NCBI GenBank assembly: GCA_913051655.1 | Contig: CAJXHI010000001.1 | Coordinates: forward strand, 1 to 64,000 | DNA: 64,000 nt | Direction of reading: 5' to 3' | From: an uncultured Alphaproteobacteria bacterium | GTDB taxonomy: Bacteria; Pseudomonadota; Alphaproteobacteria; Rhodobacterales; Rhodobacteraceae | Shown here: one piece after another, positions 1-64,000 of the stretch | Layout: each line of letters opens with the position of its first letter | How positions within the stretch are numbered: position 1 is the first letter of the stretch | Program-made: the position numbers and the translations under genes | Notes under the pieces: model-generated | What the model saw: only the letters and a program-made list of their open reading frames with translations | Databases searched by the model: none | Told to the model about the DNA's origin: nothing

Positions 1-198
1 GACGGCTTTGCCTACCGTCAAAACAAATATGATTGGTTGGTTTGCATGTATGATGTTGGAGGTTTTATTGTTTGTGATCAGTTTTGCAGATTTTGTGGAG
101 TAAGCCTTTACAGGTTTCTGTTTGTAATAGGCGCGGTTTTGTCGCTTGTTTGAAAAGAGATGCTTTTAACTTAATCATCAAGATTATATTATTTAGAC

Positions 199-666
199 AT
201 GTCACAATCTGGAAAATTCATACTTCTTGCATGTTGTCTTGCTTTAGGTTCCGCGGCATTTTCTCATAGTGGTGGTCTCAATAGACAAGGATGTCATGCT
301 GGCTCTCAACCGTATCATTGTCATAGTGAAAAAAACTCAGCGACATCAAACGTTCTAAAGGCGAGAACCAAATTAACGGGTACTGTCACCCATGTGCGCG
401 ATGGCGACACAGTGGAAGTAGATGGAATTCCAATCAGATTGGCAGCATTGGATTGTCCGGAAAAAGGCACTCAAAAAGGTGATTACGCAACGAAGATTGC
501 AAAGCAATTTAAAGGTTCAAAAATGACTTGCGAATTGACCGGAGCAAAAACTTATGACCGACTTGTTGGGTATTGTAACGTAAGCGGAATAGATTTCGGA
601 AGATACATGATGCAAAACTCAAGCTGCAAAGTTTGGGAAAAGTATGATATTTGGGATCGCTACTGA
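199..666 (+). CDS. Secreted thermonuclease (SNase-like) with N-terminal YHYH-type motif
   Basis: A 155-residue protein with a clear Sec signal peptide (basic start, hydrophobic run LACCLALGSAAF, likely cleavage near residues 22-25). Next comes a short His/Gly/Cys segment, HSGGLNRQGCH...YHCH, the YHYH-like motif often found in front of secreted nuclease domains. From about residue 58 there is a staphylococcal-nuclease fold: VRDGDTVEVDG, IRLAALDCPE and a DRLVGYC segment that fits the catalytic Asp/Arg strand. The C-terminus (YMMQNSSCKVWEKY) is shorter than in most SNases, so the last helix may be reduced. Likely role: calcium-dependent cleavage of DNA/RNA in periplasm or medium for nutrient scavenging. 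The family is clear; exact substrate is inferred. A separate SNase C-terminal fragment lies nearby on the other strand. Confidence 0.8.
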   Translation: MSQSGKFILLACCLALGSAAFSHSGGLNRQGCHAGSQPYHCHSEKNSATSNVLKARTKLTGTVTHVRDGDTVEVDGIPIRLAALDCPEKGTQKGDYATKIAKQFKGSKMTCELTGAKTYDRLVGYCNVSGIDFGRYMMQNSSCKVWEKYDIWDRY

Positions 667-938
667 TGTGGTTGCATGGTTTGTGAGCTAAAACAGAACT
701 TATGGCGTTGCAAATATGGTCATACGTAGCTGTTTCTAGTCCTTATTATCGCTGCGAACTTGGAGATTTTTCGTTATAATTTTCCTGTTAACCATAATTA
801 ATTCCCTGTTCAGAAAGACAACAGGCTGTTTAAGTCACCAATAAAGACTGGTGGTATTTAGGACCGCTTACTTAATAGGCCTGCTAATGCACAATTTTTT
901 CCCTATTGTAACGGAAATTTTTCCAAAGCAGAAAGCTT

Positions 939-1160
939 TCAGTATTGAATGCTGCTGCTGATGTTTCCCTTTATCAAAATTCTGCCACTTACTGCGGTAT
1001 TGCTTGCTTCTAGTGGTTTCCATTGCCGCCAATCCCATGGGCTAGTGAATTTTCCTTGCCAAAGACCAGTGCATTTTTCTCGCGCCTCATCCTCTGACTG
1101 TAGGTATGCAAATGAATACTTCCTGAACGCCCGTGCCACACCATTTACGACTAGCTTAAA
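939..1160 (-). pseudogene. Remnant of a second thermonuclease gene (C-terminal piece only)
   Basis: Read leftward, this stretch encodes VVNGVARAFRKYSFAYLQ followed by EDEAREKCTGLW and FTSPWDWR. This is the signature C-terminal end of SNase-family proteins (NGWA.AYR.YS..Y...E..AR....GLW.G.F..PWDWR). The preceding catalytic part (DGDT, LxGIDAPE) cannot be found upstream in any frame, and no start with a ribosome binding site is visible. The open stretch continues past PWDWR to a stop near 939. I read it as the surviving tail of a dead nuclease gene, separate from the intact copy at 199-666, which itself lacks this tail. Confidence 0.65.
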
Positions 1161-1437
1161 ATTGACGTAATGCTTTTTGACGCTGCAAATGGAATTGAAC
1201 GGAATGTAGCCTTGATCAAAAAACTGATCTACCCGTAACGTGAAAACAAACCGGCCTAAAGGTCCAAATGCTCTTCAGCAGTTTCGCATGCGCGTTAATA
1301 AACAAAAAAACTCTTTGAAACAGCTCTTTGCTCCTGCATTCTTGTTTGTGTGTCTGTATTTTTGTTATAAATTACCTACTTGTTAGATATTTAATGTAGC
1401 AACGAACGAGAGGACCTGTGATGACTGGATATAAAAA

Positions 1438-1773
1438 ATGAAGGAGCATCCCTCACGCAGGAACAAAGACACAATGTTAAAAATGCTTGGTCAAGCTATT
1501 TCCGAAGTCAAAGATGAATTATCAGAGTTACAGCAAACTTTCGCTGATGATGAATACTCAAGGTATAATTTAATACGTGAAGAAACCAAAGAAGACCTGT
1601 TAACAGTTATGAATTACCATTTATCAAGGGGGTGGGTTCCTCTTGGCGGAATCGCAATTGAAACAGAACATCAAAGCGACGGCAAAAACTTTTATCTTCA
1701 AGCAATTTGGCTGCCTAGAGTGAGTGGAAATGATCCACTTGTGTTGCAGGAAAAAGATAAAATCAGCGAATAA
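1438..1773 (+). CDS. Small hypothetical protein, DUF1737-like
   Basis: A 111-residue soluble protein. The N-terminal half is helical and charged (SEVKDELSELQQTF, possibly a short coiled coil). Residues about 45-95 match the DUF1737 pattern: a YNLIREE start, then L..VMNYHLSRGWVPLGGI, and a final YLQAIW. Such domains occur as small stand-alone proteins of unknown function in proteobacteria. Start choice is uncertain: the ATG at 1438 has only a weak purine stretch, and a second in-frame ATG lies at 1474. No operon partner is evident; the next rightward gene is far away, and a dead leftward ABC gene follows. Confidence 0.6.
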   Translation: MKEHPSRRNKDTMLKMLGQAISEVKDELSELQQTFADDEYSRYNLIREETKEDLLTVMNYHLSRGWVPLGGIAIETEHQSDGKNFYLQAIWLPRVSGNDPLVLQEKDKISE

Positions 1774-1982
1774 TGAATTGATGATCTACAAGCATATTAG
1801 AATCTCATGGTGTGGCAAAACCCTGTATGCGCCAGATAAACTTGCACTCAGTTAAAAATACAAAAAAGGGGTTAGGCTTTGCGAATGCTCCTTCCATTCT
1901 CCATTTACCAAAATGAGGACAGAGTAACATATTGCCGAGACTGCCGCTTCACCAGCTGAGTACCAAGAATCCCTAAAAGCTT

Positions 1983-2345
1983 TCATCCCACCTTTCCAAA
2001 CTCTTCCATGCTTGGCATTAGTTCCAGAAGATGTCTGGAGTAGGCGTGTTGTGGCATTTCAAATAGGGTTTCCGTCAGTGCAATTTCGCAAATCCCCCCA
2101 TAACGTATGATAGCGATGCAATCGAATATTTGACGGATTACCGGCAGATCATGCGAATTGAAAAGCATGGTCAGACCAAGTTCATCCTGAAGATCTTTTA
2201 ACTAGTTTAGGATATGTGCCTGCACAGATACATCCAGCGCAGAAATGGATTCACTGCAAATCAGATTTTTGGTCGAGACGCCAGCGCACGCGCAATCAAA
2301 ATGCACTGCCTTTGACTGCCAGAAAATTCATGTGGCTTCTGCCTT
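1983..2345 (-). pseudogene. Decayed oligopeptide/dipeptide ABC transporter ATPase (OppF/DppF type)
   Basis: Reading leftward with a frame change, the DNA encodes PHEFSGSQRQ (degenerate ABC signature, normally SGGQRQR), then LIARALASRPKNLICSES with ISALDVSVQA (degenerate Walker B and D-loop, normally LICDEPTSALDVSVQA). This is followed by LKDLQDELGLTM, SHDLPVIRQI and HAYSRHLLELMPSM, the typical C-terminus of OppF/DppF ATPases. The Walker A half is absent, the Walker B Asp and Glu are altered, and stops and frame changes interrupt the reading. It cannot encode a working ATPase. No permease or binding-protein partner remains in the window. Confidence 0.75.
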
Positions 2346-2412
2346 TCTGAAGTTGCCGAATTCATATCATAGTCTTCTTCATTGTCCTGTCTCTAGGGAC
2401 TCAGTTTGTTGA

Positions 2413-4323
2413 TCAAGACGTCCCATTCCAAAGAGATCCTAAAAATTGCAACAGTGCGTCGCATTCAGCGAATGGTGTAACCTGCGCTACATACTGATCA
2501 GGACGCACCAACACAAAGACACCCTTATGTCGATTAACCCCGCGCAAATCAAATATATCTTTTCCGCCTTTTCCGTCGGTCGCAAAGACTTTTTCATAAT
2601 CAGTGAGCCCATATTTTCCCTTTGAGGGACGCAATATTGGATGCAACGAAATAAATTCAATATCACGAAATCCCTTTTGAAAAATCACACGCAAGTCCAA
2701 AAGGTCATCTACATCCCGCCCAGATGATCTCGATTTTACAATTGGGGATAATGGGTCATGAGATAGCTTCGTCAAAATTCGCCATATATCAGAATTCGGA
2801 TCATCCGGGGCATCTTGGGAGCCAAAGGCAAACAATGTCCAACGATGCCCTATCTCCATCACTTGGCCAAGCTCCATAGGTTTTGCATCGGCAAGCCGAA
2901 CAACTGGCGCAGAATGAAATCTTTCTCCAACCGGAAAGCCTTTCGCCAAGGTCTGCCACACAGTCCCGCCTGTGATTTCTGAGGGATCATAACAAACCGT
3001 CAGCCCTGCCGTAAATCGGCCTCCATTCAAAAATTTTCTCTGCACAGCCGGCATCCCATTTTCAGAATCAGCCGAACGTTTGCTGACCGCACGGGACCAA
3101 TGATGGTCAAAATCAATAAGCGCTTTGGCCGTTGCACGCCGCTCAACCGAATACGTGGACAAGAGCCTTGCATCAGAATGCCCAAGGAGCACAGAAATCA
3201 GTTTCCAAGCCAAATTAAATGTGTCGCCCATAGACACATTCATCCCCTGACCCGCCTTTGGGCTATGAGTATGGCAAGCATCACCTGCAATAAAGACCCG
3301 CGGGTCGTGATCCAGCCGTTTATCTTCTGCTACATCATCAAAACTATCGCTCAGACGGTGGCCAATTTCATATATTGACCACCAAACAACTTCTTTAACG
3401 TCCAGCTGATAGGGGTGCAAAATGCGCTGCGCTTTCGCGATGATATCGGCTTCGCTAAGACCCCGATCCGCAACGCGTTCATTTTCCAAAAGCGTATCCA
3501 TCTCGACATATAGACGCACAAGATACCCTCCCTCTCTTGGGAGAACAAGGATGCTTCCTGCATCCTGAGATTGTATGATGGATTTCATACGAATATCGGG
3601 GAAATCTGTAACAGCAAGAAAATCAATAACGCCCCATGCCTGATGCGCCGCATCCCCACGAAGCCGTCCACCAATGGCTTTGCGCACCGTACTTCGAGCA
3701 CCATCACACCCAACGACATATCGTGCTTTGAGCGTTTTCCGATCACCGAAACAATGCTCATTAGTGCGTTCCAGATTGACGGTGACAGGATAATTTGTCA
3801 CGCTGCGATCCACGTTCAGGTCGTAAATTTTAAGATTATAATCGGGTTCAAGTCGCGTTGGTGCCCGGTGCATAACGTCTAAAAACATATCGTGAATACG
3901 CGCCTGGTTGATTAGAACATGAGGCATTTCGCTCATACCATCTTCGACATCCTGCACGCGGCCCACCCGCACAATATGATCAGATCTGATCCGATCTGGC
4001 GTCCAGAACGTTGTTTCATTTATCCAAAAAGACTCGCGGCTAAGCTTTTCTGCGAAGCCAAATGTCTGGAACATTTCCATAGACCGTACGCTTATTCCGT
4101 CGGCCTGCCCTTTTTTTATAGGTCCAGATTTGGGTTCAACGATCATTGTGGAAATTTCAGGATAACGTGCCAGCTGCGCGGCAAGGCAAAGGCCAGCCGG
4201 TCCACATCCGGCAATGAGAACATCCACTTCGTTAGGAATCACACCCTTTTGCCGGAAATGTCCCGTTGACTTGGGCAGAACGTCAGGATCTCCTGGAACA
4301 AAGCCATTCAAATGATATTGCAT
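2413..4323 (-). CDS. FAD-dependent aromatic-ring monooxygenase (phenol hydroxylase / 3-hydroxybenzoate 4-monooxygenase type)
   Basis: A 636-residue flavoprotein hydroxylase of the PHBH superfamily. The FAD dinucleotide motif GCGPAG is at residues 39-44, the DG motif is in VVGCDGARSTVRKAIGG, and the GD motif is in VFIAGDACHTHSPKAGQGMN. The C-terminal 180 residues form the thioredoxin-like dimerisation domain of phenol 2-monooxygenases. Length and domain order match 3-hydroxybenzoate 4-monooxygenase (MobA-like) and phenol 2-monooxygenase; the sequence alone does not fix the substrate. It would use NADPH and O2 to hydroxylate a phenolic ring in the cytoplasm. It stands alone: no ring-cleavage gene is adjacent. 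Confidence 0.8.
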   Translation of the reverse strand: MQYHLNGFVPGDPDVLPKSTGHFRQKGVIPNEVDVLIAGCGPAGLCLAAQLARYPEISTMIVEPKSGPIKKGQADGISVRSMEMFQTFGFAEKLSRESFWINETTFWTPDRIRSDHIVRVGRVQDVEDGMSEMPHVLINQARIHDMFLDVMHRAPTRLEPDYNLKIYDLNVDRSVTNYPVTVNLERTNEHCFGDRKTLKARYVVGCDGARSTVRKAIGGRLRGDAAHQAWGVIDFLAVTDFPDIRMKSIIQSQDAGSILVLPREGGYLVRLYVEMDTLLENERVADRGLSEADIIAKAQRILHPYQLDVKEVVWWSIYEIGHRLSDSFDDVAEDKRLDHDPRVFIAGDACHTHSPKAGQGMNVSMGDTFNLAWKLISVLLGHSDARLLSTYSVERRATAKALIDFDHHWSRAVSKRSADSENGMPAVQRKFLNGGRFTAGLTVCYDPSEITGGTVWQTLAKGFPVGERFHSAPVVRLADAKPMELGQVMEIGHRWTLFAFGSQDAPDDPNSDIWRILTKLSHDPLSPIVKSRSSGRDVDDLLDLRVIFQKGFRDIEFISLHPILRPSKGKYGLTDYEKVFATDGKGGKDIFDLRGVNRHKGVFVLVRPDQYVAQVTPFAECDALLQFLGSLWNGTS

Positions 4324-4719
4324 GCTATCTTTTTACCATCTTTAAAACGCTTGGCCAGCGCTATCATCGTGAAATGCATACAAATTTCTGAATTTTTATG
4401 CACACTGATGTTTATTGATCAGCGGCTAAATATTGGTTCTGCAATCTTTGGCATCTGATAAAGCATTGCCAAGTTGTGTCCAGGTGCTACAATTCTTGCG
4501 GGTGAGACAAGCCGCTGAGAAATTGTACTATTTTTTACTGCGGTGATTGCGGATTTTGCTTTACTCCCTGTTCTAACACCAATGCCGGACGCTGCGGTAT
4601 CGTGACAAAACAAGCCGTAGACGGTAAAGGTATAACGAGTAAACGCAGTGCCTTTGTCTTTGAAAAGATATGGCCACAATAAAGTTAATGCCGCAAAGGC
4701 TGATATGTAGGAGATTGAG
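4324..4719. other. Intergenic region between divergent monooxygenase and MBL-fold genes
   Basis: About 400 bases without a convincing gene. It should hold the divergent promoters of the leftward monooxygenase and the rightward hydrolase; a good ribosome binding site (TAGGAGATTGAG) sits directly before the hydrolase ATG. Leftward there is an open stretch (about 4430-4680) with LVSPARIVAPGHNLAM that vaguely recalls a fumarylacetoacetate-hydrolase N-terminus. The match is too weak to call a gene or remnant. Confidence 0.4.
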
Positions 4720-5604
4720 ATGACCGCTTACACTGTCGATATGAGCATAAAGCCTGATGTTCAAGCCTTCTTCGATGAGGTGACAAACACAATAAGTTAT
4801 ATTGTGAAAGATCCTTCAAGCAAGTCTTGTGCGATTATCGACAGCGTCATGGATATCGATTATGCAGCAGGACGGATTACTTTTGAGCATGCGGATGCAT
4901 TAATTCAAGAAATTGAAAAACGTAGACTAGCGCTCGAATGGATTATCGAGACCCATGTACACGCCGATCACCTCAGTGCAGCGCCCTATATTCAACGAAA
5001 ACTTGGAGGTAAAATCGGTGTCGGCTGTAAAATTACGATCGTTCAAGAAGTCTTTGGCAAAGTTTTCAACGAGGGTACTGAGTTTCAGCGTGATGGGTCA
5101 CAATTCGACCAATTGTTTGAGGACGGCGATGTTTATTCGGTAGGTAATATGCAGTGCTTTGCCATTTCAACACCAGGCCACACGCCTGCTTGCATGGTTC
5201 ATGTCATAGGGGATTCTGCTTTTGTTGGAGATACACTTTTCATGCCCGACGGGGGCTCAGCGCGGTGCGATTTTCCCGGTGGCAGCGCAGAAGAACTTTA
5301 CGAAAGTATCATGAAGGTTCTCGCCTTACCGGATCAAACCCGATTGTTCATGTGCCATGATTACGGACCAAACGGGCGCGACATCCAGTGGGAGACAACG
5401 GTAGCAGATGAAAAGGCATTTAACATCCATGTGGGTGCAGGCAAAACGAAAGAAGAATTTGTGAAATTCCGCACTGATCGAGATGCAAGGCTTTCTATGC
5501 CAAAACTTATTATCCCGTCTTTGCAAGTTAATATGCGCGCCGGTGAAGTTCCAAGAGACCAAGATGGGCATCCCGTGCTCAAGGTGCCTGTAAACGGATT
5601 ATAA
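4720..5604 (+). CDS. MBL-fold metallo-hydrolase, persulfide dioxygenase (ETHE1/Blh)-like
   Basis: A 294-residue metallo-beta-lactamase-fold protein. The metal site is complete: THVHADHLSA (His79, His81, Asp83, His84), STPGHTPAC (His154), GDTLF (Asp171) and a late MCHDYG histidine near 216. This arrangement matches the ETHE1/Blh/BigR-regulated family, which oxidises glutathione persulfide to sulfite with one Fe(II), rather than glyoxalase II. Start at 4720 is supported by the strong TAGGAGA site seven bases upstream; a second ATG seven codons in lacks one. The gene stands alone without a rhodanese or BigR repressor. A role in persulfide detoxification is plausible in a sulfur-using cell, but substrate is inferred. 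Confidence 0.75.
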   Translation: MTAYTVDMSIKPDVQAFFDEVTNTISYIVKDPSSKSCAIIDSVMDIDYAAGRITFEHADALIQEIEKRRLALEWIIETHVHADHLSAAPYIQRKLGGKIGVGCKITIVQEVFGKVFNEGTEFQRDGSQFDQLFEDGDVYSVGNMQCFAISTPGHTPACMVHVIGDSAFVGDTLFMPDGGSARCDFPGGSAEELYESIMKVLALPDQTRLFMCHDYGPNGRDIQWETTVADEKAFNIHVGAGKTKEEFVKFRTDRDARLSMPKLIIPSLQVNMRAGEVPRDQDGHPVLKVPVNGL

Positions 5605-5679
5605 ATTCAGGCTGCGAATGATCAGAACAAAATTTCGTTGATTGGTAAGCCAATCTTAATCATATCTGATTGTAGGCTA

Positions 5680-6310
5680 GGCGCCTCTGGTTTCGCATAT
5701 GTGTCTCGATACCAAATCTAAACCCTAGAATGCCAGATGATGATACCGCCAAAGTATCCAACCATTGATCTGGAAATTCAACAAAAAATAGAAACCCCCA
5801 AAGCGTACACAAATAGGCAATGGGTGCATCAAAGCCTGCTTCGCCATAGGCAACCGCACGGACCAACAAAAGTTGTGACGTCATTTCGCAAACTCCCAAA
5901 AAACTCGTAAGAATAGCAGAAGAAAGGCTGACAGGTTGCCGATAATTGGGCACAACGTAGCTTAACATAATTGCACCAACAGTGCACTGTAAAGAAAAGA
6001 TGTCTAAGGGCTTTCACAGTCCCCAATATAGTGCGGGGTAATTTTATAGGTCGAATAACAGATCGCCGCAATAAGAGGCAGCACAGCATACATAATGAAT
6101 ACCTCTTTGCCTCTTCGGATAATGGTTAAGGCACCGATAACCGAATCAAGAGTACCAATAATACTCATAGGGCCATTTTGTTTCACGTAAAAACAAAATG
6201 GCACCTAGTGTGATCAAAATAGGATTCACATCCATAATCGCCGTAGCCTCTGAAAGACCGATTTCTGAAATGCTCTGGGAAAAATATATCGCCTTCAAAA
6301 GCGCAAGCGG
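5680..6310 (-). pseudogene. Decayed DMT-superfamily (EamA) transporter
   Basis: Read leftward across several frame changes, recognisable EamA pieces appear in order. They are IGLSEATAIMDVNPILITLGA (first repeat end), GPMSIIGTL, IGALTIIR, AVLPLIAAICYSTYKI (start of the second repeat), QLLLVRAVAYGEAG, then PIAYLCTLWGF, FVEFPDQW and a final GILGF. This order and phrasing are typical of drug/metabolite exporters with two five-helix EamA domains. The first three helices are missing and at least two frameshifts are needed, so it cannot make a functional carrier. It sits between the MBL gene and the end of the metal ABC operon, whose usual fourth gene (AztD-like) would be expected about here but is not seen. 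Confidence 0.7.
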
Positions 6311-6398
6311 AACTTAGCCCGTAGCTAAGTTTCATGTGTTAAGATCACGCTCAACGCTCTGCACTAACAGCCAAAACCATCATTAGTGGCCCTTAATA

Positions 6399-7316
6399 TT
6401 AGTTATCAGTCTGAAGTGCCGTGAGCAGTGTTGATATATTATGTTTCAACATCTTCAGATAACTAGTCGCTGGCCCCCCCCGTTCAGAGAGAGCATCGGA
6501 AAACAGCCGCCCTCCAATCTGCAATCCGGTCTCGGAGGCAAGTTGTTCGATCAAGACAGGGCTTGTAATGTTTTCAACAAAAAGCGCAGCCGCTCTATTG
6601 GTTTGAATCTGAGTGATGAGGTTTGCCAAATCCTTTGCAGATGGCTCTGCTTCTGTGTTTATCCCGACAGGAGCCAAGAAGGTCAAATCATAGGCCTGCG
6701 CAAGATATCCAAAGGCGTCATGCGCTGTCACCACCACGCGACGATCCTTAGGCAAGGCAGAAATTGCAGCTCTGATGCTTTTATCTAAAGCTTTCAGCTT
6801 CTTCACATATTCCTGTCTATTTTTATCAATCGCAGCAGCATGCTGTGGCAATGCGGCCATCACTACGTCTGCAATATTGTTCGCATATATGACACCATTG
6901 GAGATGGAATTCCAAGCGTGCGGATCAACGTCGCCAGACACCAAAAGAGGATCGACGCCCTTCGTCGCAATGTGAACATCGGCCTGCGTTCCCGACTCTG
7001 AAATCAGAGTATTTGACCAAGTTTCAAAATCTAGACCGTTTACAAAAATGAGTTCTGCGGCTGCTACAGCACGAGCATCAGAAATGTTGGGCTGATAAAG
7101 ATGTGCATCGGCATCTGGGCCAACGATTGTTTCCACCACAGCAAATTCACCCACAATTTCTTGGATCATATCTCCCAGTATTGAGAAGCTAGCAACAATG
7201 CGAAGAGGTTTTGTCTCTGCCTGTGCTGGGAGGGCTGCCGCGCCCATCCAAATAAGACTGAAAATCATGGGCAGCCGGATTGCCTTAACCATTTTGATAA
7301 GATTGTGGTTAAACAT
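6399..7316 (-). CDS. aztC: Periplasmic metal-binding protein of an AztABC/ZnuABC-type importer
   Basis: A 305-residue cluster A-I binding protein. The start at 7316 is set by an AAGGAGACGCGAC site and overlaps the permease stop by eight bases. A Sec signal peptide ends at ALPAQA (about residue 33). Metal ligands are visible in order: His72 (DAHLYQP), His133 (DPHAW), His199 (TAHDAFGYL) and Asp274 (FSDAL). The H-H-H-D set is that of zinc-type proteins such as AztC/ZnuA, rather than the H-H-E-D set of manganese proteins. A His-rich loop between the first two ligands is absent. It delivers metal to the permease. Because the operon is led by a cobalamin riboswitch, cobalt is a real alternative to zinc. 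The usual AztD chaperone gene is not found downstream. Confidence 0.8.
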   Translation of the reverse strand: MFNHNLIKMVKAIRLPMIFSLIWMGAAALPAQAETKPLRIVASFSILGDMIQEIVGEFAVVETIVGPDADAHLYQPNISDARAVAAAELIFVNGLDFETWSNTLISESGTQADVHIATKGVDPLLVSGDVDPHAWNSISNGVIYANNIADVVMAALPQHAAAIDKNRQEYVKKLKALDKSIRAAISALPKDRRVVVTAHDAFGYLAQAYDLTFLAPVGINTEAEPSAKDLANLITQIQTNRAAALFVENITSPVLIEQLASETGLQIGGRLFSDALSERGGPATSYLKMLKHNISTLLTALQTDN

Positions 7317-8166
7317 GTCGCGTCTCCTTAAATTTACTGCGCAAACCCAAAGGGCCAAAGATTGTGGATACTGCAAAAATGACGCCCGCAACAAGAACGA
7401 TAGAGGGGCCAGTCGGTGTTTCTGGCAATACATATGAAAGGATCAAACCGACCCAGCAGCTGAGAAATGCAAAAATAAATCCAATGACAAGCTGAGCTGT
7501 GATTGTCCCAGACCAATAGCGCGCAGCAGTTGCAGGTAAGATCATGAGCCCCACCGCCATCAAAGTGCCAAGTGTCTTAAACGCCGCCAAAAGATTTAAA
7601 ACCAAAAGGAACATAAATCCCTGATCTACGATCCAAGGACGCTTCATCTGTGATTCAAAAAATACAGGATCACAGGTGCTCATTATCAATGGGCGCAAAA
7701 TGATAGCTAAGGTCAATAAGGTCACTGTTGCTACCCCCCCGACCAGCACCATTGTGGCATCACCCACGCCCAAAATAGAGCCAAAGAGAAAACTTTTAAG
7801 CGGGACAGCTGACCCCGCTGCAGAGAGGATAAAAATCCCGACCGCAAGCGAAATAAGATAGAGCGATGCGAGGCTCGCGTCACTTCGCAGGATCGTATTA
7901 CGCGCAAGATAGGCTGTGAGAACCGCAACACCAACACCAGCAATCAATCCGCCAAAAAATAGGGACGTGACCGACAATCCAGCCGTTACAAACCCAATCA
8001 CCACACCCGGTGTAATGGCATGCGCCATCGCCTCACCCGCAAGGGACAAACGACGCAAAACGAGAAAGGTACCAACCGGCGCTACTGAGGCAGAAAGCAC
8101 AGTTGTCACAACAAAGGCACGCTGCATAAACGTGTAGGTGAACATTTCTACAATAAAATCACCCAT
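7309..8166 (-). CDS. aztB: Metal ABC transporter permease (AztB/ZnuB family)
   Basis: A 285-residue polytopic inner-membrane protein of the ABC-3 permease family. It has eight or so hydrophobic segments and typical phrases: VGTFLVLRRLSLAGEAMAHA near residue 30, PGVVIGF, TLGTLMAVGLMILPAT and a final FGPLG. It forms the channel through which the metal passes. Start and stop overlap its neighbours by eight bases on both sides, so the three transporter genes are translationally coupled. An AAGGAGA at its 3' end serves the following binding-protein gene. Substrate follows the binding protein (zinc or cobalt). Confidence 0.85.
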   Translation of the reverse strand: MGDFIVEMFTYTFMQRAFVVTTVLSASVAPVGTFLVLRRLSLAGEAMAHAITPGVVIGFVTAGLSVTSLFFGGLIAGVGVAVLTAYLARNTILRSDASLASLYLISLAVGIFILSAAGSAVPLKSFLFGSILGVGDATMVLVGGVATVTLLTLAIILRPLIMSTCDPVFFESQMKRPWIVDQGFMFLLVLNLLAAFKTLGTLMAVGLMILPATAARYWSGTITAQLVIGFIFAFLSCWVGLILSYVLPETPTGPSIVLVAGVIFAVSTIFGPLGLRSKFKETRHV

Positions 8167-8914
8167 ATTGGCCGCCCTCCTCTCGGCATCTGCGAATCAT
8201 CCAGGACGCCTGACTTTCCGACATATATCCTTGTGCGACGAGGCGATCGTGAGACAGTACATCTAGGACAGGTCCAAAATTTGCAGCTCCATTTCCGAGT
8301 AAAAGTGCGTGCGAGCAATGATCCAGCACAGCTGACAAATCATGGACAACCAAAAGAACCACACGGTTTTCTTTTTTCCACCCATCTATTATCCTAAGCA
8401 GATGCTGTTCTGTATTTTGATCAACAGCCGCAAAAGGTTCATCTAGGATAATCATTGGCGCATCTTGCATGATGATACGTGCAAAGAGTGCCCGCTGGAG
8501 CTGCCCACCGGACAAAGTATGCAGGGGACGTTCGGCAAGATCCAAAACTCCGGCCTGATCCAAGGCATGATCAACTTTGCCCCGAGTGGTCGCCTTCATT
8601 CCCGAAAATGGATTAAAACCTTTCCATGTCCCCATAGCCGCCAAATCGCGGACACGGATAGGGAAACGGCGATCAAATTCCGAAAGCTGTGCTAAATATC
8701 CAATTTCAGGTGGCCGACCATTTGGCCAGTGAATGCCGCCGAGCCTAGGCTTATGCAATCCAAGCATTGTTTTAACAAAAGTGCTTTTTCCTGTGCCATT
8801 AGCACCAACCACAGCGAGGATCATACCTGTGTGAATATCGAGAGTTAAGCCAGAAAACAGGGGGGTGTGAGAATACCCCAAACTCAAAGCATGGATATGT
8901 GCAAAAACGCTCAC
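8159..8914 (-). CDS. aztA: Metal ABC transporter ATP-binding protein (AztA/ZnuC family)
   Basis: A 251-residue ATPase with Walker A GANGTGKS (residues 37-44), the signature TLSGGQLQRALFAR, Walker B MIILDEPFAAVD and the switch histidine in LLVVHDLSAVLDHC. Start is GTG at 8914, one base inside the stop codon of the preceding small membrane-protein gene (TAGTG arrangement), so translation is coupled to it. It energises uptake by the adjacent permease. The operon reads riboswitch, small membrane protein, ATPase, permease, binding protein. Confidence 0.85.
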   Translation of the reverse strand: MSVFAHIHALSLGYSHTPLFSGLTLDIHTGMILAVVGANGTGKSTFVKTMLGLHKPRLGGIHWPNGRPPEIGYLAQLSEFDRRFPIRVRDLAAMGTWKGFNPFSGMKATTRGKVDHALDQAGVLDLAERPLHTLSGGQLQRALFARIIMQDAPMIILDEPFAAVDQNTEQHLLRIIDGWKKENRVVLLVVHDLSAVLDHCSHALLLGNGAANFGPVLDVLSHDRLVAQGYMSESQASWMIRRCREEGGQYG

Positions 8915-9087
8915 TAGATGACACTAAAAATCAACATCCATAACACCAAGGATACAGCAGCAGCCGCATGGAGCAATATGAAAGGGCTAAATTCGGTGAC
9001 ACAAAAACTCTGCCTTAGCGCGTCCAGTTTATTTGGAGAAGCAGACATAAAATGCGCCTCTACCCTTTCTGCCGAGCTGTCACTCAT
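8914..9087 (-). CDS. 57-residue single-span membrane protein between riboswitch and metal ABC genes
   Basis: A short ORF starting ATGAGTGACAGC at 9087, with AAAAGGGCAAATT upstream as ribosome binding site, ending one base into the GTG start of the ATPase gene. The product starts MSDSSAERVEAHF, has a Cys (SFCVTEF) near residue 29 and one hydrophobic helix from about residue 36 to the end (FILLHAAAAVSLVLW). Position between a cobalamin riboswitch and a metal importer, with coupled translation, argues for a real accessory subunit, comparable in place to small subunits such as CbiN or CbtB. I do not recognise it as either. Function unknown; a role in metal uptake is inferred. Confidence 0.65.
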   Translation of the reverse strand: MSDSSAERVEAHFMSASPNKLDALRQSFCVTEFSPFILLHAAAAVSLVLWMLIFSVI

Positions 9088-9180
9088 AATTTGCCCTTTT
9101 CTTTAGGAGGCTTCGCGCAAATCAGACTGACCTTCATCAATTCTGATCTGAGACACCCCGCCCAGATGAATTTTCGTCCC

Positions 9181-9365
9181 AATGGCAGGTCTCCTGACTT
9201 GCGGTGTTTGTGAGTCTGCGCCTTCCCAAGCTATTGCCCAGTGGCATGTGCAAACCGTCAAACCGCTTACAGTTGCGGGGGCAGTCACAGAATTGCGCCA
9301 GATAGCACGCACTGTGTTCCCTATTAAATCCTTTGCTGAGTCGCGCTGGATACCATTTTGTATTT
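9181..9365 (-). promoter_or_regulatory. Cobalamin riboswitch
   Basis: Read leftward, the element shows the conserved cobalamin-aptamer blocks in order. These are GGTATCC near 9355, GGATTTAATAGGGAAC, CTGCCCCCGCAACTGTAAG with GCGG, CACTGGGCAAT, TTGGGAAGGCG, and the B12 box AAGTCAGGAGACCTGCC at its 3' end. Downstream, about 95 bases run to the start of the small membrane-protein gene and the AztABC-type operon. High cobalamin should lower expression of these genes, as is usual for this aptamer class. Control of a zinc-family importer is the unusual point. Confidence 0.93.
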
Positions 9366-10585
9366 GCACTCTTATTAGAATTCACTCGGCGATCAAGAAA
9401 AAAAGAAGCTTGCAATCTTATTATTAAATTGACGGGGCCCGTTGATACGCAAACTGTTCAGAAGAAACTTTCGGTTAAATTTTTTGATATAAAGACATTT
9501 TCAAACCCACTTTTTCAATGCATAGTTTTTTGTCAAAGCAATAATAGATTTTTCAACAATGCATTCTCGGCACATCGTTCAAATTCTGCTTACATTAGAC
9601 GGCTCTCTGCCGGCGGCACGATAGTGAAATTTCCAAAATCGAGGCTGCACCGTACCAGCATCACCATTCGGACATCTCCGGTATTCTGCATGATTGATGC
9701 TGAAATAAACCTGATGGCCTAGCAAAGCCTGCGATCGAGCATCACGTTTGGGTCAAAATTATGAAAATTTAAGCCGTGATAAAATGAGTCCTCACCGCCT
9801 CCAGTGCAGCATGAACAGCTTTGATATCGTCAAACTAAAGTGCAATTTTCTGACCGCGTGAAACCAGATTATCTGCAGCATGGGTATCGTTATGAAGAAA
9901 AATTTATTGTTGTGGCTTTGAGGACAGATTTCATGCACTCTGCCTCTGTGCTCCCCAACAACACAGAAAACCAACACGTTACTTCTCTGTCATTTTCTAC
10001 TTCAATATATCAAATCTTGGTGCCAAGACACAATATTAGGTGAATAAGCCTCTCTGCTAAAAAGTACTGCGCTCCAGACAGCCATGGCATCCCAAACAAC
10101 GCAGTAGCCGCATTCAAAAGCGTCTCGAGGCGCGCCGACGCATCAAAAATGGGGAGCAGCCATTTTGGATAAGCTTTTCAATGAGAGATCCGTTCCCGAT
10201 AATTACGCAGGCCGTATTCCGTAACCTCTTAATCTTCTAGCAGCATAAGTGTTTCAGCCTCAGAAAGGGATTTTATCGGACAAATAACCTATTTTTTCGA
10301 TAAAGCTGCGCCATAACATTAGACTGACGAATTTAGGTGATTTTATTGATTTGTCCTAACTCTGTCTCCTCTCCGCATATGTCGAAGCTTTAACGAATTG
10401 CATGGCGGGTCACTAACTCGGAAAATTAGCAGTCCTACACGCCCGATAGGCGGGAATATTTGCATCCCACATAATTGAGATCCCGCGCCAAAAAATACGA
10501 TGGATAGTTGACCTTTTAGCATCGGCGAGCTTCTGCTGAATGGGGTATTTTAAAATCTTGGAACTCTTTACGGGATTACAACATC
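9366..10585. other. Gene-poor region with possible unassigned coding remnants
   Basis: About 1.2 kb with no intact gene. Its right part, read leftward from about 10330 to 10060, shows protein-like stretches in shifting frames (FIEKIGYLSDKIPF, EVTEYGLRNYRERISH, KAYPKWLLPIFDASARLET, FGMPWLSGAQYFLAERL). Near 9800 there is VSRGQKIAL and DDIKAVHAALEAVRTHF. These look like one decayed leftward gene interrupted by stops, but I cannot name the family. The left part should contain the promoter for the cobalamin-riboswitch transcript. Confidence 0.4.
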
Positions 10586-11494
10586 TCATCTGCAAAGCAA
10601 ATTTTCCACCTCTTCTCTTGAAGGCATGGCGGGTGCAGTTCCCGCGCGAGTGACAGAAATCGAGGCGGTGGCACAACCAAAGCGCACGGCCTCCTCAGGC
10701 GATTTGCCCTCAGAAAGGGCTGTCGCAAACCCCCCATTAAAGGCATCGCCAGCCCCAGTTGTTTCCACGACAGGTCCAGCGTTAAAGGCTGGCGTCATTC
10801 CATAGCCATGAAGATAAGCCCCCTGTTCCCCCATGGTGATCACGGGGGTTTTCACCCCCAAAGCAACAAGCACCTCTGCTGCATTTTTAGCATCTTTTAC
10901 GGTCTTTACCGTGGCGCCCGTCAAAGCCTCTGCTTCCGTTTCGTTCGGCGTAATAAAATCACAGAGTTCAAAAATATCGCTTCCAAGCGACGCGGCAGGG
11001 GCTGGATTAAGGATCGTGATATTGCCGGATTTGCGCGCGACCTCTAGCCCTGCCTTGGCAACGTCAATGGGTTGTTCAAGTTGGGTCATAAAAACATCCG
11101 CACCTGCGATAATTTCTGAATTTAGAGAGATGTCATTGAGGGAAAACTGCGCCGCCGCTCCAGGTGCGATAATGATCGCATTGTCGCCTGTATTGTCATC
11201 AATAAAAATATACGCGGCACCCGTGTAAGAAGACGCATCGGTAATGACTTTTGGTGTAACATTGGCCGCTTTCCACGTTTGCAGGGCCATCTGCGCAAAA
11301 TCATCGTCTCCCAGCCGGGTGAGAAAAGAAACTTCGGCGCCAAGTTTGCCTGCTGCCACGGCCTGGTTAGATCCCTTTCCACCCGGGCCAATTGCAAAAG
11401 ATTTTCCTAAAATAGTTTCTCCCATCCTTGGCATCCGATCCGCACGGTATGCGGTATCAGCCACAAAGACCCCTAAAACAACAACCTTTCCCAT
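10586..11494 (-). CDS. rbsK: Ribokinase (PfkB family)
   Basis: A 302-residue sugar kinase. PfkB signature 1 lies at residues 36-60 (PGGKGSNQAVAAGKLGAEV) and signature 2 near 250 (ETTGAGDAFNGGF) with the catalytic Asp. The internal NPAPA and PNETEAEALTG phrases are diagnostic of ribokinases. It phosphorylates D-ribose at O5 with ATP. It follows the RbsD/FucU gene by three bases and clearly shares its transcript. Ribose may come from nucleoside breakdown (a purine nucleoside phosphorylase lies at 14.7 kb on the other strand) or from uptake genes outside the window. Confidence 0.88.
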   Translation of the reverse strand: MGKVVVLGVFVADTAYRADRMPRMGETILGKSFAIGPGGKGSNQAVAAGKLGAEVSFLTRLGDDDFAQMALQTWKAANVTPKVITDASSYTGAAYIFIDDNTGDNAIIIAPGAAAQFSLNDISLNSEIIAGADVFMTQLEQPIDVAKAGLEVARKSGNITILNPAPAASLGSDIFELCDFITPNETEAEALTGATVKTVKDAKNAAEVLVALGVKTPVITMGEQGAYLHGYGMTPAFNAGPVVETTGAGDAFNGGFATALSEGKSPEEAVRFGCATASISVTRAGTAPAMPSREEVENLLCR

Positions 11495-11497
11495 AAT

Positions 11498-11947
11498 TTA
11501 TCCCTCATCTGGCCCGATGACCCCTTTTCTAAAAGCAAAACACCCGTAAAATCGCCGTTCCCCCGATTGGATCACAGCATAGGCTTTTTTTGCGCGATCG
11601 TAAAATGCAAACCGTTCAATCGGCATCATAAGGTTTGGCCCGCCAACGGCAGAGACTTCTTTTTGAACCTCTTCCATGACCGGCAGGATGATTTCAGGTT
11701 CGCCGACGACTTCTATACGCGCGACAGCATCGTCCACAAAAGTGTCAATCGGCATCCGCGAAAGAACGGCCCCCACCACCTCTGCGGCACTGGCGTCAAT
11801 CCGTAAAAGACTTCCATACACGGTTTGTCGCGCAACGCTGTCGGAGGGAAAATTTGTATCGGCGATGATCAGATCATCCCCATGGCCCATGGCGCGCAGA
11901 ACCTGCAACACATCTGCATTCAAAAGGGGATTTATACCTTTTAACAT
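11498..11947 (-). CDS. RbsD/FucU family sugar mutarotase/pyranase
   Basis: A 149-residue protein. The start at 11947 follows an AGAAGGAAACCGCAAA site; the open frame continues upstream, but those residues are not family-like. MLKGINPLLNADVLQVLRAM and GHGDDLIIADTNFP match the RbsD/FucU start, and YAVIQSGERRFYGCFAFRKG is the family's C-terminal Tyr/active-site region. Wording is closer to FucU (L-fucose mutarotase) than to classical RbsD, but the immediate downstream ribokinase favours ribose as substrate. It interconverts anomers or ring forms before phosphorylation. Confidence 0.8.
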   Translation of the reverse strand: MLKGINPLLNADVLQVLRAMGHGDDLIIADTNFPSDSVARQTVYGSLLRIDASAAEVVGAVLSRMPIDTFVDDAVARIEVVGEPEIILPVMEEVQKEVSAVGGPNLMMPIERFAFYDRAKKAYAVIQSGERRFYGCFAFRKGVIGPDEG

Positions 11948-12778
11948 TTTGCGGTTTCCTTCTTTCTCGTAAAAATTTTTTTTGACTGTCTTGCGGTCAA
12001 GCTTTTTCAAATCTGTCAGTACTTTCCACATCAAACACATGCAGTCACGTTTCAAAGGATGATAGGTAAATCTGTTGTCAAATTTGAGCAGTCAAAAATA
12101 CATCACAAATCAAGCTAGCGTATTACAATTTTTTGTACAGCGTTAAAAGAAAATCGGCTAATGTGAATAATACTGAGACATGAGAGGTCATGCTTTTTGA
12201 TATACGTCTGCAGCTTAATTGCCTAAAAACGTCTACGCTATCCTTTGCTAAATGATGCGCCTGCACTGAATAAACCCAATCATTAAGATGATTATACAAG
12301 CGATATCGCCAGACTTGGCATCTTCGGCTAAATGCATGCATATGACCATTTCGTTGCAGAAGATACTAGTGCAGGGTCAGATTTGGTTTAAGGACCTCAA
12401 ACCAACCCCGACACACTGATTAAAGGGGTCATTTCCACCTTTCGGCCCGAAGAGGATGACTTCGTCTCGTTCCTAGAATGGACTGACGATACGATGATTG
12501 CCAAAGAGTTTCGACGTGTTTTGGATGGGGTACAAGATAAGGTGATTCGACAGTTGGAGTTTAGCTAAAATATTAACCGGTTGCAGACACGCGCTTCAGC
12601 TACGATATCCGTTGCCGTGCCGATCAGCTTAATAATGCTGTAGATCTGGGAGATACCGACCTCTACGTACGCTTTGCTCTAGATAATTTTGGCGTGCCAG
12701 ACATTGCATTACGGATCGACCCTTGACACTTGGACCTGAGAAACTGTGAAGGCGAAAAACAGAACGCAAGTAACATGC
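11948..12778. other. Upstream region of the ribose genes plus unassigned decayed coding DNA
   Basis: The first few hundred bases should carry the leftward promoter for the RbsD/ribokinase pair. From about 12400 rightward, broken reading frames look like former protein: TLIKGVISTFRPEEDDFVSF and EWTDDTMIAKEFRRVLDG, then ADTRFSYDIRCRADQLNNAV and DLGDTDLYVRFALDNFGVPD with stops between. I cannot assign a family. They run straight into the SMP-30 remnant and may be an upstream partner gene of it. Confidence 0.4.
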
Positions 12779-13220
12779 CTGTGGCGGCTATAAATTCAAT
12801 CCGAACAAAGATGAAATAACACGCGTCACTGGCAACACGGTCAACACCAATGGACTTTGCTCTAACACAGAGTATACAGAACTCTTTGTTTCAGATACAG
12901 GTGAATCTCATATTTCTGATGGTCCTAACGCACTGTAACCTTTTGAATAAGATACAAAAGGCCCTCTGAAGGAAATGCCTGATTTTTTACAGAATGCGCC
13001 GCAGGGTTAATTGACGGCTTTCGTGTAGAAACAGATGATCGTGTTTGAACATCTACGAGCGACGCAGTGCATTGTTATGCCCAAAAAGGGAAGCTCATCG
13101 CGAAGACGGGAATTCCAGAAATTGTCTCAAATGTCTATTTCGTAGAACCACGCTTGACCCAGCTTTTCATTACAGGGACAACATCGCTTTATTTATTATA
13201 TCTGGCAGTCAAGGGAAAAC
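12779..13220 (+). pseudogene. Decayed SMP-30/gluconolactonase gene
   Basis: Across two or more frames the DNA encodes NPNKDEITRV and NTNGLCSNTEYTELFVSDTG (family: PNGLCFSPDEKTLYVSDTG). Then come LIDGFRVETDDRV, an in-frame stop where Trp is expected, TSTSDAVHCY, GKLIAKTGIPEIVSNVYF and RLTQLFITGTTSLYLLYLAVKG. This is the characteristic C-terminal half of SMP-30/regucalcin-type sugar lactonases. The N-terminal half is not readable. Such enzymes hydrolyse sugar lactones, which fits the sugar genes to the left, but this copy is dead. Confidence 0.72.
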
Positions 13221-13383
13221 CGATTTGAGTTTATGCCTATAGCACTACCGAATATCATTATGATCTATCAATTAAGCAGTGCTTCGCAGGAGTGCGTTAG
13301 CGCGATCCAGTTTCAATCATGAACTGGCCTTACTCTTACAAAAAGGATAACTTAAATTAAGTCACGTCCGAACGGTGGTTTAT

Positions 13384-14706
13384 ATGTATGATCTTATTGT
13401 GAAAGACGCCCTTATCGTCACCTGCAACGAGGAGCATACCATTATTAAAAATGCGGTTATGGCGATCCGTGAAGGAATAATCGAAGTTCTAAGCCCTGCG
13501 GAAAGTAATATTGCAAAAACACTCAAGGCGAAAAAAACAATATCAGCAGAAAACAGAATGGTACTTCCAGGTTTGATCAATATGCATTGTCATGCTGGCG
13601 ACAGCTTGTTTCGCGGGTTGGTAGAAAACTTGCCCTTAGAGGCATGGCTAAACCGCGTTTGGATCGCAGAAAAAGCCATCCTCAAACCACACACAACCTA
13701 TCTTGGTTCAGTTCTTGGATTTGCGGAAAATCTTCTGTCGGGGGTGACGTCTGTTATGGATATGTTCTGGTATCCACATGAGGCGGTACGTGCTGCACAG
13801 ATGTTAGGGATGCGCGTGTCCACGGGTGGGATTTTCTTTGACTTCCCGGGTATTGGAGAGCGTAATCATGATCGATATATTGAAGAGGCCAGAGAATTTT
13901 CTCACCGCTATACTGGGACTCAGGATGTGTTTCCCGTTGTCATGCCGCATGGCACCTATACGGTTTGTCCAGAGCACCTAAAGGAAGCAAAAACCATCGC
14001 TGACGCGGAAAACGCACTGTTTTGCACCCATGCTGCTGAAACCAAAGCAGAACAAGCAGATATTCAAAACAGATACGGAAACACTGTCATCCGGCATATG
14101 GACAAGCATGACCTCTTGGGGGAGCGCACCGTTTTAGCCCATTGTGTCCATGTCGATGAAGGAGAAATCGATCTGATAACCCAATCAGAAACAACGGTGG
14201 TTCACAATCCAATGTCCAACCTGAAACTTGCGTCGGGCATTGCTCCAACCATCCAAATGCAAAAGGCAGGTGTGCGCTTGACCCTTGGCACAGACGGCGC
14301 AATTAGCGGTAATGATTTGGATATGTGGCTTGCCATGCGACTAGCTTCAAGCCTTGCAAAGGGTGTGGCCATGGAGCCCGCTGCTTTGCCCGCCAAGGAC
14401 GTTTTGCATATGGCAACGCTGAATGGCGCTCAAGCTTTGGGTCAGGAAAAAACCCTTGGGAGTCTGGAAGTCGGCAAACAGGCTGATTTCATTTTTGTAG
14501 ATGTGAATACAGCCCATGCCGTGCCTCTTTTTGATCCGATAACACATTGTGTCTTTGGCGCTGGGCGCTCTGACGTTAGCGATGTGTTCGTCGCTGGCGC
14601 ACAGGTTGTCAAAGATCATACATTGACCCGCCATGATCTTTCAGAGACGTTGAGTGAAGTGAAATCTCTTATGCCATTCATTAAAAATAGCCTCAGTGAC
14701 GCGTAA
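13384..14706 (+). CDS. Amidohydrolase of the TrzA/AtzA–MtaD family (probable purine/nucleoside deaminase)
   Basis: A 440-residue enzyme from the ATG at 13384 (MYDLIVKDALIVTCNE); a GTG three codons earlier is possible, and neither has a strong ribosome site. Metal ligands: LINMHCHAGDSLFRG (HxH), FCTHAAET (His), VLAHCVHVD (His) and LGTDGAISGND (Asp). The HAAET glutamate and the GTDG motif place it with 5'-methylthioadenosine/S-adenosylhomocysteine/adenosine deaminases and s-triazine hydrolases. It is followed nine bases later by purine nucleoside phosphorylase, so deamination of an adenine nucleoside before phosphorolysis is the best guess. The exact substrate cannot be read. Confidence 0.78.
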   Translation: MYDLIVKDALIVTCNEEHTIIKNAVMAIREGIIEVLSPAESNIAKTLKAKKTISAENRMVLPGLINMHCHAGDSLFRGLVENLPLEAWLNRVWIAEKAILKPHTTYLGSVLGFAENLLSGVTSVMDMFWYPHEAVRAAQMLGMRVSTGGIFFDFPGIGERNHDRYIEEAREFSHRYTGTQDVFPVVMPHGTYTVCPEHLKEAKTIADAENALFCTHAAETKAEQADIQNRYGNTVIRHMDKHDLLGERTVLAHCVHVDEGEIDLITQSETTVVHNPMSNLKLASGIAPTIQMQKAGVRLTLGTDGAISGNDLDMWLAMRLASSLAKGVAMEPAALPAKDVLHMATLNGAQALGQEKTLGSLEVGKQADFIFVDVNTAHAVPLFDPITHCVFGAGRSDVSDVFVAGAQVVKDHTLTRHDLSETLSEVKSLMPFIKNSLSDA

Positions 14707-14715
14707 AAACATACT

Positions 14716-15573
14716 ATGATAGAATACGAAATAAAAAAAATTAAACACGCGACACAGATAATCAAGGGGCAAGTTTCTAAGCCTGTGGAAATTTTGATGA
14801 TCCTGGGCACAGGGCTTGGTAATATAGTCGATCAATTAAGTTTCAATCATGCCCTTGACTACAAAGATATCCCAGGCTTTCCTACGTCCACGGCGCCATC
14901 TCACGCTGGACGACTAGTTTTCGGTGAATTCGCAGGCCGGAGTGTAGCAATCATGCAAGGCCGTTTGCACCTTTACGAAGGTTGGAGTGCACGGGAGATC
15001 GCATTTCCCATCCGCGTGGTAAAGGCGCTTGGCGCAACCAAGCTTTTGGTAACGAATGCCGCCGGGTCCCTTAATCCTGCCTTCAATCCCGCAGATGTGA
15101 TGATGATCACCGATCATATAAATTTCACCGGCCACAACCCTTTGATCGGTCCCCATAATGACGCATTGGGCGTGAGGTTTCCAGATATGTCTAATGCCTA
15201 TGACCGCATAGTTCAGCGCCATATTCGCAGCGCCTTTGATCGGAATAATATCGCCCTGCAAGAAGGTGTTTATGCAGGCATCACTGGCCCATCGCTTGAA
15301 ACCTCTGCAGAGCGGCGATATTTGCGCCAATTGGGTGGCGATGCGGTGGGGATGTCCACTGTAATAGAAGTCGTTGCTGCCAAGCAATGCGGCTTTCAGG
15401 TGGCAGGGCTTTCCGCCATTTCAAACAGAGCCGATGGCGGACCTGATCAGCTACCAGATACGATCGAGGAAGTTCTTGAAATTGCCGCTATTGCGGGTCG
15501 AAAAATGTTAACGATGCTACCCGATTTAATCCGAAGTTGGTCAAAAGGATCCGGAGTAAATAAGAATGATTGA
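14716..15573 (+). CDS. Purine nucleoside phosphorylase (trimeric PNP family)
   Basis: A 285-residue enzyme with the PNP/MTAP landmarks. MILGTGLGNIVDQL binds phosphate, SHAGRLVFGEFAGR and MQGRLHLYEGWS follow, then LLVTNAAGSLNP, ITGPSLETSAERR and VGMSTVIEVVAAKQCG. The NRADGG region (residues 235-240) is where the purine-binding Asn/Asp normally sits, suggesting 6-oxopurine nucleosides. It splits inosine/guanosine-type nucleosides with phosphate to base and ribose-1-phosphate. It lies nine bases after the deaminase gene and overlaps the SDR start by eight, so all are in one operon. Confidence 0.87.
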   Translation: MIEYEIKKIKHATQIIKGQVSKPVEILMILGTGLGNIVDQLSFNHALDYKDIPGFPTSTAPSHAGRLVFGEFAGRSVAIMQGRLHLYEGWSAREIAFPIRVVKALGATKLLVTNAAGSLNPAFNPADVMMITDHINFTGHNPLIGPHNDALGVRFPDMSNAYDRIVQRHIRSAFDRNNIALQEGVYAGITGPSLETSAERRYLRQLGGDAVGMSTVIEVVAAKQCGFQVAGLSAISNRADGGPDQLPDTIEEVLEIAAIAGRKMLTMLPDLIRSWSKGSGVNKND

Positions 15574-16351
15574 CACGATACTTCCGATAAGTGGACTTTT
15601 CGATTTTTCTGGAAAAACGGTATTGATCACCGGCGCGACTGGGGAAATCGGCGCGGCTATCGCCAAGCGCTTTGGCGAAGCAGGAGCATCGCTGATCTTA
15701 CATGCCCGCAAAAGTTCATTAGCTTTGGCAGAGCTGACTACCGAGCTTAAAGCGCAAAGACGAACCAGCGTATGGCAGATTTATTCAGATCTATCAGACG
15801 ACGGCGAATGTCAATCCATGTTTCAAAATCTAAATGCAGAGGGGAAAATAGTCGATATTCTGATTAACAATGCAGCTCTTCAGCCTGTTGAAATGATTAC
15901 AGAGCTTACAGCGATAGGATTGCAAGAGATGCTTTCCGTTAACATGCGCGCACCCATGCTTTTAACAAGGGATTTTGCAAAGACCAAAGGGATAGGGGGC
16001 GCTGTGCTGAACATTTGTTCGATTGAGGCTCTGACGCCCGCAATAGGGCATAGCCATTATGCTGCGACGAAAGCAGGTCTATTGCAATTCACCCGTGTCG
16101 CCGCCTTAGAGCTTGGCGTAAAAAATATTAGGGTGAATGCTATTTGTCCTGGGCTTATAAACCGCGACGGATTGTCAACAGACTGGCCAGAAGGTTTTCA
16201 AAGCTGGCAGGCGAAAGTGCCACTCGGCCGGATTGGAAAAGCGACAGATATTGCAAACGCTGCCCTTTATCTAGCAAGTGATGCCGCAAGTTTTGTAACA
16301 GGTGCTTGCCTCACTGTTGATGGCGGTATGGACTGCGTACCGGGATGGTAG
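15566..16351 (+). CDS. Short-chain dehydrogenase/reductase
   Basis: A 261-residue classical SDR. The cofactor motif TGATGEIG is at residues 22-29, followed by ILINNAALQ, then catalytic Ser in NICSIEAL and YAATKAG (Tyr-Lys). The C-terminus has VNAICPGLINRDGL and the usual TGACLTVDGGM. It probably oxidises or reduces a secondary alcohol with NAD(P). Coupling to the nucleoside phosphorylase suggests it acts on the released sugar or a derivative, but this is inference. Confidence 0.82.
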   Translation: MIDTILPISGLFDFSGKTVLITGATGEIGAAIAKRFGEAGASLILHARKSSLALAELTTELKAQRRTSVWQIYSDLSDDGECQSMFQNLNAEGKIVDILINNAALQPVEMITELTAIGLQEMLSVNMRAPMLLTRDFAKTKGIGGAVLNICSIEALTPAIGHSHYAATKAGLLQFTRVAALELGVKNIRVNAICPGLINRDGLSTDWPEGFQSWQAKVPLGRIGKATDIANAALYLASDAASFVTGACLTVDGGMDCVPGW

Positions 16352-16361
16352 ATAGAGCGCC

Positions 16362-16772
16362 ATGAACGAAACACTCTTTGTCCTCCCACCAGAACAGATT
16401 CGTGAATTCTGGACTGAAGAAAGATGCCATATCACGGAATTAGTAAATGATCCAAAACTACCAGATTTTTCACTGGCCGTCGCTCGCGTTGAACCGGGTG
16501 TGACGACACAGCTTCATGCTCTGAAAGGGATCAGCGAAACCTATATCCTGAGACAGGGTACAGGCGTTGCCGAAGTGGATGGAAAAAATATAGCGCTTTC
16601 CAAGGGATCAAGCCTGTTCATCCCAGAAGGTGCCGCACAACGCATTACAAACACCGGTGACGAAGACCTAGAATTTTACTGTCATTGCACACCGCGCTTT
16701 ATACCAGGATCATACATAAATTTGGAAACGGTTACAAATACAAACCCGCCGTCCGCGCCCTCAGGCGGATAA
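16362..16772 (+). CDS. Cupin-domain protein
   Basis: A 136-residue single-cupin protein. Motif 1 reads TQLHALKGISETYILRQG (a His and Glu of the usual G(X)5HXH(X)3-4E set), motif 2 reads FIPEGAAQRITNTGDEDL. It starts ten bases after the SDR gene and is the last gene of the deaminase-phosphorylase operon. Its 3' end overlaps the convergent panE-like gene by 41 bases. It could be a sugar isomerase/epimerase-like or a small-molecule-binding protein; function not known. Confidence 0.7.
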   Translation: MNETLFVLPPEQIREFWTEERCHITELVNDPKLPDFSLAVARVEPGVTTQLHALKGISETYILRQGTGVAEVDGKNIALSKGSSLFIPEGAAQRITNTGDEDLEFYCHCTPRFIPGSYINLETVTNTNPPSAPSGG

Positions 16773-17709
16773 GTCCCAAAATCGTATCTATGATCGGTGT
16801 TGGCGTCCCTGTGATCCTGCCAAGTTCCTGAACGCTCGTCACCAAAGCGTCAATTTCCATGGGGCGTCCCTGATCAAGGTCTTGCAACATAGACGTGCGA
16901 TGCGCCCCCACGGCAGACCCACCATCAATACGCCGTTCTACATCAATGGCAAATTTAACACCCAGTTTTTCTGCAATCCCCTGCGCTTCCAGCATCATCG
17001 CACGGGCAATTGGGCGCGTTCCCTGATCATTGCAAAGCACATCAAGGGTCGCATGGGTTAGAGCGGAAATAGGATTGAACGACAAATTCCCCCACAGTTT
17101 TAACCATATTTCATCACGCAATTTTGGGCGTACCGGCGCTTTCAGCCCAGCGGCGCTTAAAGCTTTTGACAATGCAAGCGCTCGTTCCGATTTGGAGCCA
17201 TCTGGTTCACCAAGCGAAAACCGATTACCTTCAATATGTTTGATAACACCAGGTTCAATGACTTCTGTAGCCGGATATACTACACAGCCCAATACATTAT
17301 CAGGGCCAAATAAGTTCCACTGTGCATCACCAGGATCCACGGAATGAACCCGTGTGCCCTCCAACGGGCCGCCAAGTTTATGAAAATACCACCACGGAAC
17401 CCCGTTTACACCTGACACAACCGTTGTGTTAGGCCCAATCAAAGGGCTCATTTTTTCAACAACCGGCGGTACAGAATGCGCTTTAAGTGTGACAATAATA
17501 TAATCTTGTTCCCCCAAATCCTCTGGAGTGTCTGACGCCGTGACAGAGACAGTGTGCTCTTGTTCGTCTTCAATCAGACGCAATCCATTTTGTTGCATCG
17601 CAGCCAAATGAGGGCCGCGCGCAACAAGCGATACGTCAACCCCCGCTTGGGCAAGCTTCACCCCCATGTATCCACCAATCGCCCCTGCACCAAATACACA
17701 GATTTTCAT
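16732..17709 (-). CDS. panE: 2-dehydropantoate 2-reductase family protein (PanE/ApbA)
   Basis: A 325-residue oxidoreductase starting MKICVFGAGAIGGYMG (Rossmann GxGxxG at residues 7-12). It has LKAHSVPP, SGVNGVPWW, the catalytic-lysine region LRDEIWLKLWGNLSFNPIS and GRPMEIDALV near the end, all typical of ketopantoate reductases. The ATG at 17709 lies one base inside the stop of the upstream ligase gene, showing co-translation. Paired with an acyl-CoA ligase rather than with panB/panC, it may act on another 2-oxo acid; PanE paralogues of this kind are common in catabolic operons. Confidence 0.8.
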   Translation of the reverse strand: MKICVFGAGAIGGYMGVKLAQAGVDVSLVARGPHLAAMQQNGLRLIEDEQEHTVSVTASDTPEDLGEQDYIIVTLKAHSVPPVVEKMSPLIGPNTTVVSGVNGVPWWYFHKLGGPLEGTRVHSVDPGDAQWNLFGPDNVLGCVVYPATEVIEPGVIKHIEGNRFSLGEPDGSKSERALALSKALSAAGLKAPVRPKLRDEIWLKLWGNLSFNPISALTHATLDVLCNDQGTRPIARAMMLEAQGIAEKLGVKFAIDVERRIDGGSAVGAHRTSMLQDLDQGRPMEIDALVTSVQELGRITGTPTPIIDTILGLIRLRARTAGLYL

Positions 17710-19238
17710 CAATTGTTTGCCTTTTCTACAAGACCCAGTTTTTCAGCCATACCAATACGTTGCATTTTCCCTGTAGCGCCTTTCGGAATTTCATCTAAAA
17801 TCACAACTTTGCGCGGCACTTTGAAATCGGCCATATGGTTTGCCGCAAAATCACGGATATCGCGTTCGGATGCCTCTTGCCCTTCGCGGAGGACAACAGC
17901 TGCGGCGACCTCTTCGCCAAGTTTGGGATGTGGCAAAGCGAACGTGACCACCTGTGAAATGGCAGGAAAATCCATCAACACGCCATCAACCTCGAGAGGA
18001 GATACTTTTTCACCGCCCCGATTGATGATTTCTTTTAGCCGGCCTGTAAGTTCAAGAAATCCTTCCTTGTCAAAGGATCCCTGATCACCCGTACGAAACC
18101 ACCGTTTTCCATCAGCTTGAAAGAAATTCTTGGCATTAGCATCGGGATTGCTTTCGTATCCTGGCGTCACATTCGGACCAGAAATGACAACCTCACCGAT
18201 CCCTTCGATAAGATAATTGTCGCTTTCGTGTGCAACGCGCACTTCCGGCCCTGCAGGAACTCCGACAGAGCCCGGCTTTTGACGATCAAGCGGATTGCAA
18301 CACATTTGGTGCGTTGCTTCTGTCATCCCATAGGCTTCGACAACAGGAGCGTTAAAGGTTTCGCGCAGCGCCTCCATCACTTGCGCTGGCAAACTTGCCG
18401 AGGATGAGCGTAAAAATCGCAAGGGATTCGCCTTAATTGTTTCTTTATTGCGGCCCGCACGCGACAGAATTGCCTGATGCATGGTGGGCACAGCTGTATA
18501 CCAAGTTGGTTTTGCGGCACTAATGCTAGCGAAAAAGTTCATAGCGTTAAAACCGTTCGTACACCAGATCGATGCACCCACCGAAAACGAAGAAGCTACC
18601 GCAGCAATCAACCCGTGAATATGAAATAGCGGCATCACGTTCATGCAACGATCTACTGAAGTTAGATTCAGCGACACCGCGATATTCTGCGCGGAAGCGG
18701 TTGCGTTAGAATGCAACAGGGGGACAATTTTTGGCCGTGAAGTAGTGCCAGATGTATGAAGGATAAGGGCAACATCGTTATGATCTGGCATTTTATCCTT
18801 GGCTGCGACGCTTTCACCCTCACCCGTGAGCGAAAATTTTCCGGCCACATCGCTGTCTTGCTGAAGACGTAAAATTATAAGTCCCTGTCGTCGTGCGGCG
18901 GCCTCTGCGGGACCGGCGTATCCTGCCTCCAGTACAACCGCCTTGGCAGTCAAATCTGCAAGATAAAAGACAAACTCGTCTTCTGTATAATTCGGGTTCA
19001 AGGGGGCTGTGATTGCAGCCTGTGCAATGGTGATAAACGCGCTGGCCATGGCGGCCCCATTAGGCAAAACAATCGCAACCCGATCTCTCACACCAATGCC
19101 ATTTGCACGAAGACTGTTGCGCACCTCAACAGAAAGCTGCCTCAAAGCGCCATAGGTGAGCCAGATTTTTTCCGAAGCGCCAATTGCATTCGCGTCATCC
19201 GCATGCGCGGCGAGCATAGAAGTTAGGGTTGATGACAT
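17709..19238 (-). CDS. AMP-dependent acyl-CoA ligase, oxalyl-CoA synthetase (AAE3/Pcs60)-like
   Basis: A 509-residue adenylate-forming enzyme. The P-loop-like TSGTTSRPKIVPL is near residue 165, then EAYGMTEATHQM (A5), WFRTGDQGSFDKEGFLELTG (A7), GRLKEIINRGGEKVSPLEVD (A8), and the catalytic lysine in PKGATGKMQR. The INRGGEKVSP wording and the PNP..ANAKNFF region resemble plant/yeast oxalate-CoA ligases more than fatty-acid ligases. It would form an acyl-CoA from a small acid. It lies 280 bases from the divergent FAD/Fe-S dehydrogenase and is co-translated with the reductase. Confidence 0.78.
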   Translation of the reverse strand: MSSTLTSMLAAHADDANAIGASEKIWLTYGALRQLSVEVRNSLRANGIGVRDRVAIVLPNGAAMASAFITIAQAAITAPLNPNYTEDEFVFYLADLTAKAVVLEAGYAGPAEAAARRQGLIILRLQQDSDVAGKFSLTGEGESVAAKDKMPDHNDVALILHTSGTTSRPKIVPLLHSNATASAQNIAVSLNLTSVDRCMNVMPLFHIHGLIAAVASSFSVGASIWCTNGFNAMNFFASISAAKPTWYTAVPTMHQAILSRAGRNKETIKANPLRFLRSSSASLPAQVMEALRETFNAPVVEAYGMTEATHQMCCNPLDRQKPGSVGVPAGPEVRVAHESDNYLIEGIGEVVISGPNVTPGYESNPDANAKNFFQADGKRWFRTGDQGSFDKEGFLELTGRLKEIINRGGEKVSPLEVDGVLMDFPAISQVVTFALPHPKLGEEVAAAVVLREGQEASERDIRDFAANHMADFKVPRKVVILDEIPKGATGKMQRIGMAEKLGLVEKANN

Positions 19239-19517
19239 GACGAGTTTACCTTTATTCCATTTTCTTCACAGGGATTTAGGTCATTTTGTTGGAAAGTGTT
19301 TACCTTCTTTTATTTGTTTGTGCAGTCGAGAAATGAACAACACATATAAAAAAATTTACTATACCTAGCACAATGCCGTTTCTGCGCACTGAGCATCTGC
19401 AAAGACCTACTGCCAATAGATAAAAAGCCTCAATGAAAGTATGATATTAATATTGCTTTTCGCTCTTTTCCCCATACCTAATAGATGTGCAAAACCTAAT
19501 TAAGGTGCTCATATTAA

Positions 19518-22448
19518 ATGGATTTATATTTTGACAAACTGCGATCCGATCTAGAAGGTGATCTTTTGCACAGCGCCTTTGACAGAGGTCGCTACGCGAC
19601 AGATGCCTCCATTTATCAAATGATGCCTCATGCAGTCATTTTACCCAAATCCGTTTCAGATATCAAAAAAACGATCGCGTTTGCACGTGATCGCAATCTT
19701 AAGATTTTGCCACGTGGCGCAGGAACTTCACAAAACGGGCAGACAGTGAACAACGCCATTGTTCTGGACAATAGTAAATATTTTAACCGGCTCTTATCCC
19801 TTGATGTACAAAACAGGCGGTGTATCGTTGAACCGGGTATGGTACTTGATGAACTTAACCGCATGTTAAAGCCTCATGATCTCTGGTTTCCTGTCGATGT
19901 CTCTACCTCAAGCCGCGCAACGATTGGGGGGATGGCCGGTAATAATTCCGCAGGGGGTCGCTCCATCCGCTACGGGATCATGCGCGATAATGTCCATTCA
20001 ATTAAAGCCGTTTTGTCAGATGGGCGCGAAGCAACCTTTGGCTTAATTCAAAAAGACACAAAAGGCCTGAATGATCATCTGCTTCGCCTTCTGGATTTGG
20101 GTGAAACGCATCGCGATGAAATTGAACAAAGATTTCCCAAAGTCCTCCGCAGAGTTGGGGGATATAATATTGACGCGCTTTTGCCAGAAACTCTGTCTAA
20201 ACGCCCCGGAAGCTCTAGCACAGAGGCTGATATAAACCTTGCTCATCTTATTGTAGGATCTGAGGGCACGCTGGCCTATTCAACCGCAATTGAATTGAAA
20301 TTATGCGCGCTTCCGACAAAAAAAATCATGGCAATTTGCCATTTTTCGAGCTTCTACGAAGCTATGGATGCCGCACATTATTTGGTGCAATTGGACCCTG
20401 TAACGGTTGAGCTTATCGACGATACAATGATCTCACTCGCGCGATCCATTCCCCTGTTTCAAAAAACGATTTCAGATTTTGTCTCAGGTAATCCCGCTGC
20501 ACTTTTGGTTGTTGAGTTTGCCGAAGAAACGAACACGGCTAATCTTGCCAAAATCACAGACCTCAATAAAACTATGGCTAAGCTGAACGCTCAGAATAAA
20601 GACAGCATATATGGCGATGCTGATTGTGTGGTTATTTTGGAACCCGCAGCTGATCAAGACCGGATCTCTGAGATGCGTAAATCCGGCCTGAATATTATGA
20701 TGTCGATGAAATCAGAGACAAAACCAGTATCCTTTGTCGAAGACTGTGCTGTCCCGCTAGAGAGCCTTGCCGAGTACACCCAAGGGCTAACCCGGATTTT
20801 TGAAAAATACGGTACAAGCGGAACGTGGTATGCCCATGCATCTGTTGGTTGTTTACATGTGCGCCCCTTGCTCAACATGAAATCTGGTGAAGACGCAGAG
20901 AAAATGCGAGCAATAGCATTAGAGGCCTTTGAGCTGGTCAAAAAATACGGCGGGTCGCATTCCGGCGAACATGGTGACGGAATTTCAAGATCCGAATTCA
21001 ATCCGATTATGTTTGGTAAAAACCTGACCGGTGCCTTTAAAGAACTGAAAACGATACTCGATCCTGATGGCCTTTTTAATCCCGGTAAAATCATTGATGC
21101 GCCAAAGATGAATGCACGTGATTTATTCCGCTTTGCCCCCGGATACAAAGTGGATGACTTTGAAACAGCGCTTGATTGGTCCCCGTGGCCCGGAAATGCG
21201 GGCGGATTTCAAGGCGCGGTTGAAATGTGCAATAACAACGGGGCCTGCCGCAAATTGAAGGGTGGTGTAATGTGTCCATCTTTTCGTGCAACCCGCAATG
21301 AAAAGGACAGCACAAGAGGGCGCGCCAATACATTACGTTTGGCCATATCAGGTCAATTGGATCCCGAAGCGCTGACCAGTGATGCAATCACAGATACACT
21401 TGCGCTTTGTGTGTCTTGCAAAGCCTGCAAACGGGAATGCCCGACAGGCGTTGATATGGCTGCAATGAAGGTTGAAATGACAGCACTTAGAACTCAGGCC
21501 AAAGGTCTTAGCTTTCATGATAGGCTAATCGCCTATCTTCCCAGCTATGCGCCTCTAGCAGCAAGGTTCGCCAGCATTGCGAATTTGCATGATAAGATCC
21601 CAGGACTTGCTTGGTTCAGTTCGAAAATAACAGGGTTCACCACAAAAAGGCCCCTGCCACGTTGGCGGCGGGATTGGTTTCGTGATAGTGATTTAATGCC
21701 AAATCCGATAGGACAAAACCCAGTGATTTTGTTCATAGACACCTTCAGTAGATATTTCGAACCTGAAAATCTACGAAGTGCAGTGCGCGTTTTGGAAAGT
21801 GCAGGATACTCGGTCTTTGGACCCGTTCCAAAAGGACCCGCTAATGTACCAATCTGTTGCGGCAAAACGCATCTTTCAACAGGTAACATTGAGGCGGCAA
21901 GGCAAAGCGGTAAACGTCTTGTCGGTACCTACGCACCCTATGCGCTGGCCGGTATTCCGATTGTTGGTCTTGAACCTTCCTGTCTTTTTGCTCTGAAAGA
22001 TGAACTTCCTTCGCTTTTGAAAACCAAGGAAGCACTTGCCGTCGCAGATCAAGCACTCACTTTTGAACAGCTGTTGATGCGCGATAACGTCGAACTAAGG
22101 TTAAACCCACTTCGAGCCAAAGCGCTCCTGCACGGGCATTGTCATCAAAAAGCTTATGACGCAATGGCTCCCGTAGAAGCGGTATTGAAAATGATAGCTG
22201 GACTTGAGGTGAGCACTATTGACGCAAGTTGTTGTGGCATGGCCGGAGCCTTTGGCTATGGAAAAGACACTTATGATGTTTCGCAAAAAATGGGAGAGGC
22301 TGACCTTTTACCAAAAGTACGCGGTGCTCCGGCAGATACAATTATTATAGCGGATGGCACATCATGCCGAAGCCAGATCAAGGACGGGACACAACGCGAC
22401 GCCTTTCATGTGGCACGCGTGTTAGACCAGCAATTACAAGACCATTAA
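19518..22448 (+). CDS. Large FAD- and Fe-S-containing dehydrogenase (YdiJ / D-2-hydroxyacid dehydrogenase type)
   Basis: A 976-residue fusion. Residues 1-560 are an FAD-linked oxidase of the vanillyl-alcohol-oxidase fold (LPRGAGTSQNGQTVNN, IGGMAGNNSAGGRSIRYG, HLIVGSEGTLAYST, GSHSGEHGDGISRSEF, FNPGKIID). Residues about 570-660 hold iron-sulfur cysteines (CNNNGACRK, GVMCPSF, then CVSCKACKRECPTGVDM). The C-terminal part has two CCG-type motifs (ICCGKTHLSTG and HGHCHQKAYD, DASCCGMAGAFGYG). This is the layout of E. coli YdiJ, a D-2-hydroxyglutarate dehydrogenase, and of bacterial D-lactate dehydrogenases. Electrons probably go to the respiratory chain. It overlaps the convergent exporter gene by four bases. 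Confidence 0.82.
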   Translation: MDLYFDKLRSDLEGDLLHSAFDRGRYATDASIYQMMPHAVILPKSVSDIKKTIAFARDRNLKILPRGAGTSQNGQTVNNAIVLDNSKYFNRLLSLDVQNRRCIVEPGMVLDELNRMLKPHDLWFPVDVSTSSRATIGGMAGNNSAGGRSIRYGIMRDNVHSIKAVLSDGREATFGLIQKDTKGLNDHLLRLLDLGETHRDEIEQRFPKVLRRVGGYNIDALLPETLSKRPGSSSTEADINLAHLIVGSEGTLAYSTAIELKLCALPTKKIMAICHFSSFYEAMDAAHYLVQLDPVTVELIDDTMISLARSIPLFQKTISDFVSGNPAALLVVEFAEETNTANLAKITDLNKTMAKLNAQNKDSIYGDADCVVILEPAADQDRISEMRKSGLNIMMSMKSETKPVSFVEDCAVPLESLAEYTQGLTRIFEKYGTSGTWYAHASVGCLHVRPLLNMKSGEDAEKMRAIALEAFELVKKYGGSHSGEHGDGISRSEFNPIMFGKNLTGAFKELKTILDPDGLFNPGKIIDAPKMNARDLFRFAPGYKVDDFETALDWSPWPGNAGGFQGAVEMCNNNGACRKLKGGVMCPSFRATRNEKDSTRGRANTLRLAISGQLDPEALTSDAITDTLALCVSCKACKRECPTGVDMAAMKVEMTALRTQAKGLSFHDRLIAYLPSYAPLAARFASIANLHDKIPGLAWFSSKITGFTTKRPLPRWRRDWFRDSDLMPNPIGQNPVILFIDTFSRYFEPENLRSAVRVLESAGYSVFGPVPKGPANVPICCGKTHLSTGNIEAARQSGKRLVGTYAPYALAGIPIVGLEPSCLFALKDELPSLLKTKEALAVADQALTFEQLLMRDNVELRLNPLRAKALLHGHCHQKAYDAMAPVEAVLKMIAGLEVSTIDASCCGMAGAFGYGKDTYDVSQKMGEADLLPKVRGAPADTIIIADGTSCRSQIKDGTQRDAFHVARVLDQQLQDH

Positions 22449-23215
22449 AATATTCCGACGGCGACCAGCCGCAAGCCCATAAAGAAAAAAGCAATCAGAA
22501 CGGCTTTTTCAAACCAAGCTTGCGTGACGCGTACGCGCAAGAGCTCTCCCACACGAAAGCCAAGCAACACAATCACCAACCCAAATCCAGACTGAAGCAA
22601 GATTTGAGGGGTTAAAATACCACCAAAATAAAGCCCCAAGGCCAGCGGCAGTGCCCCTATAAGAAATAGAAACCCTGTGGCAGAAATAAAGCGTTCTTTA
22701 TCGATATCCCGCGCGATCAGATACATGGCCACTGGAGGCGACCAGATAGAACTGACACCACCAAGAATGCCAGAGACAATCCCAAAGCCAAGCTGCCAAG
22801 AAACACCGGGACCTATACTGAATTTGAATCCGATCAGTCCATTCAGGGCAACGATGATCATCGCAACACCGATAGAAATGGTTAGCAAAGCCATTGGATA
22901 TGAAGCAATAAACAATGATGTGATAAAGATGCTCACCAGAATAGCCGCACCGAGTACCCAGTAATTTTGAAAGGATTCTGTGCGATACTTGGATCGCGTG
23001 TATTGGGAGAGGTTTGTAAACAAGATCGGCATAACCAAAAGCGATATCGCATAAGTAGGGCTCACCACCAATGTCAAGAGAGCCATGGCCGCGGCTGGCA
23101 ATCCAATCCCAAGAAAGCCTTTGACAATTCCTGAAACAAAAAATGTCCCCATCATAAAAACCAAAATCGTGATATCATCAGAAGGAAAAATATAATTTAA
23201 AACACTGTCTTCCAA
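22445..23215 (-). CDS. TauE/SafE-type (TSUP) anion exporter, probable sulfite exporter
   Basis: A polytopic membrane protein with about eight helices, beginning with GTFFVSGIVKGFLGIGLPAA, the diagnostic TSUP start, and a second repeat SGILGGVSSIWSPPVAMYL. The start is uncertain: a TTG at 23215 with AAAGGCG upstream puts the helix where homologues have it; a TTG nine codons earlier is possible. It is the last gene of a leftward operon with a CoA ligase, an acylating aldehyde dehydrogenase and a TTT importer. In sulfonate catabolism such proteins expel the sulfite released by desulfonation, which fits this context. Confidence 0.75.
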   Translation of the reverse strand: MEDSVLNYIFPSDDITILVFMMGTFFVSGIVKGFLGIGLPAAAMALLTLVVSPTYAISLLVMPILFTNLSQYTRSKYRTESFQNYWVLGAAILVSIFITSLFIASYPMALLTISIGVAMIIVALNGLIGFKFSIGPGVSWQLGFGIVSGILGGVSSIWSPPVAMYLIARDIDKERFISATGFLFLIGALPLALGLYFGGILTPQILLQSGFGLVIVLLGFRVGELLRVRVTQAWFEKAVLIAFFFMGLRLVAVGIF

Positions 23216-23275
23216 GATGTACGCCTTTGCTTGCCTTGCCAATATCCACCCATTCTTGGTCCCGAGGAAACACCC

Positions 23276-24802
23276 CTAGGCTGCATGTATAAGGTCATAA
23301 AGTTTGAGCCGCTGCACCTTTCCTGAGGGTCCTTTTGGAAGGTCATGCATAACGTGAATCTGATCAGGAGATTTGAACTTGCCAAGTTTGGACACGCAAT
23401 GCGCCTTAAGCACATCAACCGCGATATCCGCCTCATCTTTAAATATTATGCAGGCTTCGATGCTCTCTCCATAATTTTCGCAAGGCACCGCAAAGGCCGC
23501 CGCCTCTAAGACATTAGGGTGTTCCAGCAGAGCTTCATCAATCTCACGCGGTGCAATATTTTCCCCACCTTTAATGATCAGCTCTTTGATCCGGCCCGAC
23601 ACATAGATGAATCCGTCCTCATCCATATAACCAAGATCACCCGTGCGAAGCCACCCATCCTGCGTAATCGTCTTTGCGGTTTCTTCAGGCTGTTTGAAAT
23701 AGCCTTGCATGACATTTTTACCTCGCACCAGAATTTCTCCAGTCTGTCCCGTTGGCATAGCAATCCTGTCAGAATCACCAACCATAATCTCGTTACCAAA
23801 GGCGGCACCGGGCGACCCAATTTTTCGCCGGGCGGGGGGAAGGGGGTTGGTCGTGATCTGAGAGCCGGTTTCCGTGAGTCCCATAGTTTCGATAATTGGA
23901 ACATCAAATCGTTCTTCAAACCGGCGATGAATATCAGGTGACAGGGGCGCAGAGGCAGAACGGGCAAACCGCAGATGAGATAAATCTCCAACAGGTGTAT
24001 CGTTGTTAAGGATATAGGCGTATTGCGTGGGTACAGCCGAAAACCAGCTGCATCTATAGCGTACAATCATCTCCCAAAAGGTGGAAACAGAAAAACGATA
24101 GGGCATAACAACAGTGCTTGCAGAGACCAATGTTCCCATCACAGTCACGCAAAGCCCGTTGATGTGGTAAATCGGCAATACGCATAACGCGCGGTCTTTT
24201 TCAGCAATCGCATGACCCAATGAAATATAGCGGCCCGCCGCCAAAAGATTGGCATGACTCAACATAACACCCTTAGGTTTTCCCGTAGTTCCTGAGGTAT
24301 ACATCATCAGACCGATTGTCTGAGAATGGGGACAAGTAGGCGTCAAAGGCTCCCCCATGGAACCATCCCAAACTGGACCTTTATCAAGATCTAAGCGCAT
24401 AGTTTGAAGCTGCAGTCCTTCCTCATCTTGAGCAGATTGGATAAGGTCTTTGCAATCATCGGCGACAAAAATCACATCCGCCTCACAGTGGCGAAGCGTA
24501 TACCCAACCATAGCTGGCCCCGCCACAAGGTTCAGTGGTACAGCAACAAGTCCTGCATAAACCACACCCATGAACATCAAACAGGATCCCACCGAATTGG
24601 GTGCTGCAATCGCGACACTCACCCCTTCCTTTAACCCAAGCCCCAAAAGGTGAGCGGCAATATCAGAAATACGCGACCGCGCCTCGGCAAAGCTTACCTC
24701 TTCTCCTGTCTCAGGCGAAATCATCCAAATGCCATCACCACGCATTTGCGCATTTCTATCGACCTGCTCTTTCAGGGTTTGAGGAATCTGATGATCCATC
24801 AT
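23276..24802 (-). CDS. sauT: AMP-dependent acid-CoA ligase, probable sulfoacetate-CoA ligase (SauT-like)
   Basis: A 508-residue adenylate-forming ligase. Motifs: MMYTSGTTGKPKGVMLSHAN, ETMGLTETGSQIT, WLRTGDLGYMDEDGF, GRIKELIIKGGENIAPREID, and the catalytic Lys in LPKGPSGKVQRL. Start is the ATG at 24802, overlapping the dehydrogenase stop as ATGA, with GGGAAAAGG in front; longer starts lack this. Immediate co-translation with an acylating sulfoacetaldehyde-type dehydrogenase and linkage to a TauE-type exporter match the sau pathway, where sulfoacetate becomes sulfoacetyl-CoA. Family membership is certain; substrate is inferred from neighbours, and another short acid remains possible. Confidence 0.65.
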   Translation of the reverse strand: MMDHQIPQTLKEQVDRNAQMRGDGIWMISPETGEEVSFAEARSRISDIAAHLLGLGLKEGVSVAIAAPNSVGSCLMFMGVVYAGLVAVPLNLVAGPAMVGYTLRHCEADVIFVADDCKDLIQSAQDEEGLQLQTMRLDLDKGPVWDGSMGEPLTPTCPHSQTIGLMMYTSGTTGKPKGVMLSHANLLAAGRYISLGHAIAEKDRALCVLPIYHINGLCVTVMGTLVSASTVVMPYRFSVSTFWEMIVRYRCSWFSAVPTQYAYILNNDTPVGDLSHLRFARSASAPLSPDIHRRFEERFDVPIIETMGLTETGSQITTNPLPPARRKIGSPGAAFGNEIMVGDSDRIAMPTGQTGEILVRGKNVMQGYFKQPEETAKTITQDGWLRTGDLGYMDEDGFIYVSGRIKELIIKGGENIAPREIDEALLEHPNVLEAAAFAVPCENYGESIEACIIFKDEADIAVDVLKAHCVSKLGKFKSPDQIHVMHDLPKGPSGKVQRLKLYDLIHAA

Positions 24803-26208
24803 CGGTGCGCCTTTTCCCAAAATCCGGTAAAGATCTCTTCGAGTTCTGGCTTATTTTCCTTAATCACACGCACGATTCGCACCTTATTGACGAAATGTTC
24901 CCAGTTGAGGTTACCGTCAATGGAATTGCCGCCCCAGCTCCCACATCCCATCGAAAGCGAGAATGGCATTCCGTTGTCAAAAAATCCACCGGTCGCAAAA
25001 CAATGTGCCTGATTTACAATCACTCGGCAGGTACGAGCAGCCATCGCAAGATGATGGGCCTTTGCATCGTCTTTAGAATGAAGACCCATAGAATGACCTG
25101 CACCTTGATATTCCTGGATTTTAACGGCAAGCGATACCGCCTCCTCGAAACTTTTTACTGCATAGAGCGACAAAATGCGGGACATTTTTTCGCCACTTAT
25201 TAAGGCACCTTCGCCCGCCTCTGTGGTCGGCACAATTAGAAAGCGCGTATTTGGCTGAGCGCGTTCAACAAGACCAAGGCGTTCAAGGATCATATCTATG
25301 TCTTGCGCCAAAAGAGCCGTCGATATTTTCCCGTTCACCCAATGCGTATTTATCAAGTGTTCTGATTCAGCCCTATTGAGGACGAGACCACCTTCATTTT
25401 GCAACGCGCGCACGGCGTCCTCATAAACGGAGCTTAAGACAATCACCGAATTTTCTGACGAACAAGAAGTCGCGTTATCGAATGTCTTAGACGCTGCAAT
25501 TTTGGAAGCCGCATCTTTTACATCTGCTGTGTCGTCGATAATGGTGACAACATTCCCCTGCCCCACGCCCAGCGCCGGCGTGCCGGAGGAATACCCAGCG
25601 CGGACGTTGCTCGGCGACCCTGTCACGACCAAAAGGTCAGCCAATTCCATCAAACGGTTGGTTTTATGTTTTGAAGGTGGAATAGGCACCGTTTGAACTA
25701 GATCCGTATCCACGCCAACAGCACGCAGATTTTCATGAATATGGTCAAGAAGGATTTCCAAGGGTCGAGCGCCTTTGGGGGACGGAGCTACTATAATCGC
25801 ATTTCCACATTTCAGCGCATTGATTATGTTATTGACAGGCGTCGCTAGAGGGTTGGTTGATGGGACAATCGCCGCAATCACGCCTTTGGGACGCAGATAT
25901 GTTGATAATCCGCTTTCCAAATCATCGCTAATATGCCCAAAGCTTTTGACATCCTTGAGATCGCGCAGCAACCCCAATGTCTTATTGTGGTTTTTTTTGA
26001 TCTTATCCGCCACATTGCCAAGGCCCGTTTCATGCACGGCAATCTCAGCGAGTGCGGCATTTTGTTCTGGCTTCATTAGAGCCCACCCCACCGCCTGTGT
26101 TGCGATATCGAACATCTCTTGTGTACCTTGAGCCTCGTAGGCCAATTGTGCCCTGCGAGCACGTTCAACTAATGCATTGATGTGATCTAAGTCGTCTGAG
26201 TTGTTCAT
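24799..26208 (-). CDS. sauS: Acylating aldehyde dehydrogenase, probable sulfoacetaldehyde dehydrogenase (SauS-like)
   Basis: A 469-residue CoA-dependent aldehyde dehydrogenase of the AdhE-N/EutE branch. Landmarks: GVIAAIVPSTNP, KCGNAIIVAPSPKG, VTGSPSNVRAGY, and the catalytic Cys in FDNATSCSSENSVIV. The C-terminal GCGSWGGNSIDGNLNW fits sulfoacetaldehyde dehydrogenases and related acylating enzymes. It would reduce sulfoacetyl-CoA to sulfoacetaldehyde, which Xsc then cleaves to acetyl phosphate and sulfite. Xsc is not in this window. It sits between the TTT membrane genes (12-base gap) and the ligase (ATGA overlap). Confidence 0.7.
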   Translation of the reverse strand: MNNSDDLDHINALVERARRAQLAYEAQGTQEMFDIATQAVGWALMKPEQNAALAEIAVHETGLGNVADKIKKNHNKTLGLLRDLKDVKSFGHISDDLESGLSTYLRPKGVIAAIVPSTNPLATPVNNIINALKCGNAIIVAPSPKGARPLEILLDHIHENLRAVGVDTDLVQTVPIPPSKHKTNRLMELADLLVVTGSPSNVRAGYSSGTPALGVGQGNVVTIIDDTADVKDAASKIAASKTFDNATSCSSENSVIVLSSVYEDAVRALQNEGGLVLNRAESEHLINTHWVNGKISTALLAQDIDMILERLGLVERAQPNTRFLIVPTTEAGEGALISGEKMSRILSLYAVKSFEEAVSLAVKIQEYQGAGHSMGLHSKDDAKAHHLAMAARTCRVIVNQAHCFATGGFFDNGMPFSLSMGCGSWGGNSIDGNLNWEHFVNKVRIVRVIKENKPELEEIFTGFWEKAHR

Positions 26209-26220
26209 CCCTGATGATAT

Positions 26221-27717
26221 CTAACCTTGTGATTTAAAAGTTTGTGCATAAAATGCGGAGTATAGACTTTTAAGCAAAGTCAAAACGCCTGCAATGATCA
26301 AGATTGTGCAAATCGGTCGAGAAAAATAGGTGACCAAGTCGTAATGCACCATCTGCATACCCTGCGCAAAGTTCTGTTCACCGATTTTACCTAGAATCAA
26401 TCCCAACACAATTCCCGGAATGGAATATCCTGACCGGCGCAACAAAAATCCAGCAATCCCCGCAACAAACATCACAATCACGTCCAGAACCAAACCACGA
26501 CCAATATAGGCACCAATGCTTGCCAGCATCAAAATCATTGGTGCCAGAAATTGAAACGGTATTTTAAGAAGATAGAGAATAGTTTTTGTTTCTATCAGCC
26601 CAATGAACAGAATCGATAGATTGGCATAAAACATGGCTGCGAATACGACCCAAATCAGATCTGGAGAATTATAAAATACCAAAGGTCCCGGTTCTAGATC
26701 ATGCATCTGGAACACCGCAACCATCATCGCAGTCAGTGCACCTCCGGGAAGACCCAGCGCCAAAAGAGGAATCATTGCCGCGCCCGTTGCAGCATTATTT
26801 GCCGTTTCAGAGGAAATGACACCCTCTAGTTTGCCATTTCCAAAATCTTCTTTATTTTTGGACCAACGCACTGCTTCGCCATATCCCATAAAGGCCGCCA
26901 GTGTGGCCCCGATACCCGGCAAGATACCACAAAAGAACCCAACGAAAATGGACCGGACCACCGCAAACTTATGCGCCCAAAGTTCATAAAATGATGGGAA
27001 GTCTACATTAAAGACAGGCGCACTATAGGTGCCCCCAACCCTTTTCTCTGCCTGTACGAATATTTCGGAAACGGCAAAGAAACCTAAAATAGCAGGAACA
27101 AAGGCAATCCCAGCAGCAAGATCGGTAAACCCGAAGTTATACCGGTTAATGCCCCCCACTGGATCTTGTCCGATCGTGGCGATAATCAAACCCAGAAGAA
27201 CTGACAACCAACCTTTCCAGATCGTGCGCCCTCCCACAGACGAAGCCACAGCCAAACCGAAAAAGACGAGCGCAAAGATTTCTGGTGGTCCGATGTTCAT
27301 TATCGCCCATTGCGCAAGAGGCTCCGTTGCACCCATCATCACCAATGCGGATGCTAACCCACCAATTGCAGAACATAAAACAGCGGCTCCGACTGCTTTT
27401 CCAGCCAAACCTTTACGCGTCATCGGATAGCCATCAAAAGCCGTTGGCGCATTTTCGGGTGCGCCGGGGATATTGAATAAAATCGCCGTAATCGCACCAC
27501 CATAAGTGCCTGTGCAATAAATAACAGCGAACAACATGACACCCTGTGACGCCGTTAGATCAGCTGTAAAGGGCAGCAGGATGGCTGCCAAGGTCAGCAT
27601 GCTTACCCCGGGGATAGCGCCAAAAAGCATCCCACCCAAAACACCGAAGACAAATACGCCGATGGTAAACGGATCCCCAAAGAGTGTTGCTGTGCCTGTC
27701 AGGAAATTCTCTATCAT
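26221..27717 (-). CDS. Tripartite tricarboxylate transporter large membrane subunit (TctA)
   Basis: A 498-residue integral membrane protein of the TctA family with about eleven helices. Family phrases: GVMLFAVIYCTGTYGGAITAI near residue 60, LFNIPGAPENAPTAFDGYP, FCGILPGIGATLAAFMGYG and NAATGAAMIPLLALGLPGG. The ATG at 27717 (MIENFLTG) follows AAGGGTTGGTG; TTG and GTG codons just before it are in frame but less likely. Together with the small subunit and a binding protein it imports an organic acid. In this operon sulfoacetate is the likely substrate; the binding protein gene is interrupted. Confidence 0.88.
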   Translation of the reverse strand: MIENFLTGTATLFGDPFTIGVFVFGVLGGMLFGAIPGVSMLTLAAILLPFTADLTASQGVMLFAVIYCTGTYGGAITAILFNIPGAPENAPTAFDGYPMTRKGLAGKAVGAAVLCSAIGGLASALVMMGATEPLAQWAIMNIGPPEIFALVFFGLAVASSVGGRTIWKGWLSVLLGLIIATIGQDPVGGINRYNFGFTDLAAGIAFVPAILGFFAVSEIFVQAEKRVGGTYSAPVFNVDFPSFYELWAHKFAVVRSIFVGFFCGILPGIGATLAAFMGYGEAVRWSKNKEDFGNGKLEGVISSETANNAATGAAMIPLLALGLPGGALTAMMVAVFQMHDLEPGPLVFYNSPDLIWVVFAAMFYANLSILFIGLIETKTILYLLKIPFQFLAPMILMLASIGAYIGRGLVLDVIVMFVAGIAGFLLRRSGYSIPGIVLGLILGKIGEQNFAQGMQMVHYDLVTYFSRPICTILIIAGVLTLLKSLYSAFYAQTFKSQG

Positions 27718-27726
27718 CACCAACCC

Positions 27727-28284
27727 TTAAAACAGCTGACCAAGTTGCGTTTTGGCTCTCAAGATAGAGGCGCTTACATCGTAAAAGGGAGACACATTTC
27801 CTTGCGGCAATGGCGCATTCAGCACGATCATAAACAGCAACAGCAATAGTCCGTAAATTATAAGCGTGTTATAGAGAATGAAAGACGCGCGTCGTTCGCC
27901 CCATGCAACCATAATCAGCGCTATAAAGAAAGGTGTGCTGCAATAAAATCCTACGGGTTTTAAAGAGATCGCATAAATGAGTGGTAAAATCAGAAGCCAT
28001 CCTGTTTGCAAATACTGTGAGAAAGATTTGTAGTGAACAGCATCAGCTTCGTCGAGGGCGCCAACGCGGCCCTTATGCGCCACAGCACCTTTTTTATATG
28101 CCTGGTAGAAATTACCAATAGCCACCACAGCCGTCAAAAAAAGTATAACGCGCGGCCAGCCTGTCGCGCCAAATTTATAAATTTCAATTGGTTGATTAAA
28201 TTCAAAACTCACAGCAAAGAAAATAATTGCAAGCGCCAGCCAAAACACAACCTCTATGACATCGGATGATCTATGATTTCCCAT
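27727..28284 (-). CDS. Tripartite tricarboxylate transporter small membrane subunit (TctB)
   Basis: A 185-residue membrane protein with four hydrophobic helices: VEVVFWLALAIIFFA region, RVILFLTAVVAIGNFY after GATGWPR, a helix pair LLILPLIYAISLKPVGFY and SFILYNTLIIYGLLLLLF. The GATGWPR turn and overall pattern are typical of TctB proteins. It ends ten bases before the large-subunit start and follows the interrupted binding-protein gene by 73 bases. It completes the membrane complex with TctA. Confidence 0.8.
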   Translation of the reverse strand: MGNHRSSDVIEVVFWLALAIIFFAVSFEFNQPIEIYKFGATGWPRVILFLTAVVAIGNFYQAYKKGAVAHKGRVGALDEADAVHYKSFSQYLQTGWLLILPLIYAISLKPVGFYCSTPFFIALIMVAWGERRASFILYNTLIIYGLLLLLFMIVLNAPLPQGNVSPFYDVSASILRAKTQLGQLF

Positions 28285-28357
28285 AGCTTTTTCTCATTCA
28301 AAGAAAACATATGCCCGCAGCAAAACCACGGGCACGATTGCATGTCGGTTCAAGACC

Positions 28358-29386
28358 TTATTTTACGTCTAAACCCATATTTTTGTAAACTTCACGATAC
28401 TGTGTTACAGCGGCATTGATCATGTCAATGGCTCCATCCGTATCACGATAGCTGTCAATCACATTCATGAATTTGCTTTCGTTATACGCCTGATAGCTTT
28501 CTTGACAGTACGCTCGCTGAAAGGCCCATTTCAACCAATCCACGCGGTCCGCCGGCGCGTCTTTATGCACATAAAAGCCACGGAAGCGTAGAAGCGGTTC
28601 AAAATCCATACCCATTTCTTTGTGGGTTGGAACGTCGGAAAACGCGCCTGGACGTTCATTGAACACTGTCAGGATTGGTTTAAAGTTTCCAGCGTCCAAG
28701 AAATTGCGCACATCACCTGGCTGTTCAAAAAGCGCATCTACCTGTCCACCGAGCAATGCGCCATAACGTGGCGCACCTTTATCAAAAGAGATCTGCTGGA
28801 TTTCCATATCCGACGCGTCGGTGATGAATTTCATGATAACGCGTTCCATCGACCCTTCTTTGGATACATTCGCGATGGTCGCTTTACCATCCTGCGCACG
28901 AACCCATTCTACAAAACTTGGCCAATCGCTGTAACGCGTTTCGTTGCTGCGGATATAAATCTGCGAAAAAGTCACCTGCGAAATCACCAATGGGATAAGG
29001 TCAACTGCTGGGTTTGGGCGAGAAGAGTCCAAAGCGTGCGCAGACGACGCATCGTCAATATGCTCAAGTACGGTATATCCGTCGGTCGGTGCTGCCATGT
29101 AGGCGGTCAGCCCAACGGTACCAGAACCACCTGGCTTGTGGTCGCGGTTTATGCTTACAGAAGTTAGGTCTGTTACCGCTTACGCCATAGCAGCAGCCAC
29201 CTGACCCGATCCTCCGCCAGGTCCGTAAGGAACAATCATCGTAAGGGCACGGTCAGGAAACCCGTTGGGGCCTTTCATACTAGCTTGGCTTACGCGACAT
29301 TCTTCTGCCAGAGCCATATTTGCAAGGCCGCTCAAGCCGAACGCCAACATTGCCACTGACATTTTACGTTTTATTCCTAAAGTCAT
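28358..29386 (-). pseudogene. TctC-type periplasmic binding protein interrupted by one in-frame stop
   Basis: The whole 1029-base frame encodes a TctC/Bug-family binding protein: signal peptide (MLAFGLSGLANMALA), the MIVPYGPGGGSGQVAAAMA ligand-loop region, HKPGGSGTVG, DVPTHKEMGMDFEP and a normal C-terminus ending MGLDVK. Codon 69 (29182-29180) is TAA, directly after AAAMA; before and after it the frame is unbroken and family-like (AVTDLTSVSINRDHKPGGSG). A single substitution in a Gln/Glu/Lys/Tyr-type codon explains it. Without suppression only a 68-residue fragment is made. Since the rest is well kept, the change is recent or a sequencing error, or translation is rescued by readthrough. Confidence 0.82.
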
Positions 29387-29802
29387 AACGTTCTCCCAAT
29401 CGTTATATTTTTACCCTCAATACCTTAGAATCGCGGTATGATTTGTCGATAAGTCAATAATAGCCTGAAAAATAGCGCTTTAACGACAAAATTGTAATCA
29501 AACCCACCCAAATATGCGTTTAAGTTTTTATATTCCGACAAAATTGACTACGTTTTCTAAATCAAATTTATACCATCGGTTCAAAATTTAAATCAGACTC
29601 CCATTCAATATTCAAAGGCCATATGTTTGATTTACACTGCAGAATTTAGATGTCTACTAGCGCTGTGCTTCTTAATCGCACAGAAACCAAAATACTAAGA
29701 AGCTGATAAGAAATGTCATGTTAACATCAGCTCTTGAACGGCATGCAAAAGCCTTTAGACTTTGCACTATGAAAAGATGTCAGCTTTCAAGGAACATATG
29801 CT
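29387..29802. promoter_or_regulatory. Divergent promoter region with repeated CGACAAAATTG motif
   Basis: 416 bases between the leftward transport operon and the rightward PhyH-family gene, without an ORF. The 11-base word CGACAAAATTG occurs at 29484-29494 and again at 29536-29546 (52 bases start to start, about five helix turns). An inverted TTGTCG core lies near 29443. These could be operator half-sites for an unlinked regulator. The region is very AT-rich and should contain promoters in both directions; I cannot place -10/-35 boxes with confidence. Confidence 0.4.
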
Positions 29803-30600
29803 ATGGGCCAACTAACAGATCAAACAACTGTACTTGAATTCAATCAAAAAGGCGTGACTGTTTTAAACGGTATCTTTAGCGAGTGGGTCGATGTTTTGCG
29901 CAAAGGCATTGACGCCAATATGAAAAACCCTGATCCAAACGCACGCATTTATAAGGGTGATGAAGGTAAAGGGCGGTTTTTCGTCGATTACTGCAATTGG
30001 AACCGCATTCCCGAATATAAGGATTTTATTTTCAACTCTCCCGCTGCGGCTGTAGCAGCGGAGCTAATGAACAGTCAAACAGTCCAACTTTTTCACGAAC
30101 ATGTTCTCGTCAAAGAGGCACAAACGGGGGTACCCACCCCTTGGCATCAGGACGCGCCCTATTACTGTGTCGATGGACCGAAAACCATAAGCCTATGGAT
30201 CCCACTGGATGATGTGCCAAGAGAAACAACATTAGAATTTTTGGTCGGCTCCCACAAATGGGGAAAATATTACCTACCTCAGAGATTTGATGGGTCTGCA
30301 TTAAACGAACATGACACGCTTGAAAATATCCCTGATATCAATGCCGATAGAGATGCCTATGACATCGAAGGATGGGCTGTCGGACCGGGCGATGCTATCG
30401 CTTTTGATTTTCGCACCATCCACGGAGCGCCCGCTAACACAAGCCAAAGCATACAGCGGCGCGCCTTTTCTCTTCGCCTACTCGGCGATGGGATCCGCTT
30501 CGCACGACGCGACGGCATCATGACCTCTCCCCCCTTTAAACAAGTTAGGCTTCAGCATGGGGATGAGTTGGTTAGCGAAGAATTTCCGATGCTGATCTAA
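29803..30600 (+). CDS. Phytanoyl-CoA dioxygenase (PhyH) family oxygenase
   Basis: A 265-residue Fe(II)/2-oxoglutarate oxygenase. The facial triad is visible: His and Asp in TPWHQDAPYYCVDG (about residue 113), and the distal His in FRTIHGAPANTS (about 207), followed by the 2-oxoglutarate-binding Arg in RRAFSLRLLGDG. ISLWIPLDD and FLVGSHKWG are typical PhyH-family strands. AAGGAACATATGCT precedes the ATG. Substrate unknown; the next gene is a Gfo/Idh-type dehydrogenase, suggesting a short catabolic operon for a modified sugar, amino acid or osmolyte. Confidence 0.8.
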   Translation: MGQLTDQTTVLEFNQKGVTVLNGIFSEWVDVLRKGIDANMKNPDPNARIYKGDEGKGRFFVDYCNWNRIPEYKDFIFNSPAAAVAAELMNSQTVQLFHEHVLVKEAQTGVPTPWHQDAPYYCVDGPKTISLWIPLDDVPRETTLEFLVGSHKWGKYYLPQRFDGSALNEHDTLENIPDINADRDAYDIEGWAVGPGDAIAFDFRTIHGAPANTSQSIQRRAFSLRLLGDGIRFARRDGIMTSPPFKQVRLQHGDELVSEEFPMLI

Positions 30601-30658
30601 TATCCATACAAATCATAAGTAATGTCACACACAAAGTGACCAGAAAGATGGCATCACA

Positions 30659-31636
30659 ATGACGAAAGAACTGAACTGGGGCATACTTGGCGCGTCCCAT
30701 TTTGCAAAAAATTTCATACTACCTGCGATTATGGTATCAAAGGGAAATACTCTCGCAGCACTGGCAACTAGTGAATCCGAGAAAGCAGTCCCATTTCAAA
30801 CGGTACAATCGTCTCTGCGTATTTATAACCATTATGATATGCTGTTGGCAGATCAAGGAATAGACGCGGTTTACATTCCGCTCCCCAATACGCTTCATGT
30901 GGAATGGACAAAAAGGGCGGTGGCCGCTGGAAAACATGTTCTCACGGAAAAACCAATCGCCATGCATGCGCAAGAGATTGATGACCTTATCAACTTGCGC
31001 GATTCATCCGGCCTTTTGATTGCCGAAGCCAATATGATTTTACATCATCCGCAATGGCATTACGCCAAAGAACTTTATGAAAGCGGTATCATCGGAACAA
31101 TTTGGTCTGTGGACAGCGTATTTTCCTATAACAATGCCGCCGATCCAGGCAATATCCGCAACCGGCCCGAAACGGGTGGAGGAAGCCTACCTGATATTGG
31201 CGTCTACACCTTTGGCTCTACGCGCTACGTAACAGGAGAGGAACCAACTGAAATCTTATCTGCAGATATTAAATGGGAAAACAATGTCGATATTTGGTCC
31301 CATATTTGTGCAGATTTTCCCAGTTTTCGGTTTTCCAGCACCACATCCATGCGACTGGCACCACGACAAGAAGTGACCTTCCATGGCGAAAAAGGCTACA
31401 TACAATTGACAACCCCATTTAATACCCAAGTGTTTTCGCAAGCTGAGGTAGCGATTTGGCGCAATGATATGACAGTGGACACAAAACGTTTCCCTTCAGA
31501 CAATCATTATGTGCTGCAGTTTGAGAACTTTCAAAATTCAGTATCAAACGGAACGCCTTATCCCTGTCCGTTGGAGTTTTCGCAAGGCACGCAGCGCATG
31601 ATTGACATGAGCTTTGCTAAAACTGCGGATGGATGA
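30659..31636 (+). CDS. Gfo/Idh/MocA family oxidoreductase
   Basis: A 325-residue NAD(P)-dependent enzyme. N-terminal Rossmann region LNWGILGASHFAKNF, then DAVYIPLPNTLHVEW and the EKP motif GKHVLTEKPIAMHA with its catalytic Lys. The C-terminal domain carries TGGGSLPDIGVYTFGS, which supplies the usual Asp/His active-site pair region (DIGVY). It resembles dimeric dihydrodiol/xylose dehydrogenase-like members. It starts 58 bases after the PhyH gene in the same direction and probably shares its transcript. Confidence 0.8.
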   Translation: MTKELNWGILGASHFAKNFILPAIMVSKGNTLAALATSESEKAVPFQTVQSSLRIYNHYDMLLADQGIDAVYIPLPNTLHVEWTKRAVAAGKHVLTEKPIAMHAQEIDDLINLRDSSGLLIAEANMILHHPQWHYAKELYESGIIGTIWSVDSVFSYNNAADPGNIRNRPETGGGSLPDIGVYTFGSTRYVTGEEPTEILSADIKWENNVDIWSHICADFPSFRFSSTTSMRLAPRQEVTFHGEKGYIQLTTPFNTQVFSQAEVAIWRNDMTVDTKRFPSDNHYVLQFENFQNSVSNGTPYPCPLEFSQGTQRMIDMSFAKTADG

Positions 31637-31670
31637 AAACTCAACCAACTTGACCGAAGGATTGGGCGAA

Positions 31671-32657
31671 TGACGGTGATTGAAGACTAACCTGAACGCT
31701 TTACCTAACACTATTTCTGGACCTTCTGCTTGGCGCAGGGATGACCTTCAAGATCACAAAATTGAATGGTTGATCCATTTGCATCGAGATCACATCCACG
31801 AATTTGAAACTGCCGCATAGCATTACCTGTCCCTTGGTCGCGATATTGGCATCATAACAAAAGAGGATTTCCTAACCCCACTTTTCCCAACAATCTCAAA
31901 AAATTTAACCGGTTACTGCTGCACAGAATTAGCGTCAAAGTCCTGCGCGGTCATAAAATGCGGCAAAATATATCCTTGGCCATTTGCGCGATATAGGGCA
32001 ACTCCGAATTATCCATGGTTGCGCATCTATCAAAGTAATGCGCGCCACAACTTTCACACGGATAGCGCGGATATCTTTGCATTAATATGTCTCAAAAACG
32101 CAAAATAGCGCGTTGACTGCTTTTTGGTGAGCGTCGAAGCAACTTACGATGAAATGCGAGCAAAACGTCATGACCATCTAGGTGATCTTTTTGATCCAAT
32201 TGCTACAGATTGCAGAGGGGAAATCTCCGAAGGCATGGCACTCTTTATGACCATCCAACCGCTCGATTAGCATAAAGGAAAGCTCACCGTATTTTATCAA
32301 GGCCAGTATATCGACAGCGCACAACCCTTTGACAAGGCCTTACGATTGACCAAAGCTCATACAGAGGCCTTGGATCATTTTGATCACTTGGCCAATGATC
32401 CATCTTTCATATCAGAATGCGTCTGGAACGAGGGAATGTACAATTTGTCTATGACCATTCCCGACTTCATGACCGAACCGATTTTGTGGATTAGACAGAT
32501 CGCGAAAATCGCCATCGCCGTTTTTCGCCTATGGCTGTCGTTGCCAAGAGATCGTGCCTTACCAGAATGTTTCAATCAACTCTGTGTAAGTATTGAATTT
32601 GGCAGCCGCGGGGAAATTGTGATACCTGACACACCGCTTCATGCACCTCTTGATTGA
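31671..32657 (+). pseudogene. Decayed TauD/TfdA-family dioxygenase
   Basis: Read through several frames, the DNA gives ISGPSAWRRDDLQDHKIEW, then SLGRDIGIITKEDF, YQSNARHNFHTDSADIFAL (HTD is the Fe-binding HxD motif), VSVEATYDEMRAKR, LFDPIATDCRGEISEG, LTVFYQGQYIDSAQ and, at the end, RLWLSLPRDRALPECF with TPLHAPLD. This order is the TauD/TfdA (clavaminate-synthase-like) oxygenase family. Several stops and at least three frame changes break it. It lies in line with the PhyH and Gfo/Idh genes and before a class III aminotransferase, so a former operon member was lost. Confidence 0.75.
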
Positions 32658-32771
32658 ACTGCAAGTCCTTGTAAGATCAATTTATGGGCTTGGCCGAAGT
32701 GGGTATACGAATGAAGATCACACAAAACCCCATAAATTTGGCGCACCAGACTTTATTTTGGAGTAAACACT

Positions 32772-34055
32772 ATGCAAACCATTACCACGCAAAGCGAATG
32801 GATCAAACGGGCCAACCGCATTCTCCCGGCAGGTGGCTTTGGAAATTTCGAACCTGATATTATCATTCGCGAAGGTAAAGGATCACGTGTTTGGGACGAG
32901 GATGGTAGGGAGTATGTGGATTACCTTATTGGATCTGGCCCGATGCTCTTGGGGCACAGCCATCCTGAGGTGTTGGAAACGATCCTAGAAACCCTTCCCA
33001 AAGGGCAGACATTTTTTGCCAATAACGCGCTTGGCGTTGAGTTGGCTGAGATCATCTGTGATGCCATGGCTTGCGGCGAACAGCTAAGATATGTCACTTC
33101 CGGAGGAGAGGCAGATATGTACGCCATGCGCCTTGCGCGAGCATTTACATGTCGTGATAAGATCGTGAAATTTGAAGGCGGGTATCACGGCATGTCAGCC
33201 GAGGCACAAATGAGCCTAGCTCCAGAACGGGGCGCAAATTTTCCCCAACCCGTACCGGACAGTGCCGGCATCCCCCAAACGGTTGCTGATGATATGCTCA
33301 TTGCACCTTTTAATGATGCCGATTATCTACGTTCCCTTTTGGCGGAATTTGACGGGCAGATTGCAGGTCTGATCGTAGAACCTTTACAAAGGATCATTCC
33401 CCCGGAAACTGGCTTTTTGCAAGCCATTCGAGAGGAATGTGATCGCTACGGAATAGTTCTTATTTTTGATGAAATTGTTACAGGATTTCGCCTAGCCTAC
33501 GGCGGTGCGCAAGAACTTTATGGAGTTGCGCCTGACCTCTGCACATTGGGTAAAGTGATCGGCGGAGGCTTTCCGTTGGCTGCAATTGCAGGGCGCAAAG
33601 ACATTATGGCGCATTTTGACAAAAACAGGGTGGGGACAGTAGGATGGCTTATGCAATTGGGTACTCTGTCTGGCAACCCAATTGCTGCAGCGGCGGGACT
33701 GAAAAGCCTTGAGATATTACGCCGCGATGGTGCGTATGAAACCATTCGTCAACACGGGAAAACTGTTATGAGCCATATCCATGACACGTTGGGGCCAACG
33801 GGTATCCATTATCAGATTGTAGGCGATCCGACATTGTTTGAGATTGTTTTTGCCGAAACCGCGCCAAAGAATTATAGGGAAGTTCAGGGAGGTAATGGGC
33901 AACAGGCAGCAGTGTGGAATTCTGTTTTAAGAGATCAAGGCGTCTTCAAGTCGCCAGGCAAAACCTATCCCAGCCTCGTTCTAAGCAAAAACGACCTTGA
34001 CACGACAAAAGAGGCAATGGTGAAAGCTGCAAAAGCGGTCGCAGAAACAATGTAG
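32772..34055 (+). CDS. Class III PLP aminotransferase (glutamate-1-semialdehyde-aminomutase-like)
   Basis: A 427-residue fold-type I PLP enzyme. Landmarks: EDGREYVDYLIGSGPMLLGH, YVTSGGEADMYAMRLARA (cofactor phosphate region), KFEGGYHGMSAEA, IVLIFDEIVTGFR (PLP Asp), and the Schiff-base Lys in LCTLGKVIGGGFPLAAIAG. The C-terminal LSGNPIAAAAG is also typical. It is HemL-like, but the catabolic context and lack of heme genes point to an amino-acid or amine transaminase. It converges on the hydantoinase gene with an 11-base gap. Confidence 0.82.
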   Translation: MQTITTQSEWIKRANRILPAGGFGNFEPDIIIREGKGSRVWDEDGREYVDYLIGSGPMLLGHSHPEVLETILETLPKGQTFFANNALGVELAEIICDAMACGEQLRYVTSGGEADMYAMRLARAFTCRDKIVKFEGGYHGMSAEAQMSLAPERGANFPQPVPDSAGIPQTVADDMLIAPFNDADYLRSLLAEFDGQIAGLIVEPLQRIIPPETGFLQAIREECDRYGIVLIFDEIVTGFRLAYGGAQELYGVAPDLCTLGKVIGGGFPLAAIAGRKDIMAHFDKNRVGTVGWLMQLGTLSGNPIAAAAGLKSLEILRRDGAYETIRQHGKTVMSHIHDTLGPTGIHYQIVGDPTLFEIVFAETAPKNYREVQGGNGQQAAVWNSVLRDQGVFKSPGKTYPSLVLSKNDLDTTKEAMVKAAKAVAETM

Positions 34056-34066
34056 GAACTGCCAGA

Positions 34067-37000
34067 TTACGTTGGAGCTTTGCCCATTCCCCCGCCTGAT
34101 GGGGTTTGCATGACAAAAACATCGCCCGGATAAACTTCGTTCTGGTCATTACCGGTGTGCTTTACATTGGTGCCGTCTGCACGTTCGATCCATTCGCGCC
34201 CCACTTCACCTGATTCACCACCATTTAAACCCACAGGGGGAACTCGGCGGTGAGAGCACAATGTAGTCACTGTCATTTGTTCTAAAAAGCGCATTTTGCG
34301 GGTGATCCCATCACCCCCATTATAGGCGCCCCTACCGCCCGATCCTTTTCGAATTGAAATCTCTTCCAAACGGACCGGGAAGCGAAATTCAAGCACCTCA
34401 GGATCAGTACTGCGTGTATTGGTCATATGAGTCTGCACAGCCGAACAACCATCAAAATCTGGCCCAGCGCCAGTCCCGCCACAAATGGTTTCATAATTCT
34501 GCAAACGCGCATTTCCCCAGACATAATTGTTCATGGTTGCTTGACTTCCTGCCATTGCACCCAACGCACAGATGAGCGCATTGCACATCAACTGACTGAC
34601 TTCTGTATTGCCAGCAATGACAGCAGAAGGATATTGCGCATTTATCATAGACCCTTTGGGAGCAATGACCTTCAGCGGCCTGAAACATCCTTCATTAAGC
34701 GGGATTTGTGCTCCAATAAGGGCACGGAAAACGTAAAGCACCACTGCATGACACACCGCCAGGGGAGCGTTGTAGTTGAAGGGATTTTTTTCAGCTGTCC
34801 CCGTGAAATCAATTTCTGCATTTTGGTTGATCTTATCCACGCGTACGGCAACACGGATATATTCGCCATTGTCCAATTCATAATCATATTTGCCATCCTT
34901 AAGCGCAGAAATGACGCGGCGTACGCTTTCAGCGGCATTATCCTGCACATGCAGCATGTACGACTGTACAACATCCAGCCCAAATTGTGCGATCATCTTT
35001 TTCACTTCGCGCACACCTGTTTCATTGGCGGCAATCTGTGCTGCCAGATCAGCAAGGTTTTCATCAATGTTCCGACATGGATAAGCGCCAGATGCCAAAA
35101 GAGTACGGATTTCCGCCTCACGCAATGTCCCCTTATCAACAAGTTTGAAATTGTCGATAACAACGCCTTCTTCTTCGATCACGCGACTGTCTGGTGGCGC
35201 AGAGCCAGGTGTTTTGCCACCGATATCCGCGTGATGCCCACGCGAGGCGACATAAAAAATTGCACGTCCAGTAGTTTCGTCAAAAACTGGTGTAATGACC
35301 GTGACATCGGGCAAATGCGTCCCCCCATTAAAAGGTGCGTTCAGCATGAAAACATCGCCCACAGCCATATCAGGATTGCGACTGATGACTGTCCGGATTG
35401 CTTCTGCCATGCTGCCAAGATGTACGGGCACATGAGGAGCATTAGCTACCAATCCACCTCTTTCGTCGAAAAGCGCACAGGAAAAATCAAGCCGTTCTTT
35501 TATGTTGACCGAATAGGCTGTATTAGCAAGTGTCGCACCCATCTGTTCTGCGATTGACATGAAAAGGTTGTTGAAAACCTCAAGCATCACAGGATCGGCT
35601 TTGGTTCCAAGCGCCTCTTTGCGCTCTAACTTACTTTGTCTTGATAGAATCAAATGACCATATTCATTGACGAATGCGCTCCAGCCAGGTTCAACGATAT
35701 TGGTGCCGGTATCCTCCTTAATGATAGCGGGGCCAAGAATCCTTTGACCAGCCCCCATGTCGGATCGATCGAACAGGGGGACCTCTTGGGATTGTCCACT
35801 GATTGTGATCTGAACGTGATCTGTAGGCTTAGCGAGTGTCTTAGAAAGCAGGTATTTTTCTTCCCTGATATCAGAGGTACCTCCGATTGCCTCTACAGCG
35901 AGGGCTTCGAAAATGACATCCTTGGTGCCTGCAGAAAACCCATATCGCGCCTTATGGGCCGCATCAAAACGATCCAAGAGCTCTTCTTTCGTGCCGAAGT
36001 CGATTTCAAGGGACTGATGCGATCCTTTTAGGCGCATGTGCGCGCGATATTCTACATGGATATCTTTGAACGCAATACCGTGAAGGATGACCTGTTCCTT
36101 GGCCTCTTGCGCCAGCTGGTGAAGCGCCTTTAGCGCATAACCGTAGTCGCTCAAAGGGCGTTCAAATTGCTGTTCCTTAAGATGGCGAATATCAGCAAGC
36201 CCCATGCCATAGGCTGAAAGAACACCCGCAAAGGGATGGATAAGAACCCGCTCAATGCACAAAGCGTCTGCGACTAGGCAGGCATGCTGCCCGCCCGCAC
36301 CACCGAAGCACTGTAATGTATAGCCTGTCACATCGTAGCCACGCTGGACCGAGATTTTTTTGATCGCGTTAGCCATATTTTCGACAGCGATGCGCAAAAA
36401 TCCTTGGGCAAGCTCACAAGGGCTTTGCTCTTTTTCGCCACTGCGTTCAGAGATGGTCTTTGCCAGCGCTTTAAATTTCTTCTCGACAATATCCACATCA
36501 AGCGGCTGGTTTGCATTCGGCCCAAAAACAGAAGGGAAATGGGATGGATGCAACTTGCCGAGCATCACGTTACAATCTGTGACCGTAAGCGGTCCACCAC
36601 GGCGATAACAGGCCGGTCCCGGATTGGCGCTCGCACTTTCAGGTCCGACCTGAAAGCGTCCATCGCGGTAGAAGAGGATCGATCCCCCGCCGGCAGCCAC
36701 CGTGTGAATATGCATCATAGGGGCGCGCAATCTGACGCCCGCTACTTCGGTTTCAAAACTCCGCTCATATTTACCCGCATAATGGCAGACATCGGTTGAA
36801 GTCCCCCCCATGTCAAATCCGATAAGCCGGTCAAAGCCTAAAGGTTCAGCTGTTTTGACCATGCCCACAACACCGCCTGCCGGACCTGACAGAATCGCAT
36901 CTTTCCCCTGGAAGAGTCGCGCATCTGTCAAGCCTCCGTTTGATTGCATAAACATAAGCTGCGTGTCATATTCGTCCCCCAATTCATCTGATACCTGCGC

Positions 37001-37660
37001 CACATATCGACGCAAAATCGGAGACAAATAGGCATCTACCACGGTAGTATCCCCGCGGCTGACCAATTTCATCAATGGCGACACCTGATGGCTGACAGAG
37101 ATCTGTGCGAACCCCTCTTCCACAGCCATAGCGGCAACGCGTACTTCGTGATCAGGATTCAAATATCCATGAAGAAAAGCGATGGCGACACTGTTGAAGC
37201 CAGCTTTTTTAGCGCGTCTCAGGGCTTCTCTTGCGCTGTTTTCATCGAGGGGGCGTATCACATTTCCATCAGCATCAAGACGTTCTTCGATTTCAGCAAC
37301 ATCTCCGTAAAGAAGGGTTGGCAGTTTGATATTGAGTTCAAACAACTTGGGCCGTGCTTGATACCCAATGCGCAGCAGATCCCCAAATCCTTTAGTAATC
37401 AACAATAGCGTATCATCGCCTTTGCGTTCCAAAAGCGCATTTGTTGCCACAGTTGTCCCCATCTTCACGTTGGCGATTAAATCTTTGGGAATTTGAGCGT
37501 GAGCAGTAAGGCCCAAAAAGGAACGTATGCCATGCACCGCAGCATCTTTGTATTGCTCTGGGTTTTCCGATAGAAATTTACGTATCTCGAAGGACCCGTC
37601 AGGCTTGCGCGCAACGATATCGGTAAATGTGCCTCCACGATCAATCAAAAACTGCCACAT
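34067..37660 (-). CDS. Fused hydantoinase A/B (5-oxoprolinase family) protein
   Basis: A 1197-residue ATP-dependent amidohydrolase containing both HyuA and HyuB domains, as in eukaryotic and many bacterial 5-oxoprolinases. The start at 37660 ([20 protein letters not shown]) places the conserved DRGGTFTD phosphate-binding motif at residues 6-13; the open frame upstream is not family-like. Further marks: [11 protein letters not shown] near 280, and the HyuB start [20 protein letters not shown] near 690 with [20 protein letters not shown]. It opens a cyclic amide such as 5-oxoproline or a hydantoin using ATP. An MFS carrier gene lies directly upstream in the same direction, a plausible importer for the substrate. 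Confidence 0.85.
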
Positions 37661-37810
37661 TTTATATATCCAATCTATTGGGAACCACGATTTGTAGAGA
37701 CGCAAGAAATGGGTTAGCAGAGGTGCACTTCGATTTGCAAGGTAGGAGTATCTTTCTTCTGTTGAATAGAGACGCAGCAACCCATGCGTTATACTCTTCA
37801 TCTGTACATT

Positions 37811-38986
37811 TTAAGGCTCGTTTTGTGTTGCTTCACTTAAAGGCTTTATCGGCATCACCGTCCGCTTGAAGAAGCTGAGCAAGATAAACGGCAGTGCAAT
37901 CGCAAAGGCAATGCGCAGTCCGTAATGCTCTGAAATAATACCCAATAAGGGAGGCGCTATGAGGAAAGTTGCAAATGCAAACTGTGCAAGTGCTGCCACA
38001 TTTTCCTCTGATGCTCGGTCCTCCCGTCCTGCTGCGGCAGACATAGCTAGTGGAAAGATTACAGCACTGCCCCCGCCCATGCACAAAAATCCGGTGAGTG
38101 CCATCGCTGGTGCCACAGAAAACGATACCAATACTACCCCAAAACCCATTCCAAAAACACTTGCCGTTGCCACAGATCTAGGGCCGAACCGTTCAACGAG
38201 CGGATCTGCAAAGTACCGTACCACAGCCTGAGACAAGGCGGCACAGACAAGAGCAAGTCCTTCAACCAAAGGTAATGTTTCAAATTCTTCGCGTATAAAA
38301 ATGATTGACCAGTCAATCGATGATCCTTCAACTAACATTGCTGAGAGGGAAAATAAAACCAACATGGAAATGGCGTGAGAGGGCAAAACCAAAATGCTCG
38401 ATTTTTTCGGCGTCGCTTTATAGCGCCGCTCTGCCGGAGCGTATTTGGAAAACACCAAATTACTGGCAAAGGTCGCGAGCACCATAATAACCACAAAATT
38501 AACAAATGGGGAAATTCCAAGCTGAGAAAATGTTGCCCCAACAACGCTGGCCGTGAAAAAACCAAAACTCCAATAGGCATGGGATCGGTTCATGATCCGT
38601 GTCCCCGTTTTTGCCTCAACCCGATCCGCCTCTAAGTTGACAGCAACTTCAAGCACAGCAACCGCGCTACCCCCTAACATTAGATAGATGAAGAACGACA
38701 CAGGCGATGTTGCGAAGCCTGCAAGACATTGAGACAGACCAATGACCGGAACACCCAAACCCATCAGCAAACGAAGAGGAATCTCACGGACCAAACGGTC
38801 AGCGAACAAAAGTGTAATTTGCACTCCCATAGGCAATCCAACAAGCGCAAATCCCAACGTAGCCTTAGAGATGTTCATCTGCGCCTGAAGATCGGCAAGC
38901 CTTGGAAACAAAGCTCCAAGAGCCACAGCGTAAATGAAAAAACTAAAGAAAACGCAATTTTTTGGAGTGTCGGAAAATAAACGCAA
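37811..38986 (-). CDS. MFS transporter
   Basis: A 391-residue membrane protein with twelve predicted helices. It starts TPKNCVFFSFFIYAVALGAL; the loop between helices 2 and 3 contains ADRLVREIPLRLLMGLG, a variant of the MFS motif A, and a second copy LVERFGPRSVAT is in the second half. GSSIDWSIIFIREEF and VPALAL-type Ala-rich helices recall the YbjJ-like branch of the family. Same direction as and 150 bases upstream of the hydantoinase gene, so it may import its substrate. Substrate not readable. Confidence 0.8.
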   Translation of the reverse strand: MRLFSDTPKNCVFFSFFIYAVALGALFPRLADLQAQMNISKATLGFALVGLPMGVQITLLFADRLVREIPLRLLMGLGVPVIGLSQCLAGFATSPVSFFIYLMLGGSAVAVLEVAVNLEADRVEAKTGTRIMNRSHAYWSFGFFTASVVGATFSQLGISPFVNFVVIMVLATFASNLVFSKYAPAERRYKATPKKSSILVLPSHAISMLVLFSLSAMLVEGSSIDWSIIFIREEFETLPLVEGLALVCAALSQAVVRYFADPLVERFGPRSVATASVFGMGFGVVLVSFSVAPAMALTGFLCMGGGSAVIFPLAMSAAAGREDRASEENVAALAQFAFATFLIAPPLLGIISEHYGLRIAFAIALPFILLSFFKRTVMPIKPLSEATQNEP

Positions 38987-39569
38987 GTTGCAACCTCAAA
39001 AAGTCATTTCGACATCTTTGACATCATCGGTGGTCATTTTAACAGAAGTTTGTGCAAATTATTTTTATTGGGTAACCATTTCTCTAACTGTTATGTCGAA
39101 CCAACTTCAAGCCCCTTCAAAGTGCACAAAAAGATGCGAGAGATTGCCTCGCGATCCAATACTTGCCTGAATTTATTCTACGAAGGCAAAATCTTCTCTC
39201 AAAACCCTGACTGCAATGTGATGATTTCGTTTCCAGCAATTAGTTATCTCTTCAGTTTATAGCGCATCGCTAGGGACGAAACTGCCTATATGAAACGACA
39301 TTTATTCAAAGCATAGGGTTTCGTATGGAACCAAACAAAATGGTCTTTCTGTACAAAGACGGCGGCGCTTGCTGAGGCTTTTCATCTCCTCGCCATGGAA
39401 TATTTGAAGCGTTGAGAGTCCCTATAAATATTCTAAATTTTAAAGGCGGCATTGGCAAAGCATTGGTATGCCCTAACGACCCCCGGAATTGCAAATTTGA
39501 CTTATAAATATTTGGAGCAACAGTTAAGGGATCGGCGCCTCCTTCAAGGCAGCTGCGCATTGGCCCTAA
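38987..39569. other. Non-coding or fully decayed stretch before the P450 remnant
   Basis: About 580 bases with no convincing gene on either strand. It should contain the leftward promoter of the MFS gene. From about 39340 rightward the text may be the lost N-terminal part of the P450 remnant that follows, but nothing is clearly alignable by eye. Confidence 0.4.
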
Positions 39570-40395
39570 TCACAAAATGCAACCGGCGGTTTCGTGGAAT
39601 TTTGGCAGTAGTATCATCTCTCTGACAGGGCCAAAATACAAAACCATCCGAGCTCTAAAAATCAAAGCTCTATCGGAAGAATGCATCCTATTGCTTCTAT
39701 CACAATTTGGTTGAGTCGCAATTAATCTATGACCGTCACTGTCTGCAAAAAGGACAGCGCAAATTTCAAAATGACTTTGCGATGCCCCTTTTCAGTCATG
39801 CGATTTCCACATTTCTTAACGTTCAAAAAGACGATTGGACTGCATTGGCAAGAGATGCAAGCATGCTTGGACTTGCCATTGGTGTGCGCTTAAAAATAAA
39901 TGAAGCCAAGATAGGGAAACTCTTTGATGGGTTGAAAGCTCTCGCTGAGAATTTGATCGAACGAACAAAGCCGAATCAATCAAAACAGATTTGGTTGATT
40001 AGCTTATTTGCTTAAACGAATTACTCAAAGACATTTGCCATAAGGGCCTGAACCTTGTTCCAAATTTTACAGAAGAAACCATACGCTCTTAGCCCAATAC
40101 CAGTTGGGCAACGCGGGAGACAAACGAAGGCTACGAATACGACGACGTTTGTTTCGCAAGGTAATTACGGTGAATCTTTTAGTAATTTTGAGTGCCAAAG
40201 ATAGATCACTGGGTAATTCGGCGAACTTTCATATTCATACCCGCCAAAAGCATCATCACGGATTTGGTGGTGGGTCGCATCATTGTTTAGGGCATTTTGT
40301 GGCACGAAAAGACGTATCCATTGCCCTCGACATTTGGCGAAGGCAATGTTCGCATAAGAAAAATAGACCACTTGGATATCTGCCAGACTTTTGAA
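39570..40395 (+). pseudogene. Decayed cytochrome P450
   Basis: P450 pieces appear in order over shifting frames: SIISLTGPKYKTIRALKIKA (the position of the usual DGAEHRRLRAL segment), an open middle part YDRHCLQKGQRKFQNDFAMP with DDWTALARDASMLGLAIG, then EETIRS, a stop, PNTSWATRE (ExxR region), and finally HHHGFGGGSHHCLGHFVAR. That last phrase carries the haem-ligand Cys in the canonical FGGG.H.CLG..AR motif. At least two frame changes and several stops prevent expression. It is distinct from the better-preserved P450 gene at 43-44 kb. Confidence 0.72.
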
Positions 40396-40690
40396 ATACT
40401 AGCCGGTAGCTGCATCCCTTTAAATATACTTTTGATATCAATTTTGAAACGACTTTTGGCATAAATTTTAAGTCTTAAATGACAAAACCAAGAAAATTTC
40501 ATTGCGCAGCTTGATAAAATGGAATCTGCAAAATAATAATCTTCTGCAGGATAAATATTTTAAAAAAATTGCGATGATGAATACAGTTAGACTTGGATAA
40601 ATTGATCGAATAAAAATCAAGGCTTTGATCGATAGTAATACCGAAATACTGATCAAAAATGTGCGATTTTATCTCAGATTTGAGCAACAG

Positions 40691-41455
40691 CTAAGGCAGT
40701 CTACTGCCGGAGCGTATTGATCTTGATGCTCCCCAAAAACCCCAAATAAGAACCCCAACATACCCCAAAGTCAGTACAGTGAGCGTAATCCAGAAATAAG
40801 TCAGAAGTGCCGCAACCAAAATAGCGCCCGCCAGTAAAAAGAATTTAGTATTTGCCCGATCAATTGCGAGGTTCTTAAACGCATAGGTGCGCAGACGGCT
40901 GATCATTAAAAACCCTATAATACAGATGTAGAACGCAACGAATTCTGGGGGCGTCAATGGAGACTTTGTCGTTGCAAAAGACACAATCATTGGAAAAAGT
41001 ACCAAGATGGCTCCTGCTGGTGACGGCACGCCAACAAAATAGCTTGACCTCATACCCGATTTCTCTTTCTGCGCGCTGACGTTGAAACGCGCGAGACGCA
41101 AAACACAGCAGATTGCGTAGAATAAAACAGCGATCCAACCGGCCCTCGGAAAGTCCTGAAGTGTCCAACTATGTAAAATAAGGGCCGGCGCAACACCGAA
41201 ATTTACAAAATCCGCGAGTGAGTCCAGCTCAGCCCCCAAGGCAGTCGCCTGGTTCAACATGCGCGCAAGGCGTCCATCCAATGCATCCAAGACACAGGCT
41301 ACAAGAATGAGGCGCACGGCCGTTTCAAAACTACCCTCATATCCAAAGCGGATTGCCGTTAACCCAGCACAAATGGCCGTAATCGTCAAAAGATTAGGCA
41401 AAAGATGGATCAGCCGAATTTTTGATTTCTTCGCACTATCCAGAGGTTTAGCCAT
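40691..41455 (-). CDS. pssA: CDP-diacylglycerol–serine O-phosphatidyltransferase
   Basis: A 254-residue inner-membrane enzyme. The CDP-alcohol phosphatidyltransferase motif is complete: DALDGRLARMLNQATALG followed by AELDSLADF (D-x2-DG-x2-AR-x8-G-x3-D-x3-D, residues about 59-81). It has several hydrophobic helices. It makes phosphatidylserine from CDP-diacylglycerol and serine. Start lies three bases after the psd stop, so the two phosphatidylethanolamine genes form an operon. Confidence 0.9.
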   Translation of the reverse strand: MAKPLDSAKKSKIRLIHLLPNLLTITAICAGLTAIRFGYEGSFETAVRLILVACVLDALDGRLARMLNQATALGAELDSLADFVNFGVAPALILHSWTLQDFPRAGWIAVLFYAICCVLRLARFNVSAQKEKSGMRSSYFVGVPSPAGAILVLFPMIVSFATTKSPLTPPEFVAFYICIIGFLMISRLRTYAFKNLAIDRANTKFFLLAGAILVAALLTYFWITLTVLTLGYVGVLIWGFWGASRSIRSGSRLP

Positions 41456-41458
41456 GGC

Positions 41459-42151
41459 TTAACCTATCTTTTCTGTCTGCACAGGGCCAGATGCATTCAA
41501 ATCAGCCAAAACCGTTTCCCCTGCAATCATCGTTTGGCCCACTTGCACCATCGGATCGGTCCCATGAGGAAGATACACATCCAATCGTGATCCAAACCGG
41601 ATCAGACCAAAGCGTTCTCCAGTTTGTATTTTATCACCTTTCGCGCTGAAACACACGATGCGGCGCGCCACAAGGCCCGCAATCTGCACTACTGCAATTT
41701 GACGCCCGTCTTCCATTCTAATGCTCAGGCTATTCCGTTCATTGTCAACGCTGGCTTTATCGAGTGATGCGTTAAAGAATTTTCCAGACCGATAGGCTAT
41801 CTCAGTAATTTGACCTGCTATTGGTGCGCGGTTCACATGACAATTAAACACACTCATGAATACACTGACGCGCGTCAATTCCTGGTCCGCCATACCCAAT
41901 TCTGGTGGCGGAACTGCCCGTTCAATCAAAGACACAATACCATCCGCTGGGCTGATTACGAGTCCATCTTTTTTCGGTGTCACCCGTTCAGGATCGCGAA
42001 AAAAGTAATAGCACCAGATGGTCAGGACCACACCGATCCATCCCAACGCCTGCCATACTAGGAACAAGATGATTGTGATCACCACAAATATACCAACGAA
42101 TTTGCGACCCTCTGGGTGCATTGGCTTGATGAATGTATCATGCATTTTCAT
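41459..42151 (-). CDS. psd: Phosphatidylserine decarboxylase proenzyme (short type)
   Basis: A roughly 230-residue enzyme starting [18 protein letters not shown], with a hydrophobic double helix after residue 20. Conserved segments are [34 protein letters not shown] (active-site His region) and the autocleavage site in [14 protein letters not shown], where the Ser becomes the pyruvoyl group. The FGSR form and short length match the alphaproteobacterial type. It converts phosphatidylserine to phosphatidylethanolamine. Start choice between ATGs at 42151 and 42145 is open; a TTG further upstream is less likely. Confidence 0.88.
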
Positions 42152-42209
42152 GGCTGGACCGCACAATCATTTTGTTTGCCCTGCTTCATATCCCGATAAA
42201 CACAGGAAC

Positions 42210-42249
42210 TGCAACGGGTTAGAACAATATAAAATATGCACCCGTTGCA
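42210..42249. repeat. Inverted repeat upstream of psd
   Basis: Perfect 10-base arms TGCAACGGGT (42210-42219) and ACCCGTTGCA (42240-42249) flank a 20-base AT-rich loop. It lies about 60 bases upstream of the leftward psd start. There is no T-run after it, so a simple terminator is unlikely. An operator spanning the psd promoter, or a 5' leader hairpin, is possible. Confidence 0.5.
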
Positions 42250-43067
42250 AAAGGATACAATTAACCGAAACCAATCGTTTGTTTGTCAGTAAAATAGCAC
42301 AACACGTCTTATGACATGAAATCATATCCCTTCAGCAATAAAGCTTGTGCCCACGCAATAATGCGCACTGCGTCCTTTGGTTTCTCTAGAATTTTTACTA
42401 GATGCTACGCAACTAAGTGCCATAGTTCACATAATTCTGTGTGATAAATTGTAGAAGCGGCTGACATCATTAAGCCTCTAGGACTGCCATTTTGCAATCT
42501 AAGTTTAAGATCCCAGTAAAGCCACAGGCCACTATCGAAGCTGCTCGAGCAATCACTAAAAATTCGCTTAGCACGGTTGTGATTTGCCTGAAGAAATATC
42601 TCCAAAACGAAATGAGGTCGATTGAGAGCAGCTAGAATTGTAAATTATAAAAAAAGTGCTAAATCTGCTTTTTCCCAAAGCAGTTTAATTAACCTTCTTA
42701 TAAACCTGTAAAAAGTTTAAGCATATCCAAATCGGGCGCAAGGCGATGGAGACAGCACAAAGTTTGTTTACTTTGACAAGAAAAAGCGCGCTGCAAAACC
42801 ACTTGGTTAAAATAGAATAATTTTAAAGAAATGCTATAAATCCTACGGTCTAATAAAGTAGTTACCAAATTTACACATTCTTTAAAATCATTGGTTGCTT
42901 AAATACCAAAACCTACTGGAGATAAAAGTAAAACGCAAAATTTTAATTATGAAGGCTGTGACAAGATGTCCTTGATTCAAAGTAGTATCAGCTAACAGTC
43001 ATAGACGAAGCTTTTGCTTTCACCTAGACTCTAAACTAGAGAACCTTAATCAAAGATTGATACTGTT
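42250..43067. other. Long AT-rich intergenic region before the second P450
   Basis: About 820 bases in which I find no gene or recognisable remnant on either strand. It is markedly AT-rich with short A/T runs. It should hold the rightward promoter of the P450 gene near its right end. Open stretches present are short and unlike proteins. Confidence 0.5.
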
Positions 43068-44270
43068 ATGTTAGATTTATCTAAAATTCCACCAGTGTTT
43101 TTCAAGAATCCGTTTGACTTTTACGCAGATCTTTTGGACTGACCACCTGCGTTAATGCAACAGGATGGATCAGTGCTGATTTCAAGACATGCGCTGCTCG
43201 CTGCAGTGTACAAAGATGTGGATCACTACAGCTCTGACAAAAAGCTTAGTTTCGGCCCAAAATTTGGGGTAAGAAGTCCGCTGTTTGAACATCACACGAA
43301 TTCATTGGTGTTTAACGATCCTCCGTTGCACACAAGGGTGCGCAAAATTATGACAGCAGCTTTAAATCCACGCGCTATAAAGTTGATGGAGCCCGGTCTA
43401 CGCGAAACAATATCGCGTCTGCTGGCTGATGTTGCCGAGAAAAATAAAAATAACAAAGAGATCGATATCATTGAAGATTTTGCCAGTCAGATCCCAATTC
43501 AAATTATTGGAGATCTGTTGGGCATCCCCTTTGAAGAGCGCTCACCTCTGCGTGATTGGTCCATGGCAATTCTTGGTGCTTTAGAGCCTGTTTTGAGTAC
43601 TGAACAGATGAAGATCGGCAATGAAGCTGTTGCTGATTTCAAAACCTATCTGAGGAGGCTTGTAGCGCGTCGAAGAACAGAGGGCATGGATCCAGACACA
43701 GATGTGCTTACGCGTCTGATACTGGCAGAAGAGGCCGAGAAGCTATCAGAAACGGAGCTTCTGCACAACTGCATTTTTATACTCAATGCAGGCCATGAAA
43801 CCACAACAAACCTTATCGGCAACGCCCTTTACATGCTATGGCGCTATCCGGAAGAGCAGAAAATTCTAAGTGAACATCCAGATTTAATAGATAATGCTAT
43901 AGAAGAGGTACTGCGCATGCAGTCCCCAAATCAATTCGGCAACCGTCAAACAACCCGACCGGTGGAACTGGGGGGTATTAGACTGGATAAAGATATCAAC
44001 ATCCACATGTGTATAGGGGCGGCCAATCGGGACCCCTCCATATTTGAACGCTCCAATGTCTTTGACATTCGTCGCAGAAATGCGCGCCAACATTTAGCGT
44101 TTGCAGCAGGGCCTCATGTCTGCGTCGGACTAACTTTAGCGCGACTCGAAGCAAAAATTGCAATTTCAGAGTTTCTAAAACATTTCGCAGGCTATCAAAT
44201 TCGCCCAACCGCCATAGTCTCCAAGCGAGTTCGCTTCCGTGGCTACGTCACGCTCCCTGCTACGCTGTGA
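43068..44270 (+). pseudogene. Cytochrome P450 with an in-frame TGA at codon 25
   Basis: The frame from the ATG at 43068 (MLDLSKIPPVFFKNPFDFYA) is P450-like from the start but has TGA at 43140-43142, between LLD and PPALMQQ, where Arg (CGA) or Trp would fit. After it, 371 codons are uninterrupted and complete: DPPLHTRVRKIMTAALNPRA, oxygen-binding LNAGHETTTNLIGN, ExxR in EEVLRMQSP, and haem ligand in FAAGPHVCVGLTLARLEAK. Re-initiation at the ATG at 43155 would give a protein lacking about 29 N-terminal residues, which might still fold. It is a soluble bacterial class I type; no ferredoxin partner is adjacent. Confidence 0.72.
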
Positions 44271-44452
44271 TTTTATGATAGTATTCAACCAAAGCGGTTG
44301 TTACAAATTGAACCTAATCTGACATAGTCCAAGAAAGTCTTACGCTCAATTTTCAAATCTTTACGAAGAGACTTGTTTCGGTATTAACTATGGATAACAA
44401 GGCAACGAAGGTACATGATGATGCAGATAGTAAATTTGAAGCTAGGTGTTTC

Positions 44453-45286
44453 ATGAGTTACAAATACTTTGCGCCCCACGGCGGATTGCCTGCACAAAAA
44501 CAGCTTCTGACAGATCGCGCCATTTTCACGGACGCATATGCGGTCATTCCAAAAGGCACAATGCGCGATATCGTGACAAGCTTTTTGCCTTTCTGGAAAA
44601 ATACACGTTTGTGGGTAATTGCCCGCCCTATGAGCGGTTTTGCAGAAACGTTTTCGCAATATATCATGGAAGTACAACCCGGTGGGGGTTCTGATCGTCC
44701 AGAATTGGATCCAGAGGCGCAGTGTGTTTTATTTGTGGTTGAGGGTACGGCATCGCTTTGTGTAAATGGACAAACCCACAAATTGACGCCTGGTGGATAT
44801 GCCTATCTTCCGCCCACAAGCGGTTGGTCTTTGCATAACAAAGATCAGGAGGTGTTGCGCTTCCACTGGGTCCGCAAAGCCTATGAGGCGGTCGACGGCA
44901 TTGATAGACCCGATGTCCTGATTACAAATGAGAATGATATCGCACCCACACCCGTGCAGGATACGGATGGCACATGGGCGACAACCCGATTTGTCGAACC
45001 GGATGATATGCGCCACGATATGCATGTAAATATTGTGACATTTGAACCGGGCGGAGTTATTCCATTTCTGGAAACACATGTCATGGAGCATGGGCTTTAT
45101 GTCTTGGAGGGAAAAGCAGTTTATAACCTCAACAATGACTGGATTGAAGTCGAGGCAGGCGATTTCATGTGGTTGCGCGCCTTTTGCCCACAAGCCTGTT
45201 ATGCAGGCGGACCGGATCGGTTTCGTTATCTGTTATATAAGGACGTTAACCGACACATGGCCTTGCTTCAAAAATCGGGCGTTTAA
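44453..45286 (+). CDS. allE: (S)-ureidoglycine aminohydrolase (bicupin)
   Basis: A 277-residue double-cupin enzyme starting MSYKYFAPHGGLPAQK; GCTAGGTGTTTC precedes this ATG, whereas the earlier in-frame ATG at 44390 lacks a site. Cupin 1 carries YIMEVQPGGGSDRPELDPEA; cupin 2 carries FEPGGVIPFLETHVMEHGLY with the Mn-binding Glu/His set, then LEGKAVYNLNNDWIEVEAGD and FMWLRAFCPQACYAGG. These are the AllE/UGlyAH landmarks. It releases ammonia from ureidoglycine in purine catabolism, giving ureidoglycolate and then glyoxylate. PuuD and hydroxyisourate hydrolase lie at 50-53 kb. Confidence 0.85.
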   Translation: MSYKYFAPHGGLPAQKQLLTDRAIFTDAYAVIPKGTMRDIVTSFLPFWKNTRLWVIARPMSGFAETFSQYIMEVQPGGGSDRPELDPEAQCVLFVVEGTASLCVNGQTHKLTPGGYAYLPPTSGWSLHNKDQEVLRFHWVRKAYEAVDGIDRPDVLITNENDIAPTPVQDTDGTWATTRFVEPDDMRHDMHVNIVTFEPGGVIPFLETHVMEHGLYVLEGKAVYNLNNDWIEVEAGDFMWLRAFCPQACYAGGPDRFRYLLYKDVNRHMALLQKSGV

Positions 45287-45295
45287 TTCACTCTA

Positions 45296-46120
45296 TCCGA
45301 CTTAATGAGAATAGGCGGATGCATTTCCCCCGATAGTGATGTTTAAATCCCGCGCTGAACTCAACACAGGAGCAATAAGCTCTTAGAATCTCGCGGGCTC
45401 GGTCCAGCTGTTGGAGCCTGAAACCGAAATCCCCACAATCGCTTTTCCGTTGAAATCAAAGACTGTCACTGCGATGCACCACATTCCTGTGGTTTTTATC
45501 GCATTATCAAAAGAATATCCCCCGATTTGGATATCGCTCAAATGACTTTTCAAAGCATTTGTTTCTGTGATTCAATGATCTATTAACTTTTCAAACTGGC
45601 CTTTATTCACAAACGCACTCAGACGTGCTTCATCTCTATGTGCTAAAAGCGCTTTTACGATGATTAATGTCTGCATTGGGGATAATGTGCCGGAAGCAAA
45701 TAATGCACGAATGTTGGCCTGTGTTTGAACTTGAATACAGAAAAGAACGGTGTCCTCTTTCTGCATACCGAGGTTTGCTGTTTCGCCATTGTCTTACATC
45801 AATCAAGGCATAATGTATCTGGCGCGCTCAACAACGTTGGTACGAATGGTAAACCTTGCACTGATGAAAAAGGTACGCGGAACGATTGCCAAAGCTGAGC
45901 CACAAGGTCCAATTCAACAGCGCCCGTTTTTCAAGCGGGACCAGAATTTTATAAAAAGTTACCGGAGATTGATACAAATCGCTGGCTAATTGAGGCACGG
46001 GCATACTCTTTCATTCGCTTAGAAATTCAAAAACCGGCATAGCAAATTCAATTGATTTGATCGTATCTCGGTCGGCATTATCCACCCTTTCGCGCGGTGT
46101 TCCCCATGCTTTTCGAGGCT
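45296..46120 (-). pseudogene. bhcR: Decayed IclR-type regulator, probably bhcR
   Basis: Read leftward, DTIKSIEFAMPVFEFLSE (IclR winged-helix start) is followed by a stop and a garbled helix-turn-helix. The effector domain is then recognisable: GMQKEDTVLFCIQVQTQANI, LFASGTLSPMQTL, VKALLAH, stop, ITETNALKSHLSDIQIGGYS, TTGMWCIAVTVFDFNGKAIV and VLSSARDLNITIGG. Several stops and frame changes make it non-functional. It is divergent from the bhcA-D remnants, exactly where the activator BhcR lies in the beta-hydroxyaspartate locus of Paracoccus and relatives. Confidence 0.78.
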
Positions 46121-46193
46121 TTCGGTTATTATTTACATTATTTTTTGAGTTACTCAAATTAATTTCGGCTTTTATGATTTTCATATTCACCAT

Positions 46194-47344
46194 GTGAAAA
46201 AATCCGGAAAAATTTATTTTCTTAAGCTTTCAAGATTTGCACACTATAGTGTGCCCCTACTAGGGGAAATTTTTGATCCAGCGCGCGATGGTGTACGCAA
46301 AGTGTTAAAAAGCGATATAGCTGAGATTTTCATTTTCGCTGCTACGTTAGCTGGTGGATGGGGAGCCACGCTAAGTAACACCGTAGCAAGCGGCAATAAG
46401 ATTCTCGCAGCGCGTAAAGGCATGTTTAGTCATCGCTGAATTGATATGTGCCGGCGTCATAGTCTTAACGTATACATCGTGGAAACGCCGTGGGGCCGTG
46501 GTATTCATGCAGATCGTAACGTAGACATTCTCCGTAATGACAAAACGCATGATACCAAATTTGTTCTCGCAACGCACAATGAAAAAGTGACGGGTGTCAC
46601 TTCTTATATCGGAGCAATCCGTAAGGCACTTGATGCAGCAAAACATTCAGCGATTTTGTTCGTTGACGGTGTATCCTCAATCGCGCCAATAGATTTTCGC
46701 TTTGATCAATGGGGGGTTAATGTTGCTGTCACCGGATCGCAAAAAGGATTGATGCTGCCTTCCGGTCTTGCGATTGTTGGTTTCAGCGCCAAAGCGATGG
46801 CGGCGACCAAATCTGCTGGCTTGCCAAGAAACTTTTTTGATGTGCGCGATATGAGGAATGAATCTGTAAAAAAGCATATCCTTACACGCCTGCGGTCGGG
46901 TTGTTAAACGGGCTACTATGCCAGTCCTGCACTATGCTGCTTGACGAGGGATTAGTAAATGTCTTTACCCTTCAACACCGCATTGCCGAAGGAATCAGAC
47001 ACTCCATCAGAGCTTGGAGATCAGATCTTTGTGCAGCGGATCCTTCAGCATATTCTGATTCTGACACGGTCAGTACTATCCTCACACCTGCAGATTTTAA
47101 CGCGACCGACATTGTGGCCGATGCGGAGGAAAAATATGGTGTCGCCTTTGGAGAAGGCCTTGGCGAAGTAGCTGGTAAAGTCTTTCGTATTGGTCACTTG
47201 GGAAGCCTGACTGATGTCATGGACCCCACGGCCGAAATGTGCACGGTGGATCTTGGGATTAATATCACGATGGGCTCAGGTGTGGCAGCTGCACAAAAAT
47301 ATTACAGCGGAAATTCATCCGTTTCACATAATGATGTAAGATAA
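46194..47344 (+). pseudogene. bhcA: Decayed aspartate–glyoxylate aminotransferase (BhcA; SgaA-like class V)
   Basis: After a scrambled start, the frame reads DPARDGVRKVLKSDIAEIFI, GGWGATLSNTVASGNKIL, GMFSHR, then TGA at 46437-46439 where the family has Trp (SHRWIDMC). It goes on with IDMCRRHSLN, VETPWGRG, VLATHNEKVTGVTSYI, LFVDGVSSIAPIDFRFDQWG and AVTGSQKGLMLPSGLAIVGF (PLP Lys retained). A frameshift near 46868 follows, after which AYPYTPAVGLLNGLL, EKYGVAFGEGLGEVAGKVFR and IGHLGSLTDVMD complete the C-terminus. It is a class V serine/aspartate-glyoxylate aminotransferase. Position before bhcB and bhcC remnants identifies it as bhcA. Confidence 0.85.
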
Positions 47345-48031
47345 TGAAAGACGGTATGATTGATATTTCAGCCTATGAAGATTTACTGCATGCCCGGCAA
47401 CGAATTGCACCGCATATTCGCCGTAACCCTGTGCACACTCTGAATTATTTCAGCAAACTCGCGAGATGTGTTTTGTTTCTAAATTGTGAAAAATTTCAAG
47501 AAATGGGAGCGTTGGATTTATGCGGTGCCGCAAATGCAGTTTTTATACCAGACGGGGACCAAGCATAACAGGTTCTGCGGCACATTCCTTGGGAGATCAA
47601 GCTTCTTGCCTGACAGATGCGATGATGAAACGGGGTATCCCTTGCCACATAATGATGCGCCGCGAGGCGCGACGGGCAGAGAGGGACGCAGTGCGTCTTT
47701 ATGGCGGCTTGATTGCCGAGTACAAGCCCTTGCTAATTTCAGACGACGCGACAACTACAATCGCGGATAAACTGCTAGTTCCATTGAAAGAACTCAAATG
47801 ACTTTTCGCTTCAAATAAAATGGAATATATTTTCACAGCCAGCCAACAAGAAATCATAGCCACCATGAAACTTACTTGAAAACAGTTACGCGTCGTGATG
47901 GAACCCTTTTGCACGCTTCCATTAGCGATTGTTTCGAACAACCCCAAAACGTCAAAAGGAAAAAAGTAAGTATCATAGTCAAGGATGGGAACGTCGATCT
48001 TAACCAACTTCCTTGGATTGGCTCGACCTGA
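47344..48031 (+). pseudogene. bhcB: Decayed beta-hydroxyaspartate dehydratase (BhcB; threonine-dehydratase family)
   Basis: It starts ISAYEDLLHARQRIAPHIRR and NPVHTLNYFSKL, then FLNCEKFQEMGALDLCGAAN where the family has FFKCENFQ..GAFK.RGA: the PLP Lys position is altered (GAFK to GALD). After a frameshift come HSLGDQASCLTDAMMKRGIP, CHIMMRREARRAERDAVRLY and GGLIAEYKPLLIS; a long internal part is deleted, and the C-terminal KKVSIIVKDGNVDLNQLPWI ends at about 48031. This is the serine/threonine-dehydratase family in the order expected for bhcB. Clearly dead. Confidence 0.82.
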
Positions 48032-48075
48032 AGTACATGACATTGTAGTACAGAATTTTTAAAAAAGAGCGAACA

Positions 48076-49239
48076 ATGAAAGAAACATCACAGTTAGAAA
48101 ACTATGAAGTTGGTTTTAACATCCCTGCAAAGCCTGGCATGAATGAAGATGAAATACAAACGCCTTCTCTTGTTCTTGATCTGGATGCGCTGGAGCGCAA
48201 TATCAAGAAAATGGGCGAATATGCTAAAGATCATGGAATGCGCCACCGGACCCATGGCAAAATGCATAAATCTGTGGATATTCAGAAACTACAGCAGGAA
48301 CTTGGCGGGTCATGTGGCGTCTGCTGCCAAAAAGTTTCCGAGGCAGAAGTTTTTGCGCGTGGCGGGATAAAAGACATTTTAGTCTCTAATCAGGTACGTG
48401 AACCCACGAAAATCGATCGTCTTGCGCGTATCCCAAAATTGGGGGCGCGTACGATTTGTTGTGTTGATGATCTACCTAATGTGGCGGACTTGTCTAAGGC
48501 GGCACGAAGAAATGGGACACAGATTGAATGCCTTGTCGAAATTGATTGTGGTGCAGGTCGGTGTGGCGTGACGTCGACGTCAGCTGTTGTGGAAATAGCC
48601 AAAGCTATTGATGCAGCTGAAAGGCTTAAATTCACGGGTGTTCAAGCCTACCAAGGCGCCATGCAGCATCTCGACAGTTATGATGAACGTGAGGAAAAAA
48701 TTGCGATTTCTGTCGCTATGGTCAGAGATGCGGTGAATACATTGAAAGCCGAAGGTTTGGATTGCGACATCGTTGGCGGTGGCGGAACTGGCTCGTACTA
48801 TTTTGAAGCCAATTCTGCCGTTTATAACGAACTTCAGTGCGGATCATACGCATTTATGGATGCCGCTTATGGTCGGATCCTCGATAAAAACGGAAACCGT
48901 ATTGATCAGGACGAATGGGAGAACGCCTTATTCATTCTAACATCTGTCATGAGTCATGCAAAAACCGACAGAGCCATAGTGGATGCAGGTCTAAAAGTAC
49001 AATCTGTAGATTCAGGTCTACCCATCATTTTTGGGCGCGACAATGTGGAATATGTGAAATGTACTGATGAGCACGGGGTTGTACTGGATCCAAATGCTGT
49101 ACTGAAGATTAACGAAAAGTTAAAATTAGTGCCAGGTCATTGTGATCCAACAGCAAACTTACATGACTGGTATGTTGGAATACGAAATGGCGTTGTCGAA
49201 TGCGTCTGGCCGGTATCAGCGAGGGGATATGCTTATTAA
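48076..49239 (+). CDS. bhcC: Beta-hydroxyaspartate aldolase (BhcC; D-threonine-aldolase family)
   Basis: A full-length 387-residue fold-type III PLP enzyme. The N-terminus has IQTPSLVLDLDALERNI; the Schiff-base Lys lies in HRTHGKMHKS (Lys62). LVEIDCGAGRCGV, VQAYQGAMQH, VGGGGTGSYYFEA and LQCGSYAFMDAAYG follow, and the metal-binding C-terminus LVPGHCDPTANLHDWYVG is intact. It splits or forms (2R,3S)-beta-hydroxyaspartate from glycine and glyoxylate. It is the only open gene of the bhc operon: regulator, A, B and D are broken. The usual Pro before the catalytic His (RPH) is Thr here, a possible sign of early drift. Confidence 0.85.
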   Translation: MKETSQLENYEVGFNIPAKPGMNEDEIQTPSLVLDLDALERNIKKMGEYAKDHGMRHRTHGKMHKSVDIQKLQQELGGSCGVCCQKVSEAEVFARGGIKDILVSNQVREPTKIDRLARIPKLGARTICCVDDLPNVADLSKAARRNGTQIECLVEIDCGAGRCGVTSTSAVVEIAKAIDAAERLKFTGVQAYQGAMQHLDSYDEREEKIAISVAMVRDAVNTLKAEGLDCDIVGGGGTGSYYFEANSAVYNELQCGSYAFMDAAYGRILDKNGNRIDQDEWENALFILTSVMSHAKTDRAIVDAGLKVQSVDSGLPIIFGRDNVEYVKCTDEHGVVLDPNAVLKINEKLKLVPGHCDPTANLHDWYVGIRNGVVECVWPVSARGYAY

Positions 49240-50280
49240 TCACGTAGCTATCTTCTGAGTCACTATATGTAATGTGCCTACAATTGATTTATTATCAGGA
49301 TACTTGCGGATTATCAGCGCGATCTCTAATGTCCTGCTATTCAGCGCGTTTACAAAGCCAACAAAATAAGATTTGATGTCTCGCCCAGATCCAGTCTGAT
49401 AGGGATCAAAATCTGAAGCAATTTGAAATTCTCCAGTGAAACGTAAGGCCATCGGACATGAAGATGCGCTGTTTAGAGTTAAAGGTGGGTTGGATTAAGC
49501 GGGTATAAGCTTTGGGCTCAAGGCTGGAGGCTACTGGCCGCAAAATTTTAAAAAATGGAGGTTGATCAACCATTGGTCGACAGTATTTTTTTTGACCGTC
49601 ATACAGGTATGATCAAGACGATAGTCGGAGGGATACTGCTGACAACGCTGCGTATGGCCGCAGCGTGATCCATGTCAATCAAAGATATAGCGCGCAAAAA
49701 TGGCAAAATTATAAGCGTGATAGTTTTATGCTTTTAAGCAATGTTTCAGCCAAGCGTCGCATTAGAGAACCATGATTTTGAAAAAGTCATGGGCTGGAAG
49801 TGTCACCTCGTAGTGCTTCCCAATGTTGAAAAGGTGCCAAATGAAGCAGGTCTTCCGTTTGAATTGGCTGAGCTTGACGGTATGGGCGTGGGGGATGTTA
49901 TTATTTCGATCACCAGTGCGTAATAAGCATCTTTTAGAGCGCAGCATGTCAACGCGGCGCAGAAAGCGCCCAATTAGGAAACAAAAGGCAAGCAAGAAGT
50001 CGAAGCCAAGCTTTTGAAACAAGCAACCATATTCACAGATTAAGTTACACAATCAATCAGGATCGGAGAAGCGCAGCCCGTTATTGGTGAAGGCCTCATC
50101 AAAGGCAGCGATATCGTAGAAATCGGTAACGTTTTCAACGGTATTGATACAGATCGGAGTACTAATGAAGAAATCAAGTTGTTTGATGGGACCCGTGTTG
50201 TTCTGCAAGATCTTGCTGTTGCCGCCTCAGTGGTGGAGCTTGCTACTGCGCGAGAAAGTGCAGTTAAAATTGATATTTGA
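49229..50280 (+). pseudogene. bhcD: Decayed iminosuccinate reductase (BhcD; ornithine-cyclodeaminase family)
   Basis: ATGCTTATT at 49229 overlaps the bhcC end by eleven bases, as expected for bhcD (MLI start). About 200 bases of unrelated text follow. Then the frame resumes as KAIGHEDALFRVKGGLD, stop, AGISFGLKAGGYWPQNF, later SIFFDRHTGMIKTIVGGILL with TTLRMAAA, NHDFEKVMGWKCH, NEAGLPFELAELDGMGVGDV with IISITSA, KGKQEVEAKLLKQATIFTD, QSIRIGEAQ, and FDGTRVVLQDLAVAASVVEL to the stop at 50280. Several stops and frame changes and loss of the Rossmann glycine region make it non-functional. Confidence 0.85.
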
Positions 50281-50442
50281 GATCATCGCGGGGGTTTACG
50301 GTTTATCTTAGTGTACAGAACAAAAATTACCATGTAATACGCCATACTTAGAAATAAATTTTGGATAAACCTCTCAAGAATCATATTGCTGGTTTCACTG
50401 GGTCTGGTGTGCCTAAATTTAGTAAATTTAAAGAATCAACCT

Positions 50443-51672
50443 TCAATTTCGGGCGCTTTGCACCCAACTAACGATAACTTTACGAGATGCGTCATTCATC
50501 AGAATAGAATTGGGTGGTGGCATCGCACGGCTCAAACCAGCCTGTAGATATATCTGTTCTGCGTAACTTGCTACATCACTTTTAGTCTCTAGAACCACAT
50601 TTTTAGGGGGCCACCGGATCCCCGCCCACGTAGGTTCGCGGGCGTGGCACATCGAGCAATTGCCAATCACAGTTTCATAGGCTTCGGCAAAACCCTCTGC
50701 TGTCGCAAATTTTTGTTCATATGGCGTTAAGGGGCGCGCTTCAGCTTCTTCAAGACTTTGATGAAGCGGCGCTGTGGACAGCCATGCAATCAAAATCAAA
50801 ATCAATACCGTCACGGCCCATGTCCAATGCGGTCCACGACCCGTTTTGTGCATCGTATTAAAATAGTGACGGATCGTTACGCCAGTCAAAAAAATCAAGC
50901 TTGCAATGATCCATGAATAGTCTGTTCCAAAAGCCAGAGGGTAATGATTTGACAGCATAAGGAAAACAACGGGCAATGTGAGGTAATTATTATGAGTAGA
51001 GCGCACCTTTGCGATTTTTCCGTATTTCGCATCTGGCAAACGTCCTGCTTTCAAGTCAGCCACAACGATACGCTGATTTGGCATGATCTGAAAAAAAACG
51101 TTTGCGGTCATAATTGTTGCCGTAAATGCCCCAAGGTGTAGTAAAGCTGCTCGGCCGGTAAAAATCTGATTATAACCCCACGACATAGCAACTAGGACGA
51201 TAAATAATAATAACATCAAAGTCGTTGGATGATCTGCCAATTTAGATTTACACATTTGATCATAAAGAAGCCAGCCGAATGCTAGCGATCCACCAGATAT
51301 CAAGATCCCTTGCCAAAGTGTCAGATCTGCTTTGTTCGGATCGAGTAGGAAAAGCTCACCTCCCACCCAATATACGATCATTAGAAGTGCTGCCCCCGAA
51401 AGCCAGGTGGAATAGCTTTGCCATTTATGCCATGTCAAATGTTCTGGCAATTTTGAGGGGGCAACCATATATTTCACGGTGTGGTAAAACCCCCCTCCGT
51501 GGACTTCCCATTCTTCGCCTGAAGCACCCTCTGGAAGTGAATGGACAGGCTTCAGCATTAGGTCGAGTGCGATAAAATAGAAAGACGCTCCGATCCATGC
51601 CATGGCTGTCACCACGTGTAACCAACGCACTGAGAACGCAACCCAATCCCAAATCACCGCGATATCATACAT
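50443..51672 (-). CDS. puuD: Membrane-bound urate hydroxylase PuuD
   Basis: A 409-residue protein with about eight transmembrane helices. It has the PuuD start VRWLHVVTAMAWIGASFYFI and the loop EEWEVHGGGFYHTVKYMVAP. Then come HLTWHKWQSYSTWLSG, FFQIMPNQRIVVADLKAG and SNHYPLAFG; the C-terminal cytochrome c domain has the haem motif CSMCH (near residue 343). It oxidises urate to 5-hydroxyisourate with electrons passed to cytochrome c. GGAGCGAGTAA precedes the ATG. The hydroxyisourate hydrolase and ureidoglycine aminohydrolase genes are within 8 kb. A LysR gene is divergent from it. Confidence 0.9.
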   Translation of the reverse strand: MYDIAVIWDWVAFSVRWLHVVTAMAWIGASFYFIALDLMLKPVHSLPEGASGEEWEVHGGGFYHTVKYMVAPSKLPEHLTWHKWQSYSTWLSGAALLMIVYWVGGELFLLDPNKADLTLWQGILISGGSLAFGWLLYDQMCKSKLADHPTTLMLLLFIVLVAMSWGYNQIFTGRAALLHLGAFTATIMTANVFFQIMPNQRIVVADLKAGRLPDAKYGKIAKVRSTHNNYLTLPVVFLMLSNHYPLAFGTDYSWIIASLIFLTGVTIRHYFNTMHKTGRGPHWTWAVTVLILILIAWLSTAPLHQSLEEAEARPLTPYEQKFATAEGFAEAYETVIGNCSMCHAREPTWAGIRWPPKNVVLETKSDVASYAEQIYLQAGLSRAMPPPNSILMNDASRKVIVSWVQSARN

Positions 51673-51722
51673 TTACTCGCTCCAATGTTTCTCTTTGATA
51701 ATCCCTAGCTGAAAGTTGTTTA

Positions 51723-51740
51723 TTCTGATATGCAACAGAA
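51723..51740. promoter_or_regulatory. Possible LysR operator between puuD and its divergent regulator
   Basis: The 97-base gap contains the dyad TTCTG-N8-CAGAA (51723-51740), overlapped by GTTG...CAAC (51715-51736). Its place in a short divergent gap fits a LysR-type autoregulatory site that also controls puuD. Shown only by symmetry and position. Confidence 0.35.
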
Positions 51741-51769
51741 TTGTAAACAGTATCAAATAAAACAAAATA

Positions 51770-52699
51770 ATGTCATATGTAAATAATATCCGTACTTTTG
51801 TTCGTGTTTATGAACTTGGCAATATGTCAGCGGCAGGTCGTGACCTTCGAATTTCGCCAGCAGTGACTTCGACACGCATTTCTCAACTTGAAGAACATCT
51901 GGGTGTGCGCCTTTTCCATCGCACAACACGTAATCTGACTCCTACTGAGCAGGGTAAAAATTTTTATCGCGGTGCAATGAGTATTTTAGATTCGATTGAA
52001 TTGGCAGAAGCGCAAATCACCGATATGACAGAAAATTTGAAAGGCTCACTTTATATTGCAGCCCCTTTGGGTGTAGGACGGCGGTTAGTAGCGCCGAAAA
52101 TTCCAGATTTTCTTGCCCGATATCCGGAAATCATTGTTAGATTACGACTATCTGACAGAAAGATTGACCTTACAACAGAAGGACTTGACCTTGCATTTTT
52201 CTTAGGTCACCCAGAAGATAGCAATCTTCGTATTCGCAAAATCGCGGATATTGATCGCGTTCTTTGTGCGGCACCGGAGTATATCGAACGCAAGGGAATG
52301 CCAATGAATGGGGATGACCTGGTGAATAATCGCCATGAGTGTCTGAACTTGCGCTTCCCTGGTGCCTCAGAATTCCAATGGCAGCTTTTGACAAAAGAGG
52401 GTCCAAAGCGCTTTCGTATTTCCGGACATTATGAATCGGACGATGGAGATGTTTTAACTGATTGGGCATTGGCAGGACATGGAATTGTTTTAAAGCCGAT
52501 CTTTGAAATTATAGATCACTTAAAATCTGGCCGCCTTGTTAAGGTCGCAAAAAATACGCCACCAGTAGCGGTGCAGATGGCCTGCCTTTTTACGCACCGC
52601 CGTATGCAGGACCCTAAAACGCGTCTTTTTATGGAGTTTATGATCGAACGCGTTGGTGAGATGATCAAGTCATCTGGCAGCGTACAGTATCTTTCTTAA
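51770..52699 (+). CDS. LysR family transcriptional regulator, likely for purine catabolism
   Basis: A 309-residue LTTR. The helix-turn-helix is in residues 1-60 ([39 protein letters not shown]-like text). The effector domain follows ([58 protein letters not shown]). It is of the DmlR/AaeR branch that has the LFHRTTR.L..TE phrase. It is divergent from puuD, and its 3' end overlaps the convergent hydroxyisourate hydrolase gene by four bases. Control of urate oxidation is inferred from position. Confidence 0.85.
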
Positions 52700-53049
52700 C
52701 TGCCACGGTATGTGGAATAGCCGAAGGGCGACAAAAGTAAAGGTACATGATAGTGAACGGCCTCTGACATTGTAAAGCGAATGGGTATATCGCTTAGAAA
52801 ATGAGGCCCTTCTATTCTTTGATCTGTTGCCGTCAAGTAAGGCCCAGCGTGAAAAACTAACTCATATCCTCCTAGCTCAAAACGTGCTGCTGGTAAAATA
52901 TGTTCGTCGGTGCGCCCGTCGTCATTTGTGACAGCGTTTCCAACCAAATGCCGTTCCCCGTCAAGTATTTGATATAGGTCTATACCTAATCCTTTGACCG
53001 GACGCCCTCGTGCTGTGTCAAGGACATGAGTTGTAAGATAGCCAGTCAT
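52696..53049 (-). CDS. uraH: 5-hydroxyisourate hydrolase (transthyretin-like)
   Basis: A 117-residue protein with the HIUase signature: [20 protein letters not shown] at the N-terminus (catalytic His9 region), TNDDGRTDE (catalytic Arg), and the C-terminal [18 protein letters not shown] with the diagnostic YRGS tail. It hydrolyses 5-hydroxyisourate, the PuuD product, to OHCU. A GGGAGTCTGCCA site precedes the ATG. OHCU decarboxylase and allantoinase are not in the window. Confidence 0.92.
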
Positions 53050-53597
53050 TGGCAGACTCCCAGTAATTTGACTTGGTCTAAACTAATATTGCCAAATGAT
53101 GCAAAGATAGTTGGGCTCAAGGCAGCTTAAGATCTTTTTTGAAATAAAAGTCTACCTTTTTCAATTACTCCAAGTTTTGTTTCTTAAAGTGTTCGTGAGT
53201 TCAGAAATTTGATCACAATATTTATTCGAAGATGAAGCTTCGTGCATTTTGCTTCATAGTGACTAAAGTACTTCTGGACATCCCAGTGAATTTTTGTTGC
53301 ATTTTATTAAATTAATTATTTTTGACATCATGAGACCGATAATTTTCATCAGTAATGCAAAAAACCTTTTAAATTCCTTGGGTGCGGCAATAGTTACCTA
53401 TAACGCTGTTGTAGAAGTGGACTTTTCCGAGGCTGTCTCAGCAACTGAAATCAAGACATGGAAAATAAAAATTTAAATGTCGAACGCAGGCAGACACACA
53501 GGTCGGGTCTAAACTTACAGCGTGCCGTTTTTTTATTTCGCGAGTTTTGAATTAGACAGAAGCCGTTTGCAATGCTTTTAAAGATGACAAATTGTTT
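53050..53597. other. Intergenic region without recognisable content
   Basis: About 550 AT-rich bases upstream of uraH. The only open stretch of note (60 codons, 53294-53476 rightward) has no ribosome binding site and no family resemblance. The left part should contain the uraH promoter. Confidence 0.5.
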
Positions 53598-54539
53598 TTA
53601 CCAAAGATCCAATCCAAGAAGCTTTCTTCCCAAAGGGTTTAGATAGGCTTTTCCATAGGATCGTTTTTCCCAGTCACGCGGATCGCCAGGAAAATCTGGG
53701 CGCGCTGGCGGTTCGATGTCATTCCACAAACGCACACGTTCCAAACGTTCCTCTTCCTTATGCTGATTAGCCGGATACATGGAAATATATTGTGCCATTC
53801 GCACCCGATTTTCTGCATGATTAGGACGCACCCCGTGGGCCAGAAGCGAGTTAAATATCAATAAATCACCGACCGACAGATCAACATTTTCCCGTGATAG
53901 CCCAGTCATGTCTGGGCAAATCAGATCGCGGTCTACGGGTTGTGTTTTGACCCATTCCTCAAAGTTCTGGAATAAATAGGGGACCGCCTGAAAACCGCCT
54001 GTTTCGATATCTTGCTCTTTGATAGACAGAACACCTTGCACACCAATGGGAAATGGGCGCGCATTCATATCAACATCCCAGTGGATGAAGCCGTCTGGCT
54101 TACCTTTGACTTTTTTTGGCGGGTTAATATTGGCTCGATCAATAGCGACCCAAAGGTCTTCTCTGTCCCAAATATCGACAAAAGCGTCATAGACCCTTTG
54201 GGCCATTCTGTTGTCCCACATATATTGGTGGTGATAAATCTCTGTCATCCCTACATTGTTTAATTCAGGGCGTACATGGGGACGGCGCTCTGGTTCATAC
54301 CAGGTTGACGGATCATTCGGGTCTTTGTCGTCAAATTCCCAAAGCACCTCTTCAAGTCTTTTTGCTGCTTCGCAGGAAATAGCACTCCTTACGATGACAT
54401 ATCCTCTGGTAATCCAATGATTCCAATCGTCCTCACTCAAAACTCTAAGCGGAAGGTTTTTTTGGATCTCTTTGAGCTGTGTTGTGGCATTCGCTGAAAT
54501 AGGATGGCTAATGTCAGCACCCGTTACTTCTTTATTCAT
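53598..54539 (-). CDS. Phytanoyl-CoA dioxygenase (PhyH) family protein
   Basis: A 313-residue Fe(II)/2-oxoglutarate oxygenase. The iron triad appears as FIHWDVDMNARPFP (His, Asp; about residues 150-152) and LLAHGVRPNHAENR (distal His near 229, with the 2-oxoglutarate Arg following). It is longer than the copy at 29.8 kb and belongs to a different PhyH subgroup (TRGYVIVRSAISCEAAKRLE start; IPLDD replaced by GVQGVLSIKEQD). Substrate unknown. It stands at the right edge of the decayed galactonate locus, transcribed in the same direction. Confidence 0.78.
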   Translation of the reverse strand: MNKEVTGADISHPISANATTQLKEIQKNLPLRVLSEDDWNHWITRGYVIVRSAISCEAAKRLEEVLWEFDDKDPNDPSTWYEPERRPHVRPELNNVGMTEIYHHQYMWDNRMAQRVYDAFVDIWDREDLWVAIDRANINPPKKVKGKPDGFIHWDVDMNARPFPIGVQGVLSIKEQDIETGGFQAVPYLFQNFEEWVKTQPVDRDLICPDMTGLSRENVDLSVGDLLIFNSLLAHGVRPNHAENRVRMAQYISMYPANQHKEEERLERVRLWNDIEPPARPDFPGDPRDWEKRSYGKAYLNPLGRKLLGLDLW

Positions 54540-54699
54540 TTAAACGTTCTCCACTAGGGAAGCCTATTATCCTCAAACCTTTGAAGAAAAATAATAAAAA
54601 CTTTAGCGAGAGTCACGCGTTTTGATGGTATTGGAACCGCCAAAAACTGGTTAATAGAGACGTGAGTGATATTCGGCAACGCCCAATTTTTGATCAGTT

Positions 54700-54993
54700 T
54701 TGCACCTAAGAACGTTGGAAGATATATTGAGGCATCCAATCTTCAATAGAAATCAAGGCAAAATCAGCCCCTTGCAAGGCAAGACGCAAATCATTCTCAA
54801 CATGGAGGGTTTGCTCCAAATAATGAGCTTTCATAAATTTATGCGTCATGGAAATTGTGTGATCCGCAGGAGCGTTATTAATATCATTCAGTACAATTTC
54901 CGCATTACGCAGATGAGCCGAGGGAAAAATACCCCCAATCATACCAGTGCCAAATTTCGATGAGTCAGCACTGACCAAAACAATTTTTGTCAC
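54700..54993 (-). pseudogene. N-terminal fragment of a glycoside hydrolase family 4 enzyme
   Basis: The open piece starts TKIVLVSADSSKFGTGMIGG and continues AEIVLNDIN, SMTHKFMKAHYLEQTLHVEN, DLRLALQGADFALISIE. This is the NAD-binding start of GH4 alpha-galactosidase/glucosidases (KIVLVGAGS..FG....DI...LND, ALRGADFV). Instead of continuing into the EIGD..YGENGGPGG region it reads WMPQYIFQRS and stops. More than three quarters of the gene is missing. Probably part of the same lost galactoside pathway as its neighbours. Confidence 0.7.
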
Positions 54994-55088
54994 GTGGAGT
55001 TTCAGTGTATAATGAACCTAAGATGCGTACGGCTTTCTGTGTCAGATCGAGGCAAACCGAGCACAGCTTTACTATTTTGAATTACCGT

Positions 55089-55412
55089 CTAATTGTGTCG
55101 CTTTTCAAGCTCTCCAAAGCGCCCTACACTCTTTGTCGCTAAAATCACCTGGGGATCACAATTTGAAGATACCACAACTTTCCCAACAACATCACGGGTC
55201 CGGCGGACATCGCTAACCGTCAGCACAGTCCCTGCACCTACTATTGCGTGATCGCCAAACTCTTGAACAATCGCCGCGATGATTTCAAATGGCTCAGGCG
55301 AATTCACGGTTACCTCTATTTTTATTACGACACAACGCAATAGAACCCCGGTAATTTCAGCCGCTTCATATGGACAAACCCCGCGCAGAATTGCAATAAT
55401 ATTTCGGCTCAT
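55089..55412 (-). pseudogene. dgoA: Truncated 2-dehydro-3-deoxy-6-phosphogalactonate aldolase
   Basis: The reading frame begins RNIIAILRGVCPYEAAEITG, with VIKIEVTVNSPEPFEIIAAI, DHAIVGAGTVLTVSDVRRTR and VSSNCDPQVILATKSVG. These are the first half of KDPGal/KDPG aldolases; the family's catalytic Glu (IEV) is present and the catalytic Lys (normally SPN.DP, then FTPTE) comes just before the break. After residue ~95 the sequence becomes unrelated (RFGELEKRHN) and stops, so half of the barrel is lost. It follows dgoK in the operon by eight bases. Confidence 0.8.
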
Positions 55413-55420
55413 CAGCGCAC

Positions 55421-56341
55421 CTACTGCAGCGCCTTGTGAGCAACCCTCAAACCTTCAAGGGCCATATCGTCATCGCGTAACATCCGACAGGACAGTCCCT
55501 GTGCCTTTAACGCAATTGCATAAAGTCCGCTCAATTTGGGCGCACCAATTGCCACCAGATCTTGACCCAGCCAATACGGCTTAGCACCCGAAAGCTCCAG
55601 ACCGATTAAATATCCCGAAAGGCGCGCTCGCGCCACATCTGCAGGCATTTCGTTGATAAGCCCCTCTGCGCGCAAACCGAAAAGACGTGCACTGAGCTTG
55701 TGGGGCGAACTGATTGCATCATCTACTGCCTCGAGAAAATCGGGTTCTGACCAGCCCGGATCGGCAACAGAATATTTTAGAACAGACTGCCTGCTCAACA
55801 AATAATAAAGTTCACCAGTCATAAAGGTGCGAAAATTAACGATTTCTTTGGCGCTGATTCGCACCCATTTTGTATGTGTGCCAGCTAAGCATAGAACGCC
55901 ATCAAATTGTGGGTGGGTATTCAAAAATCCTGCAATTTGGGTTTCTTCGCCGCGTACGACGTCTGCAGGTTTCTTCTGTTTGACGCCCGGCATTACGTGA
56001 AGGTTAAACCGTTCATCACCTTGAGGAATGATCGTAACTGCCTGATAAAGGTTCAGAGGATGGCAAGGAACAGAAAGATAAGGCGCTTCTTGCCACCCTT
56101 GCTTAGCACAAATCATCCCACAGGCGAGGACTGGAATATTTTGCTCATTCCATAAGAACGGTTCAGCCAATTTGATGAAAAAGCTATAAAATTGATCGGC
56201 GTCCAATTGTGCTATGTTACACTTACTGCTCACTTCGCCCAGCACTGTACCATCTGCATGCATCAACCAAATCCGCAAACGTGAAGTGCCACAATCAACA
56301 GCTAGCCATGTTGATGTTTCTGAACGCAATGAAATATTCAT
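55421..56341 (-). CDS. dgoK: 2-dehydro-3-deoxygalactonokinase
   Basis: A 306-residue sugar-acid kinase starting MNISLRSETSTWLAVDCGTS; the ATG overlaps the upstream SDR stop as ATGA. Family phrases: AVDCGTSRLRIWLM (ASKHA phosphate loop), PVLACGMICAKQGW, VMPGVKQK and DVVRGEETQIAGFL, LAGTHTKWVRI, FMTGELYYLLSRQS and RLSGYLIGLE. It phosphorylates 2-dehydro-3-deoxygalactonate for the De Ley-Doudoroff pathway. The next enzyme, the aldolase, is truncated, so the product has no local fate. Confidence 0.85.
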   Translation of the reverse strand: MNISLRSETSTWLAVDCGTSRLRIWLMHADGTVLGEVSSKCNIAQLDADQFYSFFIKLAEPFLWNEQNIPVLACGMICAKQGWQEAPYLSVPCHPLNLYQAVTIIPQGDERFNLHVMPGVKQKKPADVVRGEETQIAGFLNTHPQFDGVLCLAGTHTKWVRISAKEIVNFRTFMTGELYYLLSRQSVLKYSVADPGWSEPDFLEAVDDAISSPHKLSARLFGLRAEGLINEMPADVARARLSGYLIGLELSGAKPYWLGQDLVAIGAPKLSGLYAIALKAQGLSCRMLRDDDMALEGLRVAHKALQ

Positions 56342-57108
56342 CCCGTCACCACCACAACGACATCTACAACAAGCGCTTGCCCAGTCATCGTGCGACTCAC
56401 ATTTGATGCCAAAAACAATTCCGTACCCAAAATATCGTTTGGTACAAGCGGCGCTGGCAGGCACTGGCGTTCCAAATTAGATTTTATTCCGTCTTCTGTG
56501 ACCCAAATGTCTTTTTGCCTCCCTGTCATTACCCAACCAGGCAATACTGCATTAACCCGAATGTTGTCGGGCCCTAATTCACCGGCCAAAGATCGTGTTA
56601 AGCCTGTTATCGCAGATTTAGTTGCAGCATAAACCGGGTAACCTGCATTGCCCATTAGGTAAGATATCGATGAAAAATTAATAATTGCACCACCACCAAT
56701 GGTGCACATATCTTTAAGGACTGATTGCGCTGTAAAAAAATGTGGCCGGAGGTTCATCGCAATGTTCTGGTCAAACGGCGCCAGGCTGTAATTTTCTGAA
56801 CTATGGCGAGTATCAATAGCTGTATTGTTAATCAAAATCGAAATTGCTCCATGTCTTTCAGCCGCAGTTTGAAGTGCACTTTTCAATTGCGTGATATTTG
56901 AAAAATCAAAAGGCAGGAAAACGGGAGGATTGGCATATTTTACTGAAAGTTTAGCAACTAAGCTATTTGCATTTGAACACTGCTCAAACGTAACTTTGGC
57001 GCCTTGGGCGACAAAGCCTTCTGTAAGTGCGGCACCTATCCCTGCCCCACCACCAGTTATAAATACCGATGCCCCTTTTAAATCGTGAAATGTACTACTG
57101 TGTGTCAT
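56338..57108 (-). CDS. Short-chain dehydrogenase/reductase, probable sugar dehydrogenase
   Basis: A 256-residue SDR. Cofactor motif TGGGAGIG at residues 18-25, ILINNTAIDTRH, catalytic Ser in INFSSISYL and Tyr-Lys in YPVYAATKSAIT, then VNAVLPGWVMTGRQ. The C-terminus reads ALVVDVVVVVTG where homologues have VVDGGVVVTG, a two-residue change in a structural loop. Similar SDRs oxidise D-galactose or L-fucose to the lactone; the ATGA overlap with dgoK supports galactose. An upstream 40-codon ORF ends within its start codon. Confidence 0.75.
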   Translation of the reverse strand: MTHSSTFHDLKGASVFITGGGAGIGAALTEGFVAQGAKVTFEQCSNANSLVAKLSVKYANPPVFLPFDFSNITQLKSALQTAAERHGAISILINNTAIDTRHSSENYSLAPFDQNIAMNLRPHFFTAQSVLKDMCTIGGGAIINFSSISYLMGNAGYPVYAATKSAITGLTRSLAGELGPDNIRVNAVLPGWVMTGRQKDIWVTEDGIKSNLERQCLPAPLVPNDILGTELFLASNVSRTMTGQALVVDVVVVVTG

Positions 57109-57227
57109 GTGGCATCCTTATTCTGCAACCAGTCTGGCAGCCACTGCCAATGTACTGCAACAGGCGCATCTACCAGATCAGAAATTAGATTTTGATCCAG
57201 TTCGGTAGCAGCTTTTGAAACCACCAT
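57105..57227 (-). other. 40-codon ORF, probable tail of a lost upstream operon gene
   Basis: A short frame (MVVSKAATELDQ, then LVDAPVAVHWQWLPDWLQ) whose TGA overlaps the SDR start as ATGA. It has protein-like composition but no clear ribosome site, and the frame before it is closed by a stop. The overlap suggests the surviving 3' end of a former gene in the galactose operon; I cannot name the family. Confidence 0.35.
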
Positions 57228-57596
57228 GCCGCATCATAAATATGTGAGCGATCTTTTTTCAATAAATCCTCCCTGAACTAAAAGGCAATAAATTTCTTTG
57301 GCTGTAATTGCCATACTGGCAACATTGTTCAATCAATTTATAAATCTTAAATTATTAAGTCTTGCACTTGACAACACTAAGGGTCCAGTGCATCAGCTCG
57401 CGGACATTGTCGCGTGAGCGGTTTATCCAAAGACCAAACGATAATTGCACCCAACGGTTCCCCTTCACGCAGGGTTCTCGATATTTTTTCCAAACAGGCA
57501 AAAATGCCTTTCTTTGGGGAATACACCCTGACCGGCGCAAAAAGCGCCTGAACTTAGGCAAGTCGTCATCTTGGGCTGCCAGATAGGACCGTTTAA
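57228..57596. other. Intergenic region upstream of the DEAD-box helicase
   Basis: About 370 bases with no gene. It should hold the rightward helicase promoter. A long helicase 5' leader, common for cold-responsive helicases, is possible but not shown. Open stretches on the minus strand here have no family resemblance. Confidence 0.4.
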
Positions 57597-58880
57597 ATGC
57601 AAAATTTTCAGGACTTGACGCTTGAACCAACCCTTGCCTCTGCAATAAGCGCGGGGGGCTTTACCACGCTTACCCCTATTCAGGCACAAGCCATTCCTTT
57701 AGCATTGAATGGGGATGACATCCTTGGAATTGCACAAACCGGAACGGGTAAAACACTAGCATTTGGTGTACCAATCATTCAGGCCGCGCTCTTGCACCCA
57801 GGCAAACCCATGTCTAAAACCGTAAAGGCTTTAATCCTTGCCCCGACACGCGAATTAGTGAACCAAATCGCAATGACGCTGTCCACAATGACAAAAAAAA
57901 CGAACCTTCGTGTAAGTGCTGTTGTCGGCGGCGCATCTTTGGGGAAACAGCTCAAAATCTTGTCCAGGGGCACAGATATCCTCGTGGCAACCCCAGGCCG
58001 GTTGATCGACCTTTTAGAACGCGGCGGTGTTGATCTGAGCATTACACGCCATCTTGTTCTGGATGAAGCTGATCAAATGCTTGATATAGGATTTATCCAT
58101 GCGCTTCGCCGGATCGTCCCCTATCTCAACGAAAAACGCCAAACCATGCTATTTTCTGCCACCATGTCGAAACCGATGGAAAGCCTCAGCAGAACCTATT
58201 TGACCAACCCCAAACGGGTACAGGTCAGCTCTCCGAATGTGACAGCCGATCTTGTTGACCAGAGCGTGCAATTTGTCGAAAAAGCCAAAAAGCCGTTCCA
58301 ATTATTCAAAATCCTTCAAGATCATACATCGACGGCAACGTTAATCTTTTCGCGTACCAAACACGGCGCAGAAAAGCTGAAAAATAGTCTCGTGTCAGAT
58401 GGATACAAAGCAACCTCAATTCACGGCAATAAGACCCAAGGTCAAAGGGACCGCGCGATCAAATCGTTCCGGAGTGGACAGGTTGATATCCTTGTGGCCA
58501 CGGATGTGGCAGCAAGGGGCATTGATATTCCAACTGTCGGCTTAGTGATAAACTACGATTTACCCAACGTTGCAGAAAATTATGTCCATAGGATTGGCCG
58601 TACTGCGCGTGCAGGCCGCTCTGGTAAAGCGATCAGTTTCTGTGCAAGCGATGAATACAAATATCTGAAAGACATCGAAAAACTGATCAAAACGCGTATT
58701 ATGACCATTGGCGACGTACCCCATAGAGCGCCAGAAGAAACTAAATCTTCACCGCAACGTAAAAATGGTACTAAAAAGAAACGCTTCAATCCACGGGATA
58801 AAGTGAAACACTCCCAAAAATCGAGAAATGGCCAGCGGTATAGGAGGGGAAAGTCCCGTCCCAATAAGACAGCTGCCTAA
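57597..58880 (+). CDS. DEAD-box ATP-dependent RNA helicase (RhlE type)
   Basis: A 427-residue helicase. All core motifs are visible: Q-motif with GFTTLTPIQAQAIP (21-34), motif I AQTGTGKT (46-53), Ia PTRELVNQ, Ib TPGRLID, II LDEADQML, III SAT, IV LIFSRT, V DVAARGIDIP and VI HRIGRTARAGRSG. A short basic tail rich in Lys/Arg (SPQRKNGTKKKRFNP) matches RhlE-like enzymes that bind structured RNA in ribosome assembly or RNA decay. It ends ten bases before the convergent glpD stop. Confidence 0.9.
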   Translation: MQNFQDLTLEPTLASAISAGGFTTLTPIQAQAIPLALNGDDILGIAQTGTGKTLAFGVPIIQAALLHPGKPMSKTVKALILAPTRELVNQIAMTLSTMTKKTNLRVSAVVGGASLGKQLKILSRGTDILVATPGRLIDLLERGGVDLSITRHLVLDEADQMLDIGFIHALRRIVPYLNEKRQTMLFSATMSKPMESLSRTYLTNPKRVQVSSPNVTADLVDQSVQFVEKAKKPFQLFKILQDHTSTATLIFSRTKHGAEKLKNSLVSDGYKATSIHGNKTQGQRDRAIKSFRSGQVDILVATDVAARGIDIPTVGLVINYDLPNVAENYVHRIGRTARAGRSGKAISFCASDEYKYLKDIEKLIKTRIMTIGDVPHRAPEETKSSPQRKNGTKKKRFNPRDKVKHSQKSRNGQRYRRGKSRPNKTAA

Positions 58881-58890
58881 AAACAAAGAG

Positions 58891-60504
58891 TTAAGATACA
58901 CCCTCCAATATACACGTTAGTTTCGTCGTCCTAAGTGCATTTTCCATCCAATGATGTAGATCCTCCGCCTGTTTCGCTGTCAGTCGAAGACCCAATTTAC
59001 TGCGCCGCCAAAGTATATCCTCAGCGGTCAATGCAAATTCATGCTGCATGAGCCAGAGCACTTCAGCTTCAAAAAGCGTTCCTCCAAAATCCCGCCCCAG
59101 ATCTTCATCGACTTTTGCAGACCCAAGAACAGCGGCTGCCTCCGTCCCATAGGCCCGCACCAAACGCCGCGCCCAGTCATCTGTGAGAAAAGCAAAGCGC
59201 ATCTTTAGTCCGTGAATGAGATTTTCGACCGCATCAACCGCAAAGTCTCCTCCCGGAAGCGGTGGGCCAGCAGTCCAAACTCCCTCACGCCTTCCAAGCT
59301 GTGAGTTGATTACGTCCATAGCACTTTCCGCAAGTCGTCGATACGTTGTAATCTTACCACCAAAAATATTCAGTATCGGTGCTCCAGTAGAGCGATCCAA
59401 CTTAAGCATGTAGTCTCGCGTCGCAGCAGATGCATTTTGCGCTCCATCATCATAAAGCGGTCTGACACCAGAATAAGTCCACACGATGTCCTTCTTACTG
59501 AGCGCCTCCTTAAAATACTTTTGCGCGAATTCAATAAGATAGCTCTTTTCCTCTTCACTGCATTCCGGGTTCTGTAACGGATCAGGGTGGTCCACATCTG
59601 TGGTCCCGATAAGGGTGAAATATGTTTCATAGGGAATGGCAAAAATAATACGTCCATCTTCGCCTTGGAAAAAATAGCTTTTTTCGTGATCAAAAAGCTT
59701 ACGGGTCACGATATGGGATCCGCGTACGAGACGCACGCCCTCAGACGTGTTTAGCCCCAACTTTCTTTGAAGGATATCTCCGACCCAAGGACCCGCTGCA
59801 TTCACTACCATGCGCGCACGGTGAAATGCGGTTTCCCCCGTCTTGCGGTGACGCGTTTCAATTTCCCAAACACCGTCTTGGCAAGAGGCGCATATTACTT
59901 CATATCGGGTGTGGATTGTCGCCCCCCGCGCCTTGGCATCCCGCGCGTTCAAGACCACGAGGCGTGAATCCTCAATCCAGCAATCAGAATATTCATATGC
60001 TTTTTTAAAATGATCTCTGAGAGGCACACCCTCTGGTCTGTCAGCCAAAGATAAGGTTTTTGTTGCGGGAAGGATTTTGCGTCCCCCTAGGTGATCATAG
60101 GCGAAAAGCCCAAATCGGATCAGCCAGTCTGGCCGGCGCCCTCTCATCCAAGGGAACACAGTTCTGAGTAACCTTGAAGCCGGAGTATCAGAGGCAAAGC
60201 GCATATCTTTGTGATAAGGCAAAACAAAGCGCATCGGCCAACTAATATGTGGCATCGCTCGCAGCAGGATCTCGCGCTCAATCAATGCCTCTCGCACCAA
60301 ACGGACTTCAAAATATTCCAAATACCGCAAGCCGCCATGAAACAATTTGGTCGACGCAGATGACGTCGCTGATGCCAAATCATTCATTTCAGCCAGCACA
60401 ACAGAATATCCACGGCCGGCTGCATCACGGGCAATGCCGCATCCATTGATGCCCCCACCAATAATGAAAATATCTCTAATCTCTGGATCGCGAACCTGTC
60501 CCAA
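58891..60504 (-). CDS. glpD: Aerobic glycerol-3-phosphate dehydrogenase
   Basis: A 537-residue FAD enzyme. Start is TTG at 60504, seven bases after TAGGAG. FAD motif GGGINGCGIARDAAGRG (16-32), then the GlpD signature ATSSASTKLFHGGLRYLE, GAPILNIFGGKITTYRRLAE and GPPLPGGDF. A C-terminal DAO-C domain (YGTEAAAVL, DILWRRSKLGL) follows. It oxidises sn-glycerol-3-phosphate to dihydroxyacetone phosphate at the membrane, passing electrons to quinone. A DeoR/GlpR-type regulator is divergent from it across a repeat-bearing gap. Confidence 0.93.
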   Translation of the reverse strand: MGQVRDPEIRDIFIIGGGINGCGIARDAAGRGYSVVLAEMNDLASATSSASTKLFHGGLRYLEYFEVRLVREALIEREILLRAMPHISWPMRFVLPYHKDMRFASDTPASRLLRTVFPWMRGRRPDWLIRFGLFAYDHLGGRKILPATKTLSLADRPEGVPLRDHFKKAYEYSDCWIEDSRLVVLNARDAKARGATIHTRYEVICASCQDGVWEIETRHRKTGETAFHRARMVVNAAGPWVGDILQRKLGLNTSEGVRLVRGSHIVTRKLFDHEKSYFFQGEDGRIIFAIPYETYFTLIGTTDVDHPDPLQNPECSEEEKSYLIEFAQKYFKEALSKKDIVWTYSGVRPLYDDGAQNASAATRDYMLKLDRSTGAPILNIFGGKITTYRRLAESAMDVINSQLGRREGVWTAGPPLPGGDFAVDAVENLIHGLKMRFAFLTDDWARRLVRAYGTEAAAVLGSAKVDEDLGRDFGGTLFEAEVLWLMQHEFALTAEDILWRRSKLGLRLTAKQAEDLHHWMENALRTTKLTCILEGVS

Positions 60505-60571
60505 AGAACGCTCCTAGTTTAAATCACAATTTTTTACATGCTATTTTTAGTAAAGCTTCGCAAGCTTAATC

Positions 60572-60609
60572 TTCGTTTATATTCGTTTATATTCGTTTAT
60601 ATTCGTATT
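60572..60609. repeat. Tandem TTCGTTTATA repeats in the glpD–glpR gap (possible operators)
   Basis: Three perfect copies of the 10-base unit TTCGTTTATA (60572-60601) run into a fourth partial copy TTCGTAT. A 15-base near-palindrome AAGCTTCGCAAGCTT lies just to the left (60553-60567). The ten-base period puts each TTCG on the same helix face. The TTCG core recalls GlpR/DeoR-family operators, so these are candidate binding sites controlling glpD and its regulator. Confidence 0.6.
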
Positions 60610-60773
60610 GTTTAGTTAAAGCTTAGGCATTTCGCGTCTAAACCTCTGCAAAATACAATTAATTTTTGTCTAAGAAAAGAAATTTTCTTGTATTTTCTGA
60701 GTATTTTGCTGAGTCTAAATGTGAATCAACCCATCAAAAATAGAAAAATTAGAATAAAAACGAAGAGCACAAC

Positions 60774-61535
60774 ATGTCACAAACATTTCGACATCCTGAA
60801 ATTCTCAAAATTGCGCGTTCTGCTGGGAAAGTCACAGTAGAAGAATTATCCCAGCATTTTGGTGTCGCTGTTCAGACTATTCGACGCGATTTATCCGACC
60901 TTGCAGCCTCTGGCCTTTTGGAGCGGGTACATGGTGGAGCGATTTACCCCTCAGGCACTGTGAACATCGGATATAATGAACGCCGCATTCTCAATACGGA
61001 TGCCAAACGCGCTATCGCCAAAGCATGCGCTTCGGATATTCCTGACAATGTTTCGATCTTTCTAAATATCGGCACCTCAACCGAAGCAGTCGCAGAAGAG
61101 CTAATTTATCATAAAAATCTTATGGTGGTAACGAATAACATGAATGTTGCCAATATTCTGACCCGAAATACAGACTGCGAAATTCTAGTGACAGGCGGTC
61201 AGTTGCGCCGTGCGGATGGAGGATTGGTGGGAAATCTCGCCGCCGACACTATTAGGAAATTCAAATTTGATATTGCAGTCATTGGCTGTTCTGCGTTAGA
61301 TAATCAGGGTGATATTTTAGATTACGACATTCAAGAGGTCGCCGTCAGCCAAACGATCCTGAGTCAATCGCGCAAAACTTTTTTGGTCAGCGATCACACA
61401 AAATTTATACGTAGCGCACCCGTGCGCATTGGGTCGCTCAAAGACATAAATACCATTTTTATTGATCAACCGCTACCGTCAAAACTGACAAGCGCTTGTA
61501 CCAGCTGGAACACTAAAATCTCATTTGCACATTGA
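60774..61535 (+). CDS. glpR: DeoR/GlpR family transcriptional regulator
   Basis: A 253-residue repressor. DeoR helix-turn-helix in residues 5-60 (ILKIARSAGKVTVEELSQHF, AVQTIRRDLSDLAASGLLER, VHGGA), then the sugar-phosphate sensor domain: FLNIGTSTEAVAEEL, VVTNNMNVANIL, VTGGQLRRADGGLVG and the late VSDHTKFIRSAPVRIGSL. Divergent from glpD, so glycerol-3-phosphate is the likely inducer. Next gene rightward, 104 bases on, is an unrelated flavoenzyme. Confidence 0.87.
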   Translation: MSQTFRHPEILKIARSAGKVTVEELSQHFGVAVQTIRRDLSDLAASGLLERVHGGAIYPSGTVNIGYNERRILNTDAKRAIAKACASDIPDNVSIFLNIGTSTEAVAEELIYHKNLMVVTNNMNVANILTRNTDCEILVTGGQLRRADGGLVGNLAADTIRKFKFDIAVIGCSALDNQGDILDYDIQEVAVSQTILSQSRKTFLVSDHTKFIRSAPVRIGSLKDINTIFIDQPLPSKLTSACTSWNTKISFAH

Positions 61536-61639
61536 TTAATGTTATCTTACTTATTTTAACCTTAAAACTTTAAGCTTGAAATAAATTAAACACCGTGGCA
61601 CACTTTTCCCATCGTTCGAACAAATGATGAGGCGTTTTA

Positions 61640-63934
61640 ATGCAGATTGCGTGTTTGGGGGGTGGGCCAGCTGGGCTTTATTTTGCAATTTCAATGAAAC
61701 TGCGCGATCCAAACCATGAAGTTGTTGTAATAGAACGCAACAAGCCCGACGACACTTTTGGATGGGGGGTAGTTCTATCTGATGAAACCCTCGACAACCT
61801 TGCCGCTAATGACAAAAAAAGCGCTGAAGCAATCCGCGCGCAATTTGCCTATTGGGATGATATTGCCCTGAAATACCAAGGCGAAACGGTCATTTCGTCT
61901 GGACACGGATTTTGTGGGATCGGGCGTAAACAGCTTTTGATCTTACTGCAAGCCCGTGCGCGCGAGCTTGGTGTCGATTTGCGCTTTGAAACCGAAGTGG
62001 GCAATATTGCTCACTATCAGGCACACTACGATCTGGTTGTGGCCAGTGACGGTTTAAATTCCAAAATTCGAGCCATTTATCATGACCATTTCAAACCAGA
62101 TATTGATTTACGCCATTGCCAGTTTGTTTGGCTAGGCACCTATCAACGCTTTGATGATGCGTTCACCTTTATTTTTGAAGAAACGGATAAGGGTTGGATT
62201 TGGGCACATGCCTACCAGTTCGACGCTCAAACAGCGACTTTTATCGTGGAATGTTCTCAAGAAACATTTGACAACTTCGGGTTTGCCGACATGTCCCAAG
62301 ATGAAAGTATCGTCCTTTGTGAAGAGATTTTCAAATCTCATTTGGGGGGTAATTCCCTTATGAGCAACGCGCGTCATATTCGCGGGTCGGCGTGGATCCG
62401 TTTCCCACGGGTGCTGTGCAAAAGATGGAGCCATGAGAACATCGTCCTACTGGGGGATGCTGCAGCAACTGCGCATTTTTCCATTGGCTCGGGAACCAAG
62501 CTCGCCTTGGAATCCGCTGTCGCGCTTGCAAGCTACCTCCATACAGAAGACGATCACGAAACCGCCTTTCAACACTACGAAGATGAACGCCGCTTGGAGG
62601 TCTTAAAACTTCAATCTGCAGCCAAAAATTCGATGGAATGGTTCGAAAGGGTGGAAAGATACCTCGACCTCGATCCGGTTCAACTCAATTATTCCATGCT
62701 CACACGCAGCCAGAGGATCAGTCATGAAAATCTGCGCCTCAGAGACAAAAACTGGCTTGAGGAGGCGGAACGTTGGTTCATGCAACAAGCAGGCGTGCAA
62801 ACCAACACCACCCTGAGGGCACCAATGTTTACACCGCTGACGCTGCGGGACTTAACGCTCAAAAACCGCGTGGTTGTCTCCCCAATGGCTCAGTATAAAG
62901 CCAAAGAAGGATGCGTTAATGATTGGCATCTCGTGCATTATGGTGAAAGAGCCAAAGGCGGGGCAGGGTTGATATTTACAGAGATGACCTGTGTATCTGC
63001 CGAGGGACGCATTACGCCTGGCTGCCCAGGACTTTATGAAACAGAACACGAAGAAGCATGGAAACGTCTGACGAATTTCATCCATAGTGAGACAGATGCA
63101 AAAGTTTGCTGCCAAATCGGGCATGCCGGACGCAAAGGATCGACACAGCTTGGTTGGGAACGTATGGATGCACCGCTTCCTGCGGAAAATTGGGACCTCA
63201 TCAGCGTCTCAACACTTCCATGGTCGGACAAAAACGCACGGCCCCGCGAAATCAGTCACGCTGAAATGGATGAAGTTAAAGGCCAATTTGCCGCCGCGGT
63301 GGCAATGGCGGCACGCTCCGGCTTTGATATGATCGAGCTGCATGCCGCGCACGGATATCTTTTGTCATCTTTCATTTCTCCAACATCTAATATCAGAACA
63401 GATGACTACGGTGGGTCCTTAGAAAATCGGCTGCGTTGGCCGTTGGAAGTCTTTGCCGCCATGCGCGCTGAATGGCCAAAAGAAAAACCCATGTCGGTTC
63501 GTATTTCTGCCAATGATTGGATCGGCGATGACGGAGTCACACCAGAAGAAGCGGTGCATATTGCAAAATCCTTTTCAAATGCAGGGGCCGATCTGATCGA
63601 TGTTTCAGCAGGCCAAACCACCGTTGATGCAAAACCAGTCTACGGACGCATGTTTCAAACACCCTTCAGTGATCGTATCCGCAACGAAGCGGGGATCAAA
63701 ACCATTGCCGTTGGAAATATTTATGAAGCCGATCATGCAAATTCCATCCTGATGGCCGGACGCGCAGACCTCGTTGCAGTGGGTCGTCCCCATCTTTCTG
63801 ATCCCTATTGGACTTTACATCAGGCAACGAAAATTGGTGATCGAGCTGCACCTGACTGGCCGCTTCCTTATCTGGCAGGGCGCGACCAGATCTGGCGATT
63901 GGCAGATCGTGATTCTGAATTCATTCGCGCATGA
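61640..63934 (+). CDS. Bifunctional salicylyl-CoA 5-hydroxylase / old-yellow-enzyme oxidoreductase
   Basis: A 764-residue fusion. Residues 1-390: PHBH-type monooxygenase with GGGPAG (7-12), [22 protein letters not shown] and the GD motif [18 protein letters not shown]. Residues about 395-764: old-yellow-enzyme barrel with [66 protein letters not shown] and VGRPHLSDP. This matches bifunctional salicylyl-CoA 5-hydroxylases and 2-aminobenzoyl-CoA monooxygenase/reductases, which hydroxylate and then reduce an aromatic-CoA ring. It overlaps the following SDR start as ATGA. Which aryl-CoA is used cannot be told here. Confidence 0.87.
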
Positions 63935-64000
63935 GACAGGTCCTTATCACCGGAGGCGGTACAGGTATTGGACGCGCCATCGCCTGGGCTTTTGCCGAGG
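63931..64000 (+). CDS. Short-chain dehydrogenase/reductase, N-terminal part only (runs off window)
   Basis: The first 23 codons, [20 protein letters not shown] and on, contain the SDR cofactor motif TGGGTGIG at residues 7-14. The ATG overlaps the stop of the flavoenzyme gene as ATGA, so it belongs to the same aromatic-CoA operon, where an SDR acting on a reduced ring intermediate would be expected. Cut by the window end. Confidence 0.75.

Follow-up and report, generated by a model that had tools for sequence, protein, structure and literature searches.

According to the literature, zinc, manganese and iron are the only metals carried by cluster A-I ABC importers (PMC7731109). In a review of cobalt transport, the ABC-type cobalt importer is CbtJKL (PMC7689651). 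In a survey of 42 Roseobacter genomes, TroA-type binding proteins were filed under manganese and zinc, and 24% of the genomes were without cbiMQ, cbtAB or corA (PMC4771312). Our literature search found no published account of a B12 riboswitch joined to a cluster A-I importer, although the RegPrecise tables and the 2003 and 2006 Rodionov papers, which lay outside this search, may list it. Here, we describe such an arrangement in the window, i.e., the whole 64,000-nt stretch of DNA that was analysed, which comes from the metagenome-assembled genome (MAG) of an uncultured member of the Rhodobacteraceae.

The riboswitch aptamer at 9167..9372 (-) matches the full-length RF00174 model (1-189) with a score of 108.4 bits (E 3e-26; the gathering score is 31.5) and contains the B12 box AGUCAGGAGACCUGCC, which makes it a member of the cobalamin (AdoCbl) riboswitch family. 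An earlier note on this DNA had placed a cobalamin aptamer directly before a metal ABC operon and suggested an Infernal search with the Rfam models as a check; the high-scoring minus-strand match agrees with this placement and replaces the proposed limits of 9181-9365. Immediately behind the aptamer, where the expression platform begins, lies the P13 kissing-loop hairpin UCUGGG-CGGGGUGU-CUCAGA (9147..9166, minus strand). This hairpin is retained among relatives with compensatory stems such as CUGGG/CCCAG, CCGGG/CCCGG and CCAGG/CCUGG.

Minimum free energy folding predicts a further hairpin, GCCU/GGGC, over the Shine-Dalgarno site of the first gene (9093..9111, minus strand). In the window it is weak, with 4 bp and an unexceptional fold energy, and many relatives have a foldable hairpin over the same site, including stronger CUCC/GGAG versions. 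No convincing terminator was detected between leader and operon: the scan of both strands gave 2 sites, compared to 0.8 expected by chance, and one of them is a weak minus-strand site within the first ORF. Cobalamin riboswitches of Proteobacteria usually act as translational off-switches. Judged from the leader sequence, B12 would repress the operon and would do so at the level of translation.

Four tightly coupled genes follow the riboswitch on the same strand, encoding a 57-aa microprotein, an ATPase, a permease and a binding protein. The AztA-like ATPase (8159..8914, minus strand; Pfam ABC_tran) starts with a GTG that overlaps the microprotein stop codon (TAGTG). It is followed by an AztB-like permease of the ABC-3 type (7309..8166, minus strand; PF00950, E 1e-45) and an AztC-like periplasmic binding protein (6399..7292, minus strand; Pfam ZnuA, E 1e-75; AztC structure 5kzj, E 1e-71), the start of which was moved from 7433 to about 7292 based on an alignment with the related locus L034. 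The ZnuA/TroA-fold binding protein, the ABC-3 permease and the ATPase, together with the histidine ligands and a DPHxW motif, place the operon among the cluster A-I importers, and the predicted metal ligands H111, H172, H238 and D313 (ORF numbering) form an H-H-H-D site. AztA, AztB and AztC are the best NCBIfam models, yet all three scores (181, 210 and 275 bits) stay below the curated equivalog cut-offs of 220, 280 and 350. Moreover, there is no AztD gene beside the window operon, and in the ligand-column alignment the D-loop of the binding protein is short and without the histidines of AztC, so that the operon is not an AztABCD system by either measure. The earlier note had likewise described an AztABC/ZnuABC-type operon with an H-H-H-D site, no His-rich loop and a missing aztD, and these points stand. 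Further along the window (5660-5968) lies an apparently decayed ORF of 102 aa, similar to a portion of the EamA/DMT permease that is intact at L034:8626-9495.

The microprotein gene (8914..9087, minus strand), which the earlier note did not list, is the conserved first gene of the operon. It encodes a one-TM protein of no known family, with 72 HMM hits among the homologous loci and no relatives found in Pfam, NCBIfam or PDB. Almost all full-length loci have a homologue, whether they carry the riboswitch or not; restriction of the microprotein to riboswitch loci was considered and rejected, since riboswitch-free copies are also preceded by one. T31, S34, W50 and I53 do not vary among 16 diverse copies, and non-synonymous changes per site are fewer than synonymous ones in all 12 pairs compared. 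In the zinc operon of Skermanella, a weak positional relative lies in front of aztA. The microprotein may be a subunit of the transporter.

A scan of 84,980 species genomes yielded 80 close homologues. The earlier note had suggested looking for the same arrangement in relatives, and 62 of the 80 loci indeed carry a riboswitch upstream, on the same strand and ~2 kb before the binding-protein gene, as counted by a two-box pattern scan with cmscan run on the pattern-negative loci and on a subset of the positives. The cmscan runs rescued three loci (L129, L139 and L141) first scored as riboswitch-free or truncated by the pattern. Ten of the 80 loci have sufficient upstream sequence and no riboswitch, and eight are cut off. 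One of the 62, in a Thiosymbion MAG, has an intact riboswitch (143 bits) in front of an apparently decayed ABC operon (L153:5426-8062), where no intact microprotein or ATPase ORF was found. The arrangement occurs in Ruegeria, Shimia, Tritonibacter, Roseovarius and Roseibium and in many MAGs of further Alphaproteobacteria. In a rooted tree, all of them fall into one supported clade, and parsimony gives five changes of riboswitch state, readable as one gain and four losses. Thus, the riboswitch-ABC arrangement, which is found in dozens of marine bacteria that produce B12, is no local accident. In Labrenzia-type genomes, a second cobalamin riboswitch lies downstream of the binding-protein gene (L118:8002-8083, L113:8033-8114), ~0.5 kb ahead of the operon for an Mrp-type Na+/H+ antiporter (MnhA-like, 973 aa), for which regulation by B12 would be odd.

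Plasmid-borne relatives with 45-50% identity in Skermanella (pSR-3) and Gemmobacter, which the earlier note did not mention, show a different setting. There, COG0523 and WD40 genes come after the ABC genes, DUF1826, a Fur-family regulator or HisI is encoded nearby, and Zur-like boxes are present, while no riboswitch was found in these Azt-like operons. The combination of COG0523 subfamily 5 with WD40 and znuABC has been described as a zinc context (PMC2770081). In a scan that covered 60 riboswitch loci of relatives, none had a Zur-like box. The close riboswitch-free homologues have zinc-type COG0523/WD40 neighbours as well, which makes it likely that in some part of the clade this type of protein transports zinc. 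Given the Zur-boxed outgroup operons with COG0523/WD40 genes, the riboswitch clade is most simply read as a zinc operon whose Zur regulator was exchanged for a B12 riboswitch. According to this model, the transporter would descend from a Zur-controlled zinc importer in which the riboswitch replaced the regulator and the COG0523/WD40 partners were lost. Because riboswitch-free members with zinc neighbours nest in the clade, either the exchange seems to have gone both ways or the riboswitch had more than one origin.

The riboswitch tracks de novo B12 synthesis. CobN or CbiC is encoded in 53 of 54 riboswitch-bearing genomes, a count that leaves out the window's own MAG and the Thiosymbion MAG, compared to 1 of 10 riboswitch-free genomes (Fisher 3.6e-9, a value inflated by kinship, with three phylogenetically independent contrasts only, mostly in the expected direction). 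In one genome (L145) the operon sits between cobB-bluB and cobD-cobO-chelatase-cobN, with cbiD and cobK nearby; in another (L101) it is followed by cobB, ~1.5 kb away, and by a corrin methyltransferase gene.

Relatives without the riboswitch-ABC operon rely on a different cobalt transporter linked to a riboswitch. In three same-genus genomes without the operon (G001, G004 and G005), the cobalamin riboswitch is followed directly by a gene of the CbiM family. Another genome (G023) has an ABC copy with COG0523 and WD40 neighbours and no riboswitch in front of it; the riboswitch of this genome precedes a CbiM-family gene. Riboswitch-linked HupE and CbtA are found in G007 and G020, respectively. 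Among 44 riboswitch-ABC genomes, searched for the CbtA, CbiM, NicO and HupE families, CbtA occurs in 3, CbiM in 6 and strong HupE in 10. None of CbtA, CbiM, NicO or strong HupE was found in eight of the 44, all eight of which have CobN; in these eight genomes, the riboswitch-ABC operon is the sole candidate cobalt importer among the families tested. In loci from Rhodospirillaceae and Magnetovibrio (L129:3734-4435, L131 and L149), the binding-protein gene has a NicO-like (nickel/cobalt permease) ORF behind it; L129 gives a Pfam match below the cut-off and L131 gives none.

The binding protein itself carries no cobalt signature in its metal ligands or its most divergent columns. The four ligands are the same in riboswitch members, nearly all riboswitch-free members and the zinc-binding AztC, and as they are identical to those of a zinc-specific protein, the sequence does not show a preference for cobalt. 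This identity, and the nesting of riboswitch-free members with zinc-type neighbours within the same clade, would fit an importer that is still zinc-specific or takes up both zinc and cobalt, the riboswitch tying general divalent metal uptake to the B12 state. We regard this as unlikely, however, since the riboswitch follows de novo B12 synthesis, the COG0523/WD40 neighbours are missing from every riboswitch locus and the operon is embedded in a cob cluster in L145.

A manganese importer serving NrdEF, the class Ib ribonucleotide reductase that works without B12 and in some relatives is under B12-riboswitch control itself, is very improbable. Two loci point in this direction: in L090 (L090:789-4727) and L089 (L089:4444-4529), a divergent cobalamin riboswitch shares the intergenic region of the operon, and in L090 the genes behind it are nrdIEF. 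In contrast, NrdF is present in only 6 of the 44 riboswitch-ABC genomes, and gene content thus rejects this as a general explanation. Manganese-binding proteins of the cluster A-I family have H-H-E-D ligands, and the protein encoded here has H-H-H-D instead. That zinc would be imported for MetE, the zinc-dependent and B12-independent methionine synthase made when B12 is short, is hardly credible despite the AztC-identical binding site and the zinc context of the sister operons, and is likewise rejected by gene content as a general explanation, because MetE (TIGR01371) exceeds its cut-off in 0 of the 44 riboswitch-ABC genomes and the only match over the cut-off in the search set belongs to a genome without the riboswitch.

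Thus, the genomic context favours cobalt as the best-supported cargo, and the operon is probably a high-affinity cobalt importer for B12 synthesis. The earlier note had proposed cobalt, or at least a link to cobalamin synthesis, and this proposal gains support from the co-occurrence with B12 synthesis, the cob clusters of L145 and L101, the complementarity with CbiM, HupE and CbtA, and the failure of the MetE and NrdF alternatives.

In the host MAG, which is 84% complete, the riboswitch of the window is the sole cobalamin riboswitch, and family searches found no CobN, CbiC or second riboswitch. All five tested genomes of the host's genus make B12. In a related genome (G006), CobN, CbiC and a second riboswitch are found on the same contig, no more than 7 kb apart, so a single gap in the MAG could explain all three absences; alternatively, the host may truly have lost its B12 synthesis genes. 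On host contig C7 (L047:9567-13463), another A-I ABC operon, of the Tro type and with two permease genes, may cover zinc or manganese.

For the cobalt importer we propose the following mechanism. Plentiful adenosylcobalamin would bind the leader RNA and promote the L5-P13 kissing interaction, which would close the ribosome site of the first gene. As the genes overlap, microprotein, ATPase, permease and binding protein would all be repressed together. When B12 is scarce, the ribosome site would open, and the H-H-H-D binding protein would pass Co2+ to the permease, through which it would enter the cytoplasm and reach the cobaltochelatase.

With moderate confidence, we further suggest that these operons form a branch of cluster A-I that is dedicated to cobalt, widespread and so far undescribed, and in which the one-TM microprotein is an integral subunit. 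The branch would have arisen through the rewiring of a zinc importer from Zur control to a B12 riboswitch. This would be a natural switch from zinc to cobalt within one conserved site, reversed where B12 synthesis was lost. Many Roseobacter TroA-type binding proteins may belong to cobalt importers. As marine algae obtain B12 from roseobacters, the route by which cobalt enters these bacteria matters ecologically. Moreover, the clade pairs zinc-context and cobalt-context proteins that are ~60% identical and share the same four ligands, which offers a direct system for studying how metal specificity is set.

Compared to known systems, the operon is closest in its parts to the zinc importer AztABCD of Paracoccus denitrificans, with which it shares the order ATPase-permease-binding protein, the H-H-H-D ligands, the NCBIfam models and the 5kzj match (E 1e-71). 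It differs from AztABCD in scoring below the three equivalog cut-offs, in lacking AztD and the D-loop histidines, and in having a B12 riboswitch instead of zinc control as well as an extra microprotein. The Zur-regulated Azt-like operons of Skermanella pSR-3 and Gemmobacter share the ABC type and a short one-TM ORF before the ATPase, but carry Zur-like boxes and COG0523 and WD40 genes in place of the riboswitch. The cobalt transporters CbiMNQO, CbtAB and HupE occupy the same riboswitch-controlled niche in relatives, but belong to unrelated protein families and are mostly absent where the riboswitch-ABC operon is present. CbtJ resembles BtuF of another ABC cluster, and CbtJKL is not homologous to cluster A-I at the family level. 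What CbtJKL of Sinorhizobium meliloti shares with the operon described here is the principle of an ABC cobalt importer under the control of an AdoCbl riboswitch (PMC7689651).
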